Part shown: piece after piece, positions 1-64,000 of the stretch
Layout of the letters: the number at the start of each line of letters is the position of its first letter
How positions within the stretch are numbered: the first letter of the stretch is position 1
Source of the DNA: Lentisphaera profundi
GTDB taxonomy: Bacteria > Verrucomicrobiota > Lentisphaeria > Lentisphaerales > Lentisphaeraceae
DNA length: 64,000 nt
Assembly: GCF_028728065.1 (NCBI RefSeq)
Contig: NZ_CP117811.1
Coordinates: 2,108,001-2,172,000 of the forward strand
Direction: 5' to 3'
Position numbers and translations under genes: made by a program
Notes under the pieces: model-generated
What the model saw: only the letters and a program-made list of their open reading frames with translations
Told to the model about the DNA's origin: nothing
Database searches by the model: none

Positions 1-261
1 CACATAAGTTGCTATACCATCATGTATGGAGCGATTATACACACCTGCTTTAGGAAACGTTGTCGCCGGATAATAATTGCCATTATCTTCAGTATACATA
101 AAGGCTCCATAAAACATTTGTTTCATATTACTCACGCACAAAGCTGCTCGTGATGTATCTCGAGCTTTTCGCAAAGTCGGAATTAATAAACTTGCCAGAA
201 TACCAATTATGGCAAAGACAAGCAAAACTTCTATAAGGGTAAAGGTCTTTTTTTGTTTCAT
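1..261 (-). CDS. Type II secretion-like pseudopilin, N-terminal part (cut by window edge)
   Basis: My own translation of the minus strand from ATG at 259-261 gives an open frame of 87 codons running off the left edge. It begins MKQKKTFTLIEVLLVFAIIG, the class III prepilin signal followed by the hydrophobic helix, then ARDTSRAALCVSNMKQ, typical of the large H/G-like pseudopilin family of PVC bacteria. Residue -1 of the expected cleavage site is Thr, not the usual Gly. A good ribosome site (AAAGGA) lies 8 bp upstream. The 17-bp palindrome at 280-296 sits directly upstream. It is a paralog of the pseudopilin at 1553-2248. The C-terminus is not visible. Family assignment is secure; the role (secretion pseudopilus or surface display) is inferred. 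Confidence 0.85.
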   Translation of the reverse strand, partial: MKQKKTFTLIEVLLVFAIIGILASLLIPTLRKARDTSRAALCVSNMKQMFYGAFMYTEDNGNYYPATTFPKAGVYNRSIHDGIATYV

Positions 262-279
262 GAGATCAATCCTTTGTTA

Positions 280-296
280 AATTCATTTTATGAATT
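280..296 (-). promoter_or_regulatory. 17-bp palindromic operator-like site A
   Basis: AATTCAT TTT ATGAATT is a perfect 7-3-7 inverted repeat, 19 bp upstream of the pseudopilin ATG at 261. It belongs to the family found upstream of many genes here. The flanking -35/-10 match is poor at this copy, so binding is inferred from the shared sequence. Confidence 0.6.
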
Positions 297-374
297 AAAT
301 AGCTAAAAAAATAGTGCTTTGACTGCTCCCTAAAAAAAGTACCTCCTTTTAGAAAGATAAATAATCATGTCGAT

Positions 375-1517
375 TTAAGGCGACTTCTCAAGTTGATTTA
401 TTTGCTCAAATAAGAGCTTAAATGTCTTCATAGAATCACCCTTTTTGAGCGTGTTTTCCGTTATTTGGTAGTATCTATCCATAAAGCTATCAGGACCATA
501 CCAAGAGGTCAGCATCATCCCTTGAAAACGTTGTTTCATTCCATCCGCTGAATTTTTTCTATTTGAAATAGTTTGATTCAATTGTTCGATTGTTACATCG
601 GGCAAGCGCCAAGGGACTGTGACGACATCAAAACCTTTGGCAGCAAAGAGCACTGCAGTGGGGTCGGCTCTTTCATAATGCCAATCAGCTATAGTAATAT
701 CTTTAGGAATGAGGTCTATAGCGCGGTGAGTACCGTTTTCACTCGCTTCCCAAAATCCCATAGCCGTGGCTTTGCCATCAATCAAACGATCGCCCCACAT
801 CCACATTTTGGTATTTGATTTTTTGAGGTGTGAATGAATACGAATAACCTCATCGGCAAATAACTTAGCCTTATCTTTTCCTGCACATCTAGGGCACTTA
901 TCATCGCCTAGGTAGAAAACCTCATCCATACCTGCGTGAAAACTATCTGCCTCACAAACAGCGACTAATTCATCGATCAAAGCAAAAACTACTTTATGGA
1001 CATCGGGGTGTTCCGGGCAATAGCTTTTGCAGTACAACTTATCTGCGTTGGGCCATTCATATTTCTCTGGTAATTTGACATGAGGAGTCTCATCAAACTG
1101 AGGATAGACCTCTAGCAGTTTATAGACTTTGCTATGCCATGATTGATGTCCCAATAAATTAATCGCTGGAATGAGCTTAATATCATGCTTTTTACATACC
1201 GCTACAATGCGTTTAGCTTCTGCGTTGGACAAAGCACCTTCATTAACAAGTTCCGGATGTGAACTATATTGATAGTCGTAGCCAATACGCAACATAATGG
1301 TATTCACTCCCATAGAGGATAATTCTTCATCAATAAATTTTACAAAGCGGTCTAAACTCGCAGGTTTAGGGCTTTTAATGGACAAGCCTTTTACAGGGAA
1401 AATCGCTTTAACAGGCTTTGTTTTTTGTGAATTCTTAGTAGCCGCTTCTTGCCTAGAAGAACTTGACATACAACTCGTCAAAATACTTAATAATAAAATG
1501 AGTGCGAACTTGCTCAT
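375..1517 (-). CDS. GH20-related glycosidase lipoprotein
   Basis: 380 residues. The N-terminus has a lipoprotein signal with lipobox LTSC (Cys16), so the protein is probably membrane-anchored outside the cytoplasm. The rest looks like a TIM-barrel of the GH20/beta-N-acetylhexosaminidase clan: the FHAGMDEVFYLG segment carries the Asp-Glu pair (D198-E199) that in GH20 orients the substrate acetamido group and acts as general acid. The protein lacks the GH20b N-terminal domain of the full enzyme at 2720-4309, so it may be a divergent GH20 or a GH20-like family with another specificity. A C-P-R-C pair (C208, C211) follows the active-site loop. It lies 35 bp downstream of the pseudopilin at 1553-2248, same strand, so both may share a transcript. 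Confidence 0.75.
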   Translation of the reverse strand: MSKFALILLLSILTSCMSSSSRQEAATKNSQKTKPVKAIFPVKGLSIKSPKPASLDRFVKFIDEELSSMGVNTIMLRIGYDYQYSSHPELVNEGALSNAEAKRIVAVCKKHDIKLIPAINLLGHQSWHSKVYKLLEVYPQFDETPHVKLPEKYEWPNADKLYCKSYCPEHPDVHKVVFALIDELVAVCEADSFHAGMDEVFYLGDDKCPRCAGKDKAKLFADEVIRIHSHLKKSNTKMWMWGDRLIDGKATAMGFWEASENGTHRAIDLIPKDITIADWHYERADPTAVLFAAKGFDVVTVPWRLPDVTIEQLNQTISNRKNSADGMKQRFQGMMLTSWYGPDSFMDRYYQITENTLKKGDSMKTFKLLFEQINQLEKSP

Positions 1518-1552
1518 ATAAAAAAACCTAATGTCGAAAGAGTTGAAATAAA

Positions 1553-2248
1553 TTAATCCGTAAAGGGATAAATGTAATACGTAATATAATAATAAAGACC
1601 GGTAACGCTTATACTTCCATCTACTAAACTTGTAGTAGAAGCCGTCTTCTTTTTATGTCTCAAATGGATACCAGATACATTTTGAGTACCAGAGAATGTC
1701 CCCGCAGTGTTTCCTCCTGCATGTAAAACCCTGCTACTTGTCATTTCTGATATCGCTCGCGGTTTATTACCCGCCGTGATGGCATTAGAAGGCACATACT
1801 TAAGCCCATAAGCGGCTCCATAACCAGAATAAACGGCTTTGACTTGATCATAAGGTTTGCCACTCAGCCTTTCAATTTCGCTCTTCTCTACGCTGGGACA
1901 GGCAAAAACTTTATTGGATCCAGGAGAATCGCTTACCGATTGATTAAGTGCAATATAATTCCCTCCACTTTCAAAATCATCATTCGTATTGAGATAAGCA
2001 GCCGCATAATCATGCATAGAACGGAAATACACACCTGAATTACTAAGTGTCGGAGGTAAGGTATCCTTATTGTCGTCCGAATAGAGCATCACGCCAAAAT
2101 AATACTGCTTGAGGTTATTAATACAGACTGCTTGGCGGGATCTTTCTCTGGCTTTACTCAACATCGGTAATAGGAGACTTGCCAAAATGCCTATTATTGC
2201 AATTACGACCAGTACTTCGATCAAAGTAAATTTCTTAATGACTTTCAT
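1553..2248 (-). CDS. Type II secretion-like pseudopilin
   Basis: 231 residues from the ATG at 2248; an ATG seven codons upstream (2269) is possible, but 2248 puts the prepilin signal ([20 protein letters not shown]) in the usual place. The next segment, [17 protein letters not shown], is characteristic of the DUF1559-like/H-type pseudopilins that are expanded in Lentisphaerae and Planctomycetes. The residue before the predicted cleavage is Lys, not Gly, a pattern common in this phylum. Two cysteines (C in QAVCINN and FACPSVE) may pair. The C-terminal [19 protein letters not shown] is aromatic-rich. A palindrome (site B) lies 93 bp upstream. The link to a GH20-like lipoprotein downstream suggests a role in moving or displaying glycan-active proteins, which is inference. 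Confidence 0.85.
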
Positions 2249-2340
2249 TTCATACTCCATGTTAAACAAAATATAATCCTTTGTACGGCAACACTCAATG
2301 ATATAAGTATAGTCTCTTTCATCTTAAGCACAAGTCTTTT

Positions 2341-2357
2341 TATTCATTTTTTGAATT
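2341..2357 (-). promoter_or_regulatory. 17-bp palindromic operator-like site B
   Basis: TATTCAT TTT TTGAATT, two changes from site A, 93 bp upstream of the pseudopilin start at 2248. No convincing -35 box overlaps it. Confidence 0.5.
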
Positions 2358-2649
2358 AAATATTTTTCTTCATGTAAAATCAAGCACGAAACACAGTATT
2401 AATAGGGTGTATATTCTGCTTAGTTTAGAATCAAATCTAATATATTTAGCTAGAAATTAGCGACCGATAATAGCGTCCAGCCTGAGGTGGATGAAAAGAT
2501 CGTTTCAAATTTAAGAGGGCCCAAACTTGGGTCCGGCAGGTCACGAATAAAGCCCTCGATGATTATATGAAAGCTAGGAAATCACGCCAATTCATGAATT
2601 GGATTTAACAAGTAAGGCCACTAGCTAGTCTGTAATTACAATATTCAAA

Positions 2650-2678
2650 TTGACTTTATTCATAAATTGAATTATATA
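2650..2678 (+). promoter_or_regulatory. Promoter with operator site C in the spacer
   Basis: -35 TTGACT at 2650-2655, 17-bp spacer, -10 TATATA at 2673-2678. The palindrome TATTCAT AAA TTGAATT (2657-2673) fills the spacer. The GH20 ATG is at 2720, leaving a leader of about 35 nt with GAGGT as ribosome site. An operator in this position would directly block or distort RNA polymerase binding. Confidence 0.65.
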
Positions 2679-2719
2679 TATGCATAGTATCTATATAATC
2701 ACCAAGACCGAGGTCACTA

Positions 2720-4309
2720 ATGAATATTAAAAAAACTTGTGCCGTTTTTTGTTTTGCCTTAACAGGCATGCTGAATGCTCAGCACTACAGCATTATCCCA
2801 CAGCCCACGAATCTTCAAATTAATAAAGGCAGCTTCTCACTCAATAAAGACACTCAAATTATTATTGACCCCCACTTAGAAAATGAAGCTCTTTTATTAG
2901 TGAATGATATTGAGTTGATCAAAGGAATCAAAGTTGAGCTTGCTAAAGCTGGCATTGCTCCTGTATCTAACTTCATCAAGTTCCAGTTAATTAAGCCTCT
3001 AATAAAATCAACTGAAGAGTACACTCTAAGTATCGATGAAAAATCTATCCTCATCAGTGCTAGTTCGGCTCAAGGGATTTTTTACGGCAGTCAAACCCTA
3101 CTCCAATTACTCCAAGTCAATCATGGCATGGCCCCTGCATGTATCATTAATGATAAGCCTCGCTTCTCTTGGCGTGGCATGCACCTTGATGTAGCTCGCC
3201 ACATGTTCCCACTAAAAGACATTAAGAAATTCCTGCGCTGGATGGCTTATCACAAGCTCAATACTTTCCATCTTCATTTAACGGAAGATCAAGGTTGGAG
3301 AATTGAAATAAAAAAATACCCTAAACTCACCTCTACTGGAGCTTGGAGACGATCGACTCCCCCCTATGGAGCTCGAAAAAGTGATAACAATATTAAATAC
3401 GGTGGGTTTTATACTCAAGATCAGCTTAAGGACCTCGTTGCTTATGCTCAAAAGCTCCACATCACTATTGTACCCGAAATTGATATGCCGGGACACATGT
3501 CTGCCGCTATTGCGTCATATCCCTATTTAGGGAATAGCGATATTCAATACTTCAATCCTCAGGTGATGAATCGCTGGGGAGTCTACCCCTATACCTTGGC
3601 TCCCAAAGAAAAAACTTTTCAATGGATTGATGATGTTTTAAGTGAAGTCTGTGAAATTTTTCCCTCAAAATATATTCACATTGGTGGAGACGAAGCCCCC
3701 AAAGAGCAATGGCAAGAATCCGATTTTGCCAAAGCCTTCATCAAAAAAAATAACTTAAAAGATAGCCATGCACTGCAATCTTATTTCATTTCTCGAATTG
3801 AAAAGATCCTGCAAAAGAAAAAGCGCAAACTCATTGGCTGGGACGAAATCCGTGAAGGAGGCTTATCAAAGGATGCCACGGTCATGTCTTGGCGTGGTGA
3901 AGAAGGAGGCATTGCTTCTGCTAAAGAAGGTCACGATGTGGTTATGACTCCGATTAAATTTACTTACTTCAATTTTTATCAGGCACCTGAGAAAGAACAA
4001 CTCGCCAAGGGAAAAAATTTCGAAGCCTTTGGTGGTTTTATTCCGATTGAGAAGATATATCATTATAATCCCGTTCCGGCTGAGCTTTCAACAAAAGAAA
4101 GTCAACATATCCTTGGTACTCAGGCACAACTGTGGTCCGAGTATATCAAGACTTGGGATCGCCTCGAATACATGGCTTTCCCGCGTATTGCGGCCCTTTC
4201 AGAAGTCGCTTGGAGCTCAAACACCAAGAAAGATTTTAATGAATTCTCAAAGAGACTTAAGGATATTAAACTTCAGTATAAACGTGCTGGCATCAACCTT
4301 TACGAGTAA
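2720..4309 (+). CDS. Secreted beta-N-acetylhexosaminidase, GH20
   Basis: 529 residues, full length for a two-domain GH20 exo-hexosaminidase that releases terminal beta-GlcNAc/GalNAc by substrate-assisted catalysis. Residues 1-21 are a Sec signal peptide ending LNAQ. Residues about 22-145 match the GH20b domain (IIPQPTNLQINKGSF; SSAQGIFYGSQTLLQLL). The catalytic barrel starts at about 150 (RFSWRGMHLDVARHMF) and includes HLTEDQGWRIEI, EIDMPGHMSA and YIHIGGDEAPKEQW with D324-E325 as the catalytic pair. WDE (about 374-376) and the C-terminal LWSEY further support GH20. It has a strong GAGGT ribosome site and its own promoter with site C. The enzyme is probably periplasmic and supplies amino sugars for the downstream catabolic genes. 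Confidence 0.95.
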   Translation: MNIKKTCAVFCFALTGMLNAQHYSIIPQPTNLQINKGSFSLNKDTQIIIDPHLENEALLLVNDIELIKGIKVELAKAGIAPVSNFIKFQLIKPLIKSTEEYTLSIDEKSILISASSAQGIFYGSQTLLQLLQVNHGMAPACIINDKPRFSWRGMHLDVARHMFPLKDIKKFLRWMAYHKLNTFHLHLTEDQGWRIEIKKYPKLTSTGAWRRSTPPYGARKSDNNIKYGGFYTQDQLKDLVAYAQKLHITIVPEIDMPGHMSAAIASYPYLGNSDIQYFNPQVMNRWGVYPYTLAPKEKTFQWIDDVLSEVCEIFPSKYIHIGGDEAPKEQWQESDFAKAFIKKNNLKDSHALQSYFISRIEKILQKKKRKLIGWDEIREGGLSKDATVMSWRGEEGGIASAKEGHDVVMTPIKFTYFNFYQAPEKEQLAKGKNFEAFGGFIPIEKIYHYNPVPAELSTKESQHILGTQAQLWSEYIKTWDRLEYMAFPRIAALSEVAWSSNTKKDFNEFSKRLKDIKLQYKRAGINLYE

Positions 4310-5045
4310 AAAACTAAACGACTACCCATAATGAGGGGCAAGGCCTCTTAGTCGCCTGGTCAAGCCATGGCAATTCCTATAGTAGTCTTCAATGAAATAA
4401 TGCTTTAAAAAAAGAGTTGTAAATGAGGGGGTCTGGAAGCTAACGAAAGCGCCATCCAGTTTTACCTTAAACATGGCTTCAAAACATTAACACGCAAAAT
4501 GAATTTAGAGCTCTAAAGTCACTAGAGCGCTATCAGAGACCACGTCTCTATATATTAAACTCAGTAAATGCCTCCGGTGGACGGAGAGTCTTCGCACACG
4601 AGGGTGTCCTGCCCAATGCTATTAAGTTTCTTTACATACTCGATGTAGACTCTTATGGCAAATGCGGGCGAGCCGCCCGCGCTCCCAGGTGATGATCTAC
4701 TTGTGAATTTTATAAATATCTCCAAAACTTCAGTTCGAATACCAAATAATTAAAGTTTTTTTGAAGGGGGAGTATGAGGAAAAACGGCAAAGCTTGACTT
4801 AATAAACCCTGCATCACGTCTTTGTTTACAAAAAATCACCCTTCAAGGTCGTTGTTTTCTAGAAACTTAATAGCATTAGTGCCCTGCTCCTCGAACTCCT
4901 CCGCAATGGATGGGGAATTAAGGGTGTTTATACGTGCTGCCACCTTTTTTAGTAAGGCCCCGAGGGCTCCTCGGCCACCGGAGGTATTTATACTGGGGCT
5001 CCGCCCCATACCTCGCTCAAGGTACTGCCGTACGGGCCAATAATT
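4310..5045. repeat. Intergenic debris with GC-rich dispersed repeats
   Basis: A long non-coding stretch after the GH20 gene. It contains a minus-orientation copy of the dispersed repeat (about 4313-4377; core reads GCCATGGCTTGACCAGGCGA on the minus strand), a GNAT gene relic (4436-4516), repeat-module fragments near 4575-4625 and 4875-4930, and at about 4960-5055 short GC-rich hairpins resembling the 33.6-34.4 kb repeat block. The small frames here have poor codon use and I do not call them genes. Confidence 0.6.
4436..4516 (+). pseudogene. GNAT acetyltransferase C-terminal relic
   Basis: Frame 4436-4516 reads EANESAIQFYLKHGFKTLTR followed by KMNLEL and a stop. The N-E-S-A-I-Q-F-Y-x-K-x-G-F pattern is the acetyl-CoA-binding end (motif B) of GNAT enzymes. 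Upstream in the same frame a stop comes after only three codons, so the rest of the gene is gone. It lies in repeat-rich DNA, as does the other GNAT relic at 47083-47309. Recognition is by motif only, from 26 residues. Confidence 0.55.
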
Positions 5046-5177
5046 TTATCCGTCTGTGTGGCAACACCCCTTAAGAATCCCTACACTCGGAACTTCACTC
5101 CAGCGCTTAATCTTCACAATCCCACAGGTCTGATTAGGCACGAATTTAATCTTGTAATCTCTTAATTTCCCACTCAT
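5046..5177 (-). CDS. Possible 43-residue ORF or gene fragment
   Basis: A short minus-strand frame starts MSGKLRDYKIKFVPNQTCGI and ends KGCCHTDG. It contains three cysteines. Codon use looks like that of neighbouring genes, but there is no clear ribosome site and I do not recognise a family. It is probably the remnant of a larger gene, because the adjacent DNA is gene debris and repeats. Confidence 0.2.
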   Translation of the reverse strand: MSGKLRDYKIKFVPNQTCGIVKIKRWSEVPSVGILKGCCHTDG

Positions 5178-5196
5178 TAGGGCTCCCCGCAAGTGG

Positions 5197-6279
5197 CTAG
5201 CTCAGCAAGCACTCTTCTAGAAAGTCGATGAAATAAGGACTGGAATCAAAATAGTTATCCATCAATAATGCCACCGCACCTCCGACAATTAACTCTTCAT
5301 GATGATCCGAAATCAAAACGTCGATTTTGGCATATTTAAAAGCTTTTTGTTTATTAATTTCTGCGCTAAAAACTTTATAAAAATTTTCCTCTAAAGCTTC
5401 TCCTTCAAACTGAACAATAAGTTTTTGAGGGACAAGGTAGTTCACTAACTTGGCAAATTTTTGCGCCAAATCTACGGCAAAAGACTCGAGCTCGCTATAA
5501 TCCTTGGCACTCTGATTTTGTCCTTGTTTTTTCAAGAAATCATAATAGTAATGTTCAAGCTCACCCGCCTGCCCTGAAACTCCCTGATAAAGTCGCTCTC
5601 CAAGGATTAATGCGGAGCCCAAGCCAATTGATTTAATATCTTGATTGGGTTCAACCTCAATAAACAAAGACATCACATCATCGGTATTTTGAGCTTTACC
5701 TAGGACACGTTCACCCCAAAGAGCCGCTCGTGCATTATTCTCAATCATAATGAGCACATCTTTTAAGGTCTCAATTTCTTTGAGTTTTTCCACTAAAGGA
5801 TAGGATTCGAGCCCCCAAGAAGAAGACTCAACCACTGAGCCAGCTTTACTATTTATAATCCCACTTATCGAAACAATTAAGCCTGATAATTTACGAGATT
5901 TAACAAGAGTCTCTAACTGAACCAAACATTCTTCAATCGTCGCACAGGAGGTTTCTTTTTTTTCTTCAATGAGGCTCCCTTTATAATCGTAAAAACTATA
6001 ACAGTTTTCACTTTTATTAAAATAAACAGAGAGAAAGACCCCACCCTTGCCATCCACTTCCCATAGTACACTTGGTCGTCCTTTCGCCGGAGTAATCATA
6101 TCTGAAACTTTGACTAAAGCATGATTTTTGATCACCTCAAATAAATTAAAAATCGAGGTTCTCTTGAGGTGAGTCACCCTCGCTAATTCTACCTGTGTTC
6201 GCGCTCCTCGTAAATGGATTTCATTGAGGATTTTTACAGCATTTGCGACTATTTTCTTATCACTAATTCGTGCGTTCAT
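5197..6279 (-). CDS. ROK-family transcriptional regulator (NagC/XylR type)
   Basis: 360 residues from ATG 6279; a TTG at 6291 is also open but abuts the AGGAG, so ATG is preferred. Residues about 1-65 form a winged helix-turn-helix (GARTQVELARVTHLKRTSIF). The rest is an ROK actin-like fold: LIVSISGIINSKAG, IENNARAALWGE and GLGSALILGERLYQGVSGQAGELEH. The family zinc motif (C-x-C-G-x2-G-C-x-E) after this last segment is absent, so ligand-binding geometry must differ from NagC. ROK repressors sense sugars or sugar phosphates. It stands divergent to the cytosolic GH20 operon with two palindromes (6310-6326 and 6390-6406) between them, the classic place for a local and autoregulating repressor. 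It is the best candidate for the regulon described here; the ligand is unknown. Confidence 0.85.
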   Translation of the reverse strand: MNARISDKKIVANAVKILNEIHLRGARTQVELARVTHLKRTSIFNLFEVIKNHALVKVSDMITPAKGRPSVLWEVDGKGGVFLSVYFNKSENCYSFYDYKGSLIEEKKETSCATIEECLVQLETLVKSRKLSGLIVSISGIINSKAGSVVESSSWGLESYPLVEKLKEIETLKDVLIMIENNARAALWGERVLGKAQNTDDVMSLFIEVEPNQDIKSIGLGSALILGERLYQGVSGQAGELEHYYYDFLKKQGQNQSAKDYSELESFAVDLAQKFAKLVNYLVPQKLIVQFEGEALEENFYKVFSAEINKQKAFKYAKIDVLISDHHEELIVGGAVALLMDNYFDSSPYFIDFLEECLLS

Positions 6280-6309
6280 TATAGCTATCAACTCCTAAGT
6301 AAGATCTTT

Positions 6310-6326
6310 TATTCATTTTATAAATA
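6310..6326 (-). promoter_or_regulatory. Degenerate palindromic operator-like site D
   Basis: TATTCAT TTT ATAAATA: one good half-site and one weak half-site, 31 bp upstream of the ROK regulator ATG. It suggests autoregulation but is the weakest member of the family. Confidence 0.4.
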
Positions 6327-6382
6327 TAATATAATTCATCTTTTCAAAAAATAAAATAAAACTTTATTAATCAACATGATAC

Positions 6383-6411
6383 TTGAATTAATTCAATAAA
6401 TGAATTATAGT
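6383..6411 (+). promoter_or_regulatory. Promoter with operator site E in the spacer
   Basis: -35 TTGAAT at 6383-6388, 17-bp spacer, -10 TATAGT at 6406-6411. The palindrome AATTCAA TAA ATGAATT (6390-6406) fills the spacer. The -35 region itself forms a second palindrome, TTGAATTAATTCAA at 6383-6396. It drives the GH20/SSS/esterase operon starting at 6490. Confidence 0.65.
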
Positions 6412-6489
6412 GGACTTCTAATGATTTAATACTCTCTCTTTAACATATTTATCACATCAATAAGCATCACATAAAAACAACAGGAAAGA

Positions 6490-7542
6490 ATGATGAACTC
6501 ACAAAATTCAAAATCTTCATCAAATGCATATGAATGGCGCGGCTTCATGCTTGATTGTGTACGTCACTTCATGCCTATCCACTTCATTAAAGAAGTCCTC
6601 GACAACATGGCTCGTGTAAATATGAACCGATTTCATTGGCACTTAACAGATGATCAAGGCTGGCGTCTCCCTGTAAAAAACAGACCTCTACTGACAGAAA
6701 AAGCTTCCTCTCGAATTGATGGAGACCTCATTATTGATGGATATTATTCTGCTGATGAAATAACTGAGATTGTCAATTACGCCGAAAAATTAAATATCGT
6801 TGTGGTACCTGAAATTGATATTCCTGGACATGTTTGTGCAGCTTTGTATGCTTACCCAGAACTCTCCTGTCCCAATCATGAAACTCGTATCCCGAATGAC
6901 TGGGGGATATTTGATGACGTCCTTTGTGCTGGTTCAAGCGCGGTTGCTCCCTTTTTAAAGGATGTTTTTGAAACAGTCTTAGAACTCTTCCCCTCTCCCT
7001 GGATACATATCGGAGGTGACGAAGTCAAAGATGACAGATGGAAGTCATGTTCAAAATGCCAAGAAGTTATTCGCGATAACAAGTATGCGTCGGAAAAAGA
7101 TCTCTATTCACATATACTGAGTCCCATCTGCAAGCTAATTCGAGATCATGGACGTCAGGTCATTGCCTGGGATGAGATGCTTGAGTCTTGCCCAGAAGAA
7201 GATGTGATCATCATGTCTTGGCGTGGAGAAGAAGGTGCTCAAGCCGCCTCTGCCAAAAATCGTCAGAGTATTTTATGCCCGCATGAGCATTTTTATCTCG
7301 ATTATCCAAATTCGAAAAATGATATTTTACCCGGAGCAGACTGGATGCCGACTCTTCCCATCGAAAAAATTCAAGCTTATAAAATCCCTGATTTGAATGG
7401 CATTATTGGCCTGCAGTGTAACCTATGGACTGAACAAGTTTTTTCTGCAGATGATGCACGTCACCGCCTCTTACCTCGACTCGATGCAGTCGCCGCCAAA
7501 TGCTTTGAAAAACCCATTAAGGAAACTGTCCTAAGCGTTTAA
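6490..7542 (+). CDS. Cytosolic GH20 beta-N-acetylhexosaminidase
   Basis: 350 residues, no signal peptide and no GH20b domain: the catalytic barrel begins at about residue 14 (YEWRGFMLDCVRHF). Family motifs follow in order: HWHLTDDQGWRLPV, EIDIPGHVCA, WIHIGGDEVKDDRW with D177-E178 as the catalytic pair, WDEML, MSWRGEEGA and LQCNLWTEQV. Length fits a single-domain GH20. Lack of a signal indicates hydrolysis of imported disaccharides or small oligosaccharides in the cytoplasm, in line with the SSS symporter 65 bp downstream. It is the first gene of a co-directional run to about 14544, with an AGGA ribosome site and two possible starts (6490 or 6493). Substrate (GlcNAc or GalNAc linkages) cannot be told from sequence. 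Confidence 0.9.
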   Translation: MMNSQNSKSSSNAYEWRGFMLDCVRHFMPIHFIKEVLDNMARVNMNRFHWHLTDDQGWRLPVKNRPLLTEKASSRIDGDLIIDGYYSADEITEIVNYAEKLNIVVVPEIDIPGHVCAALYAYPELSCPNHETRIPNDWGIFDDVLCAGSSAVAPFLKDVFETVLELFPSPWIHIGGDEVKDDRWKSCSKCQEVIRDNKYASEKDLYSHILSPICKLIRDHGRQVIAWDEMLESCPEEDVIIMSWRGEEGAQAASAKNRQSILCPHEHFYLDYPNSKNDILPGADWMPTLPIEKIQAYKIPDLNGIIGLQCNLWTEQVFSADDARHRLLPRLDAVAAKCFEKPIKETVLSV

Positions 7543-7607
7543 TTTTTCTTAGCTAAATTTGGTACTTATTACACCGCGCTACACATTCATAACACAAAAG
7601 GATTTCT

Positions 7608-9644
7608 ATGTTTCAATTCATTGACTGGGCCCTCATCATAGGCTACCTCATTTTCACCTTCGCGACCGGCTTTATGATGAAATCTAAAGCTAGTGAAGAT
7701 GGCTTAGATTCATACTTTGCTGCAGGCCGCAATATCCCTTGGTGGTGGATTGGTACTTCTATGGTCGCCACTACCTTTGCGGCAGATACACCTTTGTGGA
7801 TATCTGGCGTTGTCGCCAAATATGGCATTGCAGGTAATTGGTTCTGGTGGACGGCAGCCATCGGCATAACTTTTATGACTTTTTTCTTTGCCCGCAAATG
7901 GCGTGAAAGTGGCGTTTTAACCGATGTCGAATTAACCGAAATGCGCTACGGTGGCAAAGAAGCTGCTTCACTGCGTATCATCAAAGCCTTTTTCAGTAGT
8001 ATTGTGGTTAACTCCTTAGTCCTAGGTTGGGTTTTTGCGGCCATGGCAAAAATAACACGCCCTTTTATTCATTGGGATCAACTTCTTGGTGCTGATCTTT
8101 TTTCACGTTTAGAGACTCTCTGGCCAAGTTTTCTGATGTTCAATGATCTCAATAATACTCTCAGTATTTTTATAATTGCAATCATTGTTATTGTGTATAG
8201 CTCCGCAGGTGGTATTTGCGGTGTGATGTTCACTGATTTATTCCAATTTGCTATTGCTTGTTTTGCCGCCGTTGCCTTTTCCTATTTTGCTGTACAACAC
8301 GTCGGAGGACTGGAGTCGATGTGGACACAAATCGAAACACTTTATCCAGATACCCACCAAAACTACACCTCTTTTACACCTTCATTTAGTGGTGACAATG
8401 CACTGATGCCACTCGCAGTTTTCCTTGTATCCATAGGCTTCATTTGGTGGACCAAGGACTCGGTGGATGGTTCGGGGTACTTTGCCCAACGCATGTATAC
8501 CGCTAGCACTCCTGCCGACGCCGAAAAAGGATCCCTTTGGTTTGCTTTTGCAAATTTTGCCTTACGCTCCTGGCCATGGATCATTATTGGCTTAGTTGCC
8601 ATTGTTGTTTATCCACTTAATGATCCTAATTCAGCTATAGCGCTCTCAGGTGACCGTGAAATGGCTTATCCCATTCTGATGCGAGACATCCTTGGCCCCG
8701 GTTGGTTAGGCCTCGTTTTCCTGAGTCTTATGGCCGCCTTTATGAGTACTGTAGACACCCATATAAACTGGGGTGCTTCCTACATTGCCAATGATTTTTA
8801 TAAACGCTTTCTTAATCCTCAAGCAACTCAAAAAGATCTCGTTCGCGTGGGTCGTTACTCTGTCATTGCTATCTCAGTCATTTCAATTTCAATCGCAAGC
8901 CAAATTTCGTCGATAGATGCTGTTGTCAAATTTTTTGGTGGCATGGTTGCTGGCATGGGGGCTCCTCACCTTTTACGTTGGTTTTGGTGGCGCGCCAATG
9001 CCTGGACTGAAATAACCGGCATGATTGCTGGAGCTCTAAGTGCTATCATTCTTTACTCTTTACCCATTAGTGAACACATCCCCGCTGAGTATTTAATTGC
9101 CTGGATTAGTTTATTTAGTATCTATCTTTCAATCCGAGTCACCCTTATGACTGACCCTGTTGATGACGAAAAACTAAAAACTTTTGTGATGAAGGTTCGT
9201 CCTCTGGGTTTTTGGAAAGGATTCAATCATCATGTTCCGCATGTACGTACAATGAAAGATAGTATTCTTTTATGGGTCATGTCCTGCACATCCATTTATT
9301 TATATGTTTTTGGTATTGGTAACCTGCTCAAACTTCATCTTATACTCGGAAGTTTCTTCATTATTACTGCGACGCTTTTACTGATTCCTATCTTAAAGAA
9401 AATTAATCAAAAAGAGGATGATAAATTTGGCTGGATTGACCTTGAGGGCACTCTATTTCCTACCCTAGAGGATAATCACGCTGTTTTTGCTCAAGTCTTT
9501 TGGGATGAAAGCGAACAAAACCTACTCGATAAGGGTTGGATCAAAGTCCATAGTCTTGACAATAAACGTCTATGGCATTCTACATCCGAACCAAATCCTG
9601 AGATGTTTTCGACGCTCCAAACTATTGAACTCGAAGACAAATAA
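7608..9644 (+). CDS. Sodium:solute symporter (SSS family), putative sugar transporter
   Basis: 678 residues with more than a dozen hydrophobic segments. The N-terminal part has the SSS signature: GRNIPWWWIGTSMVATTFAA and SAGGICGVMFTDLFQF, and FLSLMAAFMSTVDTHINWGA resembles the conserved helix with sodium ligands. The C-terminal part after about 500 has extra membrane helices and a hydrophilic tail of about 70 residues. Related PVC proteins of this size are annotated as sodium:solute or sodium:galactose symporters. It lies between a cytosolic GH20 and secreted esterases, so import of an amino-sugar saccharide is the likely role. AAAAGGA precedes the ATG by 5 bp. Confidence 0.9.
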   Translation: MFQFIDWALIIGYLIFTFATGFMMKSKASEDGLDSYFAAGRNIPWWWIGTSMVATTFAADTPLWISGVVAKYGIAGNWFWWTAAIGITFMTFFFARKWRESGVLTDVELTEMRYGGKEAASLRIIKAFFSSIVVNSLVLGWVFAAMAKITRPFIHWDQLLGADLFSRLETLWPSFLMFNDLNNTLSIFIIAIIVIVYSSAGGICGVMFTDLFQFAIACFAAVAFSYFAVQHVGGLESMWTQIETLYPDTHQNYTSFTPSFSGDNALMPLAVFLVSIGFIWWTKDSVDGSGYFAQRMYTASTPADAEKGSLWFAFANFALRSWPWIIIGLVAIVVYPLNDPNSAIALSGDREMAYPILMRDILGPGWLGLVFLSLMAAFMSTVDTHINWGASYIANDFYKRFLNPQATQKDLVRVGRYSVIAISVISISIASQISSIDAVVKFFGGMVAGMGAPHLLRWFWWRANAWTEITGMIAGALSAIILYSLPISEHIPAEYLIAWISLFSIYLSIRVTLMTDPVDDEKLKTFVMKVRPLGFWKGFNHHVPHVRTMKDSILLWVMSCTSIYLYVFGIGNLLKLHLILGSFFIITATLLLIPILKKINQKEDDKFGWIDLEGTLFPTLEDNHAVFAQVFWDESEQNLLDKGWIKVHSLDNKRLWHSTSEPNPEMFSTLQTIELEDK

Positions 9645-9687
9645 TTACCCCGAAGCTGCTTATCCATTAAATCTTAAGGATACCATA

Positions 9688-10830
9688 ATGAACAAATTTT
9701 TATTATTGTGTTTAATATTCTCTGCACCGCTTTGTGCTGAGAAATTAAATATTGAAGCACTCGACAAAAACATGGCGATCAAGACTGCCGATCAAAATGG
9801 TATCGTTTGGTTTAGCCCTCAGGAAAAACCTTTTCGCCTAAGTGGTTTCAAATGGATAAACAAAGAGTCACTTTACCGTCGTTTACCCCTCACACCTGAT
9901 TTCGCTATTCGCAAAGCCGTGGATAACTTGGCCAATAATACCTCTGGTGGCCAAATCCATTTTAAAACAGACAGTAGCAAAATCCTTATACGTGCCAAGA
10001 TTGCTTATGAATCCAGCATGTATCATATGCCTGCTACCGGGCAAAGTAGTTTTGATCTCTACACCGGTGCTCCAGGTGAACTACTGTATTGCAAAACGGC
10101 TCGTTTCAAAACATCCGAAACCGCATTCACTTCCACACTCTTTGAAGATAAGAAACAGATGCGTAATTTTGTGATTAATTTCCCCCTATACAATGGCGTC
10201 AAGTCACTAGAAATTGGCCTCATAGCTGATTCACAGGTCGATGAACCTCCTGCCTTTGAAGGCGAAGGTCCCATAGTAGTATATGGCACATCTATAACTC
10301 AAGGCGGCTGTGCAGCTAGACCTGGCTTATCTTATACCAATATCCTTAGTCGCCGCCTCAACAGAGAATTTGTTAATCTTGGTTTTTCCGGAAATGGTCG
10401 AGGGGAACCCGCCTTAGCTCATCTAATTAATGATATTCCAAATAAGTCGATGATTATCCTCGATTATGAAGCTAATGCTAATGAAGATATTCCTAACTCA
10501 CTAGGTCCTTTTATAGACATACTGAGAGTCAAGAATCCCAAGATCCCGATATTGATAATATCGCGTATTCTCTACGCCACACAAGCTCGTAAATTCAAAA
10601 CTGTACATTTATCGACTTCACTTGCTTTATTCCAAAAAGATTTAGTGAAGTCAAGACAATTAGCCGGCGACAATAACATTTATTTCCTCGACGGAAAATC
10701 ACTCTTAGGTGCCTACGCTCATGAAGCCACTGTAGATGGAGTCCATCCAAACTCTTATGGCTTTATGATGATGGCCGAAAATATTCATCCTGTAATACAG
10801 CAGATATTAAAACCTAAAGGCGCGCAATAA
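9688..10830 (+). CDS. Secreted SGNH/GDSL-type carbohydrate esterase with N-terminal beta domain
   Basis: 380 residues from ATG 9688, chosen because AAGGA lies 7 bp upstream and a Sec signal (MNKFLLLCLIFSAPLCAE) follows; the open frame extends upstream over the SSS gene but that is overlap. Residues about 20-175 form a beta-rich domain with the SMYHMPATGQSSFDLY signature seen in SGNH proteins of this subfamily. The SGNH core starts at about 190: block I YGTSITQGG with Ser nucleophile, block II GFSGNGRGE, block III DYEANANED, and block V DGVHPNSYG with the catalytic Asp/His. It is expected to remove acetyl or similar esters from a glycan outside the cytoplasm. It sits in the GH20/SSS operon, one base before the next gene. 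Confidence 0.88.
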   Translation: MNKFLLLCLIFSAPLCAEKLNIEALDKNMAIKTADQNGIVWFSPQEKPFRLSGFKWINKESLYRRLPLTPDFAIRKAVDNLANNTSGGQIHFKTDSSKILIRAKIAYESSMYHMPATGQSSFDLYTGAPGELLYCKTARFKTSETAFTSTLFEDKKQMRNFVINFPLYNGVKSLEIGLIADSQVDEPPAFEGEGPIVVYGTSITQGGCAARPGLSYTNILSRRLNREFVNLGFSGNGRGEPALAHLINDIPNKSMIILDYEANANEDIPNSLGPFIDILRVKNPKIPILIISRILYATQARKFKTVHLSTSLALFQKDLVKSRQLAGDNNIYFLDGKSLLGAYAHEATVDGVHPNSYGFMMMAENIHPVIQQILKPKGAQ

Positions 10831-10831
10831 T

Positions 10832-12292
10832 ATGACTCATTTACCCTATCGACTCGGATCAAATTTCAGCAGCAAAAATGCGCTCGTATTTTTTCTAGTT
10901 TTTTTTGTGATTTCAAGCAGCCTTATTGCGGACCCATCAGCAAGAATTTTATTTGATTTCGAAACAAAAAAAGACCTCGCTACATGGACTAATCAAAAGC
11001 TCGATAACTACACCGAGCCTGCTGTCGATATAGAATTGTCTGACAAACACGTCAGCCATGGTAAACACAGTCTAAAGTTGTCATACAATGGTGGTTTGTG
11101 GCCCACTGTATTTAGTGAAGCCATCAGTATTGATGACTGGAAAAACGAAAAGATTTTAAACGCGGATATAACACTATCCCGCGATGCCGTAGTCTGCTTC
11201 AGAGTGATGCAGGAAAAAAGTACACGTGATAATAATTGGGATGGCTTCGCCGGTCGATTTGAACGCACCGCTTTACTAAAAAAAGGCAACAACACTTTAG
11301 TGGCGGCTTTATGTCATAAGGGCGACCAAAAATTTGTTCCTAAATTCGGCAAAGTCGTGCGCTTTGAAATAGCTCTCTATGATGCAAAAGTTGGCGACTC
11401 AATTTATATTGATAATATACGTTTATCCCCTACTGACATGTCTATACAAGAATTGCCCTTTTCCCAACTTAAAGGGAAAATGCCTAATAGAGGCCATCAC
11501 TTATTTACAGTGCTGGGCTCAAACTTAAAAGTGAAAAATATTACACATTTAGCCTCAGAACTTGCCCCCGATTGGAAGATGCCTACGCCACGCAGCATTA
11601 AAGAACTTGAAACTGAATTCAAAGAACGCTACTTAGAAATCCTTAAACTGAATCCAAATGCAAAACTCGCTATTTTTCGCGATGGCCAAGCAGGTTTTAA
11701 TCCCAAAAAACCAGAACAAGTTTATTCCGCTTGGCGAGATACTTATATATCCTGCCACGAGCCTGAAAGTATGCTGACAGTTAAGGGAATTATAAATTAC
11801 GGTAAAAAACCTTTGCAAGAAATTTTTATGCGTCATCGCACCGCGCTCATGAAAGCGGACTTTTCCTCAGTCCCTAAAGGTAGCAAAGTTCTAGCTGCTG
11901 AATTCGTGGTATGTCGCACAAAAGACTTTGAAGCTTCTCGTTGTGAAAAAATGCCTAATATGTGGGTTATGGAAGCCTGTAATCGTCCTTGGGTAGAAAC
12001 TGAAGTCAATGCTTTTCAATACGCGCGACATCGTTATTGGAGTAATTTTAGTGGTCGTGCATGGGAAGGTGAGAACCCCGATTCATTGCCGTTATTTTTA
12101 GCCCATGGTCCTGGTCAAGGACAAGTGAACAGCTGGGACTTTACACATGCCATGAAATATTGGATAGAACAAGAAAAACCAAATTATGGTTTTTGGCTTT
12201 ACGGCAATTCGAAAGACTGGTTTCTCAGAGCTCATTATAGAGAGAGCAAAGAGCTAGCATCACGCCCCGCAATCATGCTAATTTATGAATAA
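10832..12292 (+). CDS. Secreted DNRLRE/CBM96-like protein with N-terminal beta-sandwich
   Basis: 486 residues; an unusually long N-region precedes the hydrophobic signal segment (about residues 17-34, ending SSLIAD). Residues about 40-200 resemble a carbohydrate-binding jelly-roll (ARILFDFETKKDLATW ... SIYIDNIRLSPT), as in CBM domains that open PVC secreted proteins. Residues about 320-486 resemble a DNRLRE/CBM96-like domain: TALMKADFSSVPKGSKVLAA, WVETE, SWDFTHAMKYWIEQEKPNYG and RPAIMLIYE at the C-terminus. No catalytic motif is visible. It starts one base after the upstream esterase stop, so the two are translationally coupled, which suggests that it helps the esterase bind the glycan. Domain calls are from memory of the families. 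Confidence 0.6.
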   Translation: MTHLPYRLGSNFSSKNALVFFLVFFVISSSLIADPSARILFDFETKKDLATWTNQKLDNYTEPAVDIELSDKHVSHGKHSLKLSYNGGLWPTVFSEAISIDDWKNEKILNADITLSRDAVVCFRVMQEKSTRDNNWDGFAGRFERTALLKKGNNTLVAALCHKGDQKFVPKFGKVVRFEIALYDAKVGDSIYIDNIRLSPTDMSIQELPFSQLKGKMPNRGHHLFTVLGSNLKVKNITHLASELAPDWKMPTPRSIKELETEFKERYLEILKLNPNAKLAIFRDGQAGFNPKKPEQVYSAWRDTYISCHEPESMLTVKGIINYGKKPLQEIFMRHRTALMKADFSSVPKGSKVLAAEFVVCRTKDFEASRCEKMPNMWVMEACNRPWVETEVNAFQYARHRYWSNFSGRAWEGENPDSLPLFLAHGPGQGQVNSWDFTHAMKYWIEQEKPNYGFWLYGNSKDWFLRAHYRESKELASRPAIMLIYE

Positions 12293-12335
12293 TACTGAAT
12301 TATCACAAAACCAAATAATAGGAGATAGCCTTAAA

Positions 12336-13682
12336 ATGCAGCTTTCTAAATCCATCTTACTCTTAATGATTTTCACTTCGTCGATACTACAGGCAGACAC
12401 CTTAAAACTCAGCCTACCCCATATTTTTAGTGATCATATGGTACTGCAGAGAAATCAGGAGATTACTATATGGGGATCGACAAAAGCTAAGGCTAAGGTC
12501 ACAGTTCGTTTAGGTAAAGACTTGGTTTCAAGCAAAGCGGATTCTCAAGGAAAGTGGAAGGTTCTACTCGCCGCACGAAAAGCCAATAATCAGCCTGTCA
12601 GTTTGATTATAAAGAGTGCTGGTGAAACCAAAGTCATTAATGACATCCTCGTGGGAGATATTTGGCTGGGATCTGGACAATCCAACATGGAATTCCCCCT
12701 AAAGCAAACACATCTAGCATCAGCAAGCATAGCGGCCGCAAATGAGCCGCAAATCCGCTGTTTCCATGTCCCTAAAACAGTTTCTAACAAAGCAAACTCC
12801 GATATCAATGCCACTTGGAAGCTAAGTAGCCCTAAAAGCATTCCCGATTTTTCTGCTGTCTTATATCATTTTGGTAAACGTTTACATGATGACTTAGATG
12901 TTCCTATTGCTTTGATAAATAGCTCTTGGGGCGGATCAAAGATTGCCAGTTGGATGAGTTCCAATGATAAACCCGGAGAGATGTATAATGGTATGATTGC
13001 TCCTTTACGTGATTTTAAGATCAAAGGTTGTATCTGGTATCAAGGTGAAGCTAATGTCATCAAAAAAGATGGCGAGAAATACTTTGGTATGATGAAATCT
13101 TTGATTGAAGGCTGGCGTCAGTTTTGGGGCTCAGACATGCCTTTTTACTTTGTCCAAATTGCTCCTTGGTCTGTCTATGAAGCCGGTGAACTCCCAAGCC
13201 TATGGCAAGCTCAATTAAAGACCTTAAAACTGCCTGCGACCGGCATGGTTGTCGTGACAGATCTTGTCGACAACATTAATGATATCCACCCTAAGAAAAA
13301 ATATGAGGTCGGCAATCGTTTAGCACTCTGGGCCTTAGCAAAAACTTACGGTAAAAAAGACCTTTTCTATTCGGGTCCTCTCATGGAAAAAGTTGTTTTT
13401 CAGGGTAAAAATGCACGAGTTCACTTCAAGTATGCCGATGGCTTAAAAAGTTCTGATGGCAAAGAATTAAAGGAATTTAAAATTGCTGGAGCAGATGGGA
13501 TTTACATAAATGCGAAAGCCAAGATTTATGGTGAAACAGTAGTACTATCTGCCAATGGTCTCACGCCTGTGTCGGTACAGTTCGGCTGGCACAAAATCGC
13601 TAAACCCAACCTTGTCAATAAAGCTAATCTTCCCGCCTCCCCTTTTCAAAGTAACAAGCGGACTGACGAAACCGGTAAATAG
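12336..13682 (+). CDS. Sialate O-acetylesterase-like SGNH carbohydrate esterase
   Basis: 448 residues from ATG 12336; the frame opens earlier (12285), overlapping the previous stop, but a ribosome site (AGGAG) and a clean signal peptide (MQLSKSILLLMIFTSSILQA) support the internal start. The order of motifs is that of the sialate 9-O-acetylesterase family (SASA/DUF303): LPHIFSDHMVLQRN, IWGSTKAKAKVTVRL, VGDIWLGSGQSNMEFPL with the nucleophilic Ser, WYQGEANV, and DLVDNINDIHPKKK with the catalytic Asp-x2-His. Members deacetylate sialic acid or xylan and other acetylated sugars; in PVC bacteria they accompany polysaccharide-degrading loci. A C-terminal beta-domain is retained (VSVQFGWHKIAKPNL). Part of the operon from 6490. 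Confidence 0.9.
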   Translation: MQLSKSILLLMIFTSSILQADTLKLSLPHIFSDHMVLQRNQEITIWGSTKAKAKVTVRLGKDLVSSKADSQGKWKVLLAARKANNQPVSLIIKSAGETKVINDILVGDIWLGSGQSNMEFPLKQTHLASASIAAANEPQIRCFHVPKTVSNKANSDINATWKLSSPKSIPDFSAVLYHFGKRLHDDLDVPIALINSSWGGSKIASWMSSNDKPGEMYNGMIAPLRDFKIKGCIWYQGEANVIKKDGEKYFGMMKSLIEGWRQFWGSDMPFYFVQIAPWSVYEAGELPSLWQAQLKTLKLPATGMVVVTDLVDNINDIHPKKKYEVGNRLALWALAKTYGKKDLFYSGPLMEKVVFQGKNARVHFKYADGLKSSDGKELKEFKIAGADGIYINAKAKIYGETVVLSANGLTPVSVQFGWHKIAKPNLVNKANLPASPFQSNKRTDETGK

Positions 13683-13848
13683 ATGGCTACGAACAAAATA
13701 CGTCGATAAAATGAAACAGAAACGAGACGAGTTTTTTACTCAGTCGATCAAAGCTGATCAATAATTCATCTTCAATAATAAAATTATAATCCGCCTCATC
13801 TAGGCAAAGAAATAAACTGTCTAATCAACAAAAAAAGGAACAGAAAAT

Positions 13849-14544
13849 ATGAAAATATCATTATTAATATTCACCATGATTTCCCTCAATTTCACTGGTC
13901 ATATATTTGCTCAGGAAACAGCTTATCCATCACCGCTTAAATTTGAAGGAAGTATAAAAGATTTTGAAAAACAGGAGGAACGACAGCAAACACCAAAAAA
14001 TGCCATAGTCGTCACGGGCAGCTCTACAATTGTAGGATGGAAAAGCATTCACGACGACCTGAAACCCTTGACTATAATTCCAAGAGGTTTTGGTGGCAGT
14101 AATATGAATGACCTCTATCATTATTCTGAACAACTGATTATCAAGCACAAGCCCCGAGCTGTCGTTATATATGAGGGCGATAACGACCTTATTTTTAGAG
14201 TCTCACCTAAACAGATCAAAAATAAGTTTATAAAATTAAAAGACAAACTTTTAAAGGCTGATAAAAAATTAAGGATTTATCTGATTTCAGTAAAGCCGAG
14301 TATTGCTCGTAAGTCTTATTTAGAAAAGGCTAAGGAAGTTAATGAAATTTTCAAAGACCTCTGTAATTCATCCAATAATTTATACTTTATCGATACTTTT
14401 AGCCCCATGATGGATGGTGATAAAATTAAGAAAGATGTTTTCTTAAAAGATAAGCTTCATTACAATGATACAGGTTATAAAATATGGACTCAGGCAGTCC
14501 TTCCTGTTTTACTAAAAAATGAACTGAAGTTTGAAAAAAAATAA
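13849..14544 (+). CDS. Secreted SGNH/GDSL hydrolase (short)
   Basis: 231 residues with a signal peptide (MKISLLIFTMISLNFTGHIFAQ) and a strong AGGAAC ribosome site. Motifs: AIVVTGSSTIVGW (block I; Gly-Ser-Ser instead of Gly-Asp-Ser), PRGFGGSNMND (block II Gly), YEGDNDLIF (block III; Asn of the G-x-N-D pattern) and DKLHYNDTGYKIW (block V with Asp/Lys/Leu/His). This is the common small secreted GDSL-like lipase/acylhydrolase type. It lies 166 bp after the sialate-type esterase and directly before the DASS relic, so it is likely the last intact gene of the operon. Third SGNH-type enzyme in about 5 kb, suggesting a heavily acylated substrate. Confidence 0.85.
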   Translation: MKISLLIFTMISLNFTGHIFAQETAYPSPLKFEGSIKDFEKQEERQQTPKNAIVVTGSSTIVGWKSIHDDLKPLTIIPRGFGGSNMNDLYHYSEQLIIKHKPRAVVIYEGDNDLIFRVSPKQIKNKFIKLKDKLLKADKKLRIYLISVKPSIARKSYLEKAKEVNEIFKDLCNSSNNLYFIDTFSPMMDGDKIKKDVFLKDKLHYNDTGYKIWTQAVLPVLLKNELKFEKK

Positions 14545-14545
14545 G

Positions 14546-14864
14546 ATGCCAAACAAGCAAGTAACAAACCCCTTTCTAGCAAAAAATATTTCGTTTTATG
14601 CCGGAGCTGTTGTTGCCGTAATTGTAGCCTTATTATTAAAGAGTTACGCCTGGAACAATTCAGGCCCCTGATAAAATTGATAACCCGGCATTACTTATGA
14701 TTCCAGCGACCATAAGCGCTTCCTGTGCTTTTATGTTACCTGTAGCGACTCCACCCAATACGATTATTTACAGCTCGGGCAAGGTAACGATAAGGACAAT
14801 GGCGAGTGAGGGTTTTATTTTAAACATTCTCATCGCTCTGATTACCTCGACATTTTTTATTTAA
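14546..14864 (+). pseudogene. DASS/SLC13 sodium:anion symporter, deleted relic
   Basis: ATG 14546 opens a 41-residue frame (MPNKQVTNPFLAKNISFYAG, a hydrophobic helix, stop at 14669-14671) that looks like the N-terminus of a DASS/SLC13 transporter. In another frame 14661-14864 encodes NPALLMIPATISASCAFMLP then VATPPNTIIYSSG and a final helix ending ITSTFFI: the C-terminal SNT-like signature and last membrane segment of the same family. The several hundred codons in between are missing. The relic begins one base after the upstream esterase stop, so an original operon transporter was lost by internal deletion. Confidence 0.75.
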
Positions 14865-15132
14865 TGTATTCCTAATACCAGCAAAGCTGCAAGCATAAAT
14901 TTTGAGTCGCCAATTGATGATTGCCACGCAGGCAATGAGTTATTGCCTATGCGGCGGGCACTTAGCTTGATGTTAAATAACATCCTCTGTTTAATTCACA
15001 AAATGAATAATGCATGCTTTTTGGCGTTGATATTTACCTGCATAGGTCATATGTTTATATGATGAATTTATCTTGCATCGGTCATAAAAGGATGCCCATT
15101 TCAAACTTCACAAAATAAGAGGTGCTAGACCC
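14865..15132. other. Intergenic region with hairpins and operator site F
   Basis: Contains ATTGCC-acgca-GGCAAT-gagtt-ATTGCC at 14920-14947, where the middle element can pair with either flank, and the palindrome AATTCAC AAA ATGAATA (site F, 14993-15009) 124 bp upstream of the next gene. The -35/-10 context of site F is weak. No other gene seen. Confidence 0.5.
14993..15009 (+). promoter_or_regulatory. 17-bp palindromic operator-like site F
   Basis: AATTCAC AAA ATGAATA: two changes at mirror positions 7 and 17. It precedes the secreted protein at 15133, whose paralog at 25448 lies in an operon preceded by perfect site H. Confidence 0.5.
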
Positions 15133-16584
15133 ATGATACATAAAGAGTATTATATCTTACAAAAATTACAGATCGTCATTTTGATCTCTGTGTTAATGAG
15201 CTTATCAATCACAGCTAGCCCCGTCCCCGATTTAAAAACATGGCACCTAGATGAGGGACAAGATAAGCACCGTTTCATAATAGAGGCAAAGGGAGAATTT
15301 CGCCTAGGTTTCGTGCGCTCCATGAATTACGGATTATCCGAATGGTACGACCTAAAATTTGATCCTGAAGCAAAGAGTAATCTGACGCGCCGGGATTTGG
15401 GTGAAAGCGCTAACGGTTTTCAGGGTGCATTGTTTAATCAGGTGATTAACCCCTATGATGTCATTGCACATATTGGTCTAGCAGGCACACGCTTCAAAGA
15501 TGAACCACGTTCATTTACTGTAATAGAGAACACTCCACGTCGAGTGATTGTAGAGGCATCCTATTTCCCCATGTTATCTGCCATAGTAACAAAAGATTTT
15601 AAATTAACGACACGTTATGTAATCTATCCCACTGGACGCATCTATATACACAACACCATGACTTTCTTAAAGGATTATACCTTGACAACATGGCGTCATG
15701 CCACTGTGAGTTTGGGAGACCCTCAGCATTACGCCTATGGGACAAAGGAGGAAGGTTTAGTTGAAGTAATAGCTGACAATACTCTTCGCAACTCTAAGGC
15801 AAAATGGATACCGGGAAGCCTTAAGAATATGCTTTTACTGCAGCCAAAATGGAATACTTGGTTGATTTTGGATAATACCGAAACTGAATTGACACTAGCC
15901 AAAAAAATTGGAGGCAAGGACTCACTAAAATCAGGAAGCTATCAAATTGGTTCTCACGAAACTGTTTATGGTTGGTTACGCGGAAATAATAATACCAATC
16001 CTGCCTCTTGGAGTAAGGACGAATCAAAATATTGCTTTACCTATTGGGATAAAACGACCCCCTCACCTTTCAGTGATTATGCACGTGCCAGTATCTTATT
16101 AGTACCATCACCAGACAATCCAATCAAAGGCACTTCACTTCTGCATAGCTGGCTTGGCTTTAAACGTCATTATTTCGGCGGTGATTTTAAGATCAGCAGG
16201 AAAAAAGGCGAAAAAATCCACCAAAATTATCTCATTCAAATCGGCGAGGAAAATAGCGAGCTTCTACCAGATATCCGTAGTAAAGAAGTCGGTGATGTAT
16301 ACGCAGAAAGCTATCTGAATCCACAAGCGGGACTATCCTTTGATCGTCTAGACGGAGCTTACCTCGTGGACCTCAATACGGACATTGAAATACCCGTTCT
16401 TGGCCATTATCCAAAACCGGTATTAATCTGCCGTAATTCAAAAAATCCACCGGCAATATATAAGCAAGGGAAATTACTGATATCAGGAACTGACTATTTA
16501 CTCATTCAAATCGAACAGAGCTACTTAATTCAATGTCTCGAAGATTGGAATACTGGCGATATCTACAAGATCCAGGCGAAGTAA
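15133..16584 (+). CDS. Secreted protein of unknown family, paralog of 25448-26665
   Basis: 483 residues, beta-rich. An N-terminal hydrophobic segment (IVILISVLMSLSITASP) after a charged leader looks like a signal peptide. I do not recognise the family. The paralog at 25448-26665 shares, in order: GEFRLGFVRSMNYGLSEWYD versus GNFRLAFENGLNYGLSQWFD, QGALFNQ, DVIAHIGLAG versus DLIAHVAGAK, TRYVIYPTGRIYI, YGWLRG, FTYWDKTTPSP versus YAYWDPSTPEP, SILLVPSP, GFKRHYF and LLPDIRSKEV. This copy adds about 80 C-terminal residues (LDGAYLVDLNTDIEIPVLGH onward). Conserved Trp, Tyr, His and Arg residues fit a glycan-active or glycan-binding enzyme, but no known catalytic motif is apparent. A palindrome lies upstream. 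Worth testing as a new lyase or hydrolase family. Confidence 0.75.
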   Translation: MIHKEYYILQKLQIVILISVLMSLSITASPVPDLKTWHLDEGQDKHRFIIEAKGEFRLGFVRSMNYGLSEWYDLKFDPEAKSNLTRRDLGESANGFQGALFNQVINPYDVIAHIGLAGTRFKDEPRSFTVIENTPRRVIVEASYFPMLSAIVTKDFKLTTRYVIYPTGRIYIHNTMTFLKDYTLTTWRHATVSLGDPQHYAYGTKEEGLVEVIADNTLRNSKAKWIPGSLKNMLLLQPKWNTWLILDNTETELTLAKKIGGKDSLKSGSYQIGSHETVYGWLRGNNNTNPASWSKDESKYCFTYWDKTTPSPFSDYARASILLVPSPDNPIKGTSLLHSWLGFKRHYFGGDFKISRKKGEKIHQNYLIQIGEENSELLPDIRSKEVGDVYAESYLNPQAGLSFDRLDGAYLVDLNTDIEIPVLGHYPKPVLICRNSKNPPAIYKQGKLLISGTDYLLIQIEQSYLIQCLEDWNTGDIYKIQAK

Positions 16585-16625
16585 TCCATCCGCGACGTTC
16601 ATTCCTAAAGTAAGCCCTTTTCATA

Positions 16626-16954
16626 TTGATCACTACCTTTTACTTAGAAAGACCCTTAAAAATCAGCGCGATCGAGCAAAGTCAATTTCTTGCTCGTTTA
16701 GCACAAGCTAAACTTCCCTTTTCTAAAAGCTTTCAACGCAATGTGGCCGAAATCATTAAATTAGACGCTCAAAAAGATTGGGTTCTTTATGCTAAGACGA
16801 GATGGGCAAATAAAATTGGCTGGTGGGTTGGGTAGAAAAAAAAGGGCGTATCTATACGTTTGCCCTCAACATGGATATGACAAATATCAAGGATGCACCT
16901 AAACGCATTGAGCTAGGGAAACAAGCTCTCAAAATCTTAGGCATACTTGATTGA
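16626..16954 (+). pseudogene. Class D (OXA-type) beta-lactamase C-terminal relic
   Basis: Frame 16626-16835 reads TTFYLERPLKISAIEQSQFL, then LPFSKSFQRN, WVLYAKTRWA and IGWWVG before a TAG. Shifting frame within the following poly-A continues the same protein: GWVEKKGRIYTFALNMDM, DAPKRIELGKQALKILGILD, stop at 16952-16954. This is the conserved C-terminal third of class D serine beta-lactamases (FWLEGPLKISA; Y-x-K-T-G-W; IGWFVGWVE; DAPKRxE). The catalytic KTG box reads K-T-R here (GGA to AGA type change), the N-terminal two thirds with the S-x-x-K nucleophile are absent, and there is a frameshift. The gene is dead. It sits between the convergent genes at 15133 and 17074. Confidence 0.8.
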
Positions 16955-17073
16955 AGGTTTTAATCAGTACGCAGCATAAACAGAGGCTCTTATGGGCTGA
17001 AAATCTCTTATAAGATCGATCCTCAGCCTCGATTTACCCTAGGGATAAAAAGAGCTTTAATCGTGGATCCGTT

Positions 17074-18966
17074 CTATTTTTGTAATACTAAATCCACCGC
17101 ACCTATATCAGGACTACCATCTTCGGGGTCGCCGGCACTTTTCAACTTTTGATTTTGTGGGCGAAAGCCTTCACGAATATAAGTCAACAAATTTTGTACA
17201 GAATGCTTTCCTGTAGGGATTAATTGATTCATCGCATCCTCCATTGTGCCATCTCCCTTGAGCGATGAAGACCAAGTCAATGGATTGCGGAAAGGATCAA
17301 CAAACTTTGGATCGATGTCATCTATATCATTTTTCCCAATCTCGAGATCACCTTCGAGTTTTAGTTTGCTATAGCCCTTACCTGTTTTTCCCTTGATGTA
17401 ATTACTGCCTTCTTTCAGACGATAACCGGCATTGTAGTCACAATCTTGCGCTCGAACAGCTCCCTTGACACCCAAATGGAAGTCATGAACTTTTTGACCA
17501 TCATTGATTTCTGATCCAATGAAGAGATTGGATTTCACATAGCTGAGTGCCCCTTTGACTGTGGGATGGGTTTCCCCTATACAAACACCTCCGGGGCCTC
17601 CTCCTGAATAAGCCGTATTTCTTCGAACGATGACGGTACTATTTGTTGTAGGAAAGACACCGCTAGTGATATTTGCCGATAGGCTTCTCGCCTTGTCAGG
17701 TCCATAACTATTGGGCATAAAAATACATCTTTCGATAATAAATTTATTTTCTTCGGGACTTCCAGAAACCGCATTTGACGACACTGGACCATCTCCTTCT
17801 GGACCAAAACTCACAGTATTTGGTCCGCTAAACCAAAAGAGGCATCCTGTTAATTTCGCAACTCCAGTTTTTCCAGACACACCCATAAAGTGAGGGTTAT
17901 TGTGGGAAGTATAATCATGAATGAAAAAACAATCTTCATAGGTCTCGCCGTAAGCTAAGCGTATACCACCCTTAGCGTACTTCTCAGACCAACGGACTAC
18001 ATTGCGCTTAAAACTGAGCAAATCACCTTCATGATAACTAGCATCATAGCGAACGATTCCTTGGCGAAAAATCGAATCTTCAATAATGTAGCCATTGCAC
18101 TTTGAAAGAGACACAAGTTCATCAAAATCGCAGTAACGAATAATACACTCGGCCCCTTTAGCGGCAGATGTTTGAAAAAGGCTTTTGCCTCTATTGACAT
18201 CCTTTTGACTGAGGGGGATAGAATCAATCCATTGACAATTTTCAATAAGTAGTTTTATTTTTCCTAATCCACGTGGCGCAGTCTTACCGCATTTTTCAAA
18301 TTTTGTATGGCTTAAACGTATTTCCATATCATCTACCTGATTATATTGCCAAGCATAGAACTGTTCATTTCCTAAACCCAGAAAGTGACCATAGTCTGAC
18401 TCTATAGCCCCGCCTCCTTTACTGGAGAAACGGTAAAAACTACCATCTTTTTGTTTGACCACACGAAAACCATCAGCAATAAAAGCACGGTTAAGCGGTG
18501 TGCTTATGACTTTTGCCCGATTATCACTTTTACCTTTCAAAAATAATTTACCTAAACCCTTCTTCAAGGGTGCAAGAGCGAGGGGATAACAGGTCTCTGT
18601 ATCACAAGTTTCCGCGTTCATTTCAAGGGTAGCTCCTTCGAGAACCTCTATACTGCCATGAGAAACAAAAGCCCCCTTGCAAGATAGCGTGGCTCCATTC
18701 TCAATAGTGAGTATGGCATCAGGCTCAAGCTGGATTGCAGGTGCTGCATCTTCTTCATTAGACGACTTGCCAATTAGAGTATTTTGAGTGATTCTAATAC
18801 GGTGACTGATACTTACTTGATCACCCTCGGCGGGTAATATATTACCATCCCAAGTTTGAGCGTCATTCCAGTTGCCTGAAGCAATACTTTGTATGTGGGC
18901 AGCCTGAGATTGCTGACAGCAAAGACTTATTAGCAAGCTTGCCAACAAGAAATGAATATTTTTCAT
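17074..18966 (-). CDS. Secreted G8/parallel beta-helix-like protein
   Basis: 630 residues with a Sec signal (ends QSQAAH). Residues about 28-115 look like a G8 domain: SGNWNDAQTWDGNILPAEGD followed by short beta strands (AILTIENGATLSC). The middle 200-520 has repeated short strands and Asn/Gly turns (NCQWIDSIPL, RYCDFDELV, ERCIFMPNS) typical of a right-handed beta-helix. The C-terminus GSPDIGAVDL is a common cap of such proteins. Paralog of 26729-28474, with which it shares YIREGFRPQNQKLKSAG. Beta-helix proteins are often polysaccharide lyases or binders; no lyase catalytic set is assigned. It is the last gene of the PSD1-DUF1501 transcript and starts with AGGA 6 bp upstream. Confidence 0.75.
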   Translation of the reverse strand: MKNIHFLLASLLISLCCQQSQAAHIQSIASGNWNDAQTWDGNILPAEGDQVSISHRIRITQNTLIGKSSNEEDAAPAIQLEPDAILTIENGATLSCKGAFVSHGSIEVLEGATLEMNAETCDTETCYPLALAPLKKGLGKLFLKGKSDNRAKVISTPLNRAFIADGFRVVKQKDGSFYRFSSKGGGAIESDYGHFLGLGNEQFYAWQYNQVDDMEIRLSHTKFEKCGKTAPRGLGKIKLLIENCQWIDSIPLSQKDVNRGKSLFQTSAAKGAECIIRYCDFDELVSLSKCNGYIIEDSIFRQGIVRYDASYHEGDLLSFKRNVVRWSEKYAKGGIRLAYGETYEDCFFIHDYTSHNNPHFMGVSGKTGVAKLTGCLFWFSGPNTVSFGPEGDGPVSSNAVSGSPEENKFIIERCIFMPNSYGPDKARSLSANITSGVFPTTNSTVIVRRNTAYSGGGPGGVCIGETHPTVKGALSYVKSNLFIGSEINDGQKVHDFHLGVKGAVRAQDCDYNAGYRLKEGSNYIKGKTGKGYSKLKLEGDLEIGKNDIDDIDPKFVDPFRNPLTWSSSLKGDGTMEDAMNQLIPTGKHSVQNLLTYIREGFRPQNQKLKSAGDPEDGSPDIGAVDLVLQK

Positions 18967-19179
18967 AATAATCCTAATATAAGTGATTTAAGTTCTTTTC
19001 GAAAAGTTTGGCTCTTTTTATAGCTGTGTTGAGAGACACGATAAGATAAGTAAGACAAGTGATTTTTATTATGCTCAAAAATGTCAACATCATAGTAGTT
19101 TTCTTTTAACCATTTCCCTGCAATTTCACCCTTAGTTCCCGATTTTTTACCAAAGATTCCAGTTGCTTCGATATCATGG
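18963..19179 (-). CDS. Possible small ORF or gene remnant with ATGA overlap
   Basis: The gap between the DUF1501 stop and the beta-helix gene holds an open minus-strand frame, entered from inside the DUF1501 gene in a shifted frame. It contains GIFGKKSGTKGEIAGKWLKE and HLSYLSYRVSQHSYKKSQ. Its TGA overlaps the next ATG (ATGA), as in coupled genes, and codon use resembles real genes. There is no in-frame ATG within the gap and I recognise no family. It may be the tail of a disrupted gene, a short coupled ORF or chance. Confidence 0.2.
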
Positions 19180-20589
19180 TCAGAGGATATCGTGCCAAAC
19201 TTCTCCGTGAACATCGGTAAGGCGCATATCACGACCCGAGTGACGGTAGGTCAGCCGCTCATGGTTAAGACCCAATTGGTGCAAGATTGTGGCCCACATA
19301 TCATAGACGGTTGAAACCTTCTCACTTGCATAATAACCAAGCTCGTCAGTTGCTCCGTATACAGTGCCACCTTTGGTACCACCACCGGCCATCCACATGG
19401 AAAAACCATAAGGGTGATGATCTCGGCCAGTAGCACCTTGAGTAAAGGGCGTACGACCAAATTCAGTGGCAAAAACCACGAGGGTCTCATCGAGCATACC
19501 GCGTTGTTTTAGATCTTGCAATAGAGCTGCGATGGGTTGATCAACATGGTCCGCCATTTTTTGGTGGCCAAATTCTAAGTCTGAATGTTGATCCCAAGGA
19601 GCGCCATCATTTCCAAACTTAGACGTCTTGCAACAATTGAGCTCGACAAAACGCACCCCACGTTCAACTAAGCGACGCGCCATCAGACATTGCTTGGCGT
19701 ATTGAGACTTATGCTCATTTTTATCATCGACACCATAGAGATCTCGAGTGGCCTGTGATTCTTTGGACACATCGGTTAATTCGGGCACAGATTCCTGCAT
19801 AGCATAGGCCGTTTGACTATTTTTTACCGAGGAGACAATAGCCTCTTCATAAGCAATTTTTTTTGAAAAGCGTTGATCAAGATTTTTAATAAGCCCTAGC
19901 ATCTTTCGTTGTTTTTTATCTTGCATCCAGGGTTTGATGTTGGGTACGGCCTGATAACCTGATCTAATATTGAAGATGGAGCCCTGATGAATCGCAGGTA
20001 AAAAGCCATTGCCAAAAATACTGACTCCACCGTGAGGAATACCTGAATTTTTGGATTTGAGCACAACATAACTGGGCAAATTTTTATTTTGACTTCCGCA
20101 ACCATAGCTCACCCAAGCGCCCGCACTGGGATTACCAAGAAAGGGAAAGCCTGTATGCATAAAGAAATTTCCTTCCGCATGCTCAGAGAACTTGGCCGTC
20201 ATTGAACGAACCACTGCTAGGTCATCCGCCATGTTGGCAATATTGGGAAATAAGTTTGTCATTTCGATACCCGATTTACCATAATGCTTGGATTTCCAGG
20301 GACTCGCTAAAATATGGCCATTATGGTCGAATTGAGTTTTTTTGACTTTCATGGGCATGGGCTTACCATGCATCTTGGTGAGCAAAGGTTTGGGATCAAA
20401 GGAATCCACATGAGAGACACCACCCGACATATAGAGAAAGATAACGGATTTAGCTTTGGCTTTATGATGTAACTTGGGGACATACTCAGCAGCTTCTGCC
20501 GAGTTCAAGAAGCTCGAGAGTGCACTAGCACTCACTCCCATGGAAGTGAGCTTCATAAAGTCGCGACGATTAATGTCATTAGTGGACAT
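19180..20589 (-). CDS. DUF1501 domain protein (Tat-exported sulfatase-fold)
   Basis: 469 residues, usual length. The N-terminus has a twin-arginine motif (NRRDFMKLTSMG) and a hydrophobic run ending SAEA. The DUF1501 hallmarks are present: VIFLYMSGGVSHVDSFDPKP, MTNLFPNIANMADDLAVVRS, GNFFMHTGFPF, RLVERGVRFVELNC, VVFATEFGRTPF, GRDHHPYGFSMWMAGGGTKG and RLTDVHGEVWHDIL. The fold is alkaline-phosphatase/sulfatase-like but the function is unknown; in Planctomycetes and Lentisphaerae it is almost always paired with a DUF1549/DUF1553 cytochrome protein, as here, where the start overlaps the upstream gene by 11 bp. The pair is thought to act in the periplasm on polymers. Confidence 0.95.
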   Translation of the reverse strand: MSTNDINRRDFMKLTSMGVSASALSSFLNSAEAAEYVPKLHHKAKAKSVIFLYMSGGVSHVDSFDPKPLLTKMHGKPMPMKVKKTQFDHNGHILASPWKSKHYGKSGIEMTNLFPNIANMADDLAVVRSMTAKFSEHAEGNFFMHTGFPFLGNPSAGAWVSYGCGSQNKNLPSYVVLKSKNSGIPHGGVSIFGNGFLPAIHQGSIFNIRSGYQAVPNIKPWMQDKKQRKMLGLIKNLDQRFSKKIAYEEAIVSSVKNSQTAYAMQESVPELTDVSKESQATRDLYGVDDKNEHKSQYAKQCLMARRLVERGVRFVELNCCKTSKFGNDGAPWDQHSDLEFGHQKMADHVDQPIAALLQDLKQRGMLDETLVVFATEFGRTPFTQGATGRDHHPYGFSMWMAGGGTKGGTVYGATDELGYYASEKVSTVYDMWATILHQLGLNHERLTYRHSGRDMRLTDVHGEVWHDIL

Positions 20590-23500
20590 AAATAAACTCC
20601 TTTGAGTTGAGAATACTGAGTGTCAATGAAGCTAGGTTCTCTTCTTTGAGGTAATTCAGACAAACGGCTAATTCTTGCGCGCGTGGCGGTCGCGCATAGG
20701 CTTGTTGATAGATTTCCCTGATTTGCTGCTCAGGAGTCTTTAGCGCTTGATTTGAGCTGATAATCTTTGCCCATAAGCTTGCGGAGTTCCTGGCAAATTC
20801 ACTATTCATCAGTAGTAAGGCCTGTGCAGGAACATTAGTACTGTTACGTGTACTTATGCTGCTGACGGGTATAGGAGCATCGAAACTTAATAGAAAGGGA
20901 TCTAGTTTGAGGCGTTTCACAGGATTATTTATAGTTCTGTCAGGGCTCTTACTTATAAAAGATATCGAGTCTTTGATGGCCTCGGCATCAAGCCGACGAG
21001 GTGTATAATAACTAAAATATTTATTAGCTAAATCAAGGTCTAAATTTTTACTGCGAGCCTCACTAGATAATTTAAAAGTTCGACTCATCAGCATTTGCTT
21101 CAGTGTGCGTTTAATCGACCAGCCATTTTTTTCGAAATCAAGAGATAGTTGATCTAAGAGTTCTGGGTGTGAGGGCTTTTTACCCAATAAGCCAAAATTA
21201 TCCGTTGAACTTACAATTGCCCGACCAAAGACGTAGCCCCAAAGTCGATTGATCAGTACACGCGTTTTGAGCGTATTGTTTTTGCTTACCATATCCTGCG
21301 CTAATTCTAAGCGACCGCCGCCGGGGCCCTGGTAAATATCTCTCGAAAAAATTTCTAAGAACCCACGAGGGATGATTTCGCCGGGCTTCCTGTAGTCGCC
21401 ACGAACCATGAGCTTTTGATCTTCAACGTGGCCTTTGATCAAGCCAGGTGCTCGGCGTGGAATCTCGATTTCCATTTCGAGTTCTCGGTAGCGTTTGATG
21501 AGTTTTTGTAGGCTCTTTGGCATGGTGCTTACTTGGTTAGATAAAATGCCCGTTTTGATCATGGCATCAATGAATTGCGCCTCTTGATCAGAGCTAAGTT
21601 GAGATTTCCAACCCTTGAGTGAATGACTGAGGACCTTACTATAGGCTTGAATAAGGTCTTTCTTATTATGTATTTTGCGAGGGTCGCATAGATCAACTAG
21701 GCTAGCTCCAATTAATTTGGGCTTACTTTCCGCAATAATGAGTTCAGAAATACCAAACCAACTGCGCTGATGGTGGTTTTCAGTGCCGATAATAGCTTGA
21801 CCAGAAGTCCTCACTTCAAGGTGCATTTGCTCCCCATTCCAGTACTTCATCCTGCTGTTACCGATATTCCAGGCCCATTGCTTATTGCCGAGTATGGATG
21901 TTTTGTGCAGGGGACTATGATCTAGCGGGTAGTTCCTCACCATGGATTTCATAGAAGATAAGTCACCCATAGATCTTACCCAGAGCCCTTTATTCTCTAC
22001 CTTGAAGTTTTGGCTGCTGAATAGCGCCGCGTGTTTCTCTGAGAGTAAATGGCTAAAGAAACCACTTGAGTAAACACCTTGTATGAGTTCATCTCCTTGG
22101 TGTTTGATCGCGAAACTTCCCGCAGGACTGATTTTACTCGCACTTGAGTTGCCCTCGACAAAATAATTCTCATCCTGCTTCGCTTGGCGAAAATCTAAGT
22201 AGAGGCTGGCGTTTTTACGAAGTTTTTCATTGCTAATGCGTGCTTGATCTAAAGCTGATTTTATTTTAGTAAGTTCGCTATTGAGTTCTTTGTGATTCAA
22301 TAAACTAAGAGCGTTTATGGGATGATGCTTCAGGGAGTAAAGCTTTTGCTCTTTTTTCTTAGTAAGAAGAGCCTCTTCTAAAAGTTTCTTTTGCTTAGCC
22401 AGAAGAGCGTCTTCTGAAGGCTTTGTTTGCTTATCTTCTTTTATCTCTACAGGCTTAGTAAATAAATCTAGGGCTTTGGCGGAAAAATCGGGTTTTTCAC
22501 TCAGCCAAAAATCGACGAGCTCACTACGAATTGATCGCTTTAATTGACTTAATTCCTTATTATTTCTATTGAGGATTTCGGGAGTGCTAATGAGTGTATT
22601 ACCAATACGGTTACTTGTAAGAATGCCATATACACGAAAGAAGTCGGCCTGACTGATAGGGTCAAACTTGTGGTTATGGCAACGTGCACAAGAAATGGTA
22701 ACACCCATCATCGCTTTTCCCAAAACATCGATCTGATTATCCGTTGATGATACTAGTTCACCATGAGCATCGGTAGGCCCAAATCCATAAATATTCATAC
22801 GGAAGTGAGCTGGACCAATAGCTGATTCATTTATTTGTAGATCTTTGTTGATTCGAGGCTCTACTAAGAGGTCACCAGCAAGGTGTTCTTGGAGCAGCTG
22901 CTTATAGGAGACATCTTCATTAAGCGCACGAATGAGGTATTTTTTATACTCTTGACTATGGGCAATAGCGGGATCTTCTTGTGAACCATGTGTTTCCGCA
23001 TAGCGATACCAATCCATCCAATGACGAGCCCAGCGTTCTCCAAAGCGAGGCGAGCAAAGTAATTGGTCTAAATACGCTTCGTAATTCTCTGGACTTGGAT
23101 CTGATTCATAGCGCACAACATCTTGATAAGCCGGAGGAGTTCCAGTGAGTATGAGCGCAGCACGGCGGATGAGTGTAGCGGGATCGGCTAAGTCCAATGC
23201 TTTGAGTTTTACTTTCTTTTGCTTAGCATAAATGAAGCGATCGATAAGCGTTTGATTCCACTCAGGATCATGTACAATGGGTGGATTAGTTTTTTTGAGG
23301 GGCTGAAATGACCACCAACGAGCACGCTTATCGCGTACAAGTTCCCAAGGCACGGCATTTTCTAAGTCTTTTTTTGTCGGTGGGCTCAGACGCGGATCGG
23401 GGGCACCCATATCAATCCATTTGGCAAAATTGGCGATGACTTGATCCGACAACTTTGGTTTCTTAGCGGGCATCTCCATGTCCTCTTCTTGATGACGAAT

Positions 23501-23770
23501 TGTAGTCATTAAATAACTCTCCGCAGAATTCCCTGGGATGATTGTGTCGCCGGAATCACCGCCTGTAAGCAGAGCATTTTTCCAATCCAAAGCCAAGCCA
23601 CCTTTCTTTTTTCCACCATCCGCTTTACTGAGACTATTATGACAATCATAGCAGCTCTCAGCTAAAACAGGACGTATATGAGTTTCAAAGAATTCTACCT
23701 TTGACGCTGCAAGTGCATTCACTTTTAGGCTAAGCGCCAACAGACATAAAATTATCTTAAATATTCTCAT
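20579..23770 (-). CDS. PSD1/PSCyt1-PSCyt2 cytochrome c protein (DUF1549-DUF1553)
   Basis: 1,063 residues with a signal peptide (ends NALAAS). Residues about 30-130 form a planctomycete cytochrome C domain with heme motif CYDCH and GNSAESYLMTTI plus MEMPAKKPKLS. DUF1549 (PSCyt2) follows from about 170 (WNQTLIDRFIYAKQKK; RFGERWARHWMDWYRYAETH) with a second heme motif CARCHNHKFDPIS. A Lys/Glu-rich coiled segment lies at about 445-500. DUF1553 occupies the C-terminal third (VLINRLWGYVFGRAIVSS; FGLLGKKPSHPELLD; SFDAPIPVSSISTRNSTNVP; QALLLMNSEF). Function is unknown; a redox role in polysaccharide breakdown is suspected from its genomic company. First gene of a transcript with DUF1501 and the beta-helix protein, controlled by shared site G. 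Confidence 0.95.
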   Translation of the reverse strand: MRIFKIILCLLALSLKVNALAASKVEFFETHIRPVLAESCYDCHNSLSKADGGKKKGGLALDWKNALLTGGDSGDTIIPGNSAESYLMTTIRHQEEDMEMPAKKPKLSDQVIANFAKWIDMGAPDPRLSPPTKKDLENAVPWELVRDKRARWWSFQPLKKTNPPIVHDPEWNQTLIDRFIYAKQKKVKLKALDLADPATLIRRAALILTGTPPAYQDVVRYESDPSPENYEAYLDQLLCSPRFGERWARHWMDWYRYAETHGSQEDPAIAHSQEYKKYLIRALNEDVSYKQLLQEHLAGDLLVEPRINKDLQINESAIGPAHFRMNIYGFGPTDAHGELVSSTDNQIDVLGKAMMGVTISCARCHNHKFDPISQADFFRVYGILTSNRIGNTLISTPEILNRNNKELSQLKRSIRSELVDFWLSEKPDFSAKALDLFTKPVEIKEDKQTKPSEDALLAKQKKLLEEALLTKKKEQKLYSLKHHPINALSLLNHKELNSELTKIKSALDQARISNEKLRKNASLYLDFRQAKQDENYFVEGNSSASKISPAGSFAIKHQGDELIQGVYSSGFFSHLLSEKHAALFSSQNFKVENKGLWVRSMGDLSSMKSMVRNYPLDHSPLHKTSILGNKQWAWNIGNSRMKYWNGEQMHLEVRTSGQAIIGTENHHQRSWFGISELIIAESKPKLIGASLVDLCDPRKIHNKKDLIQAYSKVLSHSLKGWKSQLSSDQEAQFIDAMIKTGILSNQVSTMPKSLQKLIKRYRELEMEIEIPRRAPGLIKGHVEDQKLMVRGDYRKPGEIIPRGFLEIFSRDIYQGPGGGRLELAQDMVSKNNTLKTRVLINRLWGYVFGRAIVSSTDNFGLLGKKPSHPELLDQLSLDFEKNGWSIKRTLKQMLMSRTFKLSSEARSKNLDLDLANKYFSYYTPRRLDAEAIKDSISFISKSPDRTINNPVKRLKLDPFLLSFDAPIPVSSISTRNSTNVPAQALLLMNSEFARNSASLWAKIISSNQALKTPEQQIREIYQQAYARPPRAQELAVCLNYLKEENLASLTLSILNSKEFIYVH

Positions 23771-23891
23771 AAATCAAAAACCTCGGGCTAAAAGCTGGCT
23801 GAAAAAATTATACGTAGCTGTGTAAACCTAGCCTTAGTGAATTAAAATTTGACTTAAAGCACATTGTACGATTTCGTTTGAAATAACTTAT

Positions 23892-23922
23892 TTATCTTAA
23901 TTCATAAAATGAACTATATCAA
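23892..23922. promoter_or_regulatory. Divergent promoters sharing operator site G
   Basis: The palindrome AATTCAT AAA ATGAACT (23899-23915) fills two overlapping opposite promoters. Minus strand: -35 TTGATA (23922-23917), 17-bp spacer, -10 TAAGAT (23899-23894), toward PSD1. Plus strand: -35 TTATCT (23892-23897), 17 bp, -10 TATATC (23915-23920), toward the oxidoreductase at 24036. One bound regulator could control both. Confidence 0.65.
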
Positions 23923-24035
23923 GTTGCCTTAATGATTTTACATGATATTTATAATTGTATCTTTTGGTAAATATAAAATTTATATCCAGTAAAAAGTTAG
24001 CGCTGGCGCTATCATAATAATAAGGAAAAATAAGA

Positions 24036-25106
24036 ATGAAAAAAATAAAAATACTCGTCGTGGGTTGTGGCAACATGGGAAGGTCTCATGCACTTGCCTA
24101 CCATCAACTCGAAGGATTTGAAATTTGTGGCATTGTCTCCCGTGGCAAAAGTAAGGAGCTACTTAATCAAGAATTGGGTGGCTCACACGCCCTCTTTTCA
24201 GATTATGCGGAGGCTTTACAAACATCTAAGCCCGATGCCGTCTGTATCTCTACCTATCCAGATACCCATGAAAAATTTGCGCTCATGGCTTTTGAGGTGA
24301 ATTGCCATGTTTTTCTTGAAAAACCCATAGCTCCAACAATCGAAGCCTGTGAACGAGTCGTTAATGCTGCTATTAAAGCTGATAAAAAGTTACTCGTCGG
24401 CTACATCCTCCAACATCACCCCTCATGGAAAAAGTTTATTGATTTAAGTCAAAACATGGGTAAGCCGCTAGTGATGAGAATGAACCTAAATCAACAATCG
24501 AAAGGCGAGATGTGGGAAACACATAAAAGCCTTATGAACAGCATGTCACCCATTGTTGATTGTGGCGTTCATTACGTCGAAGTGATGTGCCAGATGACTG
24601 CTGAGAAACCGATTCGAGTCAGTGCCATTGGAGCAAATCTAAGCTCAGATATAAAGCCTGGAATGTATAACTATGGTCAACTTCAAGTGACATTTGACGG
24701 TGGCTCAGTGGGTTGGTATGAAGCCGGATGGGGACCCATGGCATCAACTAAAGCCTTTTCTATTAAGGATGTATGGGGACCAAAAGGCGCTGTTACAATG
24801 GGCGCAGACAAGCCTTTGAATGAGCAGCAATCAGACAATGTAGATTCGCATAGTAAAACGGGGGGACTTAGAATTCATTCAGCGGAAATTGATGACAATA
24901 ATCAATTCATTAACAACGATGAATGGATAGATACGGGCGACGAACCTGATCATGATGGCCTTTGTTTTCTTGAGCAAGAGTATTTTCTCAAATCCATTCT
25001 TGAGAACATTGACCTCAATGAACACATGCAAGGGGCTATTGATTCACTTAAAATAGTTTTAGCCGCTGATAAATCCTTTAAAACTGGCCAGACAATCTCA
25101 CTTTAA
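24036..25106 (+). CDS. Gfo/Idh/MocA family oxidoreductase (cytosolic)
   Basis: 356 residues. Residues 1-120 are a Rossmann NAD(P)-binding domain: ILVVGCGNMGRSHALAY, then CISTYPDTHEKFA and the family signature HVFLEKPIAPT containing E-K-P with the catalytic-region Lys. The C-terminal alpha/beta domain has a histidine-bearing stretch VDCGVHYVEVMCQMT, matching the usual D-x-G-x-H motif. No signal peptide, unlike the two other Gfo-type proteins in the window. Members oxidise or isomerise sugars, inositols or bile pigments; the substrate here is unknown, but a divergent operator shared with a polysaccharide operon points to a sugar derivative. The ORF ends before a convergent terminator region. 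Confidence 0.9.
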   Translation: MKKIKILVVGCGNMGRSHALAYHQLEGFEICGIVSRGKSKELLNQELGGSHALFSDYAEALQTSKPDAVCISTYPDTHEKFALMAFEVNCHVFLEKPIAPTIEACERVVNAAIKADKKLLVGYILQHHPSWKKFIDLSQNMGKPLVMRMNLNQQSKGEMWETHKSLMNSMSPIVDCGVHYVEVMCQMTAEKPIRVSAIGANLSSDIKPGMYNYGQLQVTFDGGSVGWYEAGWGPMASTKAFSIKDVWGPKGAVTMGADKPLNEQQSDNVDSHSKTGGLRIHSAEIDDNNQFINNDEWIDTGDEPDHDGLCFLEQEYFLKSILENIDLNEHMQGAIDSLKIVLAADKSFKTGQTISL

Positions 25107-25144
25107 GAACCCTTATTAATAATAACTTTAACGCCATAAAAAAC

Positions 25145-25174
25145 AAAAAAGTTAGCTTGAATCATCAAGCTAAC
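25145..25174 (-). terminator. Intrinsic terminator-like hairpin, minus strand
   Basis: GTTAGCTTGA-atca-TCAAGCTAAC at 25151-25174, a 10-bp perfect stem with 4-nt loop, followed on the minus strand by six Ts (25150-25145). It lies 274 bp past the 25448 gene and may also stop plus-strand transcription from 24036-25106. Confidence 0.6.
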
Positions 25175-25398
25175 TAATAAGTGAAAAGTTCTGAATCATT
25201 CATTAAAAACGACTTATAGGCCGATAGATCCAAGATCTTTAATGCAGGCGACGTTTACTGATTAATGATATTTCACTAGGCCTATAAGTCGGCAAAAGTT
25301 ATTCTAAAAGGCCATCAAGATAATTGACAAAATGTAGCGCACAGCTCCAGTCTATAGTATTTTTACAAAATCATGAAGCTAACACGCTTAATAACGAA

Positions 25399-25428
25399 TA
25401 AAAAACCGTTCAGCACTAGCTAAACGGT
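25399..25428 (-). terminator. Intrinsic terminator of the 28474-25448 transcript
   Basis: ACCGTT(c)AGC-acta-GCT(a)AACGGT at 25405-25428, stem of 9 pairs with one mismatch, followed on the minus strand by a T-rich tract. It begins 20 bp after the stop at 25448. Confidence 0.7.
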
Positions 25429-25447
25429 CCTTAGTAAGCTCTTCAAA

Positions 25448-26665
25448 TTATATTCCAGCACTCGGATAAGAACTCTTATTCGTACAAGTCGCTCTATACT
25501 CTTCTGCGATCTTTAAAGCCACTTCACGTGATCTCAAATCAGGTAAAACCTTACTCGTATTTGAACCCAAAACTAGTAAGTATTCTTGACTAATAGATTC
25601 GTCTTTCTTCATCGAAAAAGACCCGTATTCATAGTACATACGCTTAAAACCTTTCCAACCGTGTATACCGGCACCAAAACCTTGTTTTTCATTTGCCGGC
25701 GAAGGCACTAACATAATGCTTGCAGAACTCCAACTCTTATAGGGTTCAGGTGTTGAAGGGTCCCAGTAAGCATAGATAAATTTCGAAGTTTTTTCATGCC
25801 ACGTTTTTGGAAAAGCCACACTATCACCGCGAAGCCAGCCAAATTTCGTACGACGCGAATCAATTTTATAGTCTCCTGCTAGCAAAGGTTTATTCGCTCC
25901 AGAAATTTGTTTCCCAAGAGCTAGTGTATTTTCTGTATTTGAAATGATTTCATAACTACGCCAATCGGGTAAATTAAGCTGATAACCACTCCATTGATCC
26001 GTTTTCCATTTTTTGCTCTTATCCGTCATCGTTTTATCAGCTTCAATAATCATCTTACCTGAATCAGTATTGACTTTATAAGTGGGATCAGATAAGCCTA
26101 CAATCGAGTTACGCCACATGGTGATATCCTGTGCCTCAATGGCTATTAAGGTATTCTTGATGAAAATTTTCCCATCTGGATAAATTGTATAACGAGTCTT
26201 AAATAACAGGCCTTCATTTTTTTTACCCAGCATTGGATGATGGGAATTTTCCAAAACTACCTTTATAGGGCTTCGCTCCAAAACTTTAATACTCCGCGGC
26301 ACTTCCTTAAAGTGATTTTTCGCACCCGCCACATGCGCAATTAAATCATCGGGGTTTAAACATTGGTTAAATAAAGCCCCCTGCTCATGCACAGGGATAT
26401 AATTTGTCGCATTGTCGGTCAAATCAAACAAAGCATCAGGATCATGCTTTAAATCAAACCATTGAGACAAACCGTAATTGAGGCCATTTTCAAAAGCTAA
26501 GCGAAAGTTCCCAGGAGATTCTACTATAATTTTATGATTAAGTCCTTTCCCTTCTTGCGAAGTCTTCAGTTCCAATTGTTTAGCTGATACCGTTTGAAAC
26601 GTCATCAAACAAATGAACACAACTGTCACCAATCTTGCTGTTCTACATTTTAAAAATTTATACAT
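25448..26665 (-). CDS. Secreted protein of unknown family, paralog of 15133-16584
   Basis: 405 residues with a signal peptide (VTVVFICLMTFQTVSA). It aligns along its whole length with residues about 30-400 of the 15133 protein: NFRLAFENGLNYGLSQWFDL, QGALFNQCLNPDDLIAHVAG, KTRYTIYPDGKIFIKNTLI, KFGWLRGD, YAYWDPSTPEPYKSW, SIMLVPSP, GWKGFKRMYY and VLPDLRSREVA. It lacks the paralog's 80-residue C-terminal addition, so the shared part is one domain. No known catalytic motif. It lies 63 bp after the beta-helix gene 26729-28474, same strand, before a terminator, so both probably share a transcript started at site H. The same two families occur together in the other set (15133 and 17074), which supports joint action. 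Confidence 0.75.
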   Translation of the reverse strand: MYKFLKCRTARLVTVVFICLMTFQTVSAKQLELKTSQEGKGLNHKIIVESPGNFRLAFENGLNYGLSQWFDLKHDPDALFDLTDNATNYIPVHEQGALFNQCLNPDDLIAHVAGAKNHFKEVPRSIKVLERSPIKVVLENSHHPMLGKKNEGLLFKTRYTIYPDGKIFIKNTLIAIEAQDITMWRNSIVGLSDPTYKVNTDSGKMIIEADKTMTDKSKKWKTDQWSGYQLNLPDWRSYEIISNTENTLALGKQISGANKPLLAGDYKIDSRRTKFGWLRGDSVAFPKTWHEKTSKFIYAYWDPSTPEPYKSWSSASIMLVPSPANEKQGFGAGIHGWKGFKRMYYEYGSFSMKKDESISQEYLLVLGSNTSKVLPDLRSREVALKIAEEYRATCTNKSSYPSAGI

Positions 26666-26728
26666 ATAAATACCTAAATAAGTTTATAAAAAAATCATTT
26701 TTACTGTGAACTAAATCCGTGAGTCAAT

Positions 26729-28474
26729 TTAAATATTTACTCGAGCAGACGAAGTTTTTTTATCCATCTTCACTGCACCCATATCAGGGCTGCCATCACT
26801 TGGATTACCTGCAGCTTTTAATTTACTATTCTGTGGGCGCATACCTTCTCGAATATAGCCAAGTAATTGGTAAACTTGAACTTCTTTTTTACAGGATAAA
26901 TTATCCATGAGAGAATTCATACTAGCCTTACCACCTAGAGTGACTGCCCAACTATAGGGATTGCGATTCACATCGACAAATTGCGGATCGACATCATCAA
27001 TGTCATTTGCGCCTATGGTAGGTGTTCCTGAGAATTTCAGTCTGTTATATCCTTTGCCAGTTTCAGCACTATGATTACTACCCAGAGATATTCTCCAGGA
27101 CGCATTATAACTCACATTTTCATCCGTCACTGAATCAATAACTGTATGAGACATATTATTGATTTTATAGCCGCTATCGTTACCAATAAATAAGTTAGAG
27201 CTTATGTCTTTAATTCGTCCTAGACCACAAACATTGGTTTCACCCAAATTCAGTCCGCCAATATTAGTCGTGAAAATTGTGTTGCTTTTAACTTCCACTG
27301 AAGAGTTGTTAGATTTGTGTAGAATCGTTATAAGTGTCGTTGATAAATTATTCTTTTTATAGGGACCATAGATATTAGGCAGTACAATATTTCGTTCCAC
27401 AGTAAATAAATTATCTTCCGCTGAACCACTTTTAGCGTGTCCAACCATGACTCCGTCACCTTCAAAACCCCTGTTCTTTTCATCTCCCCCATTCTTTCCG
27501 CCAGTAAACCAAAAAAGTGATCCATATATACCTCCTTTTCCCTGACCGGTACTAACGCCTATATAATGAGGGTTCCAACTACCAGTATCCTTAATAAATA
27601 CACAGTCTTCAATTATACGACCGAAGGGAATAGCAAATTCCGTACCATCTTGCAAGGACCTAATAAAATTACCTTTAAATGATTTCCATGGTGGACACAT
27701 ATGCGGATAACACTGTATGCCCTCACGAAATACATTTCCCTCTACCACATAATTCTCAGCGTAAAAAAAGCCAAGTGTTTTATCGAAATCACAATTTACA
27801 ATAGTCGCTTTACTACCTGCGGAGGCTTTGGTTTCGTGGATATACCATAGCTCATATTTCTTGCGTTCCGATTTTGGCTTCACTTGTGAGTGCTGCCATT
27901 TACAACGTAAAAAGTTAAGTTCAGCATCCGCAGGTAATCGTGTCTTATGCTTGACTTGAAAACATTTATCAAATACACAATCTTCTAAATCTATGGCCCC
28001 TGAATTAGCATTAATCGAATACTCATAAGCTCGATAAGTTGGTGCCCCACCCAAACCTTTAAAAATGGCATTTTTTGCCACTACTCGGCCTCCACCATTA
28101 GAATTACCATCGCTAATATAAGCAACTGGCGAGCCTTCTTTTGCGTATATCACACAAGGCTTTTGCTTCGTTCCTTCTATCTTTAATAAGCCGCCTGACA
28201 GAATGTTGATTTTGCTCTCCTGGCTACCATCAATCTCGATTTGTGCGCCTGGCTTAAGGATGAGTTGACCCGCAATACTGGACGTCGAATGTAAAGTAAG
28301 TTTTACGTCTTCTCCAACTGTTAAACTCGCCCCTGCAGCAATGATAAGCTGCTCATATACCGTATCTTTATTGAGTGATTTTTTAGATTCAACTTTCTCC
28401 TGTGCATGAACAAAAGAGATTATAAAAAATGATAGTACAATTGAATAAATTTTGTTTTTCGTTTTGTAGTTCAT
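26729..28474 (-). CDS. Secreted parallel beta-helix-like protein, paralog of 17074-18966
   Basis: 581 residues with a Sec signal (ends SFVHAQ). Residues about 40-110 have repeated ENG/DGS-type strands (LTVGEDVKLTLHSTSSIAGQ; ILSGGLLKIEGT) but no clear G8 Trp motif, unlike the paralog. The middle region resembles right-handed beta-helix coils (FLRCKWQHSQ, IVNCDFDKT, VEGNVFREGI, VERNIVLPNI). The C-terminal GYIREGMRPQNSKLKAAGNP followed by GSPDMGAV matches the paralog's end, including ANDIDDVDPQFVDVNRNPYSW. It is secreted and probably binds or cleaves a polysaccharide. It is the first gene after perfect operator site H and is followed by the 25448 gene. Confidence 0.75.
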   Translation of the reverse strand: MNYKTKNKIYSIVLSFFIISFVHAQEKVESKKSLNKDTVYEQLIIAAGASLTVGEDVKLTLHSTSSIAGQLILKPGAQIEIDGSQESKINILSGGLLKIEGTKQKPCVIYAKEGSPVAYISDGNSNGGGRVVAKNAIFKGLGGAPTYRAYEYSINANSGAIDLEDCVFDKCFQVKHKTRLPADAELNFLRCKWQHSQVKPKSERKKYELWYIHETKASAGSKATIVNCDFDKTLGFFYAENYVVEGNVFREGIQCYPHMCPPWKSFKGNFIRSLQDGTEFAIPFGRIIEDCVFIKDTGSWNPHYIGVSTGQGKGGIYGSLFWFTGGKNGGDEKNRGFEGDGVMVGHAKSGSAEDNLFTVERNIVLPNIYGPYKKNNLSTTLITILHKSNNSSVEVKSNTIFTTNIGGLNLGETNVCGLGRIKDISSNLFIGNDSGYKINNMSHTVIDSVTDENVSYNASWRISLGSNHSAETGKGYNRLKFSGTPTIGANDIDDVDPQFVDVNRNPYSWAVTLGGKASMNSLMDNLSCKKEVQVYQLLGYIREGMRPQNSKLKAAGNPSDGSPDMGAVKMDKKTSSARVNI

Positions 28475-28511
28475 ATCTTTTCCTAATTCATTATTAATGG
28501 ATTCACAATAT

Positions 28512-28540
28512 ATAATAATTCATAAAATGAATTATATCAA
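28512..28540 (-). promoter_or_regulatory. Promoter with perfect operator site H in the spacer
   Basis: Minus strand: -35 TTGATA (28540-28535), 17-bp spacer, -10 TATTAT (28517-28512). The perfect palindrome AATTCAT AAA ATGAATT (28517-28533) fills the spacer. The beta-helix ATG is at 28474. This is the clearest example of the arrangement. Confidence 0.7.
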
Positions 28541-28699
28541 GCTTAATTGATAAAAAGCCTCTATTTATTGCTTTGAATGTTTATTGAAATCGCTGATTTT
28601 GATAAAGTTTTGATGACTGGGAAAGGAAAGCGTCTATCAATTAATACACTGAAAATCAGTGGAAAATCCCCTTCGGAAAGCACGCAACTAATATTTATA

Positions 28700-31600
28700 T
28701 TAATGACTACTCTTTTTCGGTGCAGCATCTTTCTTTCTTAGTGTTTTTAGCGAACAGAGGTATTCCACTAAATCACGGATTTCATGAGCTTTGAGTAAGT
28801 ATTTCATTGGTGGCATCCCTGAAATAGGATCCTGGTGCTTGATAATATTTACATTTTTATAAGTCTGCAGTTTCCCATCTGCCATTTTTAGCTTCACACC
28901 ATCTTTAGTGTGCCCCATGAAAACTCCCGATATATCTCCCTCCTCTTTAGTTTTGATCACCATCACACCATATCCTGGTGCGACCACGGCCCCAGGATCT
29001 ACAATCCCCTGCAAGATATATGCTCGTGTCCTTTGCTTGCCAATGAGCGATAAGTCTGGCCCCACTTCGGAGCCAAAACCATTCACCTTGTGGCAACGTA
29101 TGCACTGAGCTGATCCATGGTTAAAAAACACATCTCTACCGCGGTCAATTTCACCACCTCGTTGCAATGATTCATATTTGCCGACACCTTTTTCTGCGTC
29201 CAAGGATTTTTCATACTGCCTTATCACTTGAATGAAATTTTGTGATGTCTGTTTTTTAGATGCCTCTAAAATCTCCAGCATACATTCTCGGTCACCGCCC
29301 CCTGCACTAATCTTGGACATTTCTGTGAAAAGTAATTTTTGAATCTTTATCGGAGCTTTATTCCCTATGAGCTCATAGGCAAGTTGGCGCTCTTTCGTCG
29401 ATCCTGACTTAAAAATGCGAATGGACTGCTCATACGCAGATGGTATTTTCAATGAATACATCGCCTTTTGAGCAGCAAGGCGCATGGCTGGATTGTGATC
29501 GTCCAATAAATCAATGATGAGCTCATTTATATTGAGAGTTTTTCGTTTCAGTAAAATCGCTAAAGCCCCGAGGCGAACTTGATCCTTTAAGTCATTATCA
29601 ATGACTTGTGACTCGATGATTTTTGACGATAAGTGAAAATTATATTTGACTGCAATACGATTTAATTGCGCTAAGAGATCTCCTTTTTTAAACAAGGCTT
29701 CTAAGGAATTTTTTACCTGCTCTTTAATATCCTCCCGAACAGCTAAAAGCTGACGAGGCAAGCCTGTGGTATTATCGAAATCCACATGATCGTTCCATGC
29801 TTCAATAGCAATTAATGCTTCTTGGCGGAGTTCATTACTTAAATCATCCCTTGACGCATACTTGAGTAAGCGTTGAGCAGCCCTCTTATCTCCCAGGTAA
29901 TAATTAGCATTGATGACTCGATAATGTATAAACTTCTCAGGCTCATTTTTCGGTGCTTCTAAATCATTCAGTATTAATGCCAATTTTTCTTGTGCATTTG
30001 GAATAACTAAGTCATTAATCGCTCGGATAGCTTCAAACTTAATCTCTTTATTTTCATCACTTAGAAACTGTACTAGCTTAGGTGATTGACGTTTTCTTAA
30101 ACTCAATAAAACTCCCATGCGCACTGCTTTTGAATCATCATTCATGTATTTCGTGAGCAAAGCCATGTTCTCGGTGCCCGCCAATCCCATAACTAAGCCA
30201 TGCTGTAAAAACAAATCCTTGCCATCATTCTTTTCGAGTGCCTCGATCAAAGCGGGTACCGCCCCTTCATGGGCTAACCTTCCTAAAGCAATGCCTGCAT
30301 ACATGACAACTCGTTCATGAGCATCACCTAATGCTTGAATTAAAGCTTGCACCGCTCCTACATATTTGTGATCACCCAAAACACGTGCACACTGAATACG
30401 AACTTGATCATCCTCATCATTCAACATTATTTCAACGAGTATTTCCAAACATTTATCATTATCTTTTGCCATCATTCCTAGCCCCCAAACTCCATGAATC
30501 CTTTGTAATTGTGGTGCTGATAAATCCTTCACTGCACGGCTAAAAAGAGCTTTACCGGATTCATTTCTCTTGGCCAACTCAAACTGGGCTCTCATGCGAA
30601 TTCTCTGATGATCCCTTGCTAAGAGCTCATAGACTTGCTCATCGGTCTTATCCGCAAAGCTACTTGTGAGTATTTTCTTATCTTCCAGAATTTCAGCTTT
30701 ATTCATTTCCTCACTCAATTCAAGTGTATAAATACTTCCTACATCCTGATTAAAAAATCCGCCGTGGTTATACTCAGAGATATACATCTTACCATCAGGG
30801 CCAAACTCCATATCAACGCAATTGGAACCCCCAAAAAACAGTTTGTCATTAGTTGTTTTGAAACCCGCCCCCTGCTCAAGAATATCAAAGGACCGTAGAT
30901 GAGTACTGAGGCTACTTCCCATAAATATATTAACAAAAAATTTGTTATTAAATAACTTCCCAAAACTATTTCCAGGATTAAACAAAAACCCTGAGGGGCC
31001 ACCATTGATTTGCCCTATGGCAGGAAGCATGAATGCGGGCTGATTTATATTTCTTGTTTTCCACATATCCTCTACCATCCAAGCACTCAGTAACTTTTTT
31101 CTGTCCCCATAAATACTAGAACGATAAGCCAATTTATTTCCAAATGATAAAAGTGCTTGGTGCCCCGCATGCCAGCCAGAGTCCCCTCCTTCTAACAGGT
31201 AATTAATACGTTCTAAATCACCATTATCAGAATCATTATCCGCCGTAAATAAATTCCCGTAATTATCGAACTGTAACTCTTGCGGATTGCGCAATCCACG
31301 ATAAAAAACTTCTATATCACTACCATCCGCATCACAACGAAATACGGCCCCTTCATGAGGCGAATGAAATTCCTTGCCTTCCTTAGTCGTGAAATTATAA
31401 CCACGATCACCTATGCTCCAGTAAAGCTTGCCATCAGGCCCCCACACCAAGCCATGCATATCATGCCCAGAGAAGCTCATTCGTACTCCGAAACCATCTT
31501 GAAGAGAATTTCGTTTATCGGACACTCCGTCACCATTCAAATCTTCAAGTACCCAGAGATTAGGTATATTGGCATAATATATTTTCCCATCACGTTCAAT

Positions 31601-32116
31601 AATACCAATGCCTATACCATCTAGTACATCATTAAATCCATTCGCAAAATACCTTGATCTATCGGCTCGACCATCGCCATCACTATCTTCAACAAGTCGG
31701 ATTTTATCTTCTTCCGCGGTGTAATGGCTCATAGGGATTTTACTTGCATGTTTTTGATACATCTTTAAACGATCCGCATTCGTTTGGATCAAGAAATCAT
31801 CTTTCAACATGTAGGGGCGCTCACGTATATCATCCACACCGTGCTGCCAACGATCAATTTCAGCGACAAAAAGACGGCCGTGACTATCGAATGTAATGGC
31901 GCTGGGATTTTTCACCTGAGATTCATCCGCCCAAAGCCTGGCTTTAAATCCCTTGGGGATCTCAAAGTTTTTAATTTTTAGAGCTGCTTTTTTTTCGTAA
32001 TCATCTGCGCTGTGAGTAGTTTCATTTGCTATTGCCCGCATTTCAAAAGAAATGCATAAACTCAAGACGATGACTAAATTTATTTGGGCCACCATAAAAG
32101 AAAATCGTTTAATCAT
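28700..32116 (-). CDS. PVC-type membrane-bound dehydrogenase: beta-propeller, HEAT repeats, cytochrome c
   Basis: 1,138 residues from ATG 32116, which has GAGGAAG 5 bp upstream; an ATG ten codons earlier (32146) lacks one. A signal peptide (MIKRFSFMVAQINLVIVL) is followed by a six-bladed propeller (about 60-480; FAEIDRWQHGV-type blades, IRLVEDSDGDGRADR, GLVWGPDGKLYWSIGDRGYN, GPSGFLFNP, ISEYNHGG). HEAT-like repeats follow (about 520-900; RVVMYAGIALGRLAHEGAV). The C-terminal domain is cytochrome c with GSAQCIRCHKVNG and DPGAVVAPGYGVMVI. PVC genomes hold many such proteins, thought to oxidise sugars or other polyols in the periplasm and pass electrons to a c-type chain. Downstream of the isomerase-like gene at 32474-33370 with 357 bp of repeats between. 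Confidence 0.92.
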   Translation of the reverse strand: MIKRFSFMVAQINLVIVLSLCISFEMRAIANETTHSADDYEKKAALKIKNFEIPKGFKARLWADESQVKNPSAITFDSHGRLFVAEIDRWQHGVDDIRERPYMLKDDFLIQTNADRLKMYQKHASKIPMSHYTAEEDKIRLVEDSDGDGRADRSRYFANGFNDVLDGIGIGIIERDGKIYYANIPNLWVLEDLNGDGVSDKRNSLQDGFGVRMSFSGHDMHGLVWGPDGKLYWSIGDRGYNFTTKEGKEFHSPHEGAVFRCDADGSDIEVFYRGLRNPQELQFDNYGNLFTADNDSDNGDLERINYLLEGGDSGWHAGHQALLSFGNKLAYRSSIYGDRKKLLSAWMVEDMWKTRNINQPAFMLPAIGQINGGPSGFLFNPGNSFGKLFNNKFFVNIFMGSSLSTHLRSFDILEQGAGFKTTNDKLFFGGSNCVDMEFGPDGKMYISEYNHGGFFNQDVGSIYTLELSEEMNKAEILEDKKILTSSFADKTDEQVYELLARDHQRIRMRAQFELAKRNESGKALFSRAVKDLSAPQLQRIHGVWGLGMMAKDNDKCLEILVEIMLNDEDDQVRIQCARVLGDHKYVGAVQALIQALGDAHERVVMYAGIALGRLAHEGAVPALIEALEKNDGKDLFLQHGLVMGLAGTENMALLTKYMNDDSKAVRMGVLLSLRKRQSPKLVQFLSDENKEIKFEAIRAINDLVIPNAQEKLALILNDLEAPKNEPEKFIHYRVINANYYLGDKRAAQRLLKYASRDDLSNELRQEALIAIEAWNDHVDFDNTTGLPRQLLAVREDIKEQVKNSLEALFKKGDLLAQLNRIAVKYNFHLSSKIIESQVIDNDLKDQVRLGALAILLKRKTLNINELIIDLLDDHNPAMRLAAQKAMYSLKIPSAYEQSIRIFKSGSTKERQLAYELIGNKAPIKIQKLLFTEMSKISAGGGDRECMLEILEASKKQTSQNFIQVIRQYEKSLDAEKGVGKYESLQRGGEIDRGRDVFFNHGSAQCIRCHKVNGFGSEVGPDLSLIGKQRTRAYILQGIVDPGAVVAPGYGVMVIKTKEEGDISGVFMGHTKDGVKLKMADGKLQTYKNVNIIKHQDPISGMPPMKYLLKAHEIRDLVEYLCSLKTLRKKDAAPKKSSH

Positions 32117-32473
32117 GTTTACTTCCTCTATTTTTTTGGTATTCATAATTTTAATGAAGATATAAGCCCTAATTATCCATCATCTTTCTAGGAGCCACTT
32201 GAATTTCAAGTATGAATTCACATTCAGTCAGACTTAGTCAAGCCTAGGAATGCCGAGCACCAACTTGGCTTCAAATCCGGATCAATAGTCAAGCCTGGGA
32301 ACGCCGAAGACCAGCTTGGATTTTAAGTCCATTCACCCTTTTCATAGTTAATGATCCATCTAGTCACATACCTAATTAGTGGTCCATCCTGGAACGCCGA
32401 GCACCAGCTTGGCCTATAATTTCCATAGTTAATTATCCATCTAGTCACATTCTGGATTTATAGCACGTCATCA
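32117..32473. repeat. Intergenic repeats with GCCGAGCACCAGCTTGGC-type hairpins
   Basis: Three imperfect copies of a unit around GGAACGCCGAGCACCAGCTT occur at 32236-32271, 32287-32322 and 32381-32415. Each can form GCCGAGC-acca-GCTTGGC. The unit TTAATNATCCATCTAGTCAC is repeated at about 32345-32370 and 32427-32452. A shorter relative (GGAATGCCGAGCTCCCAGG) is at about 35614. No gene is visible. Confidence 0.6.
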
Positions 32474-33370
32474 TTAACTCTTATAATTTTTAAATTGCTT
32501 CTGCTGTATTTTTCGGAGGAGATTACGCGTCAGTTTAATACCCTCAATTTCACTATGTTTATTGCCCTCATACTCAATTCCTACATAGCCCCTGTAACCC
32601 GCATCTAGAACCAGTTTCATCATCTTTTCATAATCACTATGAACTTCTCTTCCTCGTGAATCAAACTCATGACTTTTGGCGCTGACACCCTTGGCGTAGG
32701 GCATTAATTCCCGCACACCTTGGTAACGATCATAATCATTGAAATTTCCGAAATCTGGTAAAGTTCCACAATTCTCTAAATCAACTTTTTTCATCAGTGA
32801 TTCAAGCCATTTCCCATTCGATGATAAACCACCATGATTTTCTACAATCACATTCATTTTCAGTGTCTTTGCGAAGATCGCTAATTGTGTCAATCCATCC
32901 GCCGCTAAGTTCATTTGCTCATCATATGAGCCCGTCGACTTGGCATTAACTCGAATAGAATGACAACCCAAAAATTTAGCACTTTCCACCCAGCTAAAAT
33001 GATTTTCTACTACCTTTCTTCTCTTGGTCTTATCTTGATCGCCTAAATCACCGAGGCCATCACACATCATTAGGACACTTTTTACACCATGATCATCACA
33101 GCGTTTTTTAAGATCTTTGAGATAAGTATCTGTATTATTAGGGAAGAATCCATTCACATATTCCACTGCATCAATCCCAAAAGTTTTTTTAGTGAATTCG
33201 GGAAACTGCAAATTTGATAATTCTCTAGATTCCAACAAACGATGTAGTGACCATTGTGCTAAGGAAATTTCAAATAATGCTTTCTCATCAGGTGAAATAC
33301 ATGATGTAGAGAGTCCCAAACTTAGGGCTGCACTAGTCCTGAGAAAATTCCTGCGATTTATTTCTTTCAT
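32474..33370 (-). CDS. Exported sugar phosphate isomerase/epimerase-like TIM barrel
   Basis: 298 residues. A twin-arginine motif (NRRNFLRTSAALSLGLSTSC) opens a Tat-type or lipoprotein signal. The rest is an AP-endonuclease-2/xylose-isomerase-like TIM barrel: AQWSLHRLLESRELSNLQFP, VEYVNGFF, SVLMMCDGLGDLGD, IRVNAKSTGS, VIVENHGGLSSNG and YVGIEYEG, with metal-ligand-type E, D and H residues. PVC bacteria encode many such secreted proteins; the reaction (isomerisation or epimerisation of a sugar or 3-keto-glycoside type step) is not settled. Palindrome I lies 71 bp upstream and the propeller dehydrogenase follows, so the two may work on one oxidised-sugar pathway. Confidence 0.85.
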   Translation of the reverse strand: MKEINRRNFLRTSAALSLGLSTSCISPDEKALFEISLAQWSLHRLLESRELSNLQFPEFTKKTFGIDAVEYVNGFFPNNTDTYLKDLKKRCDDHGVKSVLMMCDGLGDLGDQDKTKRRKVVENHFSWVESAKFLGCHSIRVNAKSTGSYDEQMNLAADGLTQLAIFAKTLKMNVIVENHGGLSSNGKWLESLMKKVDLENCGTLPDFGNFNDYDRYQGVRELMPYAKGVSAKSHEFDSRGREVHSDYEKMMKLVLDAGYRGYVGIEYEGNKHSEIEGIKLTRNLLRKIQQKQFKNYKS

Positions 33371-33435
33371 ATTTATCCTTTGTCAAAGCTATCATTCACT
33401 AGCCCTTATTAGCTCTATAAATTTCACGATTATCC

Positions 33436-33464
33436 TATTTTATTCATATTATGAATTAAATCAA
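33436..33464 (-). promoter_or_regulatory. Promoter with operator site I in the spacer
   Basis: Minus strand: -35 TTGATT (33464-33459), -10 AAAATA after 17 bp, or TAAAAT after 16. The palindrome TATTCAT ATT ATGAATT (33441-33457) fills the spacer. It serves the isomerase-like gene starting at 33370. Confidence 0.6.
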
Positions 33465-33614
33465 GCGGAAAATATTTTTAAGGTCTTAATACCTAAGCTA
33501 GCTACAGAAGAAGTACACGGAAATTAAATTTATCGATTGCTTAGTATTTTTACCGCGCCTCAGACAAGTAACTCAATCGTATCATAGATAGCGTCCACTC
33601 AGCAAAGGGCTTGT

Positions 33615-34430
33615 GGATTCCGCCCGTATGGCAATACCTCCCCGCCGGAGTGAGGCGATCTAAACGCCTAACAGCGAGTTGCGGCTGCCACCGCAGGCGG
33701 TAAAAAAGAAAGCCAGTGAAATTTTAATCATCTGCCCGTATGGCAATACCTCCCAGCCGGAGTGAGGCGGATTAATACACCTTTGTATTTATTTGATGAG
33801 CAGGGACTCCGTCCCCTTCCCTGCAGGGTGTGCCCTCCCTGGGAGGCGGATAAAATTTTAATTATCTGCCCGCGGTAATGCCAAAAAATACCTGTCCCTA
33901 AGTCATCTTCTCCGAACAAGAACATGCCAAGCTGATGCTTGGCGGTCCCAGGGAGTCGGGTAAAACATTAAATCATCCCCGCAGGGGCATCCGCCCGTAT
34001 GGCAATACCTCCCCGCCGGAGTGAGGCGGATTAATCCACCTTTGTATTTTATTTGATGTCTAGGGACTCCGTCCCCTTCCCTGCAGGGTATGCCCACCCT
34101 GGGAGGCGGATAAAATTTTAATTATCTGCCTGCGGTGGCAGCCGTGCCCGTATGACAATACCTCCCCGCCGGAGTGAGGCGGATTAATCCACCTTTGTAT
34201 TTTATTTGATGTCTAGGGACTCCGTCCCCTTCCCTGCAAGGTGTGCCCACCTTGAGAGGCGATAAAAAACATTATTAATAACCCCTTTTTTTATCTGCCC
34301 CCTTTTTATCCGCCCGTATGGCAATACCTCCCCCGCTGGAGTGAGGCGGATTAATCCTCCTTTGTATTTATTTGATGAGTAGGGACTCCGTCCCCATCCC
34401 TGTAAGGTGTGCCCACCTTGAGAGGCAATT
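33615..34430. repeat. Five-unit GC-rich repeat block
   Basis: A unit opening with CCCGTATGGCAATACCTCCC starts at about 33621 (partial), 33733, 33992, 34145 and 34311. Four units continue through GGCGGATTAATCCACCTTTG into AGGGACTCCGTCCCCTTCCC, CTGCAGGGTGTGCCCACCCT and GGGAGGCGGATAAAATTTTA. Each contains short perfect hairpins (GGGACtccGTCCC; CCTCCCtGGGAGG). Spacing varies (about 110-260 bp) and spacers differ, so it is not CRISPR. Open frames within it are artefacts of repetition. A divergent copy lies at about 4990-5055 on the other strand. Confidence 0.8.
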
Positions 34431-34448
34431 TTAAAATTAAATCCCTCC

Positions 34449-34868
34449 TTATTGTATTTCCATGAGGTAACTATTTTTCAGTTCACTTATAGTCAGAAAA
34501 CCTAAGCTTTCATAGAGACTCTTTACACGATTGCCTTTGAGCACAGTTAATCGCAACGGCATCTTCAATTTTTTTGCGTCTGCAATAAGCTCACGAATGA
34601 CTTGCGTTCCTACCCCCTGCCCTTGAAAATCAGGACGTATTGCGATATCCGCAAGATAGAGGCAATCTTGCTGTGTTTCTGTATTAAGGTAGCCAATACT
34701 CTGCTCATCAAACAGAATAATCTCGGCATTTCCATTATTGAAACTAATACGGAAATTTTCGGAAACCCATGGCATTTCCAGTGCATCAAAATAGGGTTTG
34801 AGCAATGATTGATAAAGAGGCTCCACCCATTCGAGGTCACTGGCAGTAACCTTTCGTTTACTTATCAT
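34449..34868 (-). CDS. GNAT family N-acetyltransferase
   Basis: 139 residues, one GNAT domain. IRPDFQGQGVGTQVIRELIA carries the acetyl-CoA pyrophosphate-binding Q-x-x-G-x-G motif, and VLKGNRVKSLYESLGFLTIS is the motif B end. Substrate unknown. Its ATG overlaps the DUF6194 stop (ATGA) and there is no separate ribosome site, so it is translated by coupling. The two-gene unit is flanked on both sides by GC-rich repeats, the same setting as the broken GNAT genes at 4436 and 47083. Confidence 0.88.
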   Translation of the reverse strand: MISKRKVTASDLEWVEPLYQSLLKPYFDALEMPWVSENFRISFNNGNAEIILFDEQSIGYLNTETQQDCLYLADIAIRPDFQGQGVGTQVIRELIADAKKLKMPLRLTVLKGNRVKSLYESLGFLTISELKNSYLMEIQ

Positions 34869-35329
34869 AATTTACCTGCGGATTTGAGTTTTTTACTGAA
34901 TTTCTCTTTCGCACTCGAGTAAGCTTCTTGAAGTAATGGCGATAATTCTGTAAAGGTTTCTTGAGAAGGATTCAATACCTGAACCCAAGACATCCACCCA
35001 TATATCGGGTGCGGCATTAGGCTATTGAGCTTTTCAAAATCATCTCTCGTATCAACGATCCCACCCTTATTCGCTCTCTTAGGCTGATCGCCAAATCTAA
35101 GTTTATAACTTGCTTTTGAAACCCCCATACTCAGTCGAAAGATGCCCGCCCTATCAAGAGCGGAGGCTTTATCATTATCCCCATTTTTTTCTTTTATCGT
35201 ACAGAAGTAGACTCCATTTGGCAAAACTTTCCCTGGATTATAAAATAAGGAAGTTTCTCCCCAAGTAGATTTGGGAATTACACCTTCAAATTCACTTAGG
35301 ACCTGCTCTATGATTAACGCGGGAGTCAT
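34865..35329 (-). CDS. DUF6194 family protein
   Basis: 154 residues from ATG 35329, which has AAGG at the right distance; a GTG two codons earlier is possible. The sequence matches my memory of DUF6194: STWGETSLFYNPGKVLPNGV, YFCTIKEKNGDNDKASALDR, GIFRLSMGVSKASYKLRFGD, then HPIYGWMSWVQVLNPS. The family is small, cytosolic, widespread and of unknown function; many members sit alone or next to acetyltransferases. First gene of a coupled pair with the GNAT gene. Confidence 0.75.
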   Translation of the reverse strand: MTPALIIEQVLSEFEGVIPKSTWGETSLFYNPGKVLPNGVYFCTIKEKNGDNDKASALDRAGIFRLSMGVSKASYKLRFGDQPKRANKGGIVDTRDDFEKLNSLMPHPIYGWMSWVQVLNPSQETFTELSPLLQEAYSSAKEKFSKKLKSAGKL

Positions 35330-35710
35330 ACTCACCTTCTTAAGTCTTTTAAAGTTAATGGGGGCCTAAGAAAGGAGCACATAAAGTGTTTTTATACTAA
35401 TCATCATATAAAAATACCGTTGATCAATATCCTTAAGTGAAAATAATTCTCCAGATGAAAGGGCATGGTGCTCCGCACACGAGATGGGCGCTGCACCCCT
35501 CGAACTCCCCCTAATGATTGGGAACTTAAGGATTTTGCGAAGCTAGTCCGCCCGCGGAGGCCCTCCGTCCGCCGGAGGCATTAAAGTCATAAACTAATTT
35601 TCATCATCCGCATTGGAATGCCGAGCTCCCAGGTTTTGCCACACAGGCGAATTGCCATGGCTTGACCAGGCGACTAAGGCCTTGTCCAATCGTTTAAGTG
35701 AGTATAAAAA
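35330..35710. repeat. Intergenic repeats, dispersed family
   Basis: Contains a module at about 35457-35530 (GGGCATGGTGCTCCGCACAC ... CCTCGAACTCCCCC) and a copy of the dispersed repeat core GAATTGCCATGGCTTGACCA through AATCG at about 35648-35696. Short relatives of both occur at 4.3-5.0, 43.4-43.7 and 47.3-47.5 kb. No gene seen. Confidence 0.65.
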
Positions 35711-38700
35711 TTACAGTAGACGCTTGATGTGAGCATAAATCTGATTGCGGAACTCATCACCCGTGAATTCATGCTTAACGCTATCCAAGCGGTAATGTGA
35801 ATGCGGGAGCTCTTTACTATAATAATGTTTACTAAGCCATGCTTTTGCTTTCGCGTCGTTTTTTTCTGTGGCTAATTTCTCGAGTAAAAGCAAGAGACGA
35901 TAATCATCAAGACCGAGCGTCGATAACTCAAACTTTATGGCATAATCATGGCCACCATCAGCACGAGGGAAAAACATCATAGCATCATATTCACGGCCAT
36001 CTAAGTCATAGTAAGGATAGTTTTGACTACCGGTGAGGTACCATTGAATAAGGTGCTTGCAGCCATTATGCCTAGCGACAAATAAGCACTGACCCATGAT
36101 TTGGCGATTCGTATCAAACAAGCCAATACCCTGATTATAAAATCCCCAATTTTTATTTAATTCCTTAAAATAATCAATATCATTTTTTGATATGCTAGAG
36201 TAAGAGAAATCCGTGAATTTTTCATTGAGGTCTCCTCCATATTTATCTTTTTCGATGGAATGACTAAAGCCTCCCGTATCAAAAAATGGATAATATTTAT
36301 TAAGTACCGCTACGCGCTTAAGGTCACGATCAACTTTTTGCGAATAACCTGAGGCCTCATCAGAAATATTCAGGATTATAGGGAGGTAAGCCGCAGATGA
36401 GAATTTTTCTTTTAACAAAGCTGAAGAAAGCTTTCTAAACGCTTCATTTTTAAATCCCATTATATCTCCAGGTACATCAAGGAATAACATATTTGTAAAA
36501 GGGCCACCATAAGTAAATAATTTCTTAAACCCGAGACGCTTAGCATCAGTCATAAGCAGGTCGATATCTTTCGTATCAAGCTTTAATTCACCACCCTCTT
36601 TATAAAACTTAAATCCAGGGACTTCTGAAAAAGTTGTGTAACCACGTCTCGCTAATTCTTCCATGGTATTCAAACGGTATTTTTGCTGAATTTCAGTTTT
36701 CCCTGGCAAAGTAATACTGCCTAAACGTACTGAAGATAAACCAAAATAACCTACGGGTAAGTCCACACTTGGTAAACTAAAGGGCAAGACTTCTAAGCTA
36801 AAAGCCATTTGCTCTACATGTCTTCCGACTCGTAAAGAAATCTTACCTTTATATAGGCCAGGTTTTTGATTATCTATAGGAACCTGCAACCATATAACAC
36901 GATTAAAGTCATGACTGAATTTGATCCCTTTTCCTGGGAATGTTTTTAAGAAACGCGGTGCCAATACATAGACTTCATGATTAAAAATTAAGCTTTGATA
37001 TTGGTCAACACCATAGCGTACCCAATCATCCTGAGCTGAAATTTTATCCCCTTTGGCATTGACTAAATCAGAAATAGTGACTTTTACATTTTTATCCGTC
37101 TTTAAAGGGCGTAAGTAAAAGCTCGCTGCAGCTCTTCCGCCATTGGCCGACTTCAAGGATAATTCGGAATTCATTTTTTTCGGTATATCACGGTAGTTCA
37201 AAACCTTATCGATATCGACCTGTGTGAAATAATAACCCTTCTTGAAATCTTGTTCGTTAAATTGATCTGATTCAGAGACTTTAGGGGTTTCAATATAACG
37301 GTTCAGGGTCATAAACTCATTTTTCTGGAGTTCATAAAGTGTGGCTTTATATTTAGCTGCCTCAAGTAATTTATCTTTAGGGTAAATAATTAATGAGTTA
37401 AAACAAATCCCACTTTTATCACTATTAACTTCGATGCTGAGCTGACCATTGCGTACTTGGACATCATGTACAATCGGCTTGAAAACATCTTTCAAATAGA
37501 GGTCGTAAGCATTGTCACTCTGATTCGGTTCAATATCTTTAAATCTTAAGAAATTGGCTAAATATTTTTCAAAGGATTCTACCGACTCATCCAGCACCGT
37601 TTCATTATTGATTTTCACGAGACGCTTATTCCAAAAATGTTCGTTCCAATAACCTAAGTGATTGATATTAAGTTCAACTCTGTAGTCGCCGTCGGGTAAA
37701 TCTACTAAGAATTTTCCTTTGGAAACAAAGATCCCATCGCGATTTAATCTATCCGCATACATTGAGTCATGTGCCTGCCATATTTTAGCATCATCGAAAC
37801 CAAAGCCGATATCTTTACTATATGAATGTTTTGTTTCGATTCTTGTAAATCCTTGCTGAGTCCAAAAGGAATCTTTTACAAAATCAAAGAGTACCAAGCC
37901 TTCGAAAGATTTTGCTTTTTCAGGGCCATTTTCCAAACGTATATTATCGACGAAAAATAGATCTTCTGAAGGCGCACCAATTCCAATCCCATACCAAAAT
38001 CTTTTCACATCTTTCAAATTCAAATAACGTTTTAGCTTCGCAGAACCACGCTCACCCACATGACTCTTTAAATTAAATTTAAGCTTATTCCAACCCGGCG
38101 CCAATTTTGAACTATGATTTTGCTGGTTCCAGTAAGGCGCTCTTTCTATATCGTTTACACACAAAGCAAAATTGACGATTTTTGAACTCGTGTTATACAC
38201 ATCCAAGGCAATATACTCATAACCACTCCAATCATTACTTCCGGCTTTCTTGAAATTTAAATTCTGATAACCAGTACCTACGGCAGCCGATGAGGCTCCC
38301 TGAGTCACGAATTCACTATTGAACTTTCTCACTGAATGGCCGATATTATCATCTGCCGTATTTTCATAGCTTATTAAAATACGAGGCGTACGATTAACTT
38401 TGCCTTGCTCAAGTTTGTCTTTAGGAAATATCGTACCACATATATCACAATCAGCATTTGTTTTTGGCATCCAAAGGTAACAGTTGTCGCAGCGTTTTCC
38501 CTCTCCTACCTTTAGGGGCTTGGGAAACTCTTTTGTGGATTTCGCAAAATGCATATCACGCATTGTAGCTGTTTTTGAGATTTTGATATCGTCAACCCAA
38601 ATTGTGCCTTCTGATTTCAAACGCAACCAAAGTTCCAGTGGGTCTTTATCTATATTTACAGTGAAGTTTATTTTACTCCATTCATAAGTACCTTTTAAGT

Positions 38701-39127
38701 TCTTAGTAATCGTCTTGACCTTTCCAGGTTCACTTTTATAAAAAATCCATGTCGAATAATCCCAATTGCCTTTCTTGACCGCAAAACTTCGCAAGGCCAT
38801 TTCCACTTCGTAAACGCCTTTCTCTAGGTCGAACTTTTTGTAAAGTGTCGCTTGATCACCCTTGGAACAAACCATTTTAATCGCTCCAGGTGCAAGAGCT
38901 CCTTTATTTTTCACATGACTTATAGCGCCTTCCCCATAATGTCCCCAGCCCATAAAATCAGTATCAAAATCATAAGATACAAGAAACTCACTGCTCGCCC
39001 CTGCTTGCGCAGACAAACTTTCACTTTTTCCCTTTGCTCCGGCTTTATCAGCTGCCGATGATGTTAATCCCACTATTAAAAGTAAAATCATAGGTCTTAA
39101 CAGGAAATCTGTAATCTTATATTTCAT
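35711..39127 (-). CDS. Large secreted glycoside hydrolase-like protein (DUF4091-like C-terminus)
   Basis: 1,138 residues with a hydrophobic signal (ILLLIVGLTSSAA). Two jelly-roll carbohydrate-binding-like domains are visible at about 45-190 (SYDFDTDFMGWGHYGEGAIS ... WVDDIKI) and 250-400 (DWSGYEYIALDVYNTSS ... FVDNIRL). Between them is a C4 zinc-ribbon-like knot, CDNCYLWMPKTNADCDICG (C213, C216, C227, C230), unusual for an exported protein. The C-terminal half resembles the DUF4091/DUF6067-type TIM barrel: W/Y-rich YLTGSQNYPYYDLDGREYDA, then FPRADGGHDYAIKFELSTLG with LDDYRLLLLLEKLA as the typical barrel end. It is probably a polysaccharide hydrolase of unknown specificity. Palindrome J lies 82 bp upstream. 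Confidence 0.7.
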   Translation of the reverse strand: MKYKITDFLLRPMILLLIVGLTSSAADKAGAKGKSESLSAQAGASSEFLVSYDFDTDFMGWGHYGEGAISHVKNKGALAPGAIKMVCSKGDQATLYKKFDLEKGVYEVEMALRSFAVKKGNWDYSTWIFYKSEPGKVKTITKNLKGTYEWSKINFTVNIDKDPLELWLRLKSEGTIWVDDIKISKTATMRDMHFAKSTKEFPKPLKVGEGKRCDNCYLWMPKTNADCDICGTIFPKDKLEQGKVNRTPRILISYENTADDNIGHSVRKFNSEFVTQGASSAAVGTGYQNLNFKKAGSNDWSGYEYIALDVYNTSSKIVNFALCVNDIERAPYWNQQNHSSKLAPGWNKLKFNLKSHVGERGSAKLKRYLNLKDVKRFWYGIGIGAPSEDLFFVDNIRLENGPEKAKSFEGLVLFDFVKDSFWTQQGFTRIETKHSYSKDIGFGFDDAKIWQAHDSMYADRLNRDGIFVSKGKFLVDLPDGDYRVELNINHLGYWNEHFWNKRLVKINNETVLDESVESFEKYLANFLRFKDIEPNQSDNAYDLYLKDVFKPIVHDVQVRNGQLSIEVNSDKSGICFNSLIIYPKDKLLEAAKYKATLYELQKNEFMTLNRYIETPKVSESDQFNEQDFKKGYYFTQVDIDKVLNYRDIPKKMNSELSLKSANGGRAAASFYLRPLKTDKNVKVTISDLVNAKGDKISAQDDWVRYGVDQYQSLIFNHEVYVLAPRFLKTFPGKGIKFSHDFNRVIWLQVPIDNQKPGLYKGKISLRVGRHVEQMAFSLEVLPFSLPSVDLPVGYFGLSSVRLGSITLPGKTEIQQKYRLNTMEELARRGYTTFSEVPGFKFYKEGGELKLDTKDIDLLMTDAKRLGFKKLFTYGGPFTNMLFLDVPGDIMGFKNEAFRKLSSALLKEKFSSAAYLPIILNISDEASGYSQKVDRDLKRVAVLNKYYPFFDTGGFSHSIEKDKYGGDLNEKFTDFSYSSISKNDIDYFKELNKNWGFYNQGIGLFDTNRQIMGQCLFVARHNGCKHLIQWYLTGSQNYPYYDLDGREYDAMMFFPRADGGHDYAIKFELSTLGLDDYRLLLLLEKLATEKNDAKAKAWLSKHYYSKELPHSHYRLDSVKHEFTGDEFRNQIYAHIKRLL

Positions 39128-39208
39128 ATTATACTCACGTTAATTTTGTTAAATATTGCTAAACACTAGATCTTAAATACCATGAATTCAAGTGGTGTAG
39201 TCATATTT

Positions 39209-39225
39209 TGTTCATAAAATGAATT
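39209..39225 (-). promoter_or_regulatory. 17-bp palindromic operator-like site J
   Basis: TGTTCAT AAA ATGAATT, 82 bp upstream of the 35711-39127 gene. One arm is perfect; the flanking -35 box is weak. Confidence 0.55.
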
Positions 39226-39358
39226 AATTGACTTTGTTTCATGTTTTATAAGTTAATCTAGCTATTGGGACAAGGCTTATTTTTTAATGAATTTAGGGGG
39301 CTAAATTATCTTGACACAGTCTTTGAATCTTAGATTAATTAAGCTCCACAAATTCAAA

Positions 39359-40540
39359 CTACTCCCACAACTTATAAAGCTCACTTGCCGCCAATAGGAA
39401 CATACCGGTAACATACTCATGGGTATCTTCTTTGATGACTTTGTAGGGAGCTCCGGCAGGTAGTTGGCCCCACTGCACAATGCCTTCATCACTTATGATA
39501 GAAACGATTGCTGGCCAAGATTTTTCAATTACGGGTAAAAACTCATCTCTAGGAAGAATTCCATTATTTATGCCCCAAGCAATGCCGTAGGTAAAAAAGC
39601 ATGTCCCACTACTCTCTTTTAGATCAATATCTTCTGGATCATCCAAATTAGGTCTCCAAAAACCATCAGGCTGTTGACGTTTTTTTAATTCCGTCGCCAT
39701 GCGTACATATAAGGCTTTGTATCGTGGGTAACTACCATGATCTTTAGGCATATATTTTAATATCCTACTTATGCCCCCAAAAGCCCAACCATTGCCTCTG
39801 GACCAGAGTACTTTTTTACCATTGACAGTTTCTTGATACATAAAAGTTCTTCTCGCTTCCTTATGAGCAATAGAATCTGGGCGAATATAACGAGCGTCAA
39901 TTTTTTCTTGTGTTCCTTTTATGTATCGAGTATCCCTATAAAACAAACCTTCATCTTTATCATAGAGTACGCCGTAAATATCCCAGAAACATCCATCCAT
40001 CCAATCTAAATATTTTTCTTCACCGGTAATTTTATTCAGCATTGCCAGAGCTGGAGGAGAGGTGTACAAGCCATCGACAAAACGCAGACCCGCATTTTCA
40101 TAGTACCATCTCAAAGGATCGGAGACCGGATTGGAATAATTGGGACTATTAATATAATCAATTGTAGGTTTAAGCATATATTCTTGCTTTGTTTCGAAAT
40201 AACATTCCATCCAAATCTGGCTACAAGCCATCGAGTAGAAACCGCTACCATAGACCCCCGAAGCAATACCAGGGATTTTCCAGCCTAAGTCTTCTCCCCA
40301 TTTTATACTTTTTTCTAAATACCTTTTATCTCCTGTTGATTGGAAGACTGCCATAACACCGGAATAGTATGTACCTCTTATCCAGTTATCATTTGATGAC
40401 TTGGATAAATGTGCAAATTGATAAGCATCAACCTTGTCCGTGATGGCTTTTATAAACTCTTTAGATTTTATGTTTGCCTGAGCTTCATTTGGGAAATAAA
40501 TTCCGATTAAAATTGCTAAAAGAGCTAATACTTTTTTCAT
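39359..40540 (-). CDS. GH105-like unsaturated glucuronyl/galacturonyl hydrolase
   Basis: 393 residues with a signal peptide (ends NEAQA). An (alpha/alpha)6-barrel family is indicated by WGEDLGW, FVDGLYTSPPALAMLNKITG with D156 as the probable catalytic acid, FYRDTRYI, WSRGNGWAFGGISRIL and SSGTCFFTYGIAWGINNGIL; these are GH105 (YteR/YesR) landmarks. GH105 and GH88 remove the unsaturated uronic acid left at the non-reducing end by polysaccharide lyases, acting by hydration. Its presence implies that a lyase acts on a uronic-acid-containing glycan. GGAG precedes the ATG by 7 bp. It lies 222 bp downstream of the metallophosphatase on the same strand. Confidence 0.88.
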   Translation of the reverse strand: MKKVLALLAILIGIYFPNEAQANIKSKEFIKAITDKVDAYQFAHLSKSSNDNWIRGTYYSGVMAVFQSTGDKRYLEKSIKWGEDLGWKIPGIASGVYGSGFYSMACSQIWMECYFETKQEYMLKPTIDYINSPNYSNPVSDPLRWYYENAGLRFVDGLYTSPPALAMLNKITGEEKYLDWMDGCFWDIYGVLYDKDEGLFYRDTRYIKGTQEKIDARYIRPDSIAHKEARRTFMYQETVNGKKVLWSRGNGWAFGGISRILKYMPKDHGSYPRYKALYVRMATELKKRQQPDGFWRPNLDDPEDIDLKESSGTCFFTYGIAWGINNGILPRDEFLPVIEKSWPAIVSIISDEGIVQWGQLPAGAPYKVIKEDTHEYVTGMFLLAASELYKLWE

Positions 40541-40762
40541 AAATCGACTCCGATTAAAATTACTAAAACTGAGGGGAAATACTTTTTCTCTTCCCCGTTA
40601 AAGGCTGTGTATTATTGCTATAAATGAGTTCCCATAAATTGAGAATCATGAACTTTACTTCAGCTAGTTAACGACATATAAGGGTCATGTAGTTATCTTC
40701 TGAAAATTTGAGTTTTTACCTATTCAGATTTTTAACTTACACAACTTTATTATTATACATGA

Positions 40763-41971
40763 TCATGAACGTTCCATGATATTATATTGTCGCAATATTT
40801 GCCCTTTGCTGCCATACATTTTTATCTGAATTTGTTCTTGCGTAAAAGCTAGTGAAGTCAGTGTTCCTGATGAATCCCTGCGTCCGCCACCAATCACCAC
40901 TGGATAAGGGTTGCCTTCATCACCCACTTTGTGGATTTTATGGGTATGGGTGTGCCCTGATATTGCCAGATCAACTGCTGCGTCTTTCAGCATCTCTCCC
41001 CAATGCGTTTTACCAATATTATAATCACCGCTATAGGTCTTATCATTACCATAAAGAGGTATGTGGTGGATCAAAACTCGAAAACGAGCTTCCTTAAATT
41101 GATTTGAGGCAATTTCTTCTTTCAACCAGGCCGCCTGCTCAATAATAAATGGCTCAAAATGATTCAAACCTGAATAGCCTTCATTATCATCCGGCTTATC
41201 TTCACCCGTATCTAAGACTACAAAACGTACTCCCGCATGAGTAAACGAGTAATAAAGACTATTCCCCGGGTTAGCAAAATGCTGAGGTAAATTTCTTGCA
41301 TAAGCTCCACGAATTTCATGGTTCCCACGTATATATAAGGGAGGAATATTTGCTGCGTCGACGCTTTCATTATAAACACAAAGGGAGTCCAATACCGCTT
41401 CTTCACCCATGGGATCGTTGAAACAATCACCATTGAAAACAGAGAAACTGAAGTCTTTAGCAGGATTATTACGCGTTAGATCTTGAGTTAATTTAAGATT
41501 ATCATGAAGGTCATTAAAAAAAATAACTGAAAAATCGTCGCTTGCATTAGGATCTAGGCAACGAAAAGATTTAAGCTCGGTGAAGTGCTCCGTTCCGAAT
41601 TTTACTTCATAGGGTTCATAGGAAATAATTTCTTTGGATACACATCGATAAAAATAACTTTGCCCGGGTGTTAATTCTGTGATCCGAATTGAGTTCAGGG
41701 TATTATTCGCCTGTTTTTGACCATTTATAAAACTGTGGGCAACCTGCCCTAAGTCCTGTGTTAGGCCATATTCTACACGACTAAAGCTAGCTGATGAAGT
41801 CTGCCACATAATTGTCATTTCATCCGCACCCGGATTTTGCAAATAAGGTGCTACACTTAGCCAATGCTGCTCAACATTGGCTTTTTTACTAGCTGAGGCA
41901 TTTAGCGGTAGGCTTGCTATTGCCGCTATCGATGTAAGTCCTTTCAAAAAATCACGTCGTTGAATAGACAT
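40763..41971 (-). CDS. Purple acid phosphatase-like metallophosphoesterase with FN3 domain
   Basis: 402 residues with a twin-arginine signal (QRRDFLKGLTSIAAIASLPL). Residues about 40-125 form a fibronectin-III-like purple acid phosphatase N-domain (PYLQNPGADEMTIMWQTSSA; ELTPGQSYFYRC). The calcineurin-like domain carries the metal ligands in order: FFNDLHDN (Asp-x-His), NGDCFND (Asp), YIRGNHEIRGA (Asn-His), IHHIPLYG (His) and ISGHTHTHKIH (His-x-His). It dephosphorylates an exported substrate, perhaps a phosphorylated glycan or nucleotide. AAGGA precedes the ATG. Confidence 0.9.
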   Translation of the reverse strand: MSIQRRDFLKGLTSIAAIASLPLNASASKKANVEQHWLSVAPYLQNPGADEMTIMWQTSSASFSRVEYGLTQDLGQVAHSFINGQKQANNTLNSIRITELTPGQSYFYRCVSKEIISYEPYEVKFGTEHFTELKSFRCLDPNASDDFSVIFFNDLHDNLKLTQDLTRNNPAKDFSFSVFNGDCFNDPMGEEAVLDSLCVYNESVDAANIPPLYIRGNHEIRGAYARNLPQHFANPGNSLYYSFTHAGVRFVVLDTGEDKPDDNEGYSGLNHFEPFIIEQAAWLKEEIASNQFKEARFRVLIHHIPLYGNDKTYSGDYNIGKTHWGEMLKDAAVDLAISGHTHTHKIHKVGDEGNPYPVVIGGGRRDSSGTLTSLAFTQEQIQIKMYGSKGQILRQYNIMERS

Positions 41972-42101
41972 ATCTAGTTCCTTTCTGTTTCGCAGCTAAA
42001 ATAATTTCATAAGTTCTAGCACTAAGCTATACTTGATTAATCCTTATAGAAAACTTAATAGCATTATTTATTGGTCTGCATTCATTATTTTGGCAATTTG
42101 A

Positions 42102-43211
42102 TTAAACTTTCAAAAAAATCTTATTTTTTTGCATGTAGAAAAGTACGAGCCAAGTCAATATTAACCCTAAACAAGCAGTAAATGCCGAATAAGCTATGCT
42201 GTTAAACATAGAAAAGTACTGCTCTGTTCCATAGACAAATTGCTTCACAAATATTTCGCTATTGAAAAAACGATTGTAGCCAAAGACGAGGTACGCAAAT
42301 AAAGCATTACTTCCAATGACAGTAAAAAACACTGCTCCTTTACGTAGCTCTAAGACATCTAACACATAGAAAAATAGACTTAACAATAAGATGCACCATG
42401 CACCTGATATGAGTGTGAATGAACTCGTCCAAATCTTTTTAATACAGGGCTCATAAAAACTTAAACCATAACCGGCGAGTAGCACCAGTACACCATAGGC
42501 AAACAGATATTTGACGCGTTGTTTCTTTGATTGCTTTGAATTTTTTAAGAGCGCCCCTGAGAACACACCTAACATCACCGTCACAATAAAGTTAAAACTT
42601 GATAATACCCAGGTATATTCGGTTCCGTGACGATGAGTGGAAAGTACAAAGTTATCAATTTTCGAAGCCATATTTCCCTCTAGGCTCATATCGCCACCCG
42701 TGAAATTAAGTATGACACTGTAGATAATTAAGCATAAAACCGTCAAGGAAATTTGAAGCCTTAGATCTTTGACTAGAAGGATGAGAGCAGCCCCTAAATA
42801 GCCCATAGCTATGGCTTGAAGGGTATTGTTGTATAAATAGACTTCAGCCCAATTTAAGTTGAGTAATCGCCCTTGATAAACCATGCCGAATAACCACAAT
42901 AAACTAACGCGAAAGATAACGTGGGTGTAAACTTTTTTCTTACCTTCTCTTTCAAGCCGTTTCGGAAAGGAAAATACCATTGAACAGCCCGTTATGTACA
43001 TAAATAAAGGCATGATAATATCTTCAAAAGTCATGCCTTCCCATTTTGCGTGTTCAAATTGAGTCCTCAAAAAATCAAGTCCAGGAATATTGAAGGTTGC
43101 AAAGAGACTCGTTAAAACTCCAGCACCACCAGTAAGCCACAACATATCAAAACCTCTAAGGGCGTCAATCGACAAAACTCGTTCGCTTTTTACTTCTTTT
43201 TTATTTGTCAT
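42102..43211 (-). CDS. NagX/HGSNAT-like membrane acyltransferase (DUF5009/DUF1624)
   Basis: 369 residues from ATG 43211; a TTG four codons earlier is possible but GGGA fits the ATG. About ten hydrophobic helices. The start, RVLSIDALRGFDMLWLTGGA, then FEDIIMPLFMYITGCSMVFS and YNNTLQAIAMGYLGAALILL, are the signature of the NagX/heparan-alpha-glucosaminide acetyltransferase superfamily. HGSNAT transfers acetyl from cytosolic acetyl-CoA to the amino group of a terminal glucosamine across the membrane; bacterial NagX lies in chitin/GlcNAc regulons. The role here may be in amino-sugar handling. Its promoter contains site K. Confidence 0.82.
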   Translation of the reverse strand: MTNKKEVKSERVLSIDALRGFDMLWLTGGAGVLTSLFATFNIPGLDFLRTQFEHAKWEGMTFEDIIMPLFMYITGCSMVFSFPKRLEREGKKKVYTHVIFRVSLLWLFGMVYQGRLLNLNWAEVYLYNNTLQAIAMGYLGAALILLVKDLRLQISLTVLCLIIYSVILNFTGGDMSLEGNMASKIDNFVLSTHRHGTEYTWVLSSFNFIVTVMLGVFSGALLKNSKQSKKQRVKYLFAYGVLVLLAGYGLSFYEPCIKKIWTSSFTLISGAWCILLLSLFFYVLDVLELRKGAVFFTVIGSNALFAYLVFGYNRFFNSEIFVKQFVYGTEQYFSMFNSIAYSAFTACLGLILTWLVLFYMQKNKIFLKV

Positions 43212-43300
43212 TCTCAATCCCAAAATTTTGAAGGAGGTTCATCTCGTTAATTCAGATGCACAATAATCAAATCATAAATACATTTGACTTATTGTTAAGT

Positions 43301-43329
43301 ATATTTAATTCAAAAAAGGAATTAATCAA
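43301..43329 (-). promoter_or_regulatory. Promoter with operator site K in the spacer
   Basis: Minus strand: -35 TTGATT (43329-43324), 17-bp spacer, -10 AAATAT (43306-43301). Palindrome AATTCAA AAA AGGAATT (43307-43323) fills the spacer exactly. It serves the NagX-like gene. Confidence 0.6.
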
Positions 43330-43339
43330 GGTCCAGCTA

Positions 43340-43671
43340 TATTTCTTTTAAGACTTCATCTGAGTAGAAGGCACGGTCCTCCGCACAGGAGATGGGTGCT
43401 AGCCACCTCGACTCTCCTTGCAAGATAATTCCGTATAGGCAAAGTTTTCGTCTGCCTGTCGGGCAAGATGCTTAAGCAGTGGACTCAGAGGCCTGCCTTA
43501 CGTTAGGGAGTAGTTGTGTTTATGTATAGAAAAATACGATTAGCCAGAATAGAGGGCATGATGCGACCCGTACGAGAGGGACGCTGCCCCCCTCGAGCTG
43601 CCCCAGCAAGGAAATGCCTTTCCTTGACCAGGCGATTAGGGGCTTTGCCCCGCTTTATGGGTAATCGTTTT
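43340..43671 (+). repeat. Two dispersed-repeat modules
   Basis: Module one (about 43368-43430) reads GGCACGGTCCTCCGCACAGG then CCTCGACTCTCC. Module two (about 43552-43675) reads GGCATGATGCGACCCGTACG, CCCCTCGAGCTGCCCCAGCA, then the core CTTGACCAGGCGATTAGG up to TAATCGTTTT. The 47342-47458 copy matches module two closely. An open frame across it is not a gene. Confidence 0.65.
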
Positions 43672-43706
43672 GAAAAATACCCTCAAGCCAAACTTCGCTT
43701 GAGGGT
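43672..43706 (-). terminator. Intrinsic terminator of the alpha/beta hydrolase gene
   Basis: ACCCTCAAGC-caaacttc-GCTTGAGGGT at 43679-43706, a 10-bp perfect stem, followed on the minus strand by ATTTTT. It lies 11 bp past the stop at 43718. Confidence 0.8.
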
Positions 43707-43717
43707 AAATTATTTAC

Positions 43718-44689
43718 TTATTTAATATTATTCTTTTTTAAGAATTTCAGAATATGCTGAGCTATCTCATCTCCTTTCTCTTCTAAAGCAAAATGACCTG
43801 TGTCCAATAAGTGTATTTCTACTTCTTTAAGATCTCTTTTGTAGGGATGCGCTCCTTCTGCCGGAAAAATATAGTCATTCTTGCCCCATACAATCAGTGT
43901 CGGCGGTTGATGATCTCGGAAATACTTCTGCCATTTTGGGTAAAGTGTGACGTTGGTTCGATAATCATAAAACATTGCGAGCTGAATTTCAGCATTTTCT
44001 GCTCGTTGCAAATGCTGTAAATCAAGATTCCAGTTATCTGGATTGATTTTCGACGTATCTTGAACACCGTGTGTGTATTGCCACTTCAATCCATCGAGTG
44101 AATGAAAACCCTCTAAAGCTTTACCATTTTCAATTGTGTAATCATTCCAGTATTTTTTGATGGGCTTCCAAAAATCCCGTAAGCCCTCATCGTAGGCATT
44201 GCCATTCTGGATTATCAAAGATTCGATTTTCGCTGGGTTTTTAACCGCAATTCGAAATCCAATAGGAGCACCATAATCCATTAGATACAGACTGAACTTA
44301 TCGACTTTTAAAACTTCTAGGAAGTTCTCGACAATTTTTGACATATTGGCAAAAGTATAGTCAAAATCTGCTATTGCTGGTTGATCACTGCGTCCATAAC
44401 CAGGATAATCTGGTGCCAAGACATGATAGTCATTTGCCAAGTCTTTAATGAGATTTCTAAACATATGTGATGATGTAGGATAACCGTGTAAGAGCACAAT
44501 TGTCGGCTTATCTTTTGATCCTGCTTCTCGATAAAAGATCTTGATGCCATCTACTTTAACTTCTTTGTAAGAAGTCTGTAGTGAATTCTCTTTCGTTTCT
44601 TTACTTTTCACATCAGCTGCCTGTATGGCATTTGTTGATGCTAAAGTCACAAACACTGCTGCTGCCATCTTTAATAATTTCTTATTCAT
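43718..44689 (-). CDS. Exported alpha/beta hydrolase, epoxide hydrolase/dehalogenase-like
   Basis: 323 residues from ATG 44689, chosen by GGAG at 7 bp and a signal peptide (MNKKLLKMAAAVFVTLASTN, ending IQAAD); the frame opens 48 codons earlier by chance. Motifs: VLLHGYPTSSHMF (oxyanion H-G), LAPDYPGYGRSD, the nucleophile elbow LYLMDYGAPIGF with Asp instead of Ser, and IVWGKNDYIFPAEGAHPYKR and DTGHFALEE for the charge relay. An Asp nucleophile is typical of epoxide hydrolases and haloalkane dehalogenases. In a two-gene unit with the NTF2-like protein under a TetR regulator. Substrate unknown; detoxification of a reactive compound is likely. Confidence 0.88.
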   Translation of the reverse strand: MNKKLLKMAAAVFVTLASTNAIQAADVKSKETKENSLQTSYKEVKVDGIKIFYREAGSKDKPTIVLLHGYPTSSHMFRNLIKDLANDYHVLAPDYPGYGRSDQPAIADFDYTFANMSKIVENFLEVLKVDKFSLYLMDYGAPIGFRIAVKNPAKIESLIIQNGNAYDEGLRDFWKPIKKYWNDYTIENGKALEGFHSLDGLKWQYTHGVQDTSKINPDNWNLDLQHLQRAENAEIQLAMFYDYRTNVTLYPKWQKYFRDHQPPTLIVWGKNDYIFPAEGAHPYKRDLKEVEIHLLDTGHFALEEKGDEIAQHILKFLKKNNIK

Positions 44690-44715
44690 TGTACTACTCC
44701 ATTTTATTTTATATT

Positions 44716-44737
44716 TATGTAGGTAAGTCTGTATATT
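44716..44737 (-). promoter_or_regulatory. TetR operator-like site 1
   Basis: TATGTAGGTAAGTCTGTATATT, 27 bp upstream of the hydrolase ATG. Identical to the site at 45247-45268 and related to the one at 45908-45929. Confidence 0.7.
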
Positions 44738-44750
44738 AAATTGTGTGAAT

Positions 44751-45209
44751 CTATATCCCCTCATGATCAGAGGGTCGGGCTTGACCGAGTGGCCAGTGGA
44801 ATAATCTATCACTAGATAAAATCGCCACATCATTAATGCTCGCTTCTCGACGGCGCATTAAACCCTCTTGATCAAATTCCCATAATTCATTTCCATAGGC
44901 TCTAAACCATTGACCGCTCAGGTTTTTGTACTCATACTGAAATCGTACTGCAATGCGATTTTCACTAAAACTCCACAAGTCTTTAGCGAGTCGATACTCC
45001 GTTTCCCATTGCCATTTCAAACTGAGGAAATCTTGAATATCTTCTCGGCCCTTGATGAATTGCTCACGGTTTCTCCAAATTGAATCAAGTGAATAAGCAC
45101 TCGTAACTCTTTCTGGATTTCTTGAGTTCCATGCATCTTCTGCCGCACGTACTTTTAAGCGCGCCGATTTTTCATCAAATGGGGGTTTTAGATTTTTACT
45201 TATGCGCAT
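44751..45209 (-). CDS. DUF1348/NTF2-like small protein
   Basis: 152 residues, cytosolic (no signal). [78 protein letters not shown] and [16 protein letters not shown] match DUF1348 of the NTF2/SnoaL-like fold. The family binds small ligands; function is not known. AAGGAG 9 bp upstream. Its own operator-like site lies 38 bp upstream. The hydrolase gene starts 62 bp after its stop. Confidence 0.85.
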
Positions 45210-45246
45210 TTTTTATCTCCTTATTAGGATTTATAGGTTTAATAAT

Positions 45247-45268
45247 TATGTAGGTAAGTCTGTATATT
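45247..45268 (-). promoter_or_regulatory. TetR operator-like site 2
   Basis: TATGTAGGTAAGTCTGTATATT, identical in 22 of 22 positions to the site at 44716-44737, 38 bp upstream of the DUF1348 ATG. Confidence 0.75.
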
Positions 45269-45328
45269 TTATTTCTCAAAAAAAATACTACTTGTGTCGG
45301 TGTTATTCTCATTTAATCATACTCACTC

Positions 45329-45898
45329 CTAAATCGTTGCTAATAATTTCATTGACGCATCCATGGCTTCGTCTGCCGATGTCGAATTGCCTTCTAAAAC
45401 AGCGGTAACAATCGCTCCCTCTACCATAAGGAATATTGCCGGTACAAAGGCGGCGCCTTCAGGCCCTTTTGTTTTAATCACGACTTCGTGAATCAATTTC
45501 TTAAAAACTTTTTTATGTTCTACTGCAAAAGCAAATCCAGGGTGATCTCGATCCGCGAGTTCTGCTGAAGCATTGAGAAAGGCACAACCACGAAAGCCTT
45601 CACCTTCGAACCAATTTTTTAAGCTTGTAAAAAAAGCGGCTAATGGGCTCAGTCCCTCAGTGATAAACTGTTCGATCTGAGTATTAAAATAATTATTTAT
45701 AAGTCCATCTCTATACTTCAATACCTCAAGAATGAGCTCATCTTTAGACGCAAAATGATTATATAGGGTCATTTTGGCTACTTTAGCTTCTGCAGTTACC
45801 CGATCAATTCCTACAGTGCGTATGCCCTCAGCATAAAATAAACGCTCGGCAGTGACAATTAATTTTTCGCGGGCCTTAGATGGTTTTTTTGTTTTCAT
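45329..45898 (-). CDS. TetR/AcrR family regulator
   Basis: 189 residues. N-terminal TetR HTH: KAREKLIVTAERLFYAEGIR and TVGIDRVTAEAKVAKMTLYN with HFASKDELI. The C-terminal helical domain contains FRGCAFLNASAELADRDHPG, a TetR_C pattern found in YxaF/QacR-like members, and binds a ligand. It represses itself and probably the DUF1348 and hydrolase genes: a perfect inverted repeat GTAGAC-ct-GTCTAC (45911-45924) lies 13 bp upstream of its ATG, and two related sites precede the other genes. The ligand is unknown but may be the hydrolase substrate. Confidence 0.92.
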   Translation of the reverse strand: MKTKKPSKAREKLIVTAERLFYAEGIRTVGIDRVTAEAKVAKMTLYNHFASKDELILEVLKYRDGLINNYFNTQIEQFITEGLSPLAAFFTSLKNWFEGEGFRGCAFLNASAELADRDHPGFAFAVEHKKVFKKLIHEVVIKTKGPEGAAFVPAIFLMVEGAIVTAVLEGNSTSADEAMDASMKLLATI

Positions 45899-45907
45899 AC
45901 CTTAAAG

Positions 45908-45929
45908 TATGTAGACCTGTCTACTTATT
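45908..45929 (-). promoter_or_regulatory. TetR operator-like site 3 (autoregulatory)
   Basis: TATGTAGACCTGTCTACTTATT contains the perfect palindrome GTAGAC-ct-GTCTAC. Same core as the sites at 44716 and 45247, immediately upstream of the TetR gene. Confidence 0.75.
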
Positions 45930-45988
45930 CAAGTGTAATCTCAAAAAAAACATGACTTTTAACGATTTAGCTTAGTAATACTTCATTT

Positions 45989-46005
45989 AGTTCATAATGT
46001 GAACT
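45989..46005 (+). promoter_or_regulatory. 17-bp palindromic operator-like site L
   Basis: AGTTCAT AAT GTGAACT, a near-perfect variant with changed outer bases, 155 bp upstream of the PIG-L deacetylase at 46160. It may also face the TetR gene, which has its own operator. Confidence 0.5.
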
Positions 46006-46159
46006 AAATAACTTGACTCTCTATCAATCCTCATTAATAGTAACTTATTTATTGCTATAAACTCTAGATTGTAAGTTTAATAGAAAAACAAATCCTCGTG
46101 CAGATGGACCGCCATTTACTTCTTTCATCTGCTTAACATTTCTGAATAAAGGTCTTTAT

Positions 46160-47038
46160 ATGAAAATTTTAAGCATCCATGCCCACTTTGATGATTTTGA
46201 ATTTGTTGGGCTAGGCACTTTTGAACTCTTCAGGCAAAAACACGGTGATTGCTGTGAAATGAAAGCTATTATCTGTACGGATGGAAAAGCTGGTCATCAC
46301 TTAAGAAGTCGTGAAGAAACCGGTGCCATTAGGCTGAAAGAGCAGGCTCAGTCAGCAAAATTAGGTGATTTTGAATTTGAATTGCTCACGCTTCCCGATG
46401 GGACGTCCCCTAGGGAAGGTGCTTTACAGACTGATTCGAATCTCTTGGCCGCTCTCTGGAAAACTATACGCGAATTTGAACCGGATTACCTTTTTTGTCC
46501 TCCCATTATTACAGATCCCCTCCTAGGTATACATAATGATCATCAAGTGGTGGCTGAGGCTGTGAGAAAAATAGCTTATATGATTAATGTCCCCCACTGT
46601 TTCACACCCGAGTACCCGGATCAAGAGCTTCAATCCAAATGGATCAAAACTCCCGTAATCATCAATTATTTTGATGAATATCAAAAAGGCTCCATTACTT
46701 ATGATTTTGCCATTGATATCGAATCTGTTTTTGATCTCATTGTGGCTTGCTCATACTGCCATAGCAGTCAAATAAAAGAATGGTTACCTTGGGTGGGTGC
46801 ACATGATTTAAAGGTCCCCGCAGATGAGGCTGATTGGCATTCTACCTTAAACGATAAATACTTCTCTCGAAGTCAAAAACTGGACCTTATCCCCGAAAAA
46901 TTATTAGAGGCCTTCACCCTTACTTCTTGGGGTAATGTTCCCACATTTGAACAGCTTCTAGAAGATTTCCCCAAGGCAATTATATTTAATAAAAATGAAC
47001 AGGCTTTAAAAGAAAAATTAGATTCCTGGCGACAATAG
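46160..47038 (+). CDS. PIG-L/LmbE family deacetylase
   Basis: 292 residues, no signal peptide. The N-terminal metal-binding motif is HAHFDDFEF (H9, D11-D12, E14) for the family A-H-P-D-D-x-E, with Pro replaced by Phe. The third zinc ligand motif is GIHNDHQVV. LPDGTSPREGALQTDSNLLA is the usual loop between. PIG-L enzymes are zinc hydrolases that remove N-acetyl groups from GlcNAc-type substrates (GlcNAc-PI, mycothiol precursor, diacetylchitobiose). It may deacetylate an imported amino sugar. AAAGG ribosome site. It differs from the PIG-L at 53916, which is in the nag operon. Confidence 0.9.
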   Translation: MKILSIHAHFDDFEFVGLGTFELFRQKHGDCCEMKAIICTDGKAGHHLRSREETGAIRLKEQAQSAKLGDFEFELLTLPDGTSPREGALQTDSNLLAALWKTIREFEPDYLFCPPIITDPLLGIHNDHQVVAEAVRKIAYMINVPHCFTPEYPDQELQSKWIKTPVIINYFDEYQKGSITYDFAIDIESVFDLIVACSYCHSSQIKEWLPWVGAHDLKVPADEADWHSTLNDKYFSRSQKLDLIPEKLLEAFTLTSWGNVPTFEQLLEDFPKAIIFNKNEQALKEKLDSWRQ

Positions 47039-47082
47039 AATCCTAAAAAAACTACTTAGAACTAAACCTAAAGAGAGTAAGT

Positions 47083-47309
47083 ATGAAAGTTCGTAGGTAC
47101 CAAACTAATGAGGCCGAGGCTATTTGGGATGTCTACTTTGGTTCGACTCACTTATATGTAGCAGTCAGTACCACGGCCTTAGATTTTTTTTTCTTGCCCA
47201 TGGATTCAAAATTGATGGTGAAACCAACAATATCGTCTGTGGTCAGGTGGCTAAACAATACTTAATGAGTTGGGATGAAGTCCCAATGATTCATTGTCCT
47301 AAAACCTAG
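47083..47309 (+). pseudogene. GNAT acetyltransferase with internal deletion and frameshift
   Basis: The frame from ATG 47083 reads MKVRRYQTNEAEAIWDVYFG, then STHL joined directly to YVAVSTTALDFFF. A frameshift at the poly-T run leads into FLAHGFKIDGETNNIVCGQV and AKQYLMSWDEVPMIHCPKT, stop 47307-47309. MKVRRYQ...EAEAIW...STHL is the start and STTALDFF..HGFK..NNIVCGQ the end of a GNAT enzyme; the roughly 80-100 codons in between, including the acetyl-CoA site, are missing. GC-rich repeat sequence follows at once. Confidence 0.75.
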
Positions 47310-47341
47310 CCTACATTATTTATTTTATGATTAACCAGAAT

Positions 47342-47458
47342 AAAGGGCATGATGCGACCCGTATGAGAAGGACGCTATCCCCCTCGAGCTCCCCCAGCAA
47401 GGAATTGCCATGGCTTGACCAGGCGACTAGAGGCTTTTCTCCGCTTGCTGGATAATTG
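47342..47458 (+). repeat. Dispersed repeat copy
   Basis: GGGCATGATGCGACCCGTAT, CCCCCTCGAGCTCCCCCAGC, AAGGAATTGCCATGGCTTGA and CCAGGCGACTAGAGG mark the copy. It matches the 43552-43675 module over its length. It directly follows the GNAT relic. Confidence 0.7.
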
Positions 47459-47500
47459 TGATTTATTTTAAATTCGCTCAATAAAAAGGCATTATTTACC

Positions 47501-48661
47501 ATGACTAAAATCCTACTACTCTTCATTACCCTACTCGCCAGTTGTGTCGGAACTGATAAGCCACCTACTTCTCCTAAAGTATTAAATAGTTCTTCTGCTA
47601 TAGACAAAAAACCTCTACGGATCGCTATTATTGGTTTAGTCCATGATCATGTTCATTGGATGATGTTAAATAGGAAAAAAATCGGTGATATTGAAATCGT
47701 CGCTATAGTTGAAGCTAATCAAGAACTCGTCAAAAAGTATTCACAAAAATACGGGTTTTCTACTGATATCGTATTTAACACTATCGAAGAGATGTTAGCA
47801 CATATAAAACCTGAGGCTGTCACCGCTTTCAACATGACTTCTGAGCATCTCAAAGTCGTTGAGGCCTGCGCCCCACTCGGCATTCATATTATGCTTGAAA
47901 AGCCACTAGCGACCTCTCTCGTCGACGCCAAGAAAATGTTCAACTTGGCTAATCAATACCAAGTTCAATTATTGACTAATTATGAAACTTCTTGGTATCC
48001 TAGCATACGCGAAACCTACAGACTCATCCATCAAGAAAATCTCATAGGTGAGATCCGTAGGATTATCATTAATGTCGGCAATCGCGGTCCCATTGAAGTT
48101 GGCTGTAAAGCAGAATTTATTGAATGGCTTATTGACCCTAAGTTTAATGGTGCAGGCGCACTCGCAGATTTTGGCTGTTATGGCACAAATCTAGCTACTT
48201 GGTTTATGAAAGGAGCTCCCCCTACACGCGTCAACTGCCTTACACAGCAGTTCAAGCCTGAACTTTATCCAAAAGTAGATGATGATGCCACGCTTATACT
48301 GACTTATCCTAAAGCACAAGTTATTATCCAAGCTTCGTGGCACTGGTCCCTCAACCGTAAAGATATTGAGATCTACGGTTCAAAAGGACATATAATCTGT
48401 AAGAATAGTAAGGACATGATCATCATGAAATATGGTCAGGGCGATGCTCGCTCACAAGTGGCACCGCCTTTAGATCCTGGTCTTTACGATGGCTTTGCCT
48501 ACCTTCGTAAAGTCATTAGAGAAAACGATCCCGTCAGACCTTTTTCTCCTTCTGCACTCGATAATAATTTATTGGTCATGCGCGTTTATGAAGCGGCCAA
48601 GCAATCTTCCGAAACGGCTCAAACCATTTATTTCAAGACTTTTGAAAGTACCTTAAAATAG
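47501..48661 (+). CDS. Gfo/Idh/MocA family oxidoreductase, lipoprotein
   Basis: 386 residues. The N-terminus is a lipoprotein signal (MTKILLLFITLLASC, Cys15), so the enzyme is probably membrane-anchored outside the cytoplasm. A Rossmann domain follows: RIAIIGLVHDHVHWMM, where the usual G-x-G-x-x-G is replaced by G-L-V-H-D-H-V. The family motifs HIMLEKPLATS (E-K-P) and ADFGCYGTNLATWF are present. The changed glycine loop may alter NAD binding; exported Gfo proteins often bring bound NADP through Tat, yet this one has a Sec-type lipobox. Function unknown; possibly sugar-acid or glycoside chemistry next to GH109. Confidence 0.8.
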   Translation: MTKILLLFITLLASCVGTDKPPTSPKVLNSSSAIDKKPLRIAIIGLVHDHVHWMMLNRKKIGDIEIVAIVEANQELVKKYSQKYGFSTDIVFNTIEEMLAHIKPEAVTAFNMTSEHLKVVEACAPLGIHIMLEKPLATSLVDAKKMFNLANQYQVQLLTNYETSWYPSIRETYRLIHQENLIGEIRRIIINVGNRGPIEVGCKAEFIEWLIDPKFNGAGALADFGCYGTNLATWFMKGAPPTRVNCLTQQFKPELYPKVDDDATLILTYPKAQVIIQASWHWSLNRKDIEIYGSKGHIICKNSKDMIIMKYGQGDARSQVAPPLDPGLYDGFAYLRKVIRENDPVRPFSPSALDNNLLVMRVYEAAKQSSETAQTIYFKTFESTLK

Positions 48662-48699
48662 ATGATTTATAGAAAACTGTATAGTCTAAAAACACATTT

Positions 48700-48716
48700 T
48701 ATTCCTTTTTTGAATT
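48700..48716 (+). promoter_or_regulatory. 17-bp palindromic operator-like site M
   Basis: TATTCCT TTT TTGAATT, three changes from the consensus palindrome, 173 bp upstream of the GH109 gene at 48889. Weak example. Confidence 0.4.
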
Positions 48717-48888
48717 AAATGCTTGATTATACCTAATACTTGTCTATAGTTTAGTCACTTTCACTCATGCATTGCTTCGATTAAGGTCGAAGAAAAATCA
48801 CTCCAATGCGATTCATCAACAAAGACGAAGTCTCTTATTACTGTTCATGAGCCTTCATACATACTAAATATAAATTTGAGGTACAATC

Positions 48889-50301
48889 ATGGGCTTAAAC
48901 TTTTCTAGACGAAACTTCTTAAAAACTTCCGCACTTGTTGCTGGTGCTAGCACTGTAGGCGGCTGTACATCTGGCCCCCTTACTCTCGGGAAATCCAATA
49001 TGTGTGGCTTTGCAGCACCCAAAATCGATAAAATTCGCGTGGCAATCATTGGCTTGGGGAATCGTGGCTCAGCTGCGGTTCAACGTCTCATGAAAATTGC
49101 TGATCTCGAAATTGTTGCCTTGAGTGACTTGCGTGAAGCACAAGTCAAAAAATCGAATCAACTGCTCATTGATGCTGGCTTAAAACCGGCCAAAGAATTT
49201 CATGCGGGACCCGATGACTATAAAAAAATATGCGAAATGGACATTGATCTCGTTTATTGCTGTACCTCTTGGGAGTACCACACCCCTATTGCTGTATATG
49301 CGATGAAACACGGAAGTCATACAGCGACTGAATTACCTGCTGGCAAAACTATCGATGAGCTTTGGGAACTCGTGGAAACTTCTGAAGCGACAAAAAAACA
49401 CTGCATGATGCTGGAAAACACCTGTTATGATTTCTTTGAACTCAATTCTCTCAACATGGTTCGCCATGGTGTGTTTGGTGAGATTACCCATGCCGAAGGT
49501 GCCTACATTCATACCATCGTAAAATATATCTCCGGTGAAACTGAAAGTTATTACAAGAATTGGCGTCTCGATGAAAATACCGGTGTACATGGTAGTCTTT
49601 ATCCCACACACGGCTTAGGTCCCGTAGCTCAATGCATGAATATAAATCGCGGCAATCAATTTGATTATATGGTCTCGATGTCATCGCAGGAAGCGGCTTT
49701 CTCTGAGTTTACGCGTCAACATAAACGTCCGGATTTATTAAGAGAGAATTACCGTGGTGACATGAATACCTCTATCATCAAAACGACTTTGGGCCAAACT
49801 ATCATGGTGCAACATGATGTGAGTACCCCACGTCCTTATAGCCGCATTCATATGCTTCAGGGAAGTCGTGGCATGTTGCGTAAATACCCTCGTGAGGAAT
49901 ATGCACTCATTAGTGATCATGATGGTCATGGCTGGCTCGACGAAGAGGCCAAAAATGCCTTAGAAGAAAAATATAAACATCCACTCATTAAAACCATGGG
50001 TGACATCGCCCAAAAAGTCGGTGGACATGGAGGCATGGACTTTATGATGGATTACCGCCTTATCTATTGTCTCAAGAATGGTTTAGCTCTCGATCAAGAT
50101 GTTTATGATGCGGCTTCATGGTCATCTATCATTCCGCTCAGTATTGATTCTGTGGCTAAACGCTCTGCTTCACTTGACGTACCAGATTTTACTCGAGGCA
50201 ATTGGAAAACGAATAAACCTTTGGGCATTGTTGATGTTAATCCAAAAAAACTACGCTTGCATGATACCACCCAAGCGAAAGGACAACTCAACGTCCACTA
50301 A
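48889..50301 (+). CDS. GH109 alpha-N-acetylgalactosaminidase (Gfo/Idh/MocA fold, Tat)
   Basis: 470 residues. A twin-arginine signal (SRRNFLKTSALVAGASTVGG) exports it folded, presumably with NAD bound. Rossmann: VAIIGLGNRGSAAVQRL. The GH109 signature is very clear: CCTSWEYHTPIAVYAM, ENTCYDFFELNSLNMVRHGV, EGAYIHTIVKYIS, YYKNWRLDENTGVHGSLYPT with HGLGPVAQCMNINRGNQFDY, and TTLGQTIMVQHDVSTPRPYS. GH109 enzymes cleave terminal alpha-GalNAc (A-antigen type) by NAD-dependent oxidation-elimination; length fits. A possible terminator follows. With GH20 it points to mucin- or GalNAc-containing glycans. Confidence 0.93.
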   Translation: MGLNFSRRNFLKTSALVAGASTVGGCTSGPLTLGKSNMCGFAAPKIDKIRVAIIGLGNRGSAAVQRLMKIADLEIVALSDLREAQVKKSNQLLIDAGLKPAKEFHAGPDDYKKICEMDIDLVYCCTSWEYHTPIAVYAMKHGSHTATELPAGKTIDELWELVETSEATKKHCMMLENTCYDFFELNSLNMVRHGVFGEITHAEGAYIHTIVKYISGETESYYKNWRLDENTGVHGSLYPTHGLGPVAQCMNINRGNQFDYMVSMSSQEAAFSEFTRQHKRPDLLRENYRGDMNTSIIKTTLGQTIMVQHDVSTPRPYSRIHMLQGSRGMLRKYPREEYALISDHDGHGWLDEEAKNALEEKYKHPLIKTMGDIAQKVGGHGGMDFMMDYRLIYCLKNGLALDQDVYDAASWSSIIPLSIDSVAKRSASLDVPDFTRGNWKTNKPLGIVDVNPKKLRLHDTTQAKGQLNVH

Positions 50302-50311
50302 ATCAACAAAG

Positions 50312-50335
50312 GCACTTAATTTACTAAGTGCTTTT
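50312..50335 (+). terminator. Intrinsic terminator after the GH109 gene
   Basis: GCACTTA-atttac-TAAGTGC (50312-50331), 7-bp stem, followed by TTTT. It lies 11 bp after the stop at 50301 and just before the next gene, so it may also be an attenuator. Confidence 0.65.
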
Positions 50336-50361
50336 GATCTCTCTCATCGTATAGGATATCC

Positions 50362-51198
50362 ATGAAAAATCTCGGCCTAATTTTAAGCATTTTTTTATTC
50401 CTTTCTTGTTCGGGAATTAAAAAATCTCCAACAGAAAATTTAAATATCATGTCATTTAATATTCGCGTTGGATCCGCTGATGATGGTAAAGACCATTGGG
50501 ACAAACGCAAAAAGCTGGTTTATGATCTTATTAAGCATGAAAATCCGGATATCTACGGCGTTCAAGAAGCACTCGAATTTCAAATGCAGGCACTTCAAAA
50601 AAATGTCCCTACCTACAGCAGACTTGGTCTTGCTCGTGGCACTAAGGGCAATAATGAGTTAAGTGCTATTTTTTATAAAAAGGAAAAATACCAAGTCCTC
50701 AATCATGGTACGTTTTGGCTCTCCGATACTCCTGAAAAAGCCAGTACTTCCTGGGGCAACCATACTTTCCGGATATGCACCTGGGCTCATTTCAAAACAA
50801 AAAATTCCGGTAAAGATTTCTACCTTTTTAATACTCATTGGGATCACCTCTCAAAAAACTCACACCTCAAGTCCGCCGCACTCATCCTAAGTCGTATCAA
50901 AGCCCTCAAGTCGAAGTCGCCCTGCTTTATTACTGGTGATTTTAACGTGGGTGAAAATAGCCCTGCAATCAACTTGATTAAAGATTCAGGATTTGCCGAT
51001 AGCTTCCGCTTAGTCCATCCCAAAACTACTCAAGTCGGTACTTTTAATGCTTTCAAAGAACAGCGCGATGGCCCTAAAATAGATTATATATTTGTTTCCC
51101 CCAATGTAGAAGTTCTCGAGGCTCAAATCATCCGCCAAGCCAAAGGTCACCCCGCCCCCTCCGACCACTTCCCGGTCAGTGCTAATTTTCGATTTTAG
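50362..51198 (+). CDS. Endonuclease/exonuclease/phosphatase family lipoprotein
   Basis: 278 residues with a lipobox (MKNLGLILSIFLFLSCSG). The EEP metal-phosphoesterase fold is shown by NIMSFNIRVGSADDGKDHW, DIYGVQEALEFQ (metal-binding Glu), FYLFNTHWDHLS, ITGDFNVGENSP (D-x-N) and APSDHFPVSANF (S-D-H). Members hydrolyse phosphodiesters or phosphomonoesters (nuclease, sphingomyelinase, inositol phosphatase). As an exposed lipoprotein beside sugar enzymes, phosphatase action on a phosphorylated compound or extracellular DNA is plausible. AGGA 8 bp upstream. Confidence 0.9.
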   Translation: MKNLGLILSIFLFLSCSGIKKSPTENLNIMSFNIRVGSADDGKDHWDKRKKLVYDLIKHENPDIYGVQEALEFQMQALQKNVPTYSRLGLARGTKGNNELSAIFYKKEKYQVLNHGTFWLSDTPEKASTSWGNHTFRICTWAHFKTKNSGKDFYLFNTHWDHLSKNSHLKSAALILSRIKALKSKSPCFITGDFNVGENSPAINLIKDSGFADSFRLVHPKTTQVGTFNAFKEQRDGPKIDYIFVSPNVEVLEAQIIRQAKGHPAPSDHFPVSANFRF

Positions 51199-51210
51199 CT
51201 TAAAAGCCTT

Positions 51211-51712
51211 ATGAAACCACTTTCAATCATGCTCTACTGCATAGGCTTAATAAGCCTAACTAACATTGCCCAAGCTCAAAGTCACTATGAGACCCTGAGT
51301 GATATAAACTACTATTCCAGTGACAAACAAACCTCAGACAGTTATATTAAAAAACGCTGTGTATTAGATTTATATTCCCCAGCCATATAAAAAAATTCTC
51401 TACCATTATTTGCTTCCATGGTGGAGGTCTCACTGCAGGAGAAAAAGAACTGCCCAAAGCACTTTTAGAAAAAGGCTGCGCCATTATCGTTTGAGTCCAA
51501 ATGTCAAAGTAAAATCATGCATTCAAGATGCCGCCGCGGCAGTGGCTTGGACTTTTAAAAACATACAAAAATATGGTGGTAATACTAAAGCAATTTTTAT
51601 TTCTGGGCATTCAACTGGAGGCTATTTAGCCAGCATGATATGGTCACAATATGACGGCTCCCGCATTCCCTTTACTTCTCAAAAGGGTCAAGCAAACTCT
51701 TGTAGCAAGTAA
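51211..51712 (+). pseudogene. Secreted alpha/beta-hydrolase (HSL/BD-FAE esterase) relic
   Basis: ATG 51211 gives a signal peptide (MKPLSIMLYCIGLISLTNIA, QAQ) and a mature start ending RCVLDLYSPAI, then TAA. After a poly-A run a second frame reads FSTIICFHGGGLTAGEKELP ... GCAIIV, stop; a third frame reads YRLSPNVKVKSCIQDAAAAV ... IFISGHSTGGYLASMI and stops at 51712. HGGG (oxyanion), YRLSP and G-H-S-T-G-G (nucleophile Ser) are landmarks of this esterase family. At least two frameshifts occur and the Asp/His end is missing. Confidence 0.85.
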
Positions 51713-51745
51713 CACCCAGCACTGAGCCAGGATGGATTCCTAGAC

Positions 51746-52810
51746 TTAATGGTGAGTGAAGGTCCTTAAATCTGTCAGTCCTGGCGTTTTACCCGTCGAG
51801 ACATAATACGCACTATTTAAGACGCCCAATTGCAGGCACTGCTCTAAACCTAAACCCTCTAATACCGCACGAAAATATCCCGCGTTGAAATGATCTCCCG
51901 CGCCTGTACTGATTTTGGGTTCCGCAACGTGAAGTGTCTCCACTGTATAGCTTTTTTCATCGCATGCAGCTACTTGATGATGTGAATGTACACATACCGC
52001 TTGGAGCTTTAATTGATTTTGTAAGAGCTCTGCTAAATCGCTTAAGGAATGTTCACTGAAATCTTGATCTGCAAATAAATGCTGTGCCAGCTGTTGTGCT
52101 TCAGACCAATTGAGTCCAAGATGAATATTAAGATAGGCTGACATTTTTTTGATGAGTTCAAGGGCATAGCCTAAATCTGATTTCGAGCGACGTTTAAAAT
52201 CTGCCAAATCAATAAAACAAGGACGTTTAAGGATCTCTTTTTGAGCTTCTAGTAATTCTACAATTAATTCATATATACCATTAAGGTTCGGCAGCTCAGT
52301 CCAGTTTAAAAAACAAAAGAACTCAGCTGAACTCACATGTTTACTCAAAAAATGCCTGAACTTATCTCGATTGATTTGATACAAATCATTGAGCTGACAG
52401 AGCATCAATTTTCCTTCATTGAATTCTAATGCCATGGTGCGCGCCGGATCACATACCGAGGCGACTTCTGAGCACAATTGACTGAAATCTTGAAAGGCAG
52501 GGTGAATATCGGGATGGCCAAGTGCACCACCGTAGGATAAACCCAAGCCTAAATTGATGAGGGAATTGGCCATAATGGGACCATTGCCGCCCGCTTTCAC
52601 CTCTTTTTGAATAATTTCAAAATTAGCCGATTTTCCAACCGCATTTTGAACCATATCCGCAAATTCGCCCATCTGTTTCAAGGCTTTATAGTCTTGCTCT
52701 GAATCCCTTTCTTTAACTAGGCCATAGAGCTCATCAATAAAACCATCAAAACCAACTAATCCATGCATCTCAGTTGTTGTAATTGAATCAAGTAATTTTT
52801 TAGTATCCAT
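51746..52810 (-). CDS. PfkB family sugar kinase
   Basis: 354 residues. The N-terminal G-G pair is in VKAGGNGPIMANSLINLGLG (74-75) and the C-terminal PfkB signature is ISTGAGDHFNAGYFRAVLEG, with D306 as the catalytic base. PfkB members phosphorylate sugars such as fructose-6-P, tagatose-6-P, GlcNAc or GalNAc. In this context a 6-phosphofructokinase or amino-sugar kinase is likely; sequence alone cannot choose. A terminator separates it from nagB, so it has its own promoter in 52811-53010. AGGA about 10 bp before the ATG. Confidence 0.85.
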   Translation of the reverse strand: MDTKKLLDSITTTEMHGLVGFDGFIDELYGLVKERDSEQDYKALKQMGEFADMVQNAVGKSANFEIIQKEVKAGGNGPIMANSLINLGLGLSYGGALGHPDIHPAFQDFSQLCSEVASVCDPARTMALEFNEGKLMLCQLNDLYQINRDKFRHFLSKHVSSAEFFCFLNWTELPNLNGIYELIVELLEAQKEILKRPCFIDLADFKRRSKSDLGYALELIKKMSAYLNIHLGLNWSEAQQLAQHLFADQDFSEHSLSDLAELLQNQLKLQAVCVHSHHQVAACDEKSYTVETLHVAEPKISTGAGDHFNAGYFRAVLEGLGLEQCLQLGVLNSAYYVSTGKTPGLTDLRTFTHH

Positions 52811-53010
52811 ACATCATAAATCCTTTACTTGGCTTTGCCATTTTACTTGGTCTTACCATTGAAACTGTATAAAAGTGACAGTCTTTGACTAAAGTAAGCA
52901 AGAATTAATTAAATAATAAAGCCATTGTCATCTTCTAAGTATCAGCTGTGAATGTCGGGAAAGTAAGTGAGTGAGATTTCTAATTCGACTTAAAGACTTG
53001 TTACTTTTCC

Positions 53011-53072
53011 AAAAAAAACGGGCGATAAAATTTCTTGTATGTGGTGTCATGCCAAGAAATTTTAGAGCCCGT
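53011..53072 (-). terminator. Strong intrinsic terminator of the nag operon
   Basis: 53018-53072 forms ACGGGC-(ga)-TAAAATTTCTTG with CAAGAAATTTTA-(ga)-GCCCGT, 18 pairs with a small symmetric internal loop and a 15-nt apical loop, followed on the minus strand by eight Ts. It lies 40 bp past the nagB stop (53112). The rest of the 300-bp gap shows no gene. Confidence 0.85.
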
Positions 53073-53111
53073 AAAAGTTTGATCTAGAGGATCAGTTTTT
53101 TGCTAAACACA

Positions 53112-53906
53112 CTAACTTAGTGAGTGATAGACCTGCCACTCGGGTTCATTTTCGAATATGCGGTGATAATATTCTTTGCCCTCGAGTTCTTCTGCTGCAT
53201 CTTCATCGCAGATAATGACGCAGTGGGGGTGCAATTGTAATGCCGAAGCGGAGATCATGGAGGTAATCGGGCCTTCCACTGCTTTGGCTAAAATTTTAGC
53301 TTTGGATTTACCTGTGGCTAAAAGGATGATTTTTTTAGCATCCAAAATCGTTCCTACGCCCATGGTTAAAGCTCGGCGTGGCATTTCGGCTGGATCATCA
53401 AACAAAGGACCATTCTGTTCCAGAGTAATTGGTGCCAAAGCCTTCTCGCGCGTTCTTGATGCAAGGGAAGATAAGGGTTCATTGAAACCAATATGTCCCG
53501 TATTGCCGATTCCTAATAACTGGATATCAATACCACCCTTATCGAGAATTTTGTTTTCATATTGCTGACAAGCTTCAGCTAAATCCGGCGCTACGCCATT
53601 GGGTAAATAAGTTTCTTCTAGATTGATATTTATTTTGCTAAATAAAAGATCATTCATGTAATAACGATAGGACTGTGTATGCTCTGCGGCTAAACCCACG
53701 TACTCATCTAAATTGAAGGTCGCACAACGAGAAAAATCGGCTTCCCCTGCTTGGTACCTTTTGACGATATTGGAGTATAAATTCTCCATTGTCCGGCCAG
53801 TCGCTAAGCCCAACACACTATCTTTTTTAGATTGTACCGCATCACAAATTAATCGTGCGGTAAGGTCCGTTGCGGCTTGCGCATCTTTTTGTATAATAAC
53901 TTCCAT
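53112..53906 (-). CDS. nagB: Glucosamine-6-phosphate deaminase
   Basis: 264 residues, usual length. It converts glucosamine-6-P to fructose-6-P and ammonia in the cytoplasm. Sequence landmarks: VLGLATGRTMENLYS (phosphate-binding), FNLDEYVGL (D67, catalytic enolisation), YMNDLLFSKININ, QLLGIGNTGHIGFNEP (H138 ring-opening His; Thr stands where E. coli has Asp141, as other non-Asp residues do in many bacterial enzymes), then SRTREKALAP and LTMGVGTILDAKKIILLATG. The allosteric GlcNAc-6-P site is not judged. It starts 9 bp after the PIG-L stop and is the last gene before a strong terminator. Identification is secure. Confidence 0.95.
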   Translation of the reverse strand: MEVIIQKDAQAATDLTARLICDAVQSKKDSVLGLATGRTMENLYSNIVKRYQAGEADFSRCATFNLDEYVGLAAEHTQSYRYYMNDLLFSKININLEETYLPNGVAPDLAEACQQYENKILDKGGIDIQLLGIGNTGHIGFNEPLSSLASRTREKALAPITLEQNGPLFDDPAEMPRRALTMGVGTILDAKKIILLATGKSKAKILAKAVEGPITSMISASALQLHPHCVIICDEDAAEELEGKEYYHRIFENEPEWQVYHSLS

Positions 53907-53915
53907 AATTTTCTC

Positions 53916-54764
53916 CTAAGACATCGCGTCTAATTTATTGGCAACATCGTTTTGAAAGCGCTGAATCGCTGCGCCCACATACTCACTGATTGATAAGTCT
54001 TCATCTTCAATCAAAGGACTTAAATCCATACCAAAGTTCATCGAATCACAAGAATCTACTGCGTGTGAGGCAAAATAAGTAGCATTGGCAACACGACGTC
54101 CGACTGTCGCCAAATCGTAGCGTTTACCACCACTCACTTGTGAATCAAAAACCGCAATCAATGCTTGAGCAATATGCGGGTATTGATCCGTGGGAAGAAC
54201 AACTTTTTCATCGTCCATCATCCAATCTAAATCGCGCCAAACTTCACAGCCGTAAACTTTCTTTGGGCGTTGCTCTTTGGGCAGTGAACGAATCGCTTCT
54301 ATGGCACGCAACATGGTCGCTACATGGGTATCGTGCTTATCCGCAGGGTTGTGAAGGTAAACGACTTCTGGCTGAGCCGTCTCTAAAATTTTGCGCAGTT
54401 CGCAAACAGTATTTTTATTGGCAGCATCCTTAATTTCTGAGCTCGGATAAGCCAGTTGGATTTGTGCTGAAAAATTACCTAAGCTCGCAGCTTTATTCTG
54501 CTCATCACGGCGTATCGCCTGCATTTCTTCATCACTAAACGCGGCATAATTTCCCGTGCGTGGACTACCTGAACCATTGGATAAAATAACACTACTGAAA
54601 TTCAGATCTTTTTTACCAAAGCATTCTGCTATGCCATTGTAGGCCAAAATTTCAGTATCATCCTGGTGAGCCACGATTGCTAAATGAGTCGTACTTGCGA
54701 GTGCGCTATCAAAGTCTTTTCCCGAGGGAATATACGAACTTGCTTTTGCTTGAATAAATTCCAT
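53916..54764 (-). CDS. PIG-L/LmbE deacetylase, candidate amino-sugar(-phosphate) deacetylase
   Basis: 282 residues, no signal. IVAHQDDTEILAYNGI has the zinc motif A-H-x-D-D-x-E and HNPADKHDTHV the third-ligand motif with the usual H-x-x-H. Located between an ROK sugar kinase (8 bp upstream) and nagB (9 bp downstream), all co-directional. The common amidohydrolase GlcNAc-6-P deacetylase (NagA) is not seen in the window. I infer that this PIG-L performs the deacetylation that converts GlcNAc-6-P to GlcN-6-P, or acts on free GlcNAc. PIG-L domains fused to or paired with NagB-like proteins are known in Bacteroidetes-type genomes, which fits. Confidence 0.85.
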   Translation of the reverse strand: MEFIQAKASSYIPSGKDFDSALASTTHLAIVAHQDDTEILAYNGIAECFGKKDLNFSSVILSNGSGSPRTGNYAAFSDEEMQAIRRDEQNKAASLGNFSAQIQLAYPSSEIKDAANKNTVCELRKILETAQPEVVYLHNPADKHDTHVATMLRAIEAIRSLPKEQRPKKVYGCEVWRDLDWMMDDEKVVLPTDQYPHIAQALIAVFDSQVSGGKRYDLATVGRRVANATYFASHAVDSCDSMNFGMDLSPLIEDEDLSISEYVGAAIQRFQNDVANKLDAMS

Positions 54765-54772
54765 AATAAATC

Positions 54773-56161
54773 CTAGTTTATAGGTGCTAAGCTGGCGGCT
54801 GTTACTGCTTGGCCATGACGCTTATCAGTTTCGTTGGGAATGTGGAAACTCACTGTTTTTGATAATTCCGGAAATTCTAAATCTAAGACTTCACGCGCTT
54901 TTTCCAAAATGATTTCACCGCCTTCACCAGAAGTAACACGACCTAAAATCAATAAATTATCCATTTCGTAAAATTCTCCGTAATGAGGAATACTATAGCC
55001 TAAGTAAGCTCCTATAGTTTCATAAATTTTACGGGCTCGGGGATCATTGGCTTTCATCAATTTTTGAACTTCTTTGAGTTGCTCAGGAAAGGGCATTCCC
55101 TTTTCGAATTCTAAGCCGGCTGCAGGTGCTAAACGCGCTACTGCTTGCTGAGAGAAAAACTGTACGCCACAACCTTCGTCACCTGACCATTCATCTACAG
55201 GACCATTTTCTCTGTAGTCTACTGGTGCAAAAGCTAGTTCATTGAGCCAACCAGTGATTTTTGCGTCTTTATCGACATAACCCACTGCTTCACTCGTGCC
55301 CATTGCCAAACCCATGCATGGTGTGACTCCACAACTTTGAGCACCATTGAGTGCGGTTACATCGCCATCATTGACCACTACAATTGGAACATCCCACTCT
55401 GCCTTAAGGTCAATGAAGATATTTTTAACTTTTGAATCAAAGTCTTCTTCGGGAATACCGCGAAAGAGTGAGGCTATTTTCACTTGGTTATCTAAGTAAA
55501 CACCCGCTGCACTACCGCCAATGGCATCCACCCGTGGCAATTTTGCTGCTGCACGGCGAATAGAATCTTTTATACCTTCTAAATGCCAAGCTGGATCATT
55601 TTGGAAATAAGGGTCCCATTCGACTTCTTCGGTATGTACAACTTTACCATCAATTGTCGCAGAACACTTCCTATCCGAACCGCCTAAGTCAAATCCTACG
55701 CGACAACCATCTGTATAGCCACCTAAAGACTGAGCATTGCCACTAGATTTGGGAACATCTGCTAATTCGCAGTGAATAAACTCGAGTTCACTTCCATAAA
55801 TCTTTTCACCAATGAGTTCATTATCAAATTTGCGCTCACCGCAAGCTGAATAAGTATTTTTGATTGTCTCAAACAATTCCTTGGGCCCAGCAATGTGAAT
55901 TTGATTGCCACCCACCATCCACAACATCGCCTTCAAAAAACGCTCAACAAATTGTTGATTAAGCGCTTTGTTCTCATCGCTATGCTCTAAAATATCTTCG
56001 CTAATGGTAAAGACCGTGCCATTGCTTTGAGCTAAGGCCATGGCAAAACCTACACTCGCTTCACTAGAAACTTTTTTTCGAAATGCCTGATTCCATAAAT
56101 AGGCCGGACGGTATGCTGGATCCAAGTCCAAAGTGATTTTTTGCTCTATGTTCAAACTCAT
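54773..56161 (-). CDS. ROK-type sugar kinase
   Basis: 462 residues from ATG 56161 (GGAG 7 bp upstream); a TTG four codons earlier is an alternative. Longer than a normal 300-residue ROK kinase because of an N-terminal extension of about 150 residues. The actin-fold core has phosphate-1 CRVGFDLGGSDRKCSATIDG, AIGGSAAGVYLDNQ, VVVNDGDVTALNGA with the catalytic Asp, and MGLAMGTSEAVGYVDKDAKI. The usual ROK zinc motif is absent. First gene of the kinase-PIG-L-NagB operon, so GlcNAc or glucosamine phosphorylation is the inferred activity. No palindrome of the main family is obvious upstream. Confidence 0.82.
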   Translation of the reverse strand: MSLNIEQKITLDLDPAYRPAYLWNQAFRKKVSSEASVGFAMALAQSNGTVFTISEDILEHSDENKALNQQFVERFLKAMLWMVGGNQIHIAGPKELFETIKNTYSACGERKFDNELIGEKIYGSELEFIHCELADVPKSSGNAQSLGGYTDGCRVGFDLGGSDRKCSATIDGKVVHTEEVEWDPYFQNDPAWHLEGIKDSIRRAAAKLPRVDAIGGSAAGVYLDNQVKIASLFRGIPEEDFDSKVKNIFIDLKAEWDVPIVVVNDGDVTALNGAQSCGVTPCMGLAMGTSEAVGYVDKDAKITGWLNELAFAPVDYRENGPVDEWSGDEGCGVQFFSQQAVARLAPAAGLEFEKGMPFPEQLKEVQKLMKANDPRARKIYETIGAYLGYSIPHYGEFYEMDNLLILGRVTSGEGGEIILEKAREVLDLEFPELSKTVSFHIPNETDKRHGQAVTAASLAPIN

Positions 56162-56330
56162 GAGTTTCTCCAATTAGGGTTAATTGAGCTAAACATAAGG
56201 AGTGCAGGACATGATTACAATGACATTTTTTTGACATTGTGTATCACAATATTGATATTTCGTGAAGAGTTTAAACTTAGTCAGTGATTCTCACTCATTT
56301 CTTCACTTGAACCACAAGTTCAAACAAAAA

Positions 56331-57146
56331 TCATTGCTGCTTACGGTCGCTCAATTTCTGTGCAAAGAGCCATTTTAAAAAATCCTGTTCCGGGTCACAA
56401 TCATCACTTGTCACTTGACTTGTACTGCCCTCTTCTCCGGGGATGAATTTATCCGAAACTCCGTGATTCCCATCTTTCCAAGTCGTTAATTTCATATTGC
56501 CATCAAGACTTTTTAGCTCGTCAAAAAGCACGAGTACCTTTGCATAAGGGCAAGTTTTGTCCTTCTCACCATGAAAAGTCCAAATGGGAATATTCTTTAT
56601 TTTCTTCGCATCTATAAATTTCTCTGTGGATTTAAGCCCCGTTGCTGCCGAAGGCGCCGCGGCGGCAAAATAGTTTTGGTCCAATTGAATAAAAATAAAG
56701 GTGCCATGCCCACCCATTGAGTGACCTAAGACATAAATCCGGTCCTGATCAACATTTTTCATGCTCGCAATTATTGCTTTAACACTTTTTAAATCTGCCT
56801 CATCCCATAAGTCCGTACTTTGAGGCGCTAAGACATAAGCGGGATATTCACTTCTAATTTTTTCATCCGCTAATTGAGCATTCCAGGGCTTGAGTTGTTT
56901 ACGATTATCGCTACCCCTTCCCCCTGCACCATGAAGAGAGACAATGATCGGATATTTTTTACTGCTATCAAAATTCAATGGTGACATCAAACGATAAGAG
57001 ACTCCATCCATTTTCTGTTCTTCATATACTTGTAAGCCACTCGCCAACCCTTTCTTTACGCTCTTCTTTTTCGCTGCTAATAAATCCCTTTGAGTCATCA
57101 AAGAAATAAGACAAAATACCGCTAAAAATAATTTAAAATGATTCAT
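56331..57146 (-). CDS. Secreted esterase/prolyl-oligopeptidase-like alpha/beta hydrolase
   Basis: 271 residues from ATG 57146 (AAAGGG upstream), giving a signal peptide ending DLLAAK. The catalytic triad is visible: YPIIVSLHGAGGRGSDNRKQ (oxyanion), DRIYVLGHSMGGHGTFIFIQ (Ser nucleophile), TFHGEKDKTCPYAK (Asp) and WKDGNHGVSDKFIP (His). This is the phospholipase/carboxylesterase (poly-3-hydroxybutyrate or feruloyl esterase-like) type that PVC bacteria secrete. A basic tract KKKSVKKG follows the signal. Single gene; a short palindrome TTGAAC-cacaa-GTTCAA lies past its stop at 56307-56323. Confidence 0.88.
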   Translation of the reverse strand: MNHFKLFLAVFCLISLMTQRDLLAAKKKSVKKGLASGLQVYEEQKMDGVSYRLMSPLNFDSSKKYPIIVSLHGAGGRGSDNRKQLKPWNAQLADEKIRSEYPAYVLAPQSTDLWDEADLKSVKAIIASMKNVDQDRIYVLGHSMGGHGTFIFIQLDQNYFAAAAPSAATGLKSTEKFIDAKKIKNIPIWTFHGEKDKTCPYAKVLVLFDELKSLDGNMKLTTWKDGNHGVSDKFIPGEEGSTSQVTSDDCDPEQDFLKWLFAQKLSDRKQQ

Positions 57147-57444
57147 AAATAAGCCCTTTGTTAATTGTATGCTTATGAATACTACGAATGTCCACAAGCA
57201 GATATAACAGCTTTTACTTAGAAGTGATGATTTTTGTATTAAAGGTCCCGTAATTTATTGTCCATACACTGTAGATGAATTTCGTTCTGCAAATTCACCG
57301 CTTCAGACATAAATAATCATCTGAGCTTTAAATGAACCAACGACAGTATTGTTTAAAAAGTCGCACACTCATAATTTATAATTGGAAGCAGGTTCAGGAC
57401 GCTAAAGCATTAGCGATGTTTAAATCATAAATTGGAGGTCCATA

Positions 57445-58131
57445 ATGAAGATTTTAATCAGTAGTATTATAAGTTTATTTATTAGCAGTTGCATTTCACA
57501 AAGTACACCCGGTGAATTGATTGTTACCGAATATGATATAGCCAAACATAAACACCTTTTAATGGATGTGGATTATCATAAAATTACTAAATTAGAAAAT
57601 GAGATTAATGATCGTAGTAATCGTGGCGATTCAGTTCACTATTATTTAGAATCAATAACTATGGATCACCTCAACAAAAAAAAGTTTTTATATAAAAAAA
57701 TAAATGCTGAAATAAGTAGTTATAAACAACTCTCTTTTATGGATATAAATGATTCAATTAATCTTTTAGTCTCGGAATATAAAGAACAAGATGAACTTGA
57801 CTATTCAAAAGCCTTACACATATTCAGGCAAAATATAACTAACTACCATAAAAATGATGACATTATCATTTTTAATATTAGTCGGGACTCATTTTATAAG
57901 AGTAACAATGAAACTAATACTTTTTGTATCATGCAGGCATTTGATGAGATTAATCACAATGTGTTATTAATTGAAATTAATAATGACAAACAATCTAAAT
58001 ACTGGGTACACTACAAAAATCTATTTGATGGAATTATGACCAAAAGAAATTTAAGTTACTCCTCTTCTGGATGGCTAAAACTTAGTAAAGACTCTTTTCA
58101 AAACACTCGCTATTACTCCACTCTGCCATGA
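57445..58131 (+). CDS. Lipoprotein of unknown function
   Basis: 228 residues, lipobox LFISSC (MKILISSIISLFISSCISQS). The rest is rich in Lys, Asn, Ile, Tyr and Ser, reflecting the AT-rich DNA from here to the right edge. I see no domain; DEINHNVLLIEINNDKQSKY is a possible beta-strand pair. GGAGGT gives a strong ribosome site. It lies between a divergent esterase and the STAND-like fusion. It may be restricted to close relatives; function unknown. Confidence 0.75.
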   Translation: MKILISSIISLFISSCISQSTPGELIVTEYDIAKHKHLLMDVDYHKITKLENEINDRSNRGDSVHYYLESITMDHLNKKKFLYKKINAEISSYKQLSFMDINDSINLLVSEYKEQDELDYSKALHIFRQNITNYHKNDDIIIFNISRDSFYKSNNETNTFCIMQAFDEINHNVLLIEINNDKQSKYWVHYKNLFDGIMTKRNLSYSSSGWLKLSKDSFQNTRYYSTLP

Positions 58132-58245
58132 TTTCCATAAGCTATTCCCCGGCTTTGTCCATCGTTGAAGTCATATCAAATAAGTACCTACCAAAAACTG
58201 GCCAATCAAAATTAAATCTATATTTTAAACACTTATACTAATATG

Positions 58246-58286
58246 ACAGCTAAAAACAGCTAAAAACAGCCTAAAAACAACATAAA
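58246..58286. repeat. Short tandem repeat ACAGCTAAAA
   Basis: ACAGCTAAAA at 58246-58255 and 58256-58265, then ACAGCCTAAAA and a decayed ACAACATAAA, in tandem. It lies about 110 bp upstream of the regulator gene at 58394 and could be a binding-site array or a slippage repeat. Confidence 0.6.
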
Positions 58287-58393
58287 GTAAACAAATAAGT
58301 AGGATTCTATCTCCACAGGCTTTATTATAATAAATATTAAATCATTTCTCAAGTGATAGTGTTTCATCTCAAATTATTTAACGCGGGCTATGC

Positions 58394-61300
58394 ATGGATT
58401 TTGACGGTAGAATAAGCCTTAATGGCGAACAAATAAAAAAACACCGATTAAAACAATGCCTAAGTCGAGATATGTTTTCATCCAAAAGCCAACAGATGGG
58501 TTGTTACTTATCTGTTTCAACTTTAAAAAGAGCTGAGGCTGGAAGTAAAATTTATTATCGTACGGCTCAAGACATTGCCTCTATTTTAAAAGTCAGCTTA
58601 GATGAACTGAAAAAAATAAGTACCACACAGCCAGAAACCCAAACTGCAATAACCGTATTATCCAGAGATGAACAAATCCATAGAGCATCCTCTACTCTAG
58701 GCCGAGTAAAATCAGAACACAAAGGTAGTATCATTTTCATCCAAGGTGAACCAGGGATTGGAAAGTCTCACTTCATACATAGGGTCACAGAACAAGCTAA
58801 AGAATTAGGATTTATCAATTTCCGACTTCCTATTTATGATGGAGTGACAAGCAAAAGGCAAATCCTTCAAGATTTAATTCGAAAATTCATCGATCACTCC
58901 AACACTAACACCTTAAAATGTAGTAAATGTCATAACAAAATAATTAATTATGATGAGAACTATAATTATACCCAGTGCTTAGAATGTTTTACACTCAGAA
59001 CAAGACTGAACGAAAAGGAAAAAACAACTTTATTCATACTGTTTGGCAAAACTGCTCACAAAGACAAGCCAATCACTTACAAAGAAACTCAAATAAACGA
59101 ATTAAATTTGCTTTTCTCATTAATCAAAAATCTTGATGAACCTATAAATATTATACTTGAAGACATTCATTGGGCTTCGACAGAAATCATAAGTATCATA
59201 CAGAATCTAACTCATGAAGCACGGTATTATCCGCTAATACTCATCCTATCCAGTCGATTAATCAACAGCCCATTATATCAAATCTGGAATAATACCGTCC
59301 TTAACACTCCTTTGGAATTATTTAATCTTTGCCCTCTGAATAAACACGAATTAAGTGAAATGATCGATGACAATAAAAAAATCTCAAGAAAAACCCAAGA
59401 AACATATATAGACCTTTCGAACGGCAACCCTCTGTTTTTTAGATTTTTATTAGAAATGCAAGCCAAACAAAGCGACTGTAAATTACCAAATACCTTAAAC
59501 TCCTTAGTTAAGCAACAACTATCTCTACTAAGCCATCCACAAATATACTTTTTACGCTACACATCAGCACTAGGTCACGAGTTTGATCTCACTGAAGTAG
59601 AGCAGATTCCCCAAATACAAAAACTCAATCTAACTAGACTAATAGAATACAATTTTTTTGTAAAAAAAGGCAACAACATCTATGAGTTCCACCATGATTT
59701 GATACGACAAAGCATCTATCAAAACATGCCCGAAGAAGTCAAAATCAAGATTCACGATTCGGCTGCCTTGTTCTATCAAAATAAAGATCAAACAAAGCTA
59801 GCATTACATTTGCGCAAAGCTAAAAAAATATACCAGGCGAAAGAGGCTATAAGAAAACTGGCTCTCTGCCTATACGAAAAGCACGATTACTCTGAGGCTC
59901 TGAATCAAGTGGACATTGCCTTAGCACTTCCTGGTGAAAAAAATCTATACTCATTATATTATATGAAGGGCGTTCTTCTTAAAATTCTTGACCTGCCAGC
60001 TAAAGCTACTCAATACCTTAAAAAGGCATTACGTCAATCAAACACTAATCAAAAGAAACTACAAATACACCTAGAACTTACCGAGATCTATGCGGTAAAT
60101 CAACGTTTTAAACTTTCGCATGATTTTTTATCAAAAGCAAAAAGCTTTTTATCTGGAGCAGAAAGTGATGAGGATAGAAGCAATATAGAAAAATATACTA
60201 CTTACCTAAAAAAATGTACCTACTCACTAAATAGCAATCTACAAAAAATCAACTATCAACAGTCTCAAGCCTTTAAAACCAGCATTCAAAATTTTAATGA
60301 TTTACCTAGGCTTAGCACAAAAAGTGAACTTAAAAAAGATCATAAAGTCGCTTTACTACACTCTACCAGTGGTTTTTTAAAGGAACACGAAGAAGGGGTG
60401 CTCAAAGCCTCTATCATGGCCTTTGATGAAATCAATAAAAACGGAGGACTATTAGATCATCAGATCACCTATGAGATATTTGATGGCCAATCAAATGAGC
60501 ATATTTTTCGGAAACAAGCAAAAAACATAATCTACAACCATCACCTAACTAGTATTTTTGGTTGCTCTACTTCTCCAACTCGCAAACAGGTAAAGACAAT
60601 AGTGGAAGACAGCAATAATCTGCTTATCTACCCCTTTCACTATGAAGGCTTAGAGTCATCAGAAAATATTATTTATACTGGCCCGACCTCCAGCCTCCAA
60701 GCTTCACCTATAATAGATTGGTTATTCGACATAATTAAACCCCATTCCTTCTATTTTATAGGTTCAGATTATATATATCCTGTAGTTACTAATGAAATAT
60801 TAAAAGACTCAATAAGTATCTATAAGGGTGATTTAATTGGAGAAGATTATCTGCCTATTGGTGCTACAGATTTCCAAAATATCATTAATAAACTTCAAGA
60901 CACAAAGCCTGACGTTATTATTTTGACTTTAGCTTCAGTTGAAAGCAACAAAGCTTTTTTAAAGCAATATCATGAGTCAACATACGCTCAAAAAAATAAC
61001 ACCATAATAGTATCCCTTGTGTTATCAGATAGTGACATCATCCACATACCCATTGACCATTGTCGAGGTATTTACGGAATCTTTAGTTACTTTCAAAATA
61101 ACAATATCTATAGCAATGATGATTTCATACAAAGCTTCAAATTAAAATATGGCAAAAATGAAAGAGTTGGCGGTTATATGGAATCCGCTTACGTGGGCGT
61201 TAAACTTTGGGCTAAAGCTATACAAAAATGCCAATCTTTTGAACCCAATAAAATAACACAAGCAATTAAAGGCTTATCTTATTATGGGCCTGGAGGGATA

Positions 61301-61501
61301 GCATACATTGATGAGGAAAATCAACATATCTGGAGACACACACACATTGCTCAGGTTGGTAGTGATGGAGAATTCCATATTAAGTGGTCTTCAGAACAAC
61401 CGACACCCCCTACCCCCTACCCCTTATCTAGACCTGAAAGTGAATGGAATACATTTCTACAAAAATCTAAAGCACGTTGGGATGGAGGCTGGGGAATATA
61501 A
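58394..61501 (+). CDS. HTH-ATPase(STAND-like)-TPR-UrtA-like ligand domain fusion, putative cytoplasmic sensor
   Basis: 1,035 residues, no signal peptide or membrane segment. Order of parts: residues about 8-75 Xre-like helix-turn-helix (SVSTLKRAEAGSKIYYRTAQ; DIASILKVSLDELKK); 85-420 AAA/STAND-type ATPase with Walker A GEPGIGKSHF (118-127) and Walker B IILEDIHW (253-260); inside it a four-Cys zinc-ribbon-like insert C176, C179, C195, C198; 430-620 TPR-like helices (KAREAI-type pairs, e.g. YMKGVLLKILDLPAKATQYL); 645-1015 a periplasmic-binding domain close to UrtA/AmiC: KVALLHSTSGFLKEHEEGVL, IFGCSTSPTRKQVK, YPFHYEGLESSENIIYTGP, GSDYIYPVVTNEIL, GATDFQNIINKLQDTKPDVI and NQHIWRHTHIAQVG. UrtA is normally an exported urea-binding protein; here it is inside the cell and joined to DNA binding and ATPase parts. 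I infer a one-component sensor that binds a urea/amide-like ligand. Convergent with the amine oxidase, stops abutting. Confidence 0.85.
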   Translation: MDFDGRISLNGEQIKKHRLKQCLSRDMFSSKSQQMGCYLSVSTLKRAEAGSKIYYRTAQDIASILKVSLDELKKISTTQPETQTAITVLSRDEQIHRASSTLGRVKSEHKGSIIFIQGEPGIGKSHFIHRVTEQAKELGFINFRLPIYDGVTSKRQILQDLIRKFIDHSNTNTLKCSKCHNKIINYDENYNYTQCLECFTLRTRLNEKEKTTLFILFGKTAHKDKPITYKETQINELNLLFSLIKNLDEPINIILEDIHWASTEIISIIQNLTHEARYYPLILILSSRLINSPLYQIWNNTVLNTPLELFNLCPLNKHELSEMIDDNKKISRKTQETYIDLSNGNPLFFRFLLEMQAKQSDCKLPNTLNSLVKQQLSLLSHPQIYFLRYTSALGHEFDLTEVEQIPQIQKLNLTRLIEYNFFVKKGNNIYEFHHDLIRQSIYQNMPEEVKIKIHDSAALFYQNKDQTKLALHLRKAKKIYQAKEAIRKLALCLYEKHDYSEALNQVDIALALPGEKNLYSLYYMKGVLLKILDLPAKATQYLKKALRQSNTNQKKLQIHLELTEIYAVNQRFKLSHDFLSKAKSFLSGAESDEDRSNIEKYTTYLKKCTYSLNSNLQKINYQQSQAFKTSIQNFNDLPRLSTKSELKKDHKVALLHSTSGFLKEHEEGVLKASIMAFDEINKNGGLLDHQITYEIFDGQSNEHIFRKQAKNIIYNHHLTSIFGCSTSPTRKQVKTIVEDSNNLLIYPFHYEGLESSENIIYTGPTSSLQASPIIDWLFDIIKPHSFYFIGSDYIYPVVTNEILKDSISIYKGDLIGEDYLPIGATDFQNIINKLQDTKPDVIILTLASVESNKAFLKQYHESTYAQKNNTIIVSLVLSDSDIIHIPIDHCRGIYGIFSYFQNNNIYSNDDFIQSFKLKYGKNERVGGYMESAYVGVKLWAKAIQKCQSFEPNKITQAIKGLSYYGPGGIAYIDEENQHIWRHTHIAQVGSDGEFHIKWSSEQPTPPTPYPLSRPESEWNTFLQKSKARWDGGWGI

Positions 61502-63301
61502 TTACGTTAAAATAAACGCATTATTTTTTTCTAGCTGAGTACTTTTACGACTCAAATCATAGCAATACATATCTGGATCTTGGATAAAAGAATTATACGG
61601 AGGCAGTTCACCTCCTAGGCGTTTAACCACCGCACTTGCTGCATTAATCCCTGTATGAAGGGCACCTTCAATCCAACCTCCTGACCATGAATTACTGTCT
61701 CCTGCTATATATACACCTTTATCAAGCTTCTTATTCAAGACAGACATAAACTGAAAGTATGCGGCGTGAATATCTGGCTCTTGCCCCGGATAATTCAGCT
61801 TAAAAGCTCCATAATAATCTTGCTCATTTTGCCAATCAATACTTAACACCTCATTATTAACAGGCTCTAAATAACCTTCCCATTCAGGGCAAACATCATA
61901 AAGTATTTCTCGGCATATCTCAAAGCGCTTGTCAACGGGTAAGGCTTGTAATTTATTTGAGTCATCTTCCCATGTGTAACTAATCACCACAACGCCTTCA
62001 TCCGTTTCAGGGTAATCCATCAAGTAAGCCGCTCGGGGCAATTCATCGGTCATTAAAGTCAAGGGAAAATTATTTTTTAATGAGCCATCTTTATTTAACC
62101 AAAATTTTGTACGAGTTCTAATAAACATTTTTGATGAGCTGGTAATATGCAAATTCCTTATCGCAGCTTTAACATCATCGGACATAATCGCAGAATTTGT
62201 ATTTTTCATCGGCATACTTAAACCCATATAAGACATTGCCCTTGTTGTCGTTGCTACAATAACTGCGTCGTAGAGACAATGTTCATCATTATCTAAAACA
62301 ATAATCGGCTTATTTGAGCCCTCATCATAAAGTATATTTTTTACTCGTGTATTAAATTTCACCGCAGAACGATCTTCTAAAGAAGTTTGTTTTTGGCCGT
62401 TAATCTCTACAGCATTGGTGTAAAATGAATTAGGTAACGATTCTACTCCCGATGGGAACATCTGCTGCTCCTCTTCCCATTGCATAAGAATGATCCTTGC
62501 TAATTCTAACATATTTACAGGATACAAAGAGCCAAAACCACCTGAACCTACTCCCAATGCACCAAATGCTTTAAAATCCTCTTTAGTCCAATGCTGCATT
62601 TTATCAGAAACTGCTTTAAAAAAACTACAATCTTTATACTTATCAATAAACTCGTGCTGCCAAATACGAGTCAGTTCTTTTAAATTTTTATCATTAGGCA
62701 ATTGCTGCCATTTTGAAAAAGGCTTATATAAAAGACTTTTTAAATAATTCACCCACTCTTCGAAATCTTTGGCGATTTTCGCAAATGGACCTGGAGCTTG
62801 TGAACCAGGTTCCCAATCATATGATTTATTATCATAAAAAAATTTGGTTCTCACTTTACCCGGATCTGGAAAGCTCAAACCCGCCTTTAAATTAAATTCA
62901 TTGGCATACTTCCAAAAAGTTTTTTGTGATAGTGGAATTCTCATAGCTCCTAACTCCGCAAAAACATTTGATAAGGATCCATCTTCATTCGTAAATCGTT
63001 GTGACCAACAGCGACCTCCTATTCTGCTCCCCGCTTCTATAACCTCCACATTTACACCACATTTACTTAGTTCATACGCAGCACACATGCCACCCACACC
63101 CGCTCCTATAACTGCGACTTTCTTACCCTTCAAATTAGGTATATGCCCCAGATTATTATCTTTTCCAACAACCCTCGTAAAATCAAATAAATTATCAATA
63201 TATGGCCAGGCAACAAAAGTCTCAGACTTCACAGGCTCCGGAAATAAATCTTCAATTGTTGGTACTAATTGACCATCTTCAAAAATATTTTCAGCTGACA
63301 T
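61502..63301 (-). CDS. Flavin-containing amine oxidase family protein
   Basis: 599 residues, no signal peptide. N-terminal FAD motif GKKVAVIGAGVGGMCAAYEL and VNVEVIEAGSRIGGRCWSQR, the two-dinucleotide fold typical of monoamine oxidases and L-amino acid oxidases. The substrate-binding part includes ELGAMRIPLSQKTFWKYANE (a start close to tryptophan monooxygenase/L-amino-acid oxidase types), and the C-terminal FAD part is DKGVYIAGDSNSWSGGWIEG with ALHTGINAA. It oxidises an amine or amino acid with release of hydrogen peroxide. AAGGAG upstream. Its stop abuts the sensor gene; a long hairpin lies upstream of its start. The substrate might be the ligand of the sensor, which is speculative. Confidence 0.9.
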   Translation of the reverse strand: MSAENIFEDGQLVPTIEDLFPEPVKSETFVAWPYIDNLFDFTRVVGKDNNLGHIPNLKGKKVAVIGAGVGGMCAAYELSKCGVNVEVIEAGSRIGGRCWSQRFTNEDGSLSNVFAELGAMRIPLSQKTFWKYANEFNLKAGLSFPDPGKVRTKFFYDNKSYDWEPGSQAPGPFAKIAKDFEEWVNYLKSLLYKPFSKWQQLPNDKNLKELTRIWQHEFIDKYKDCSFFKAVSDKMQHWTKEDFKAFGALGVGSGGFGSLYPVNMLELARIILMQWEEEQQMFPSGVESLPNSFYTNAVEINGQKQTSLEDRSAVKFNTRVKNILYDEGSNKPIIVLDNDEHCLYDAVIVATTTRAMSYMGLSMPMKNTNSAIMSDDVKAAIRNLHITSSSKMFIRTRTKFWLNKDGSLKNNFPLTLMTDELPRAAYLMDYPETDEGVVVISYTWEDDSNKLQALPVDKRFEICREILYDVCPEWEGYLEPVNNEVLSIDWQNEQDYYGAFKLNYPGQEPDIHAAYFQFMSVLNKKLDKGVYIAGDSNSWSGGWIEGALHTGINAASAVVKRLGGELPPYNSFIQDPDMYCYDLSRKSTQLEKNNAFILT

Positions 63302-63560
63302 ACTCTTCTCTCCTTAATTATTGATAACAACACTTACAACACGAAATTTACGAACTAGTAAATATTTTTGATCTGATTTGCAAGGCAAATCAAATCAAAA
63401 ATATTTAACATTCCAAATATGAACCATCAACAAATAGAACAGCTCATTTACGGGTCACTTTAAAAGTGAACTCTAAGTAAGCCATTAAGTCGATAGTTTA
63501 AGTTAACTATCAAAAATATATTTAAATCTGAAGATTTAAATAAATAGGAATTCATAAATT
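63302..63560. promoter_or_regulatory. Divergent intergenic region with three hairpins
   Basis: The longest hairpin is 63360-63406: two 22-bp arms with one mismatch and a 3-nt loop AAG. It is followed by GATAGTT-tttaag-type-AACTATC (63492-63511) and TATTTAAATC-tgaa-GATTTAAATA (63519-63542). Promoters for the amine oxidase and for the gene at 63561 must lie here. The hairpins may be operators. Confidence 0.6.
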
Positions 63561-64000
63561 ATGGATATAATTAGAAAGAAGCATCACAGTATAAATACTT
63601 CACCTTGGACTTCCTTTTCAACTATTACTGAGCAGAAATCCTCCTTATTTAAACAAGAGATCCAACAAGTAACTGGATCTAAATACATACCTCTATCGAG
63701 CTGTGAAAATAAAAAAAACACTGCTCTCAAAAAATTCAGATGTTACCTATATGTAAATAAAAAAATAAAATTTTTCACTATTGAACTATTAGAAAAGTTT
63801 TTAGGGAAGATTCATATAATAAAAATCTCATCTTTGAAGTCTTGGAGAAATTTAGCGATATCTAATGACCTGTGTGATACTTCTTGTAAAATATTTCAAG
63901 CATTTATAAAAAATACCCATGGAGTTAAATATTTCCCTTTAGGCCATGAGTTAAATCTAGTAGAAAATGAGTCAAGATTTAGTTTTTCCTGTATCGCAAT
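63561..64000 (+). CDS. Hypothetical protein, 5' end only
   Basis: My own reading finds an open frame from ATG 63561 to the window end, 146 full codons, with an in-frame stop two codons before the start. It begins MDIIRKKHHSINTSPWTSFS, is rich in Lys, Ile, Ser and Asn, and has KFRCYLYVNKKIKFFTIELL in the middle. AGGAA lies 10 bp upstream. No signal or domain is visible. Its codon use and base composition match the AT-rich block from 57.4 kb onward. Function unknown. Confidence 0.55.
   Translation, partial: MDIIRKKHHSINTSPWTSFSTITEQKSSLFKQEIQQVTGSKYIPLSSCENKKNTALKKFRCYLYVNKKIKFFTIELLEKFLGKIHIIKISSLKSWRNLAISNDLCDTSCKIFQAFIKNTHGVKYFPLGHELNLVENESRFSFSCIA

Follow-up and report, generated by a model that had tools for sequence, protein, structure and literature searches.

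We identified in the genome of Lentisphaera profundi a single 1,035-residue protein (P0001) that, by its domain order, appears to be a STAND one-component regulator in an apparently undescribed arrangement (Xre HTH-NOD-TPR-Venus-flytrap). We consider it likely (probability of about 0.6) that this protein is a cytosolic, ligand-gated transcription activator that senses its ligand with a Venus-flytrap domain and acts through 11-bp direct repeats. The gene lies in the stretch of 64,000 nucleotides that was analyzed (hereafter the window, to which coordinates without a locus prefix refer), and its parts are arranged as follows.

58394..61501, + strand: regulator coding sequence (P0001), ATG start, 1,035 aa; full-length orthologues and a paralogue are known
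58394..58618, + strand: Xre-type HTH, aa 1-75, placed by an HTH_3 match and the distribution of the HTH family
58658..59788, + strand: STAND-type NTPase core, aa 89-465, placed by AAA_16 and invariant motif positions
59789..60313, + strand: TPR-like arm and linker, aa 466-640, matched weakly by TPR_1, TPR_2 and TPR_8 (E 0.006 at best across members)
60338..61429, + strand: UrtA-family Venus-flytrap sensor, aa 649-1012, placed by Peripla_BP_5, PDB relatives and the pocket table
61430..61498, + strand: C-terminal extension with a W..FL...K.RW motif, placed by alignment ends and sequence comparison

Pfam searches assigned aa 89-284 of P0001 to AAA_16 (E 2e-10), which is present in all four family members, and aa 651-1012 to Peripla_BP_5 (E 1.5e-97, 327 bits against a curated cut-off of 27). 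The HTH_3 match at aa 15-72 scored 19.4 bits, under the curated cut-off of 23, and HTH_3 was matched by all five HTH relatives scanned alone, with a best E-value of 4.5e-4. The TPR matches, at approximately aa 480-560, are weak and recur among members. Alignment of four homologues revealed invariant key positions in the Walker A motif (GEPGIGKS, aa 118-125), in the E256-D257 pair of Walker B (aa 251-257), in a GNPLF motif (aa 344-348) and in an FxHxL motif (aa 432-436). Set against the criteria for STAND ATPases, AAA_16 and these conserved motifs correspond to the NOD core, within which helical and winged-helix folds and their boundaries are predicted, and the sensor slot that follows the NOD and the weakly matched TPR-like arm, in most STAND proteins made up of repeats such as TPR, LRR or WD40, is occupied by a Venus-flytrap SBP. 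A structure model of P0001 computed from the single sequence was unusable (mean pLDDT of 34), and it is for this reason that we infer the domain boundaries in the middle of the protein. Within the NTPase domain, an insert with CxxC-type cysteines was discounted, as the homologues do not conserve it. No signal peptide or membrane helix was indicated in P0001, where no 19-residue stretch exceeds a Kyte-Doolittle value of 1.3, and the protein is apparently cytosolic because it lacks an export signal. The ORF call, Pfam matches and hydropathy thus bear out the initial annotation, which had described one 1,035-residue frame combining an Xre-like HTH, Walker A and B motifs, TPR-like helices and a full UrtA/AmiC-type domain with no signal peptide, and which had named a C-terminal part unlike Peripla_BP_5 or UrtA as grounds for its own rejection; the Peripla_BP_5 match shows this not to be the case.

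Full-length orthologues of P0001, with 69% and 62% identity, are found in the two other species of the genus (G001 and G002), and a full-length paralogue (38% identity) is encoded in the same genome. Since all of them present the same domain order, the fusion is real, and a sequencing-error join of two genes can be ruled out. Comparison with the two orthologues places pN far below pS in every domain of P0001, linker included, with the HTH and the sensor most constrained. A decayed copy of the entire regulator, carrying several stop codons, was located in another genus of the family (L025:10486-13111, genome G005), which suggests that the fusion is older than the genus. The same fusion was found nowhere else in about 1,260 genomes, in 72,556 plasmids or in a peptide-pattern scan of 84,980 GTDB species, a scan that picks up close relatives only and that alone covers the Planctomycetota. 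The genome search sets included 289 genomes of the phylum, 398 of Pseudomonadota and 398 of Bacillota, plus viral contigs; a viral origin of the regulator was rejected, with no relative in IMG/VR. Long frames in other phyla (G534, G674, G691, G463 and G153) were considered as leads and set aside: the G534 frame is a UrtA-histidine kinase fusion, that of G463 is read-through ahead of a normal SBP, the SBPs re-read at G674 and G691 sit in ordinary frames of 450-490 aa, and the 946-aa frame of G153, with a TGA inside, was judged to be a read-through. The initial annotation knew of no regulator described with its parts in this order, and none emerged from the literature or from the genomes searched.

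The genes flanking the regulator provide its likely targets.

57445..58131, + strand: PCS-like putative lipoprotein, likely target; Pfam PF05023 at E 4.6e-5, just under cut-off, and synteny
61502..63301, - strand: FAD amino-acid oxidase/2-monooxygenase-like gene, likely target in this species only; PDB 4iv9, tryptophan 2-monooxygenase, at E 8e-89
63561..64000, + strand, running off the window: start of a 178-aa gene of unassigned family, likely target; no Pfam match

In all three species, the PCS-like lipoprotein, the regulator and the 178-aa protein are encoded in this order on one strand. A PCS-like gene adjoins the regulator at the four intact loci examined (4/4), and two lie next to the paralogue. 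Members of this lipoprotein family, at 57445-58131 of the window and at L026:1883-2539 and 4652-5476, are tied to the regulator family, and in a homologue the PF05023 match exceeds the cut-off (E 9.6e-6). No PDB relative of the family was recognizable, and the Pfam match to phytochelatin synthase is confined to the C-terminal part of these proteins. The unmatched half is the one that holds the catalytic cysteine of phytochelatin synthase, and for that reason enzymatic activity of the PCS-like proteins is doubtful. The oxidase gene, convergent with the regulator, resembles both tryptophan 2-monooxygenase and L-amino-acid oxidase/monooxygenase. An association of the regulator with this neighboring amine oxidase is not conserved: G001 has a broken copy of the oxidase gene and G002 has none, and it is therefore not a constant partner of the regulator.

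Alignment of the promoters of the three species revealed a common block upstream of the PCS-like and 178-aa genes, in which the candidate element, TGAVCY-N5-TGAVCY, consists of two directly repeated half-sites at a step of 11 bp. The copies in the window are the following.

57319..57341, + strand: candidate operator TGAGCT-TTAAA-TGAACC, ~103 bp upstream of the PCS-like gene; conserved in three species, perfect genome-wide match
63464..63486, + strand: candidate operator facing the 178-aa gene, 70-74 bp from the ATG in all three species
63438..63460, - strand: oxidase-facing candidate operator; G001 has a corresponding copy

A matrix built from six sites (the PCS-like and 178-aa promoters of the three species) scored further copies, which face the oxidase, lie beyond the 178-aa gene (followed, in the genome of the window, by a GH18-like gene) or precede a PCS-like gene at the locus of the paralogue. 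A search of the three genomes (16.8 Mb) for CTGAVCYNTANNTGAVCCA returned four perfect matches, every one of them at a regulator-family locus. With one mismatch allowed, 8, 5 and 4 matches (17) were obtained, as opposed to 1, 3 and 1 (5) for a reversed control pattern, and the off-locus matches of this kind fall mostly inside coding sequence. When half-sites are loosely specified the repeat is not rare within the window (8 found, 6.1 expected), and support for the operator therefore comes from its position and conservation. The copy facing the oxidase was not found in G002, the species without the oxidase, and there is none upstream of the regulator itself. Accordingly, one of the two regions put forward initially as DNA targets, 63302-63560, holds the conserved element, and the other, 58132-58393, holds no copy. 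A shared palindromic operator was also considered and discarded, as inverted repeats in the promoters are not common to different genes. The GH18-like gene (L027:12209-13171; weak Pfam match, E 0.017) is located just past the end of the window, on the downstream side of the 178-aa gene; a weak copy of the repeat precedes it, and in G001 the gene appears fragmented. An AraC-family gene (L027:13587-14447) is located 1.5 kb beyond the 178-aa gene.

The position of the repeats and their exclusivity suggest that P0001 binds them and activates the flanking genes. The sites precede start codons by roughly 55-140 bp, and the PCS site is closely followed by a sigma-70-like promoter, a type of match no more frequent than in shuffled sequences. 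The same protein and targets could operate with the opposite sign, with the unliganded HTH repressing the flanking genes until the ligand or the ATP switch releases them. Xre-type heads are often repressors, and the site-to--10 geometry is too imprecise to decide; repression is nonetheless unlikely, since the PCS-like site sits upstream of the likely -35/-10 elements and not over them, as is typical of activators, and since MalT and AfsR, among the known STAND transcription factors, activate. We also think it improbable that some other factor, of OmpR, PhoB or AraC type for instance, binds the repeats, leaving the STAND protein as a signaling or conflict protein with unrelated targets. Direct repeats of 11 bp are typical of SARP winged-helix regulators, and the AraC-family gene mentioned above is close at hand, but no AraC-like gene was recognized by eye among the ORFs read around the G001, G002 and paralogue loci, where the repeat is nevertheless retained, and the perfect matches are all next to members of this regulator family, the paralogue among them. 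Counting against activation by P0001 through direct repeats, Xre proteins often bind palindromes instead.

Apart from the two regulators, the HTH family of P0001 occurs in this genome only in an HNOBA-like protein encoded directly after an H-NOX gene, which makes three proteins in all. The pair, found in all three species, consists of the H-NOX (HNOB) gene followed by that of a 242-247 aa HNOBA-like protein ending in the regulator's HTH family (L003:1495-2764; L014:1480-2816; L015:450-1716), and it is possibly a heme/NO-responsive DNA-binding pair. The occurrence of the same HTH in the regulators and in the HNOBA-like protein suggests that one lineage-specific DNA-binding head serves two sensing systems. 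Short fragments from upstream of the H-NOX genes showed no copy of the repeat. We give roughly even odds to the broader proposition that a STAND factor gated by a new, non-urea Venus-flytrap domain controls a genus-specific regulon through 11-bp repeats and shares with H-NOX/HNOBA an HTH that acts as an interchangeable output for different cytosolic sensors.

The closest solved structures to the sensor domain are PDB 8tg1 (E 3e-80), UrtA 7s6f (E 8e-62) and AmiC 1pea (E 3e-40), with the UrtA structures 7s6e and 8hic also among its nearest solved relatives. Against the model for UrtA proper (TIGR03407), the sensor scored 313 bits, below the curated cut-off of 492.75; this score, the altered pocket and the missing export signal rule out its identity as a transport UrtA, and no urt genes were recognized among the ORFs flanking the regulator. 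On the inferred tree, which contains several long branches, the regulator sensors constitute a single clade (support 100/100) that is placed beside signaling SBPs (87/91) and apart from UrtA and AmiC. Grouping with AmiC was 10 log-likelihood units worse and was not rejected (AU p 0.09). The tree thus lends moderate support to a sensor whose closer kin are exported UrtA-like proteins with sensor-kinase genes as neighbors, transport UrtA and AmiC being more distant, and favors these UrtA-family signaling SBPs over the AmiC-like sensor initially proposed, even if the AU test leaves the latter grouping standing. Unlike L072, the regulator has no adjoining ANTAR-like or amidase gene that could be recognized in the ORFs read or in domain scans of the neighbors.

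The closest standalone relatives of the sensor (L078-L087, 34-39% identity) have signal or membrane N-termini and are encoded beside dCache sensor kinases, PAS proteins or chemoreceptors. The C-terminal W motif of the regulator is common to the signaling SBPs (L078-L087, L048), whereas transport UrtA lacks it in the alignment. These SBPs form an apparently exported clade, most members of which retain all nine urea-contact residues, and they may be urea receptors for signaling or chemotaxis. The G534 fusion (L088:2368-5106) is a soluble UrtA-PAS-HisKA-HATPase-receiver protein with no signal peptide and an intact urea-type pocket, possibly a cytosolic urea-sensing hybrid kinase; given this soluble fusion, cytosolic capture of a UrtA-family domain has probably occurred at least once more. 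In G004, a standalone UrtA-like protein with an N-terminal membrane segment (L024:7317-8738) is encoded between a CxxCH protein and a gene resembling, by eye, a ligand-gated-channel-type membrane protein.

The urea site of Prochlorococcus UrtA is formed by nine residues; Ser122, Gln144, Tyr190 and Asn246 form hydrogen bonds with urea and Trp120 is needed as well, as binding was lost in W120A and was weakened or lost when Gln144 or Asn246 was altered (PMC10392092). The corresponding P0001 residues (S725, S727, Y746, H749, E751, Y793, Y795, A847 and V876 for UrtA W, S, Y, Q, E, Y, F, N and S) depart from UrtA at four of the nine urea-contact positions (Trp120->Ser, Gln144->His, Asn246->Ala and Ser274->Val), identically in P0001 and both orthologues. 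Almost every UrtA-family sequence that was gathered has the pocket string WSYQEY[FY]NS, which becomes SSYHEYYAV in P0001 and both orthologues and SSYNEDQTN in the paralogue. The orthologues therefore appear to have one altered pocket in common, and the specificity of the paralogue is probably another. A domain search of the genome found no Peripla_BP_5 protein beyond P0001 and its paralogue, so that the genome is without a transport UrtA. The ligand of P0001 is probably not urea, and a larger amide is possible. The single-protein amide, urea or amine sensor of the initial annotation hence survives as a sensor, switch and HTH on one, apparently cytosolic, polypeptide, but probably not as a receptor for urea, with four of nine contacts changed and no transport UrtA in the genome. 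That P0001 directly senses urea, short amides or amines in the manner of AmiC, perhaps as products of the neighboring oxidase, is quite improbable: its UrtA/AmiC family, the retained S727, Y746, E751 and Y793, a Tyr at position 192 as in AmiC, and an oxidase whose best solved relative, tryptophan 2-monooxygenase, belongs to a type of enzyme that produces primary amides all speak for it, yet W120S, Q144H, N246A and S274V fall at urea contacts, the pocket is identical in G002, with no oxidase, and in G001, where the oxidase is broken, and the genome has no transport UrtA.

The layout of NOD, arm, sensor and terminal effector domains in P0001 is that described for STAND proteins (Danot 2015, PMC4381067), which rest as ADP-bound monomers until an inducer on the sensor frees the arm and opens the NOD, giving rise to ATP-driven multimers (PMC4381067, PMC6468293). 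N-terminal DNA-binding heads on a NOD-TPR body are known from PH0952 (PMC6468293) and AfsR (PMC10936776); SARPs, AfsR among them, recognize direct repeats spaced by 11 or 22 bp (PMC10936776). By analogy, a ligand-gated activator of this design would follow a MalT/AfsR-like logic, in which a bound ligand leads to DNA binding and activation. In the resting state, the NTPase core of P0001 would be ADP-bound, with the TPR-like arm and the C-terminal sensor keeping it shut. Closure of the Venus-flytrap domain on a small ligand would lead arm and sensor to release the core, and exchange of ADP for ATP would then allow P0001 to multimerize, with its Xre-type heads sitting side by side on the TGAVCY-N5-TGAVCY repeats. 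The targets of P0001 would be the genes for the PCS-like lipoprotein and the 178-aa protein, joined in this species by the amino-acid oxidase gene, and they would most likely be activated. STAND sensors are generally described as built from repeat units (PMC4381067), and a Venus-flytrap pocket in the sensor position would offer a clean case of ligand closure opening a STAND switch. P0001 would also exemplify a nutrient-uptake protein family turned, by fusion, into a cytosolic one-component regulator, and because the candidate operator supplies a defined DNA target, the model is directly testable before its biology is known.

Among known systems, E. coli MalT and GutR likewise combine NOD core, arm, inducer sensor and DNA-binding domain on one polypeptide, and are driven to activation by inducer and ATP (PMC4381067, PMC10936776), but the MalT sensor is a TPR superhelix, whereas that of P0001 is a Venus-flytrap SBP accompanied by an N-terminal Xre-type HTH. 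AfsR (SARP-NOD-TPR) and PH0952 (ArsR-like HTH-NOD-arm-TPR) share with P0001 the order of N-terminal head, NOD and TPR; their heads are SARP and ArsR-like, respectively, instead of Xre-type, and P0001 continues beyond its TPR-like arm with a UrtA-family domain. In AmiC-AmiR and NasS-NasT, gene control likewise relies on a cytosolic sensor related to the binding proteins of ABC importers, but that sensor is a separate protein that holds an ANTAR RNA-binding antiterminator, whereas the one in P0001 forms a single polypeptide with an ATPase switch and an HTH. UrtA of the UrtABCDE importer (8HIC, 7S6F) belongs to the same domain family, whose nearest members are 34-39% identical to the P0001 sensor, but is exported and linked to transport, and not all of its urea contacts are present in P0001. 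The UrtA-like SBPs (L078-L087, L048) resemble P0001 in their signaling use and C-terminal W-motif extension, and L088 in being a soluble fusion; the standalone proteins, however, have N-terminal signal or membrane segments, mostly a urea-type pocket and a kinase or chemoreceptor output, while the output of P0001 is a STAND-HTH module.
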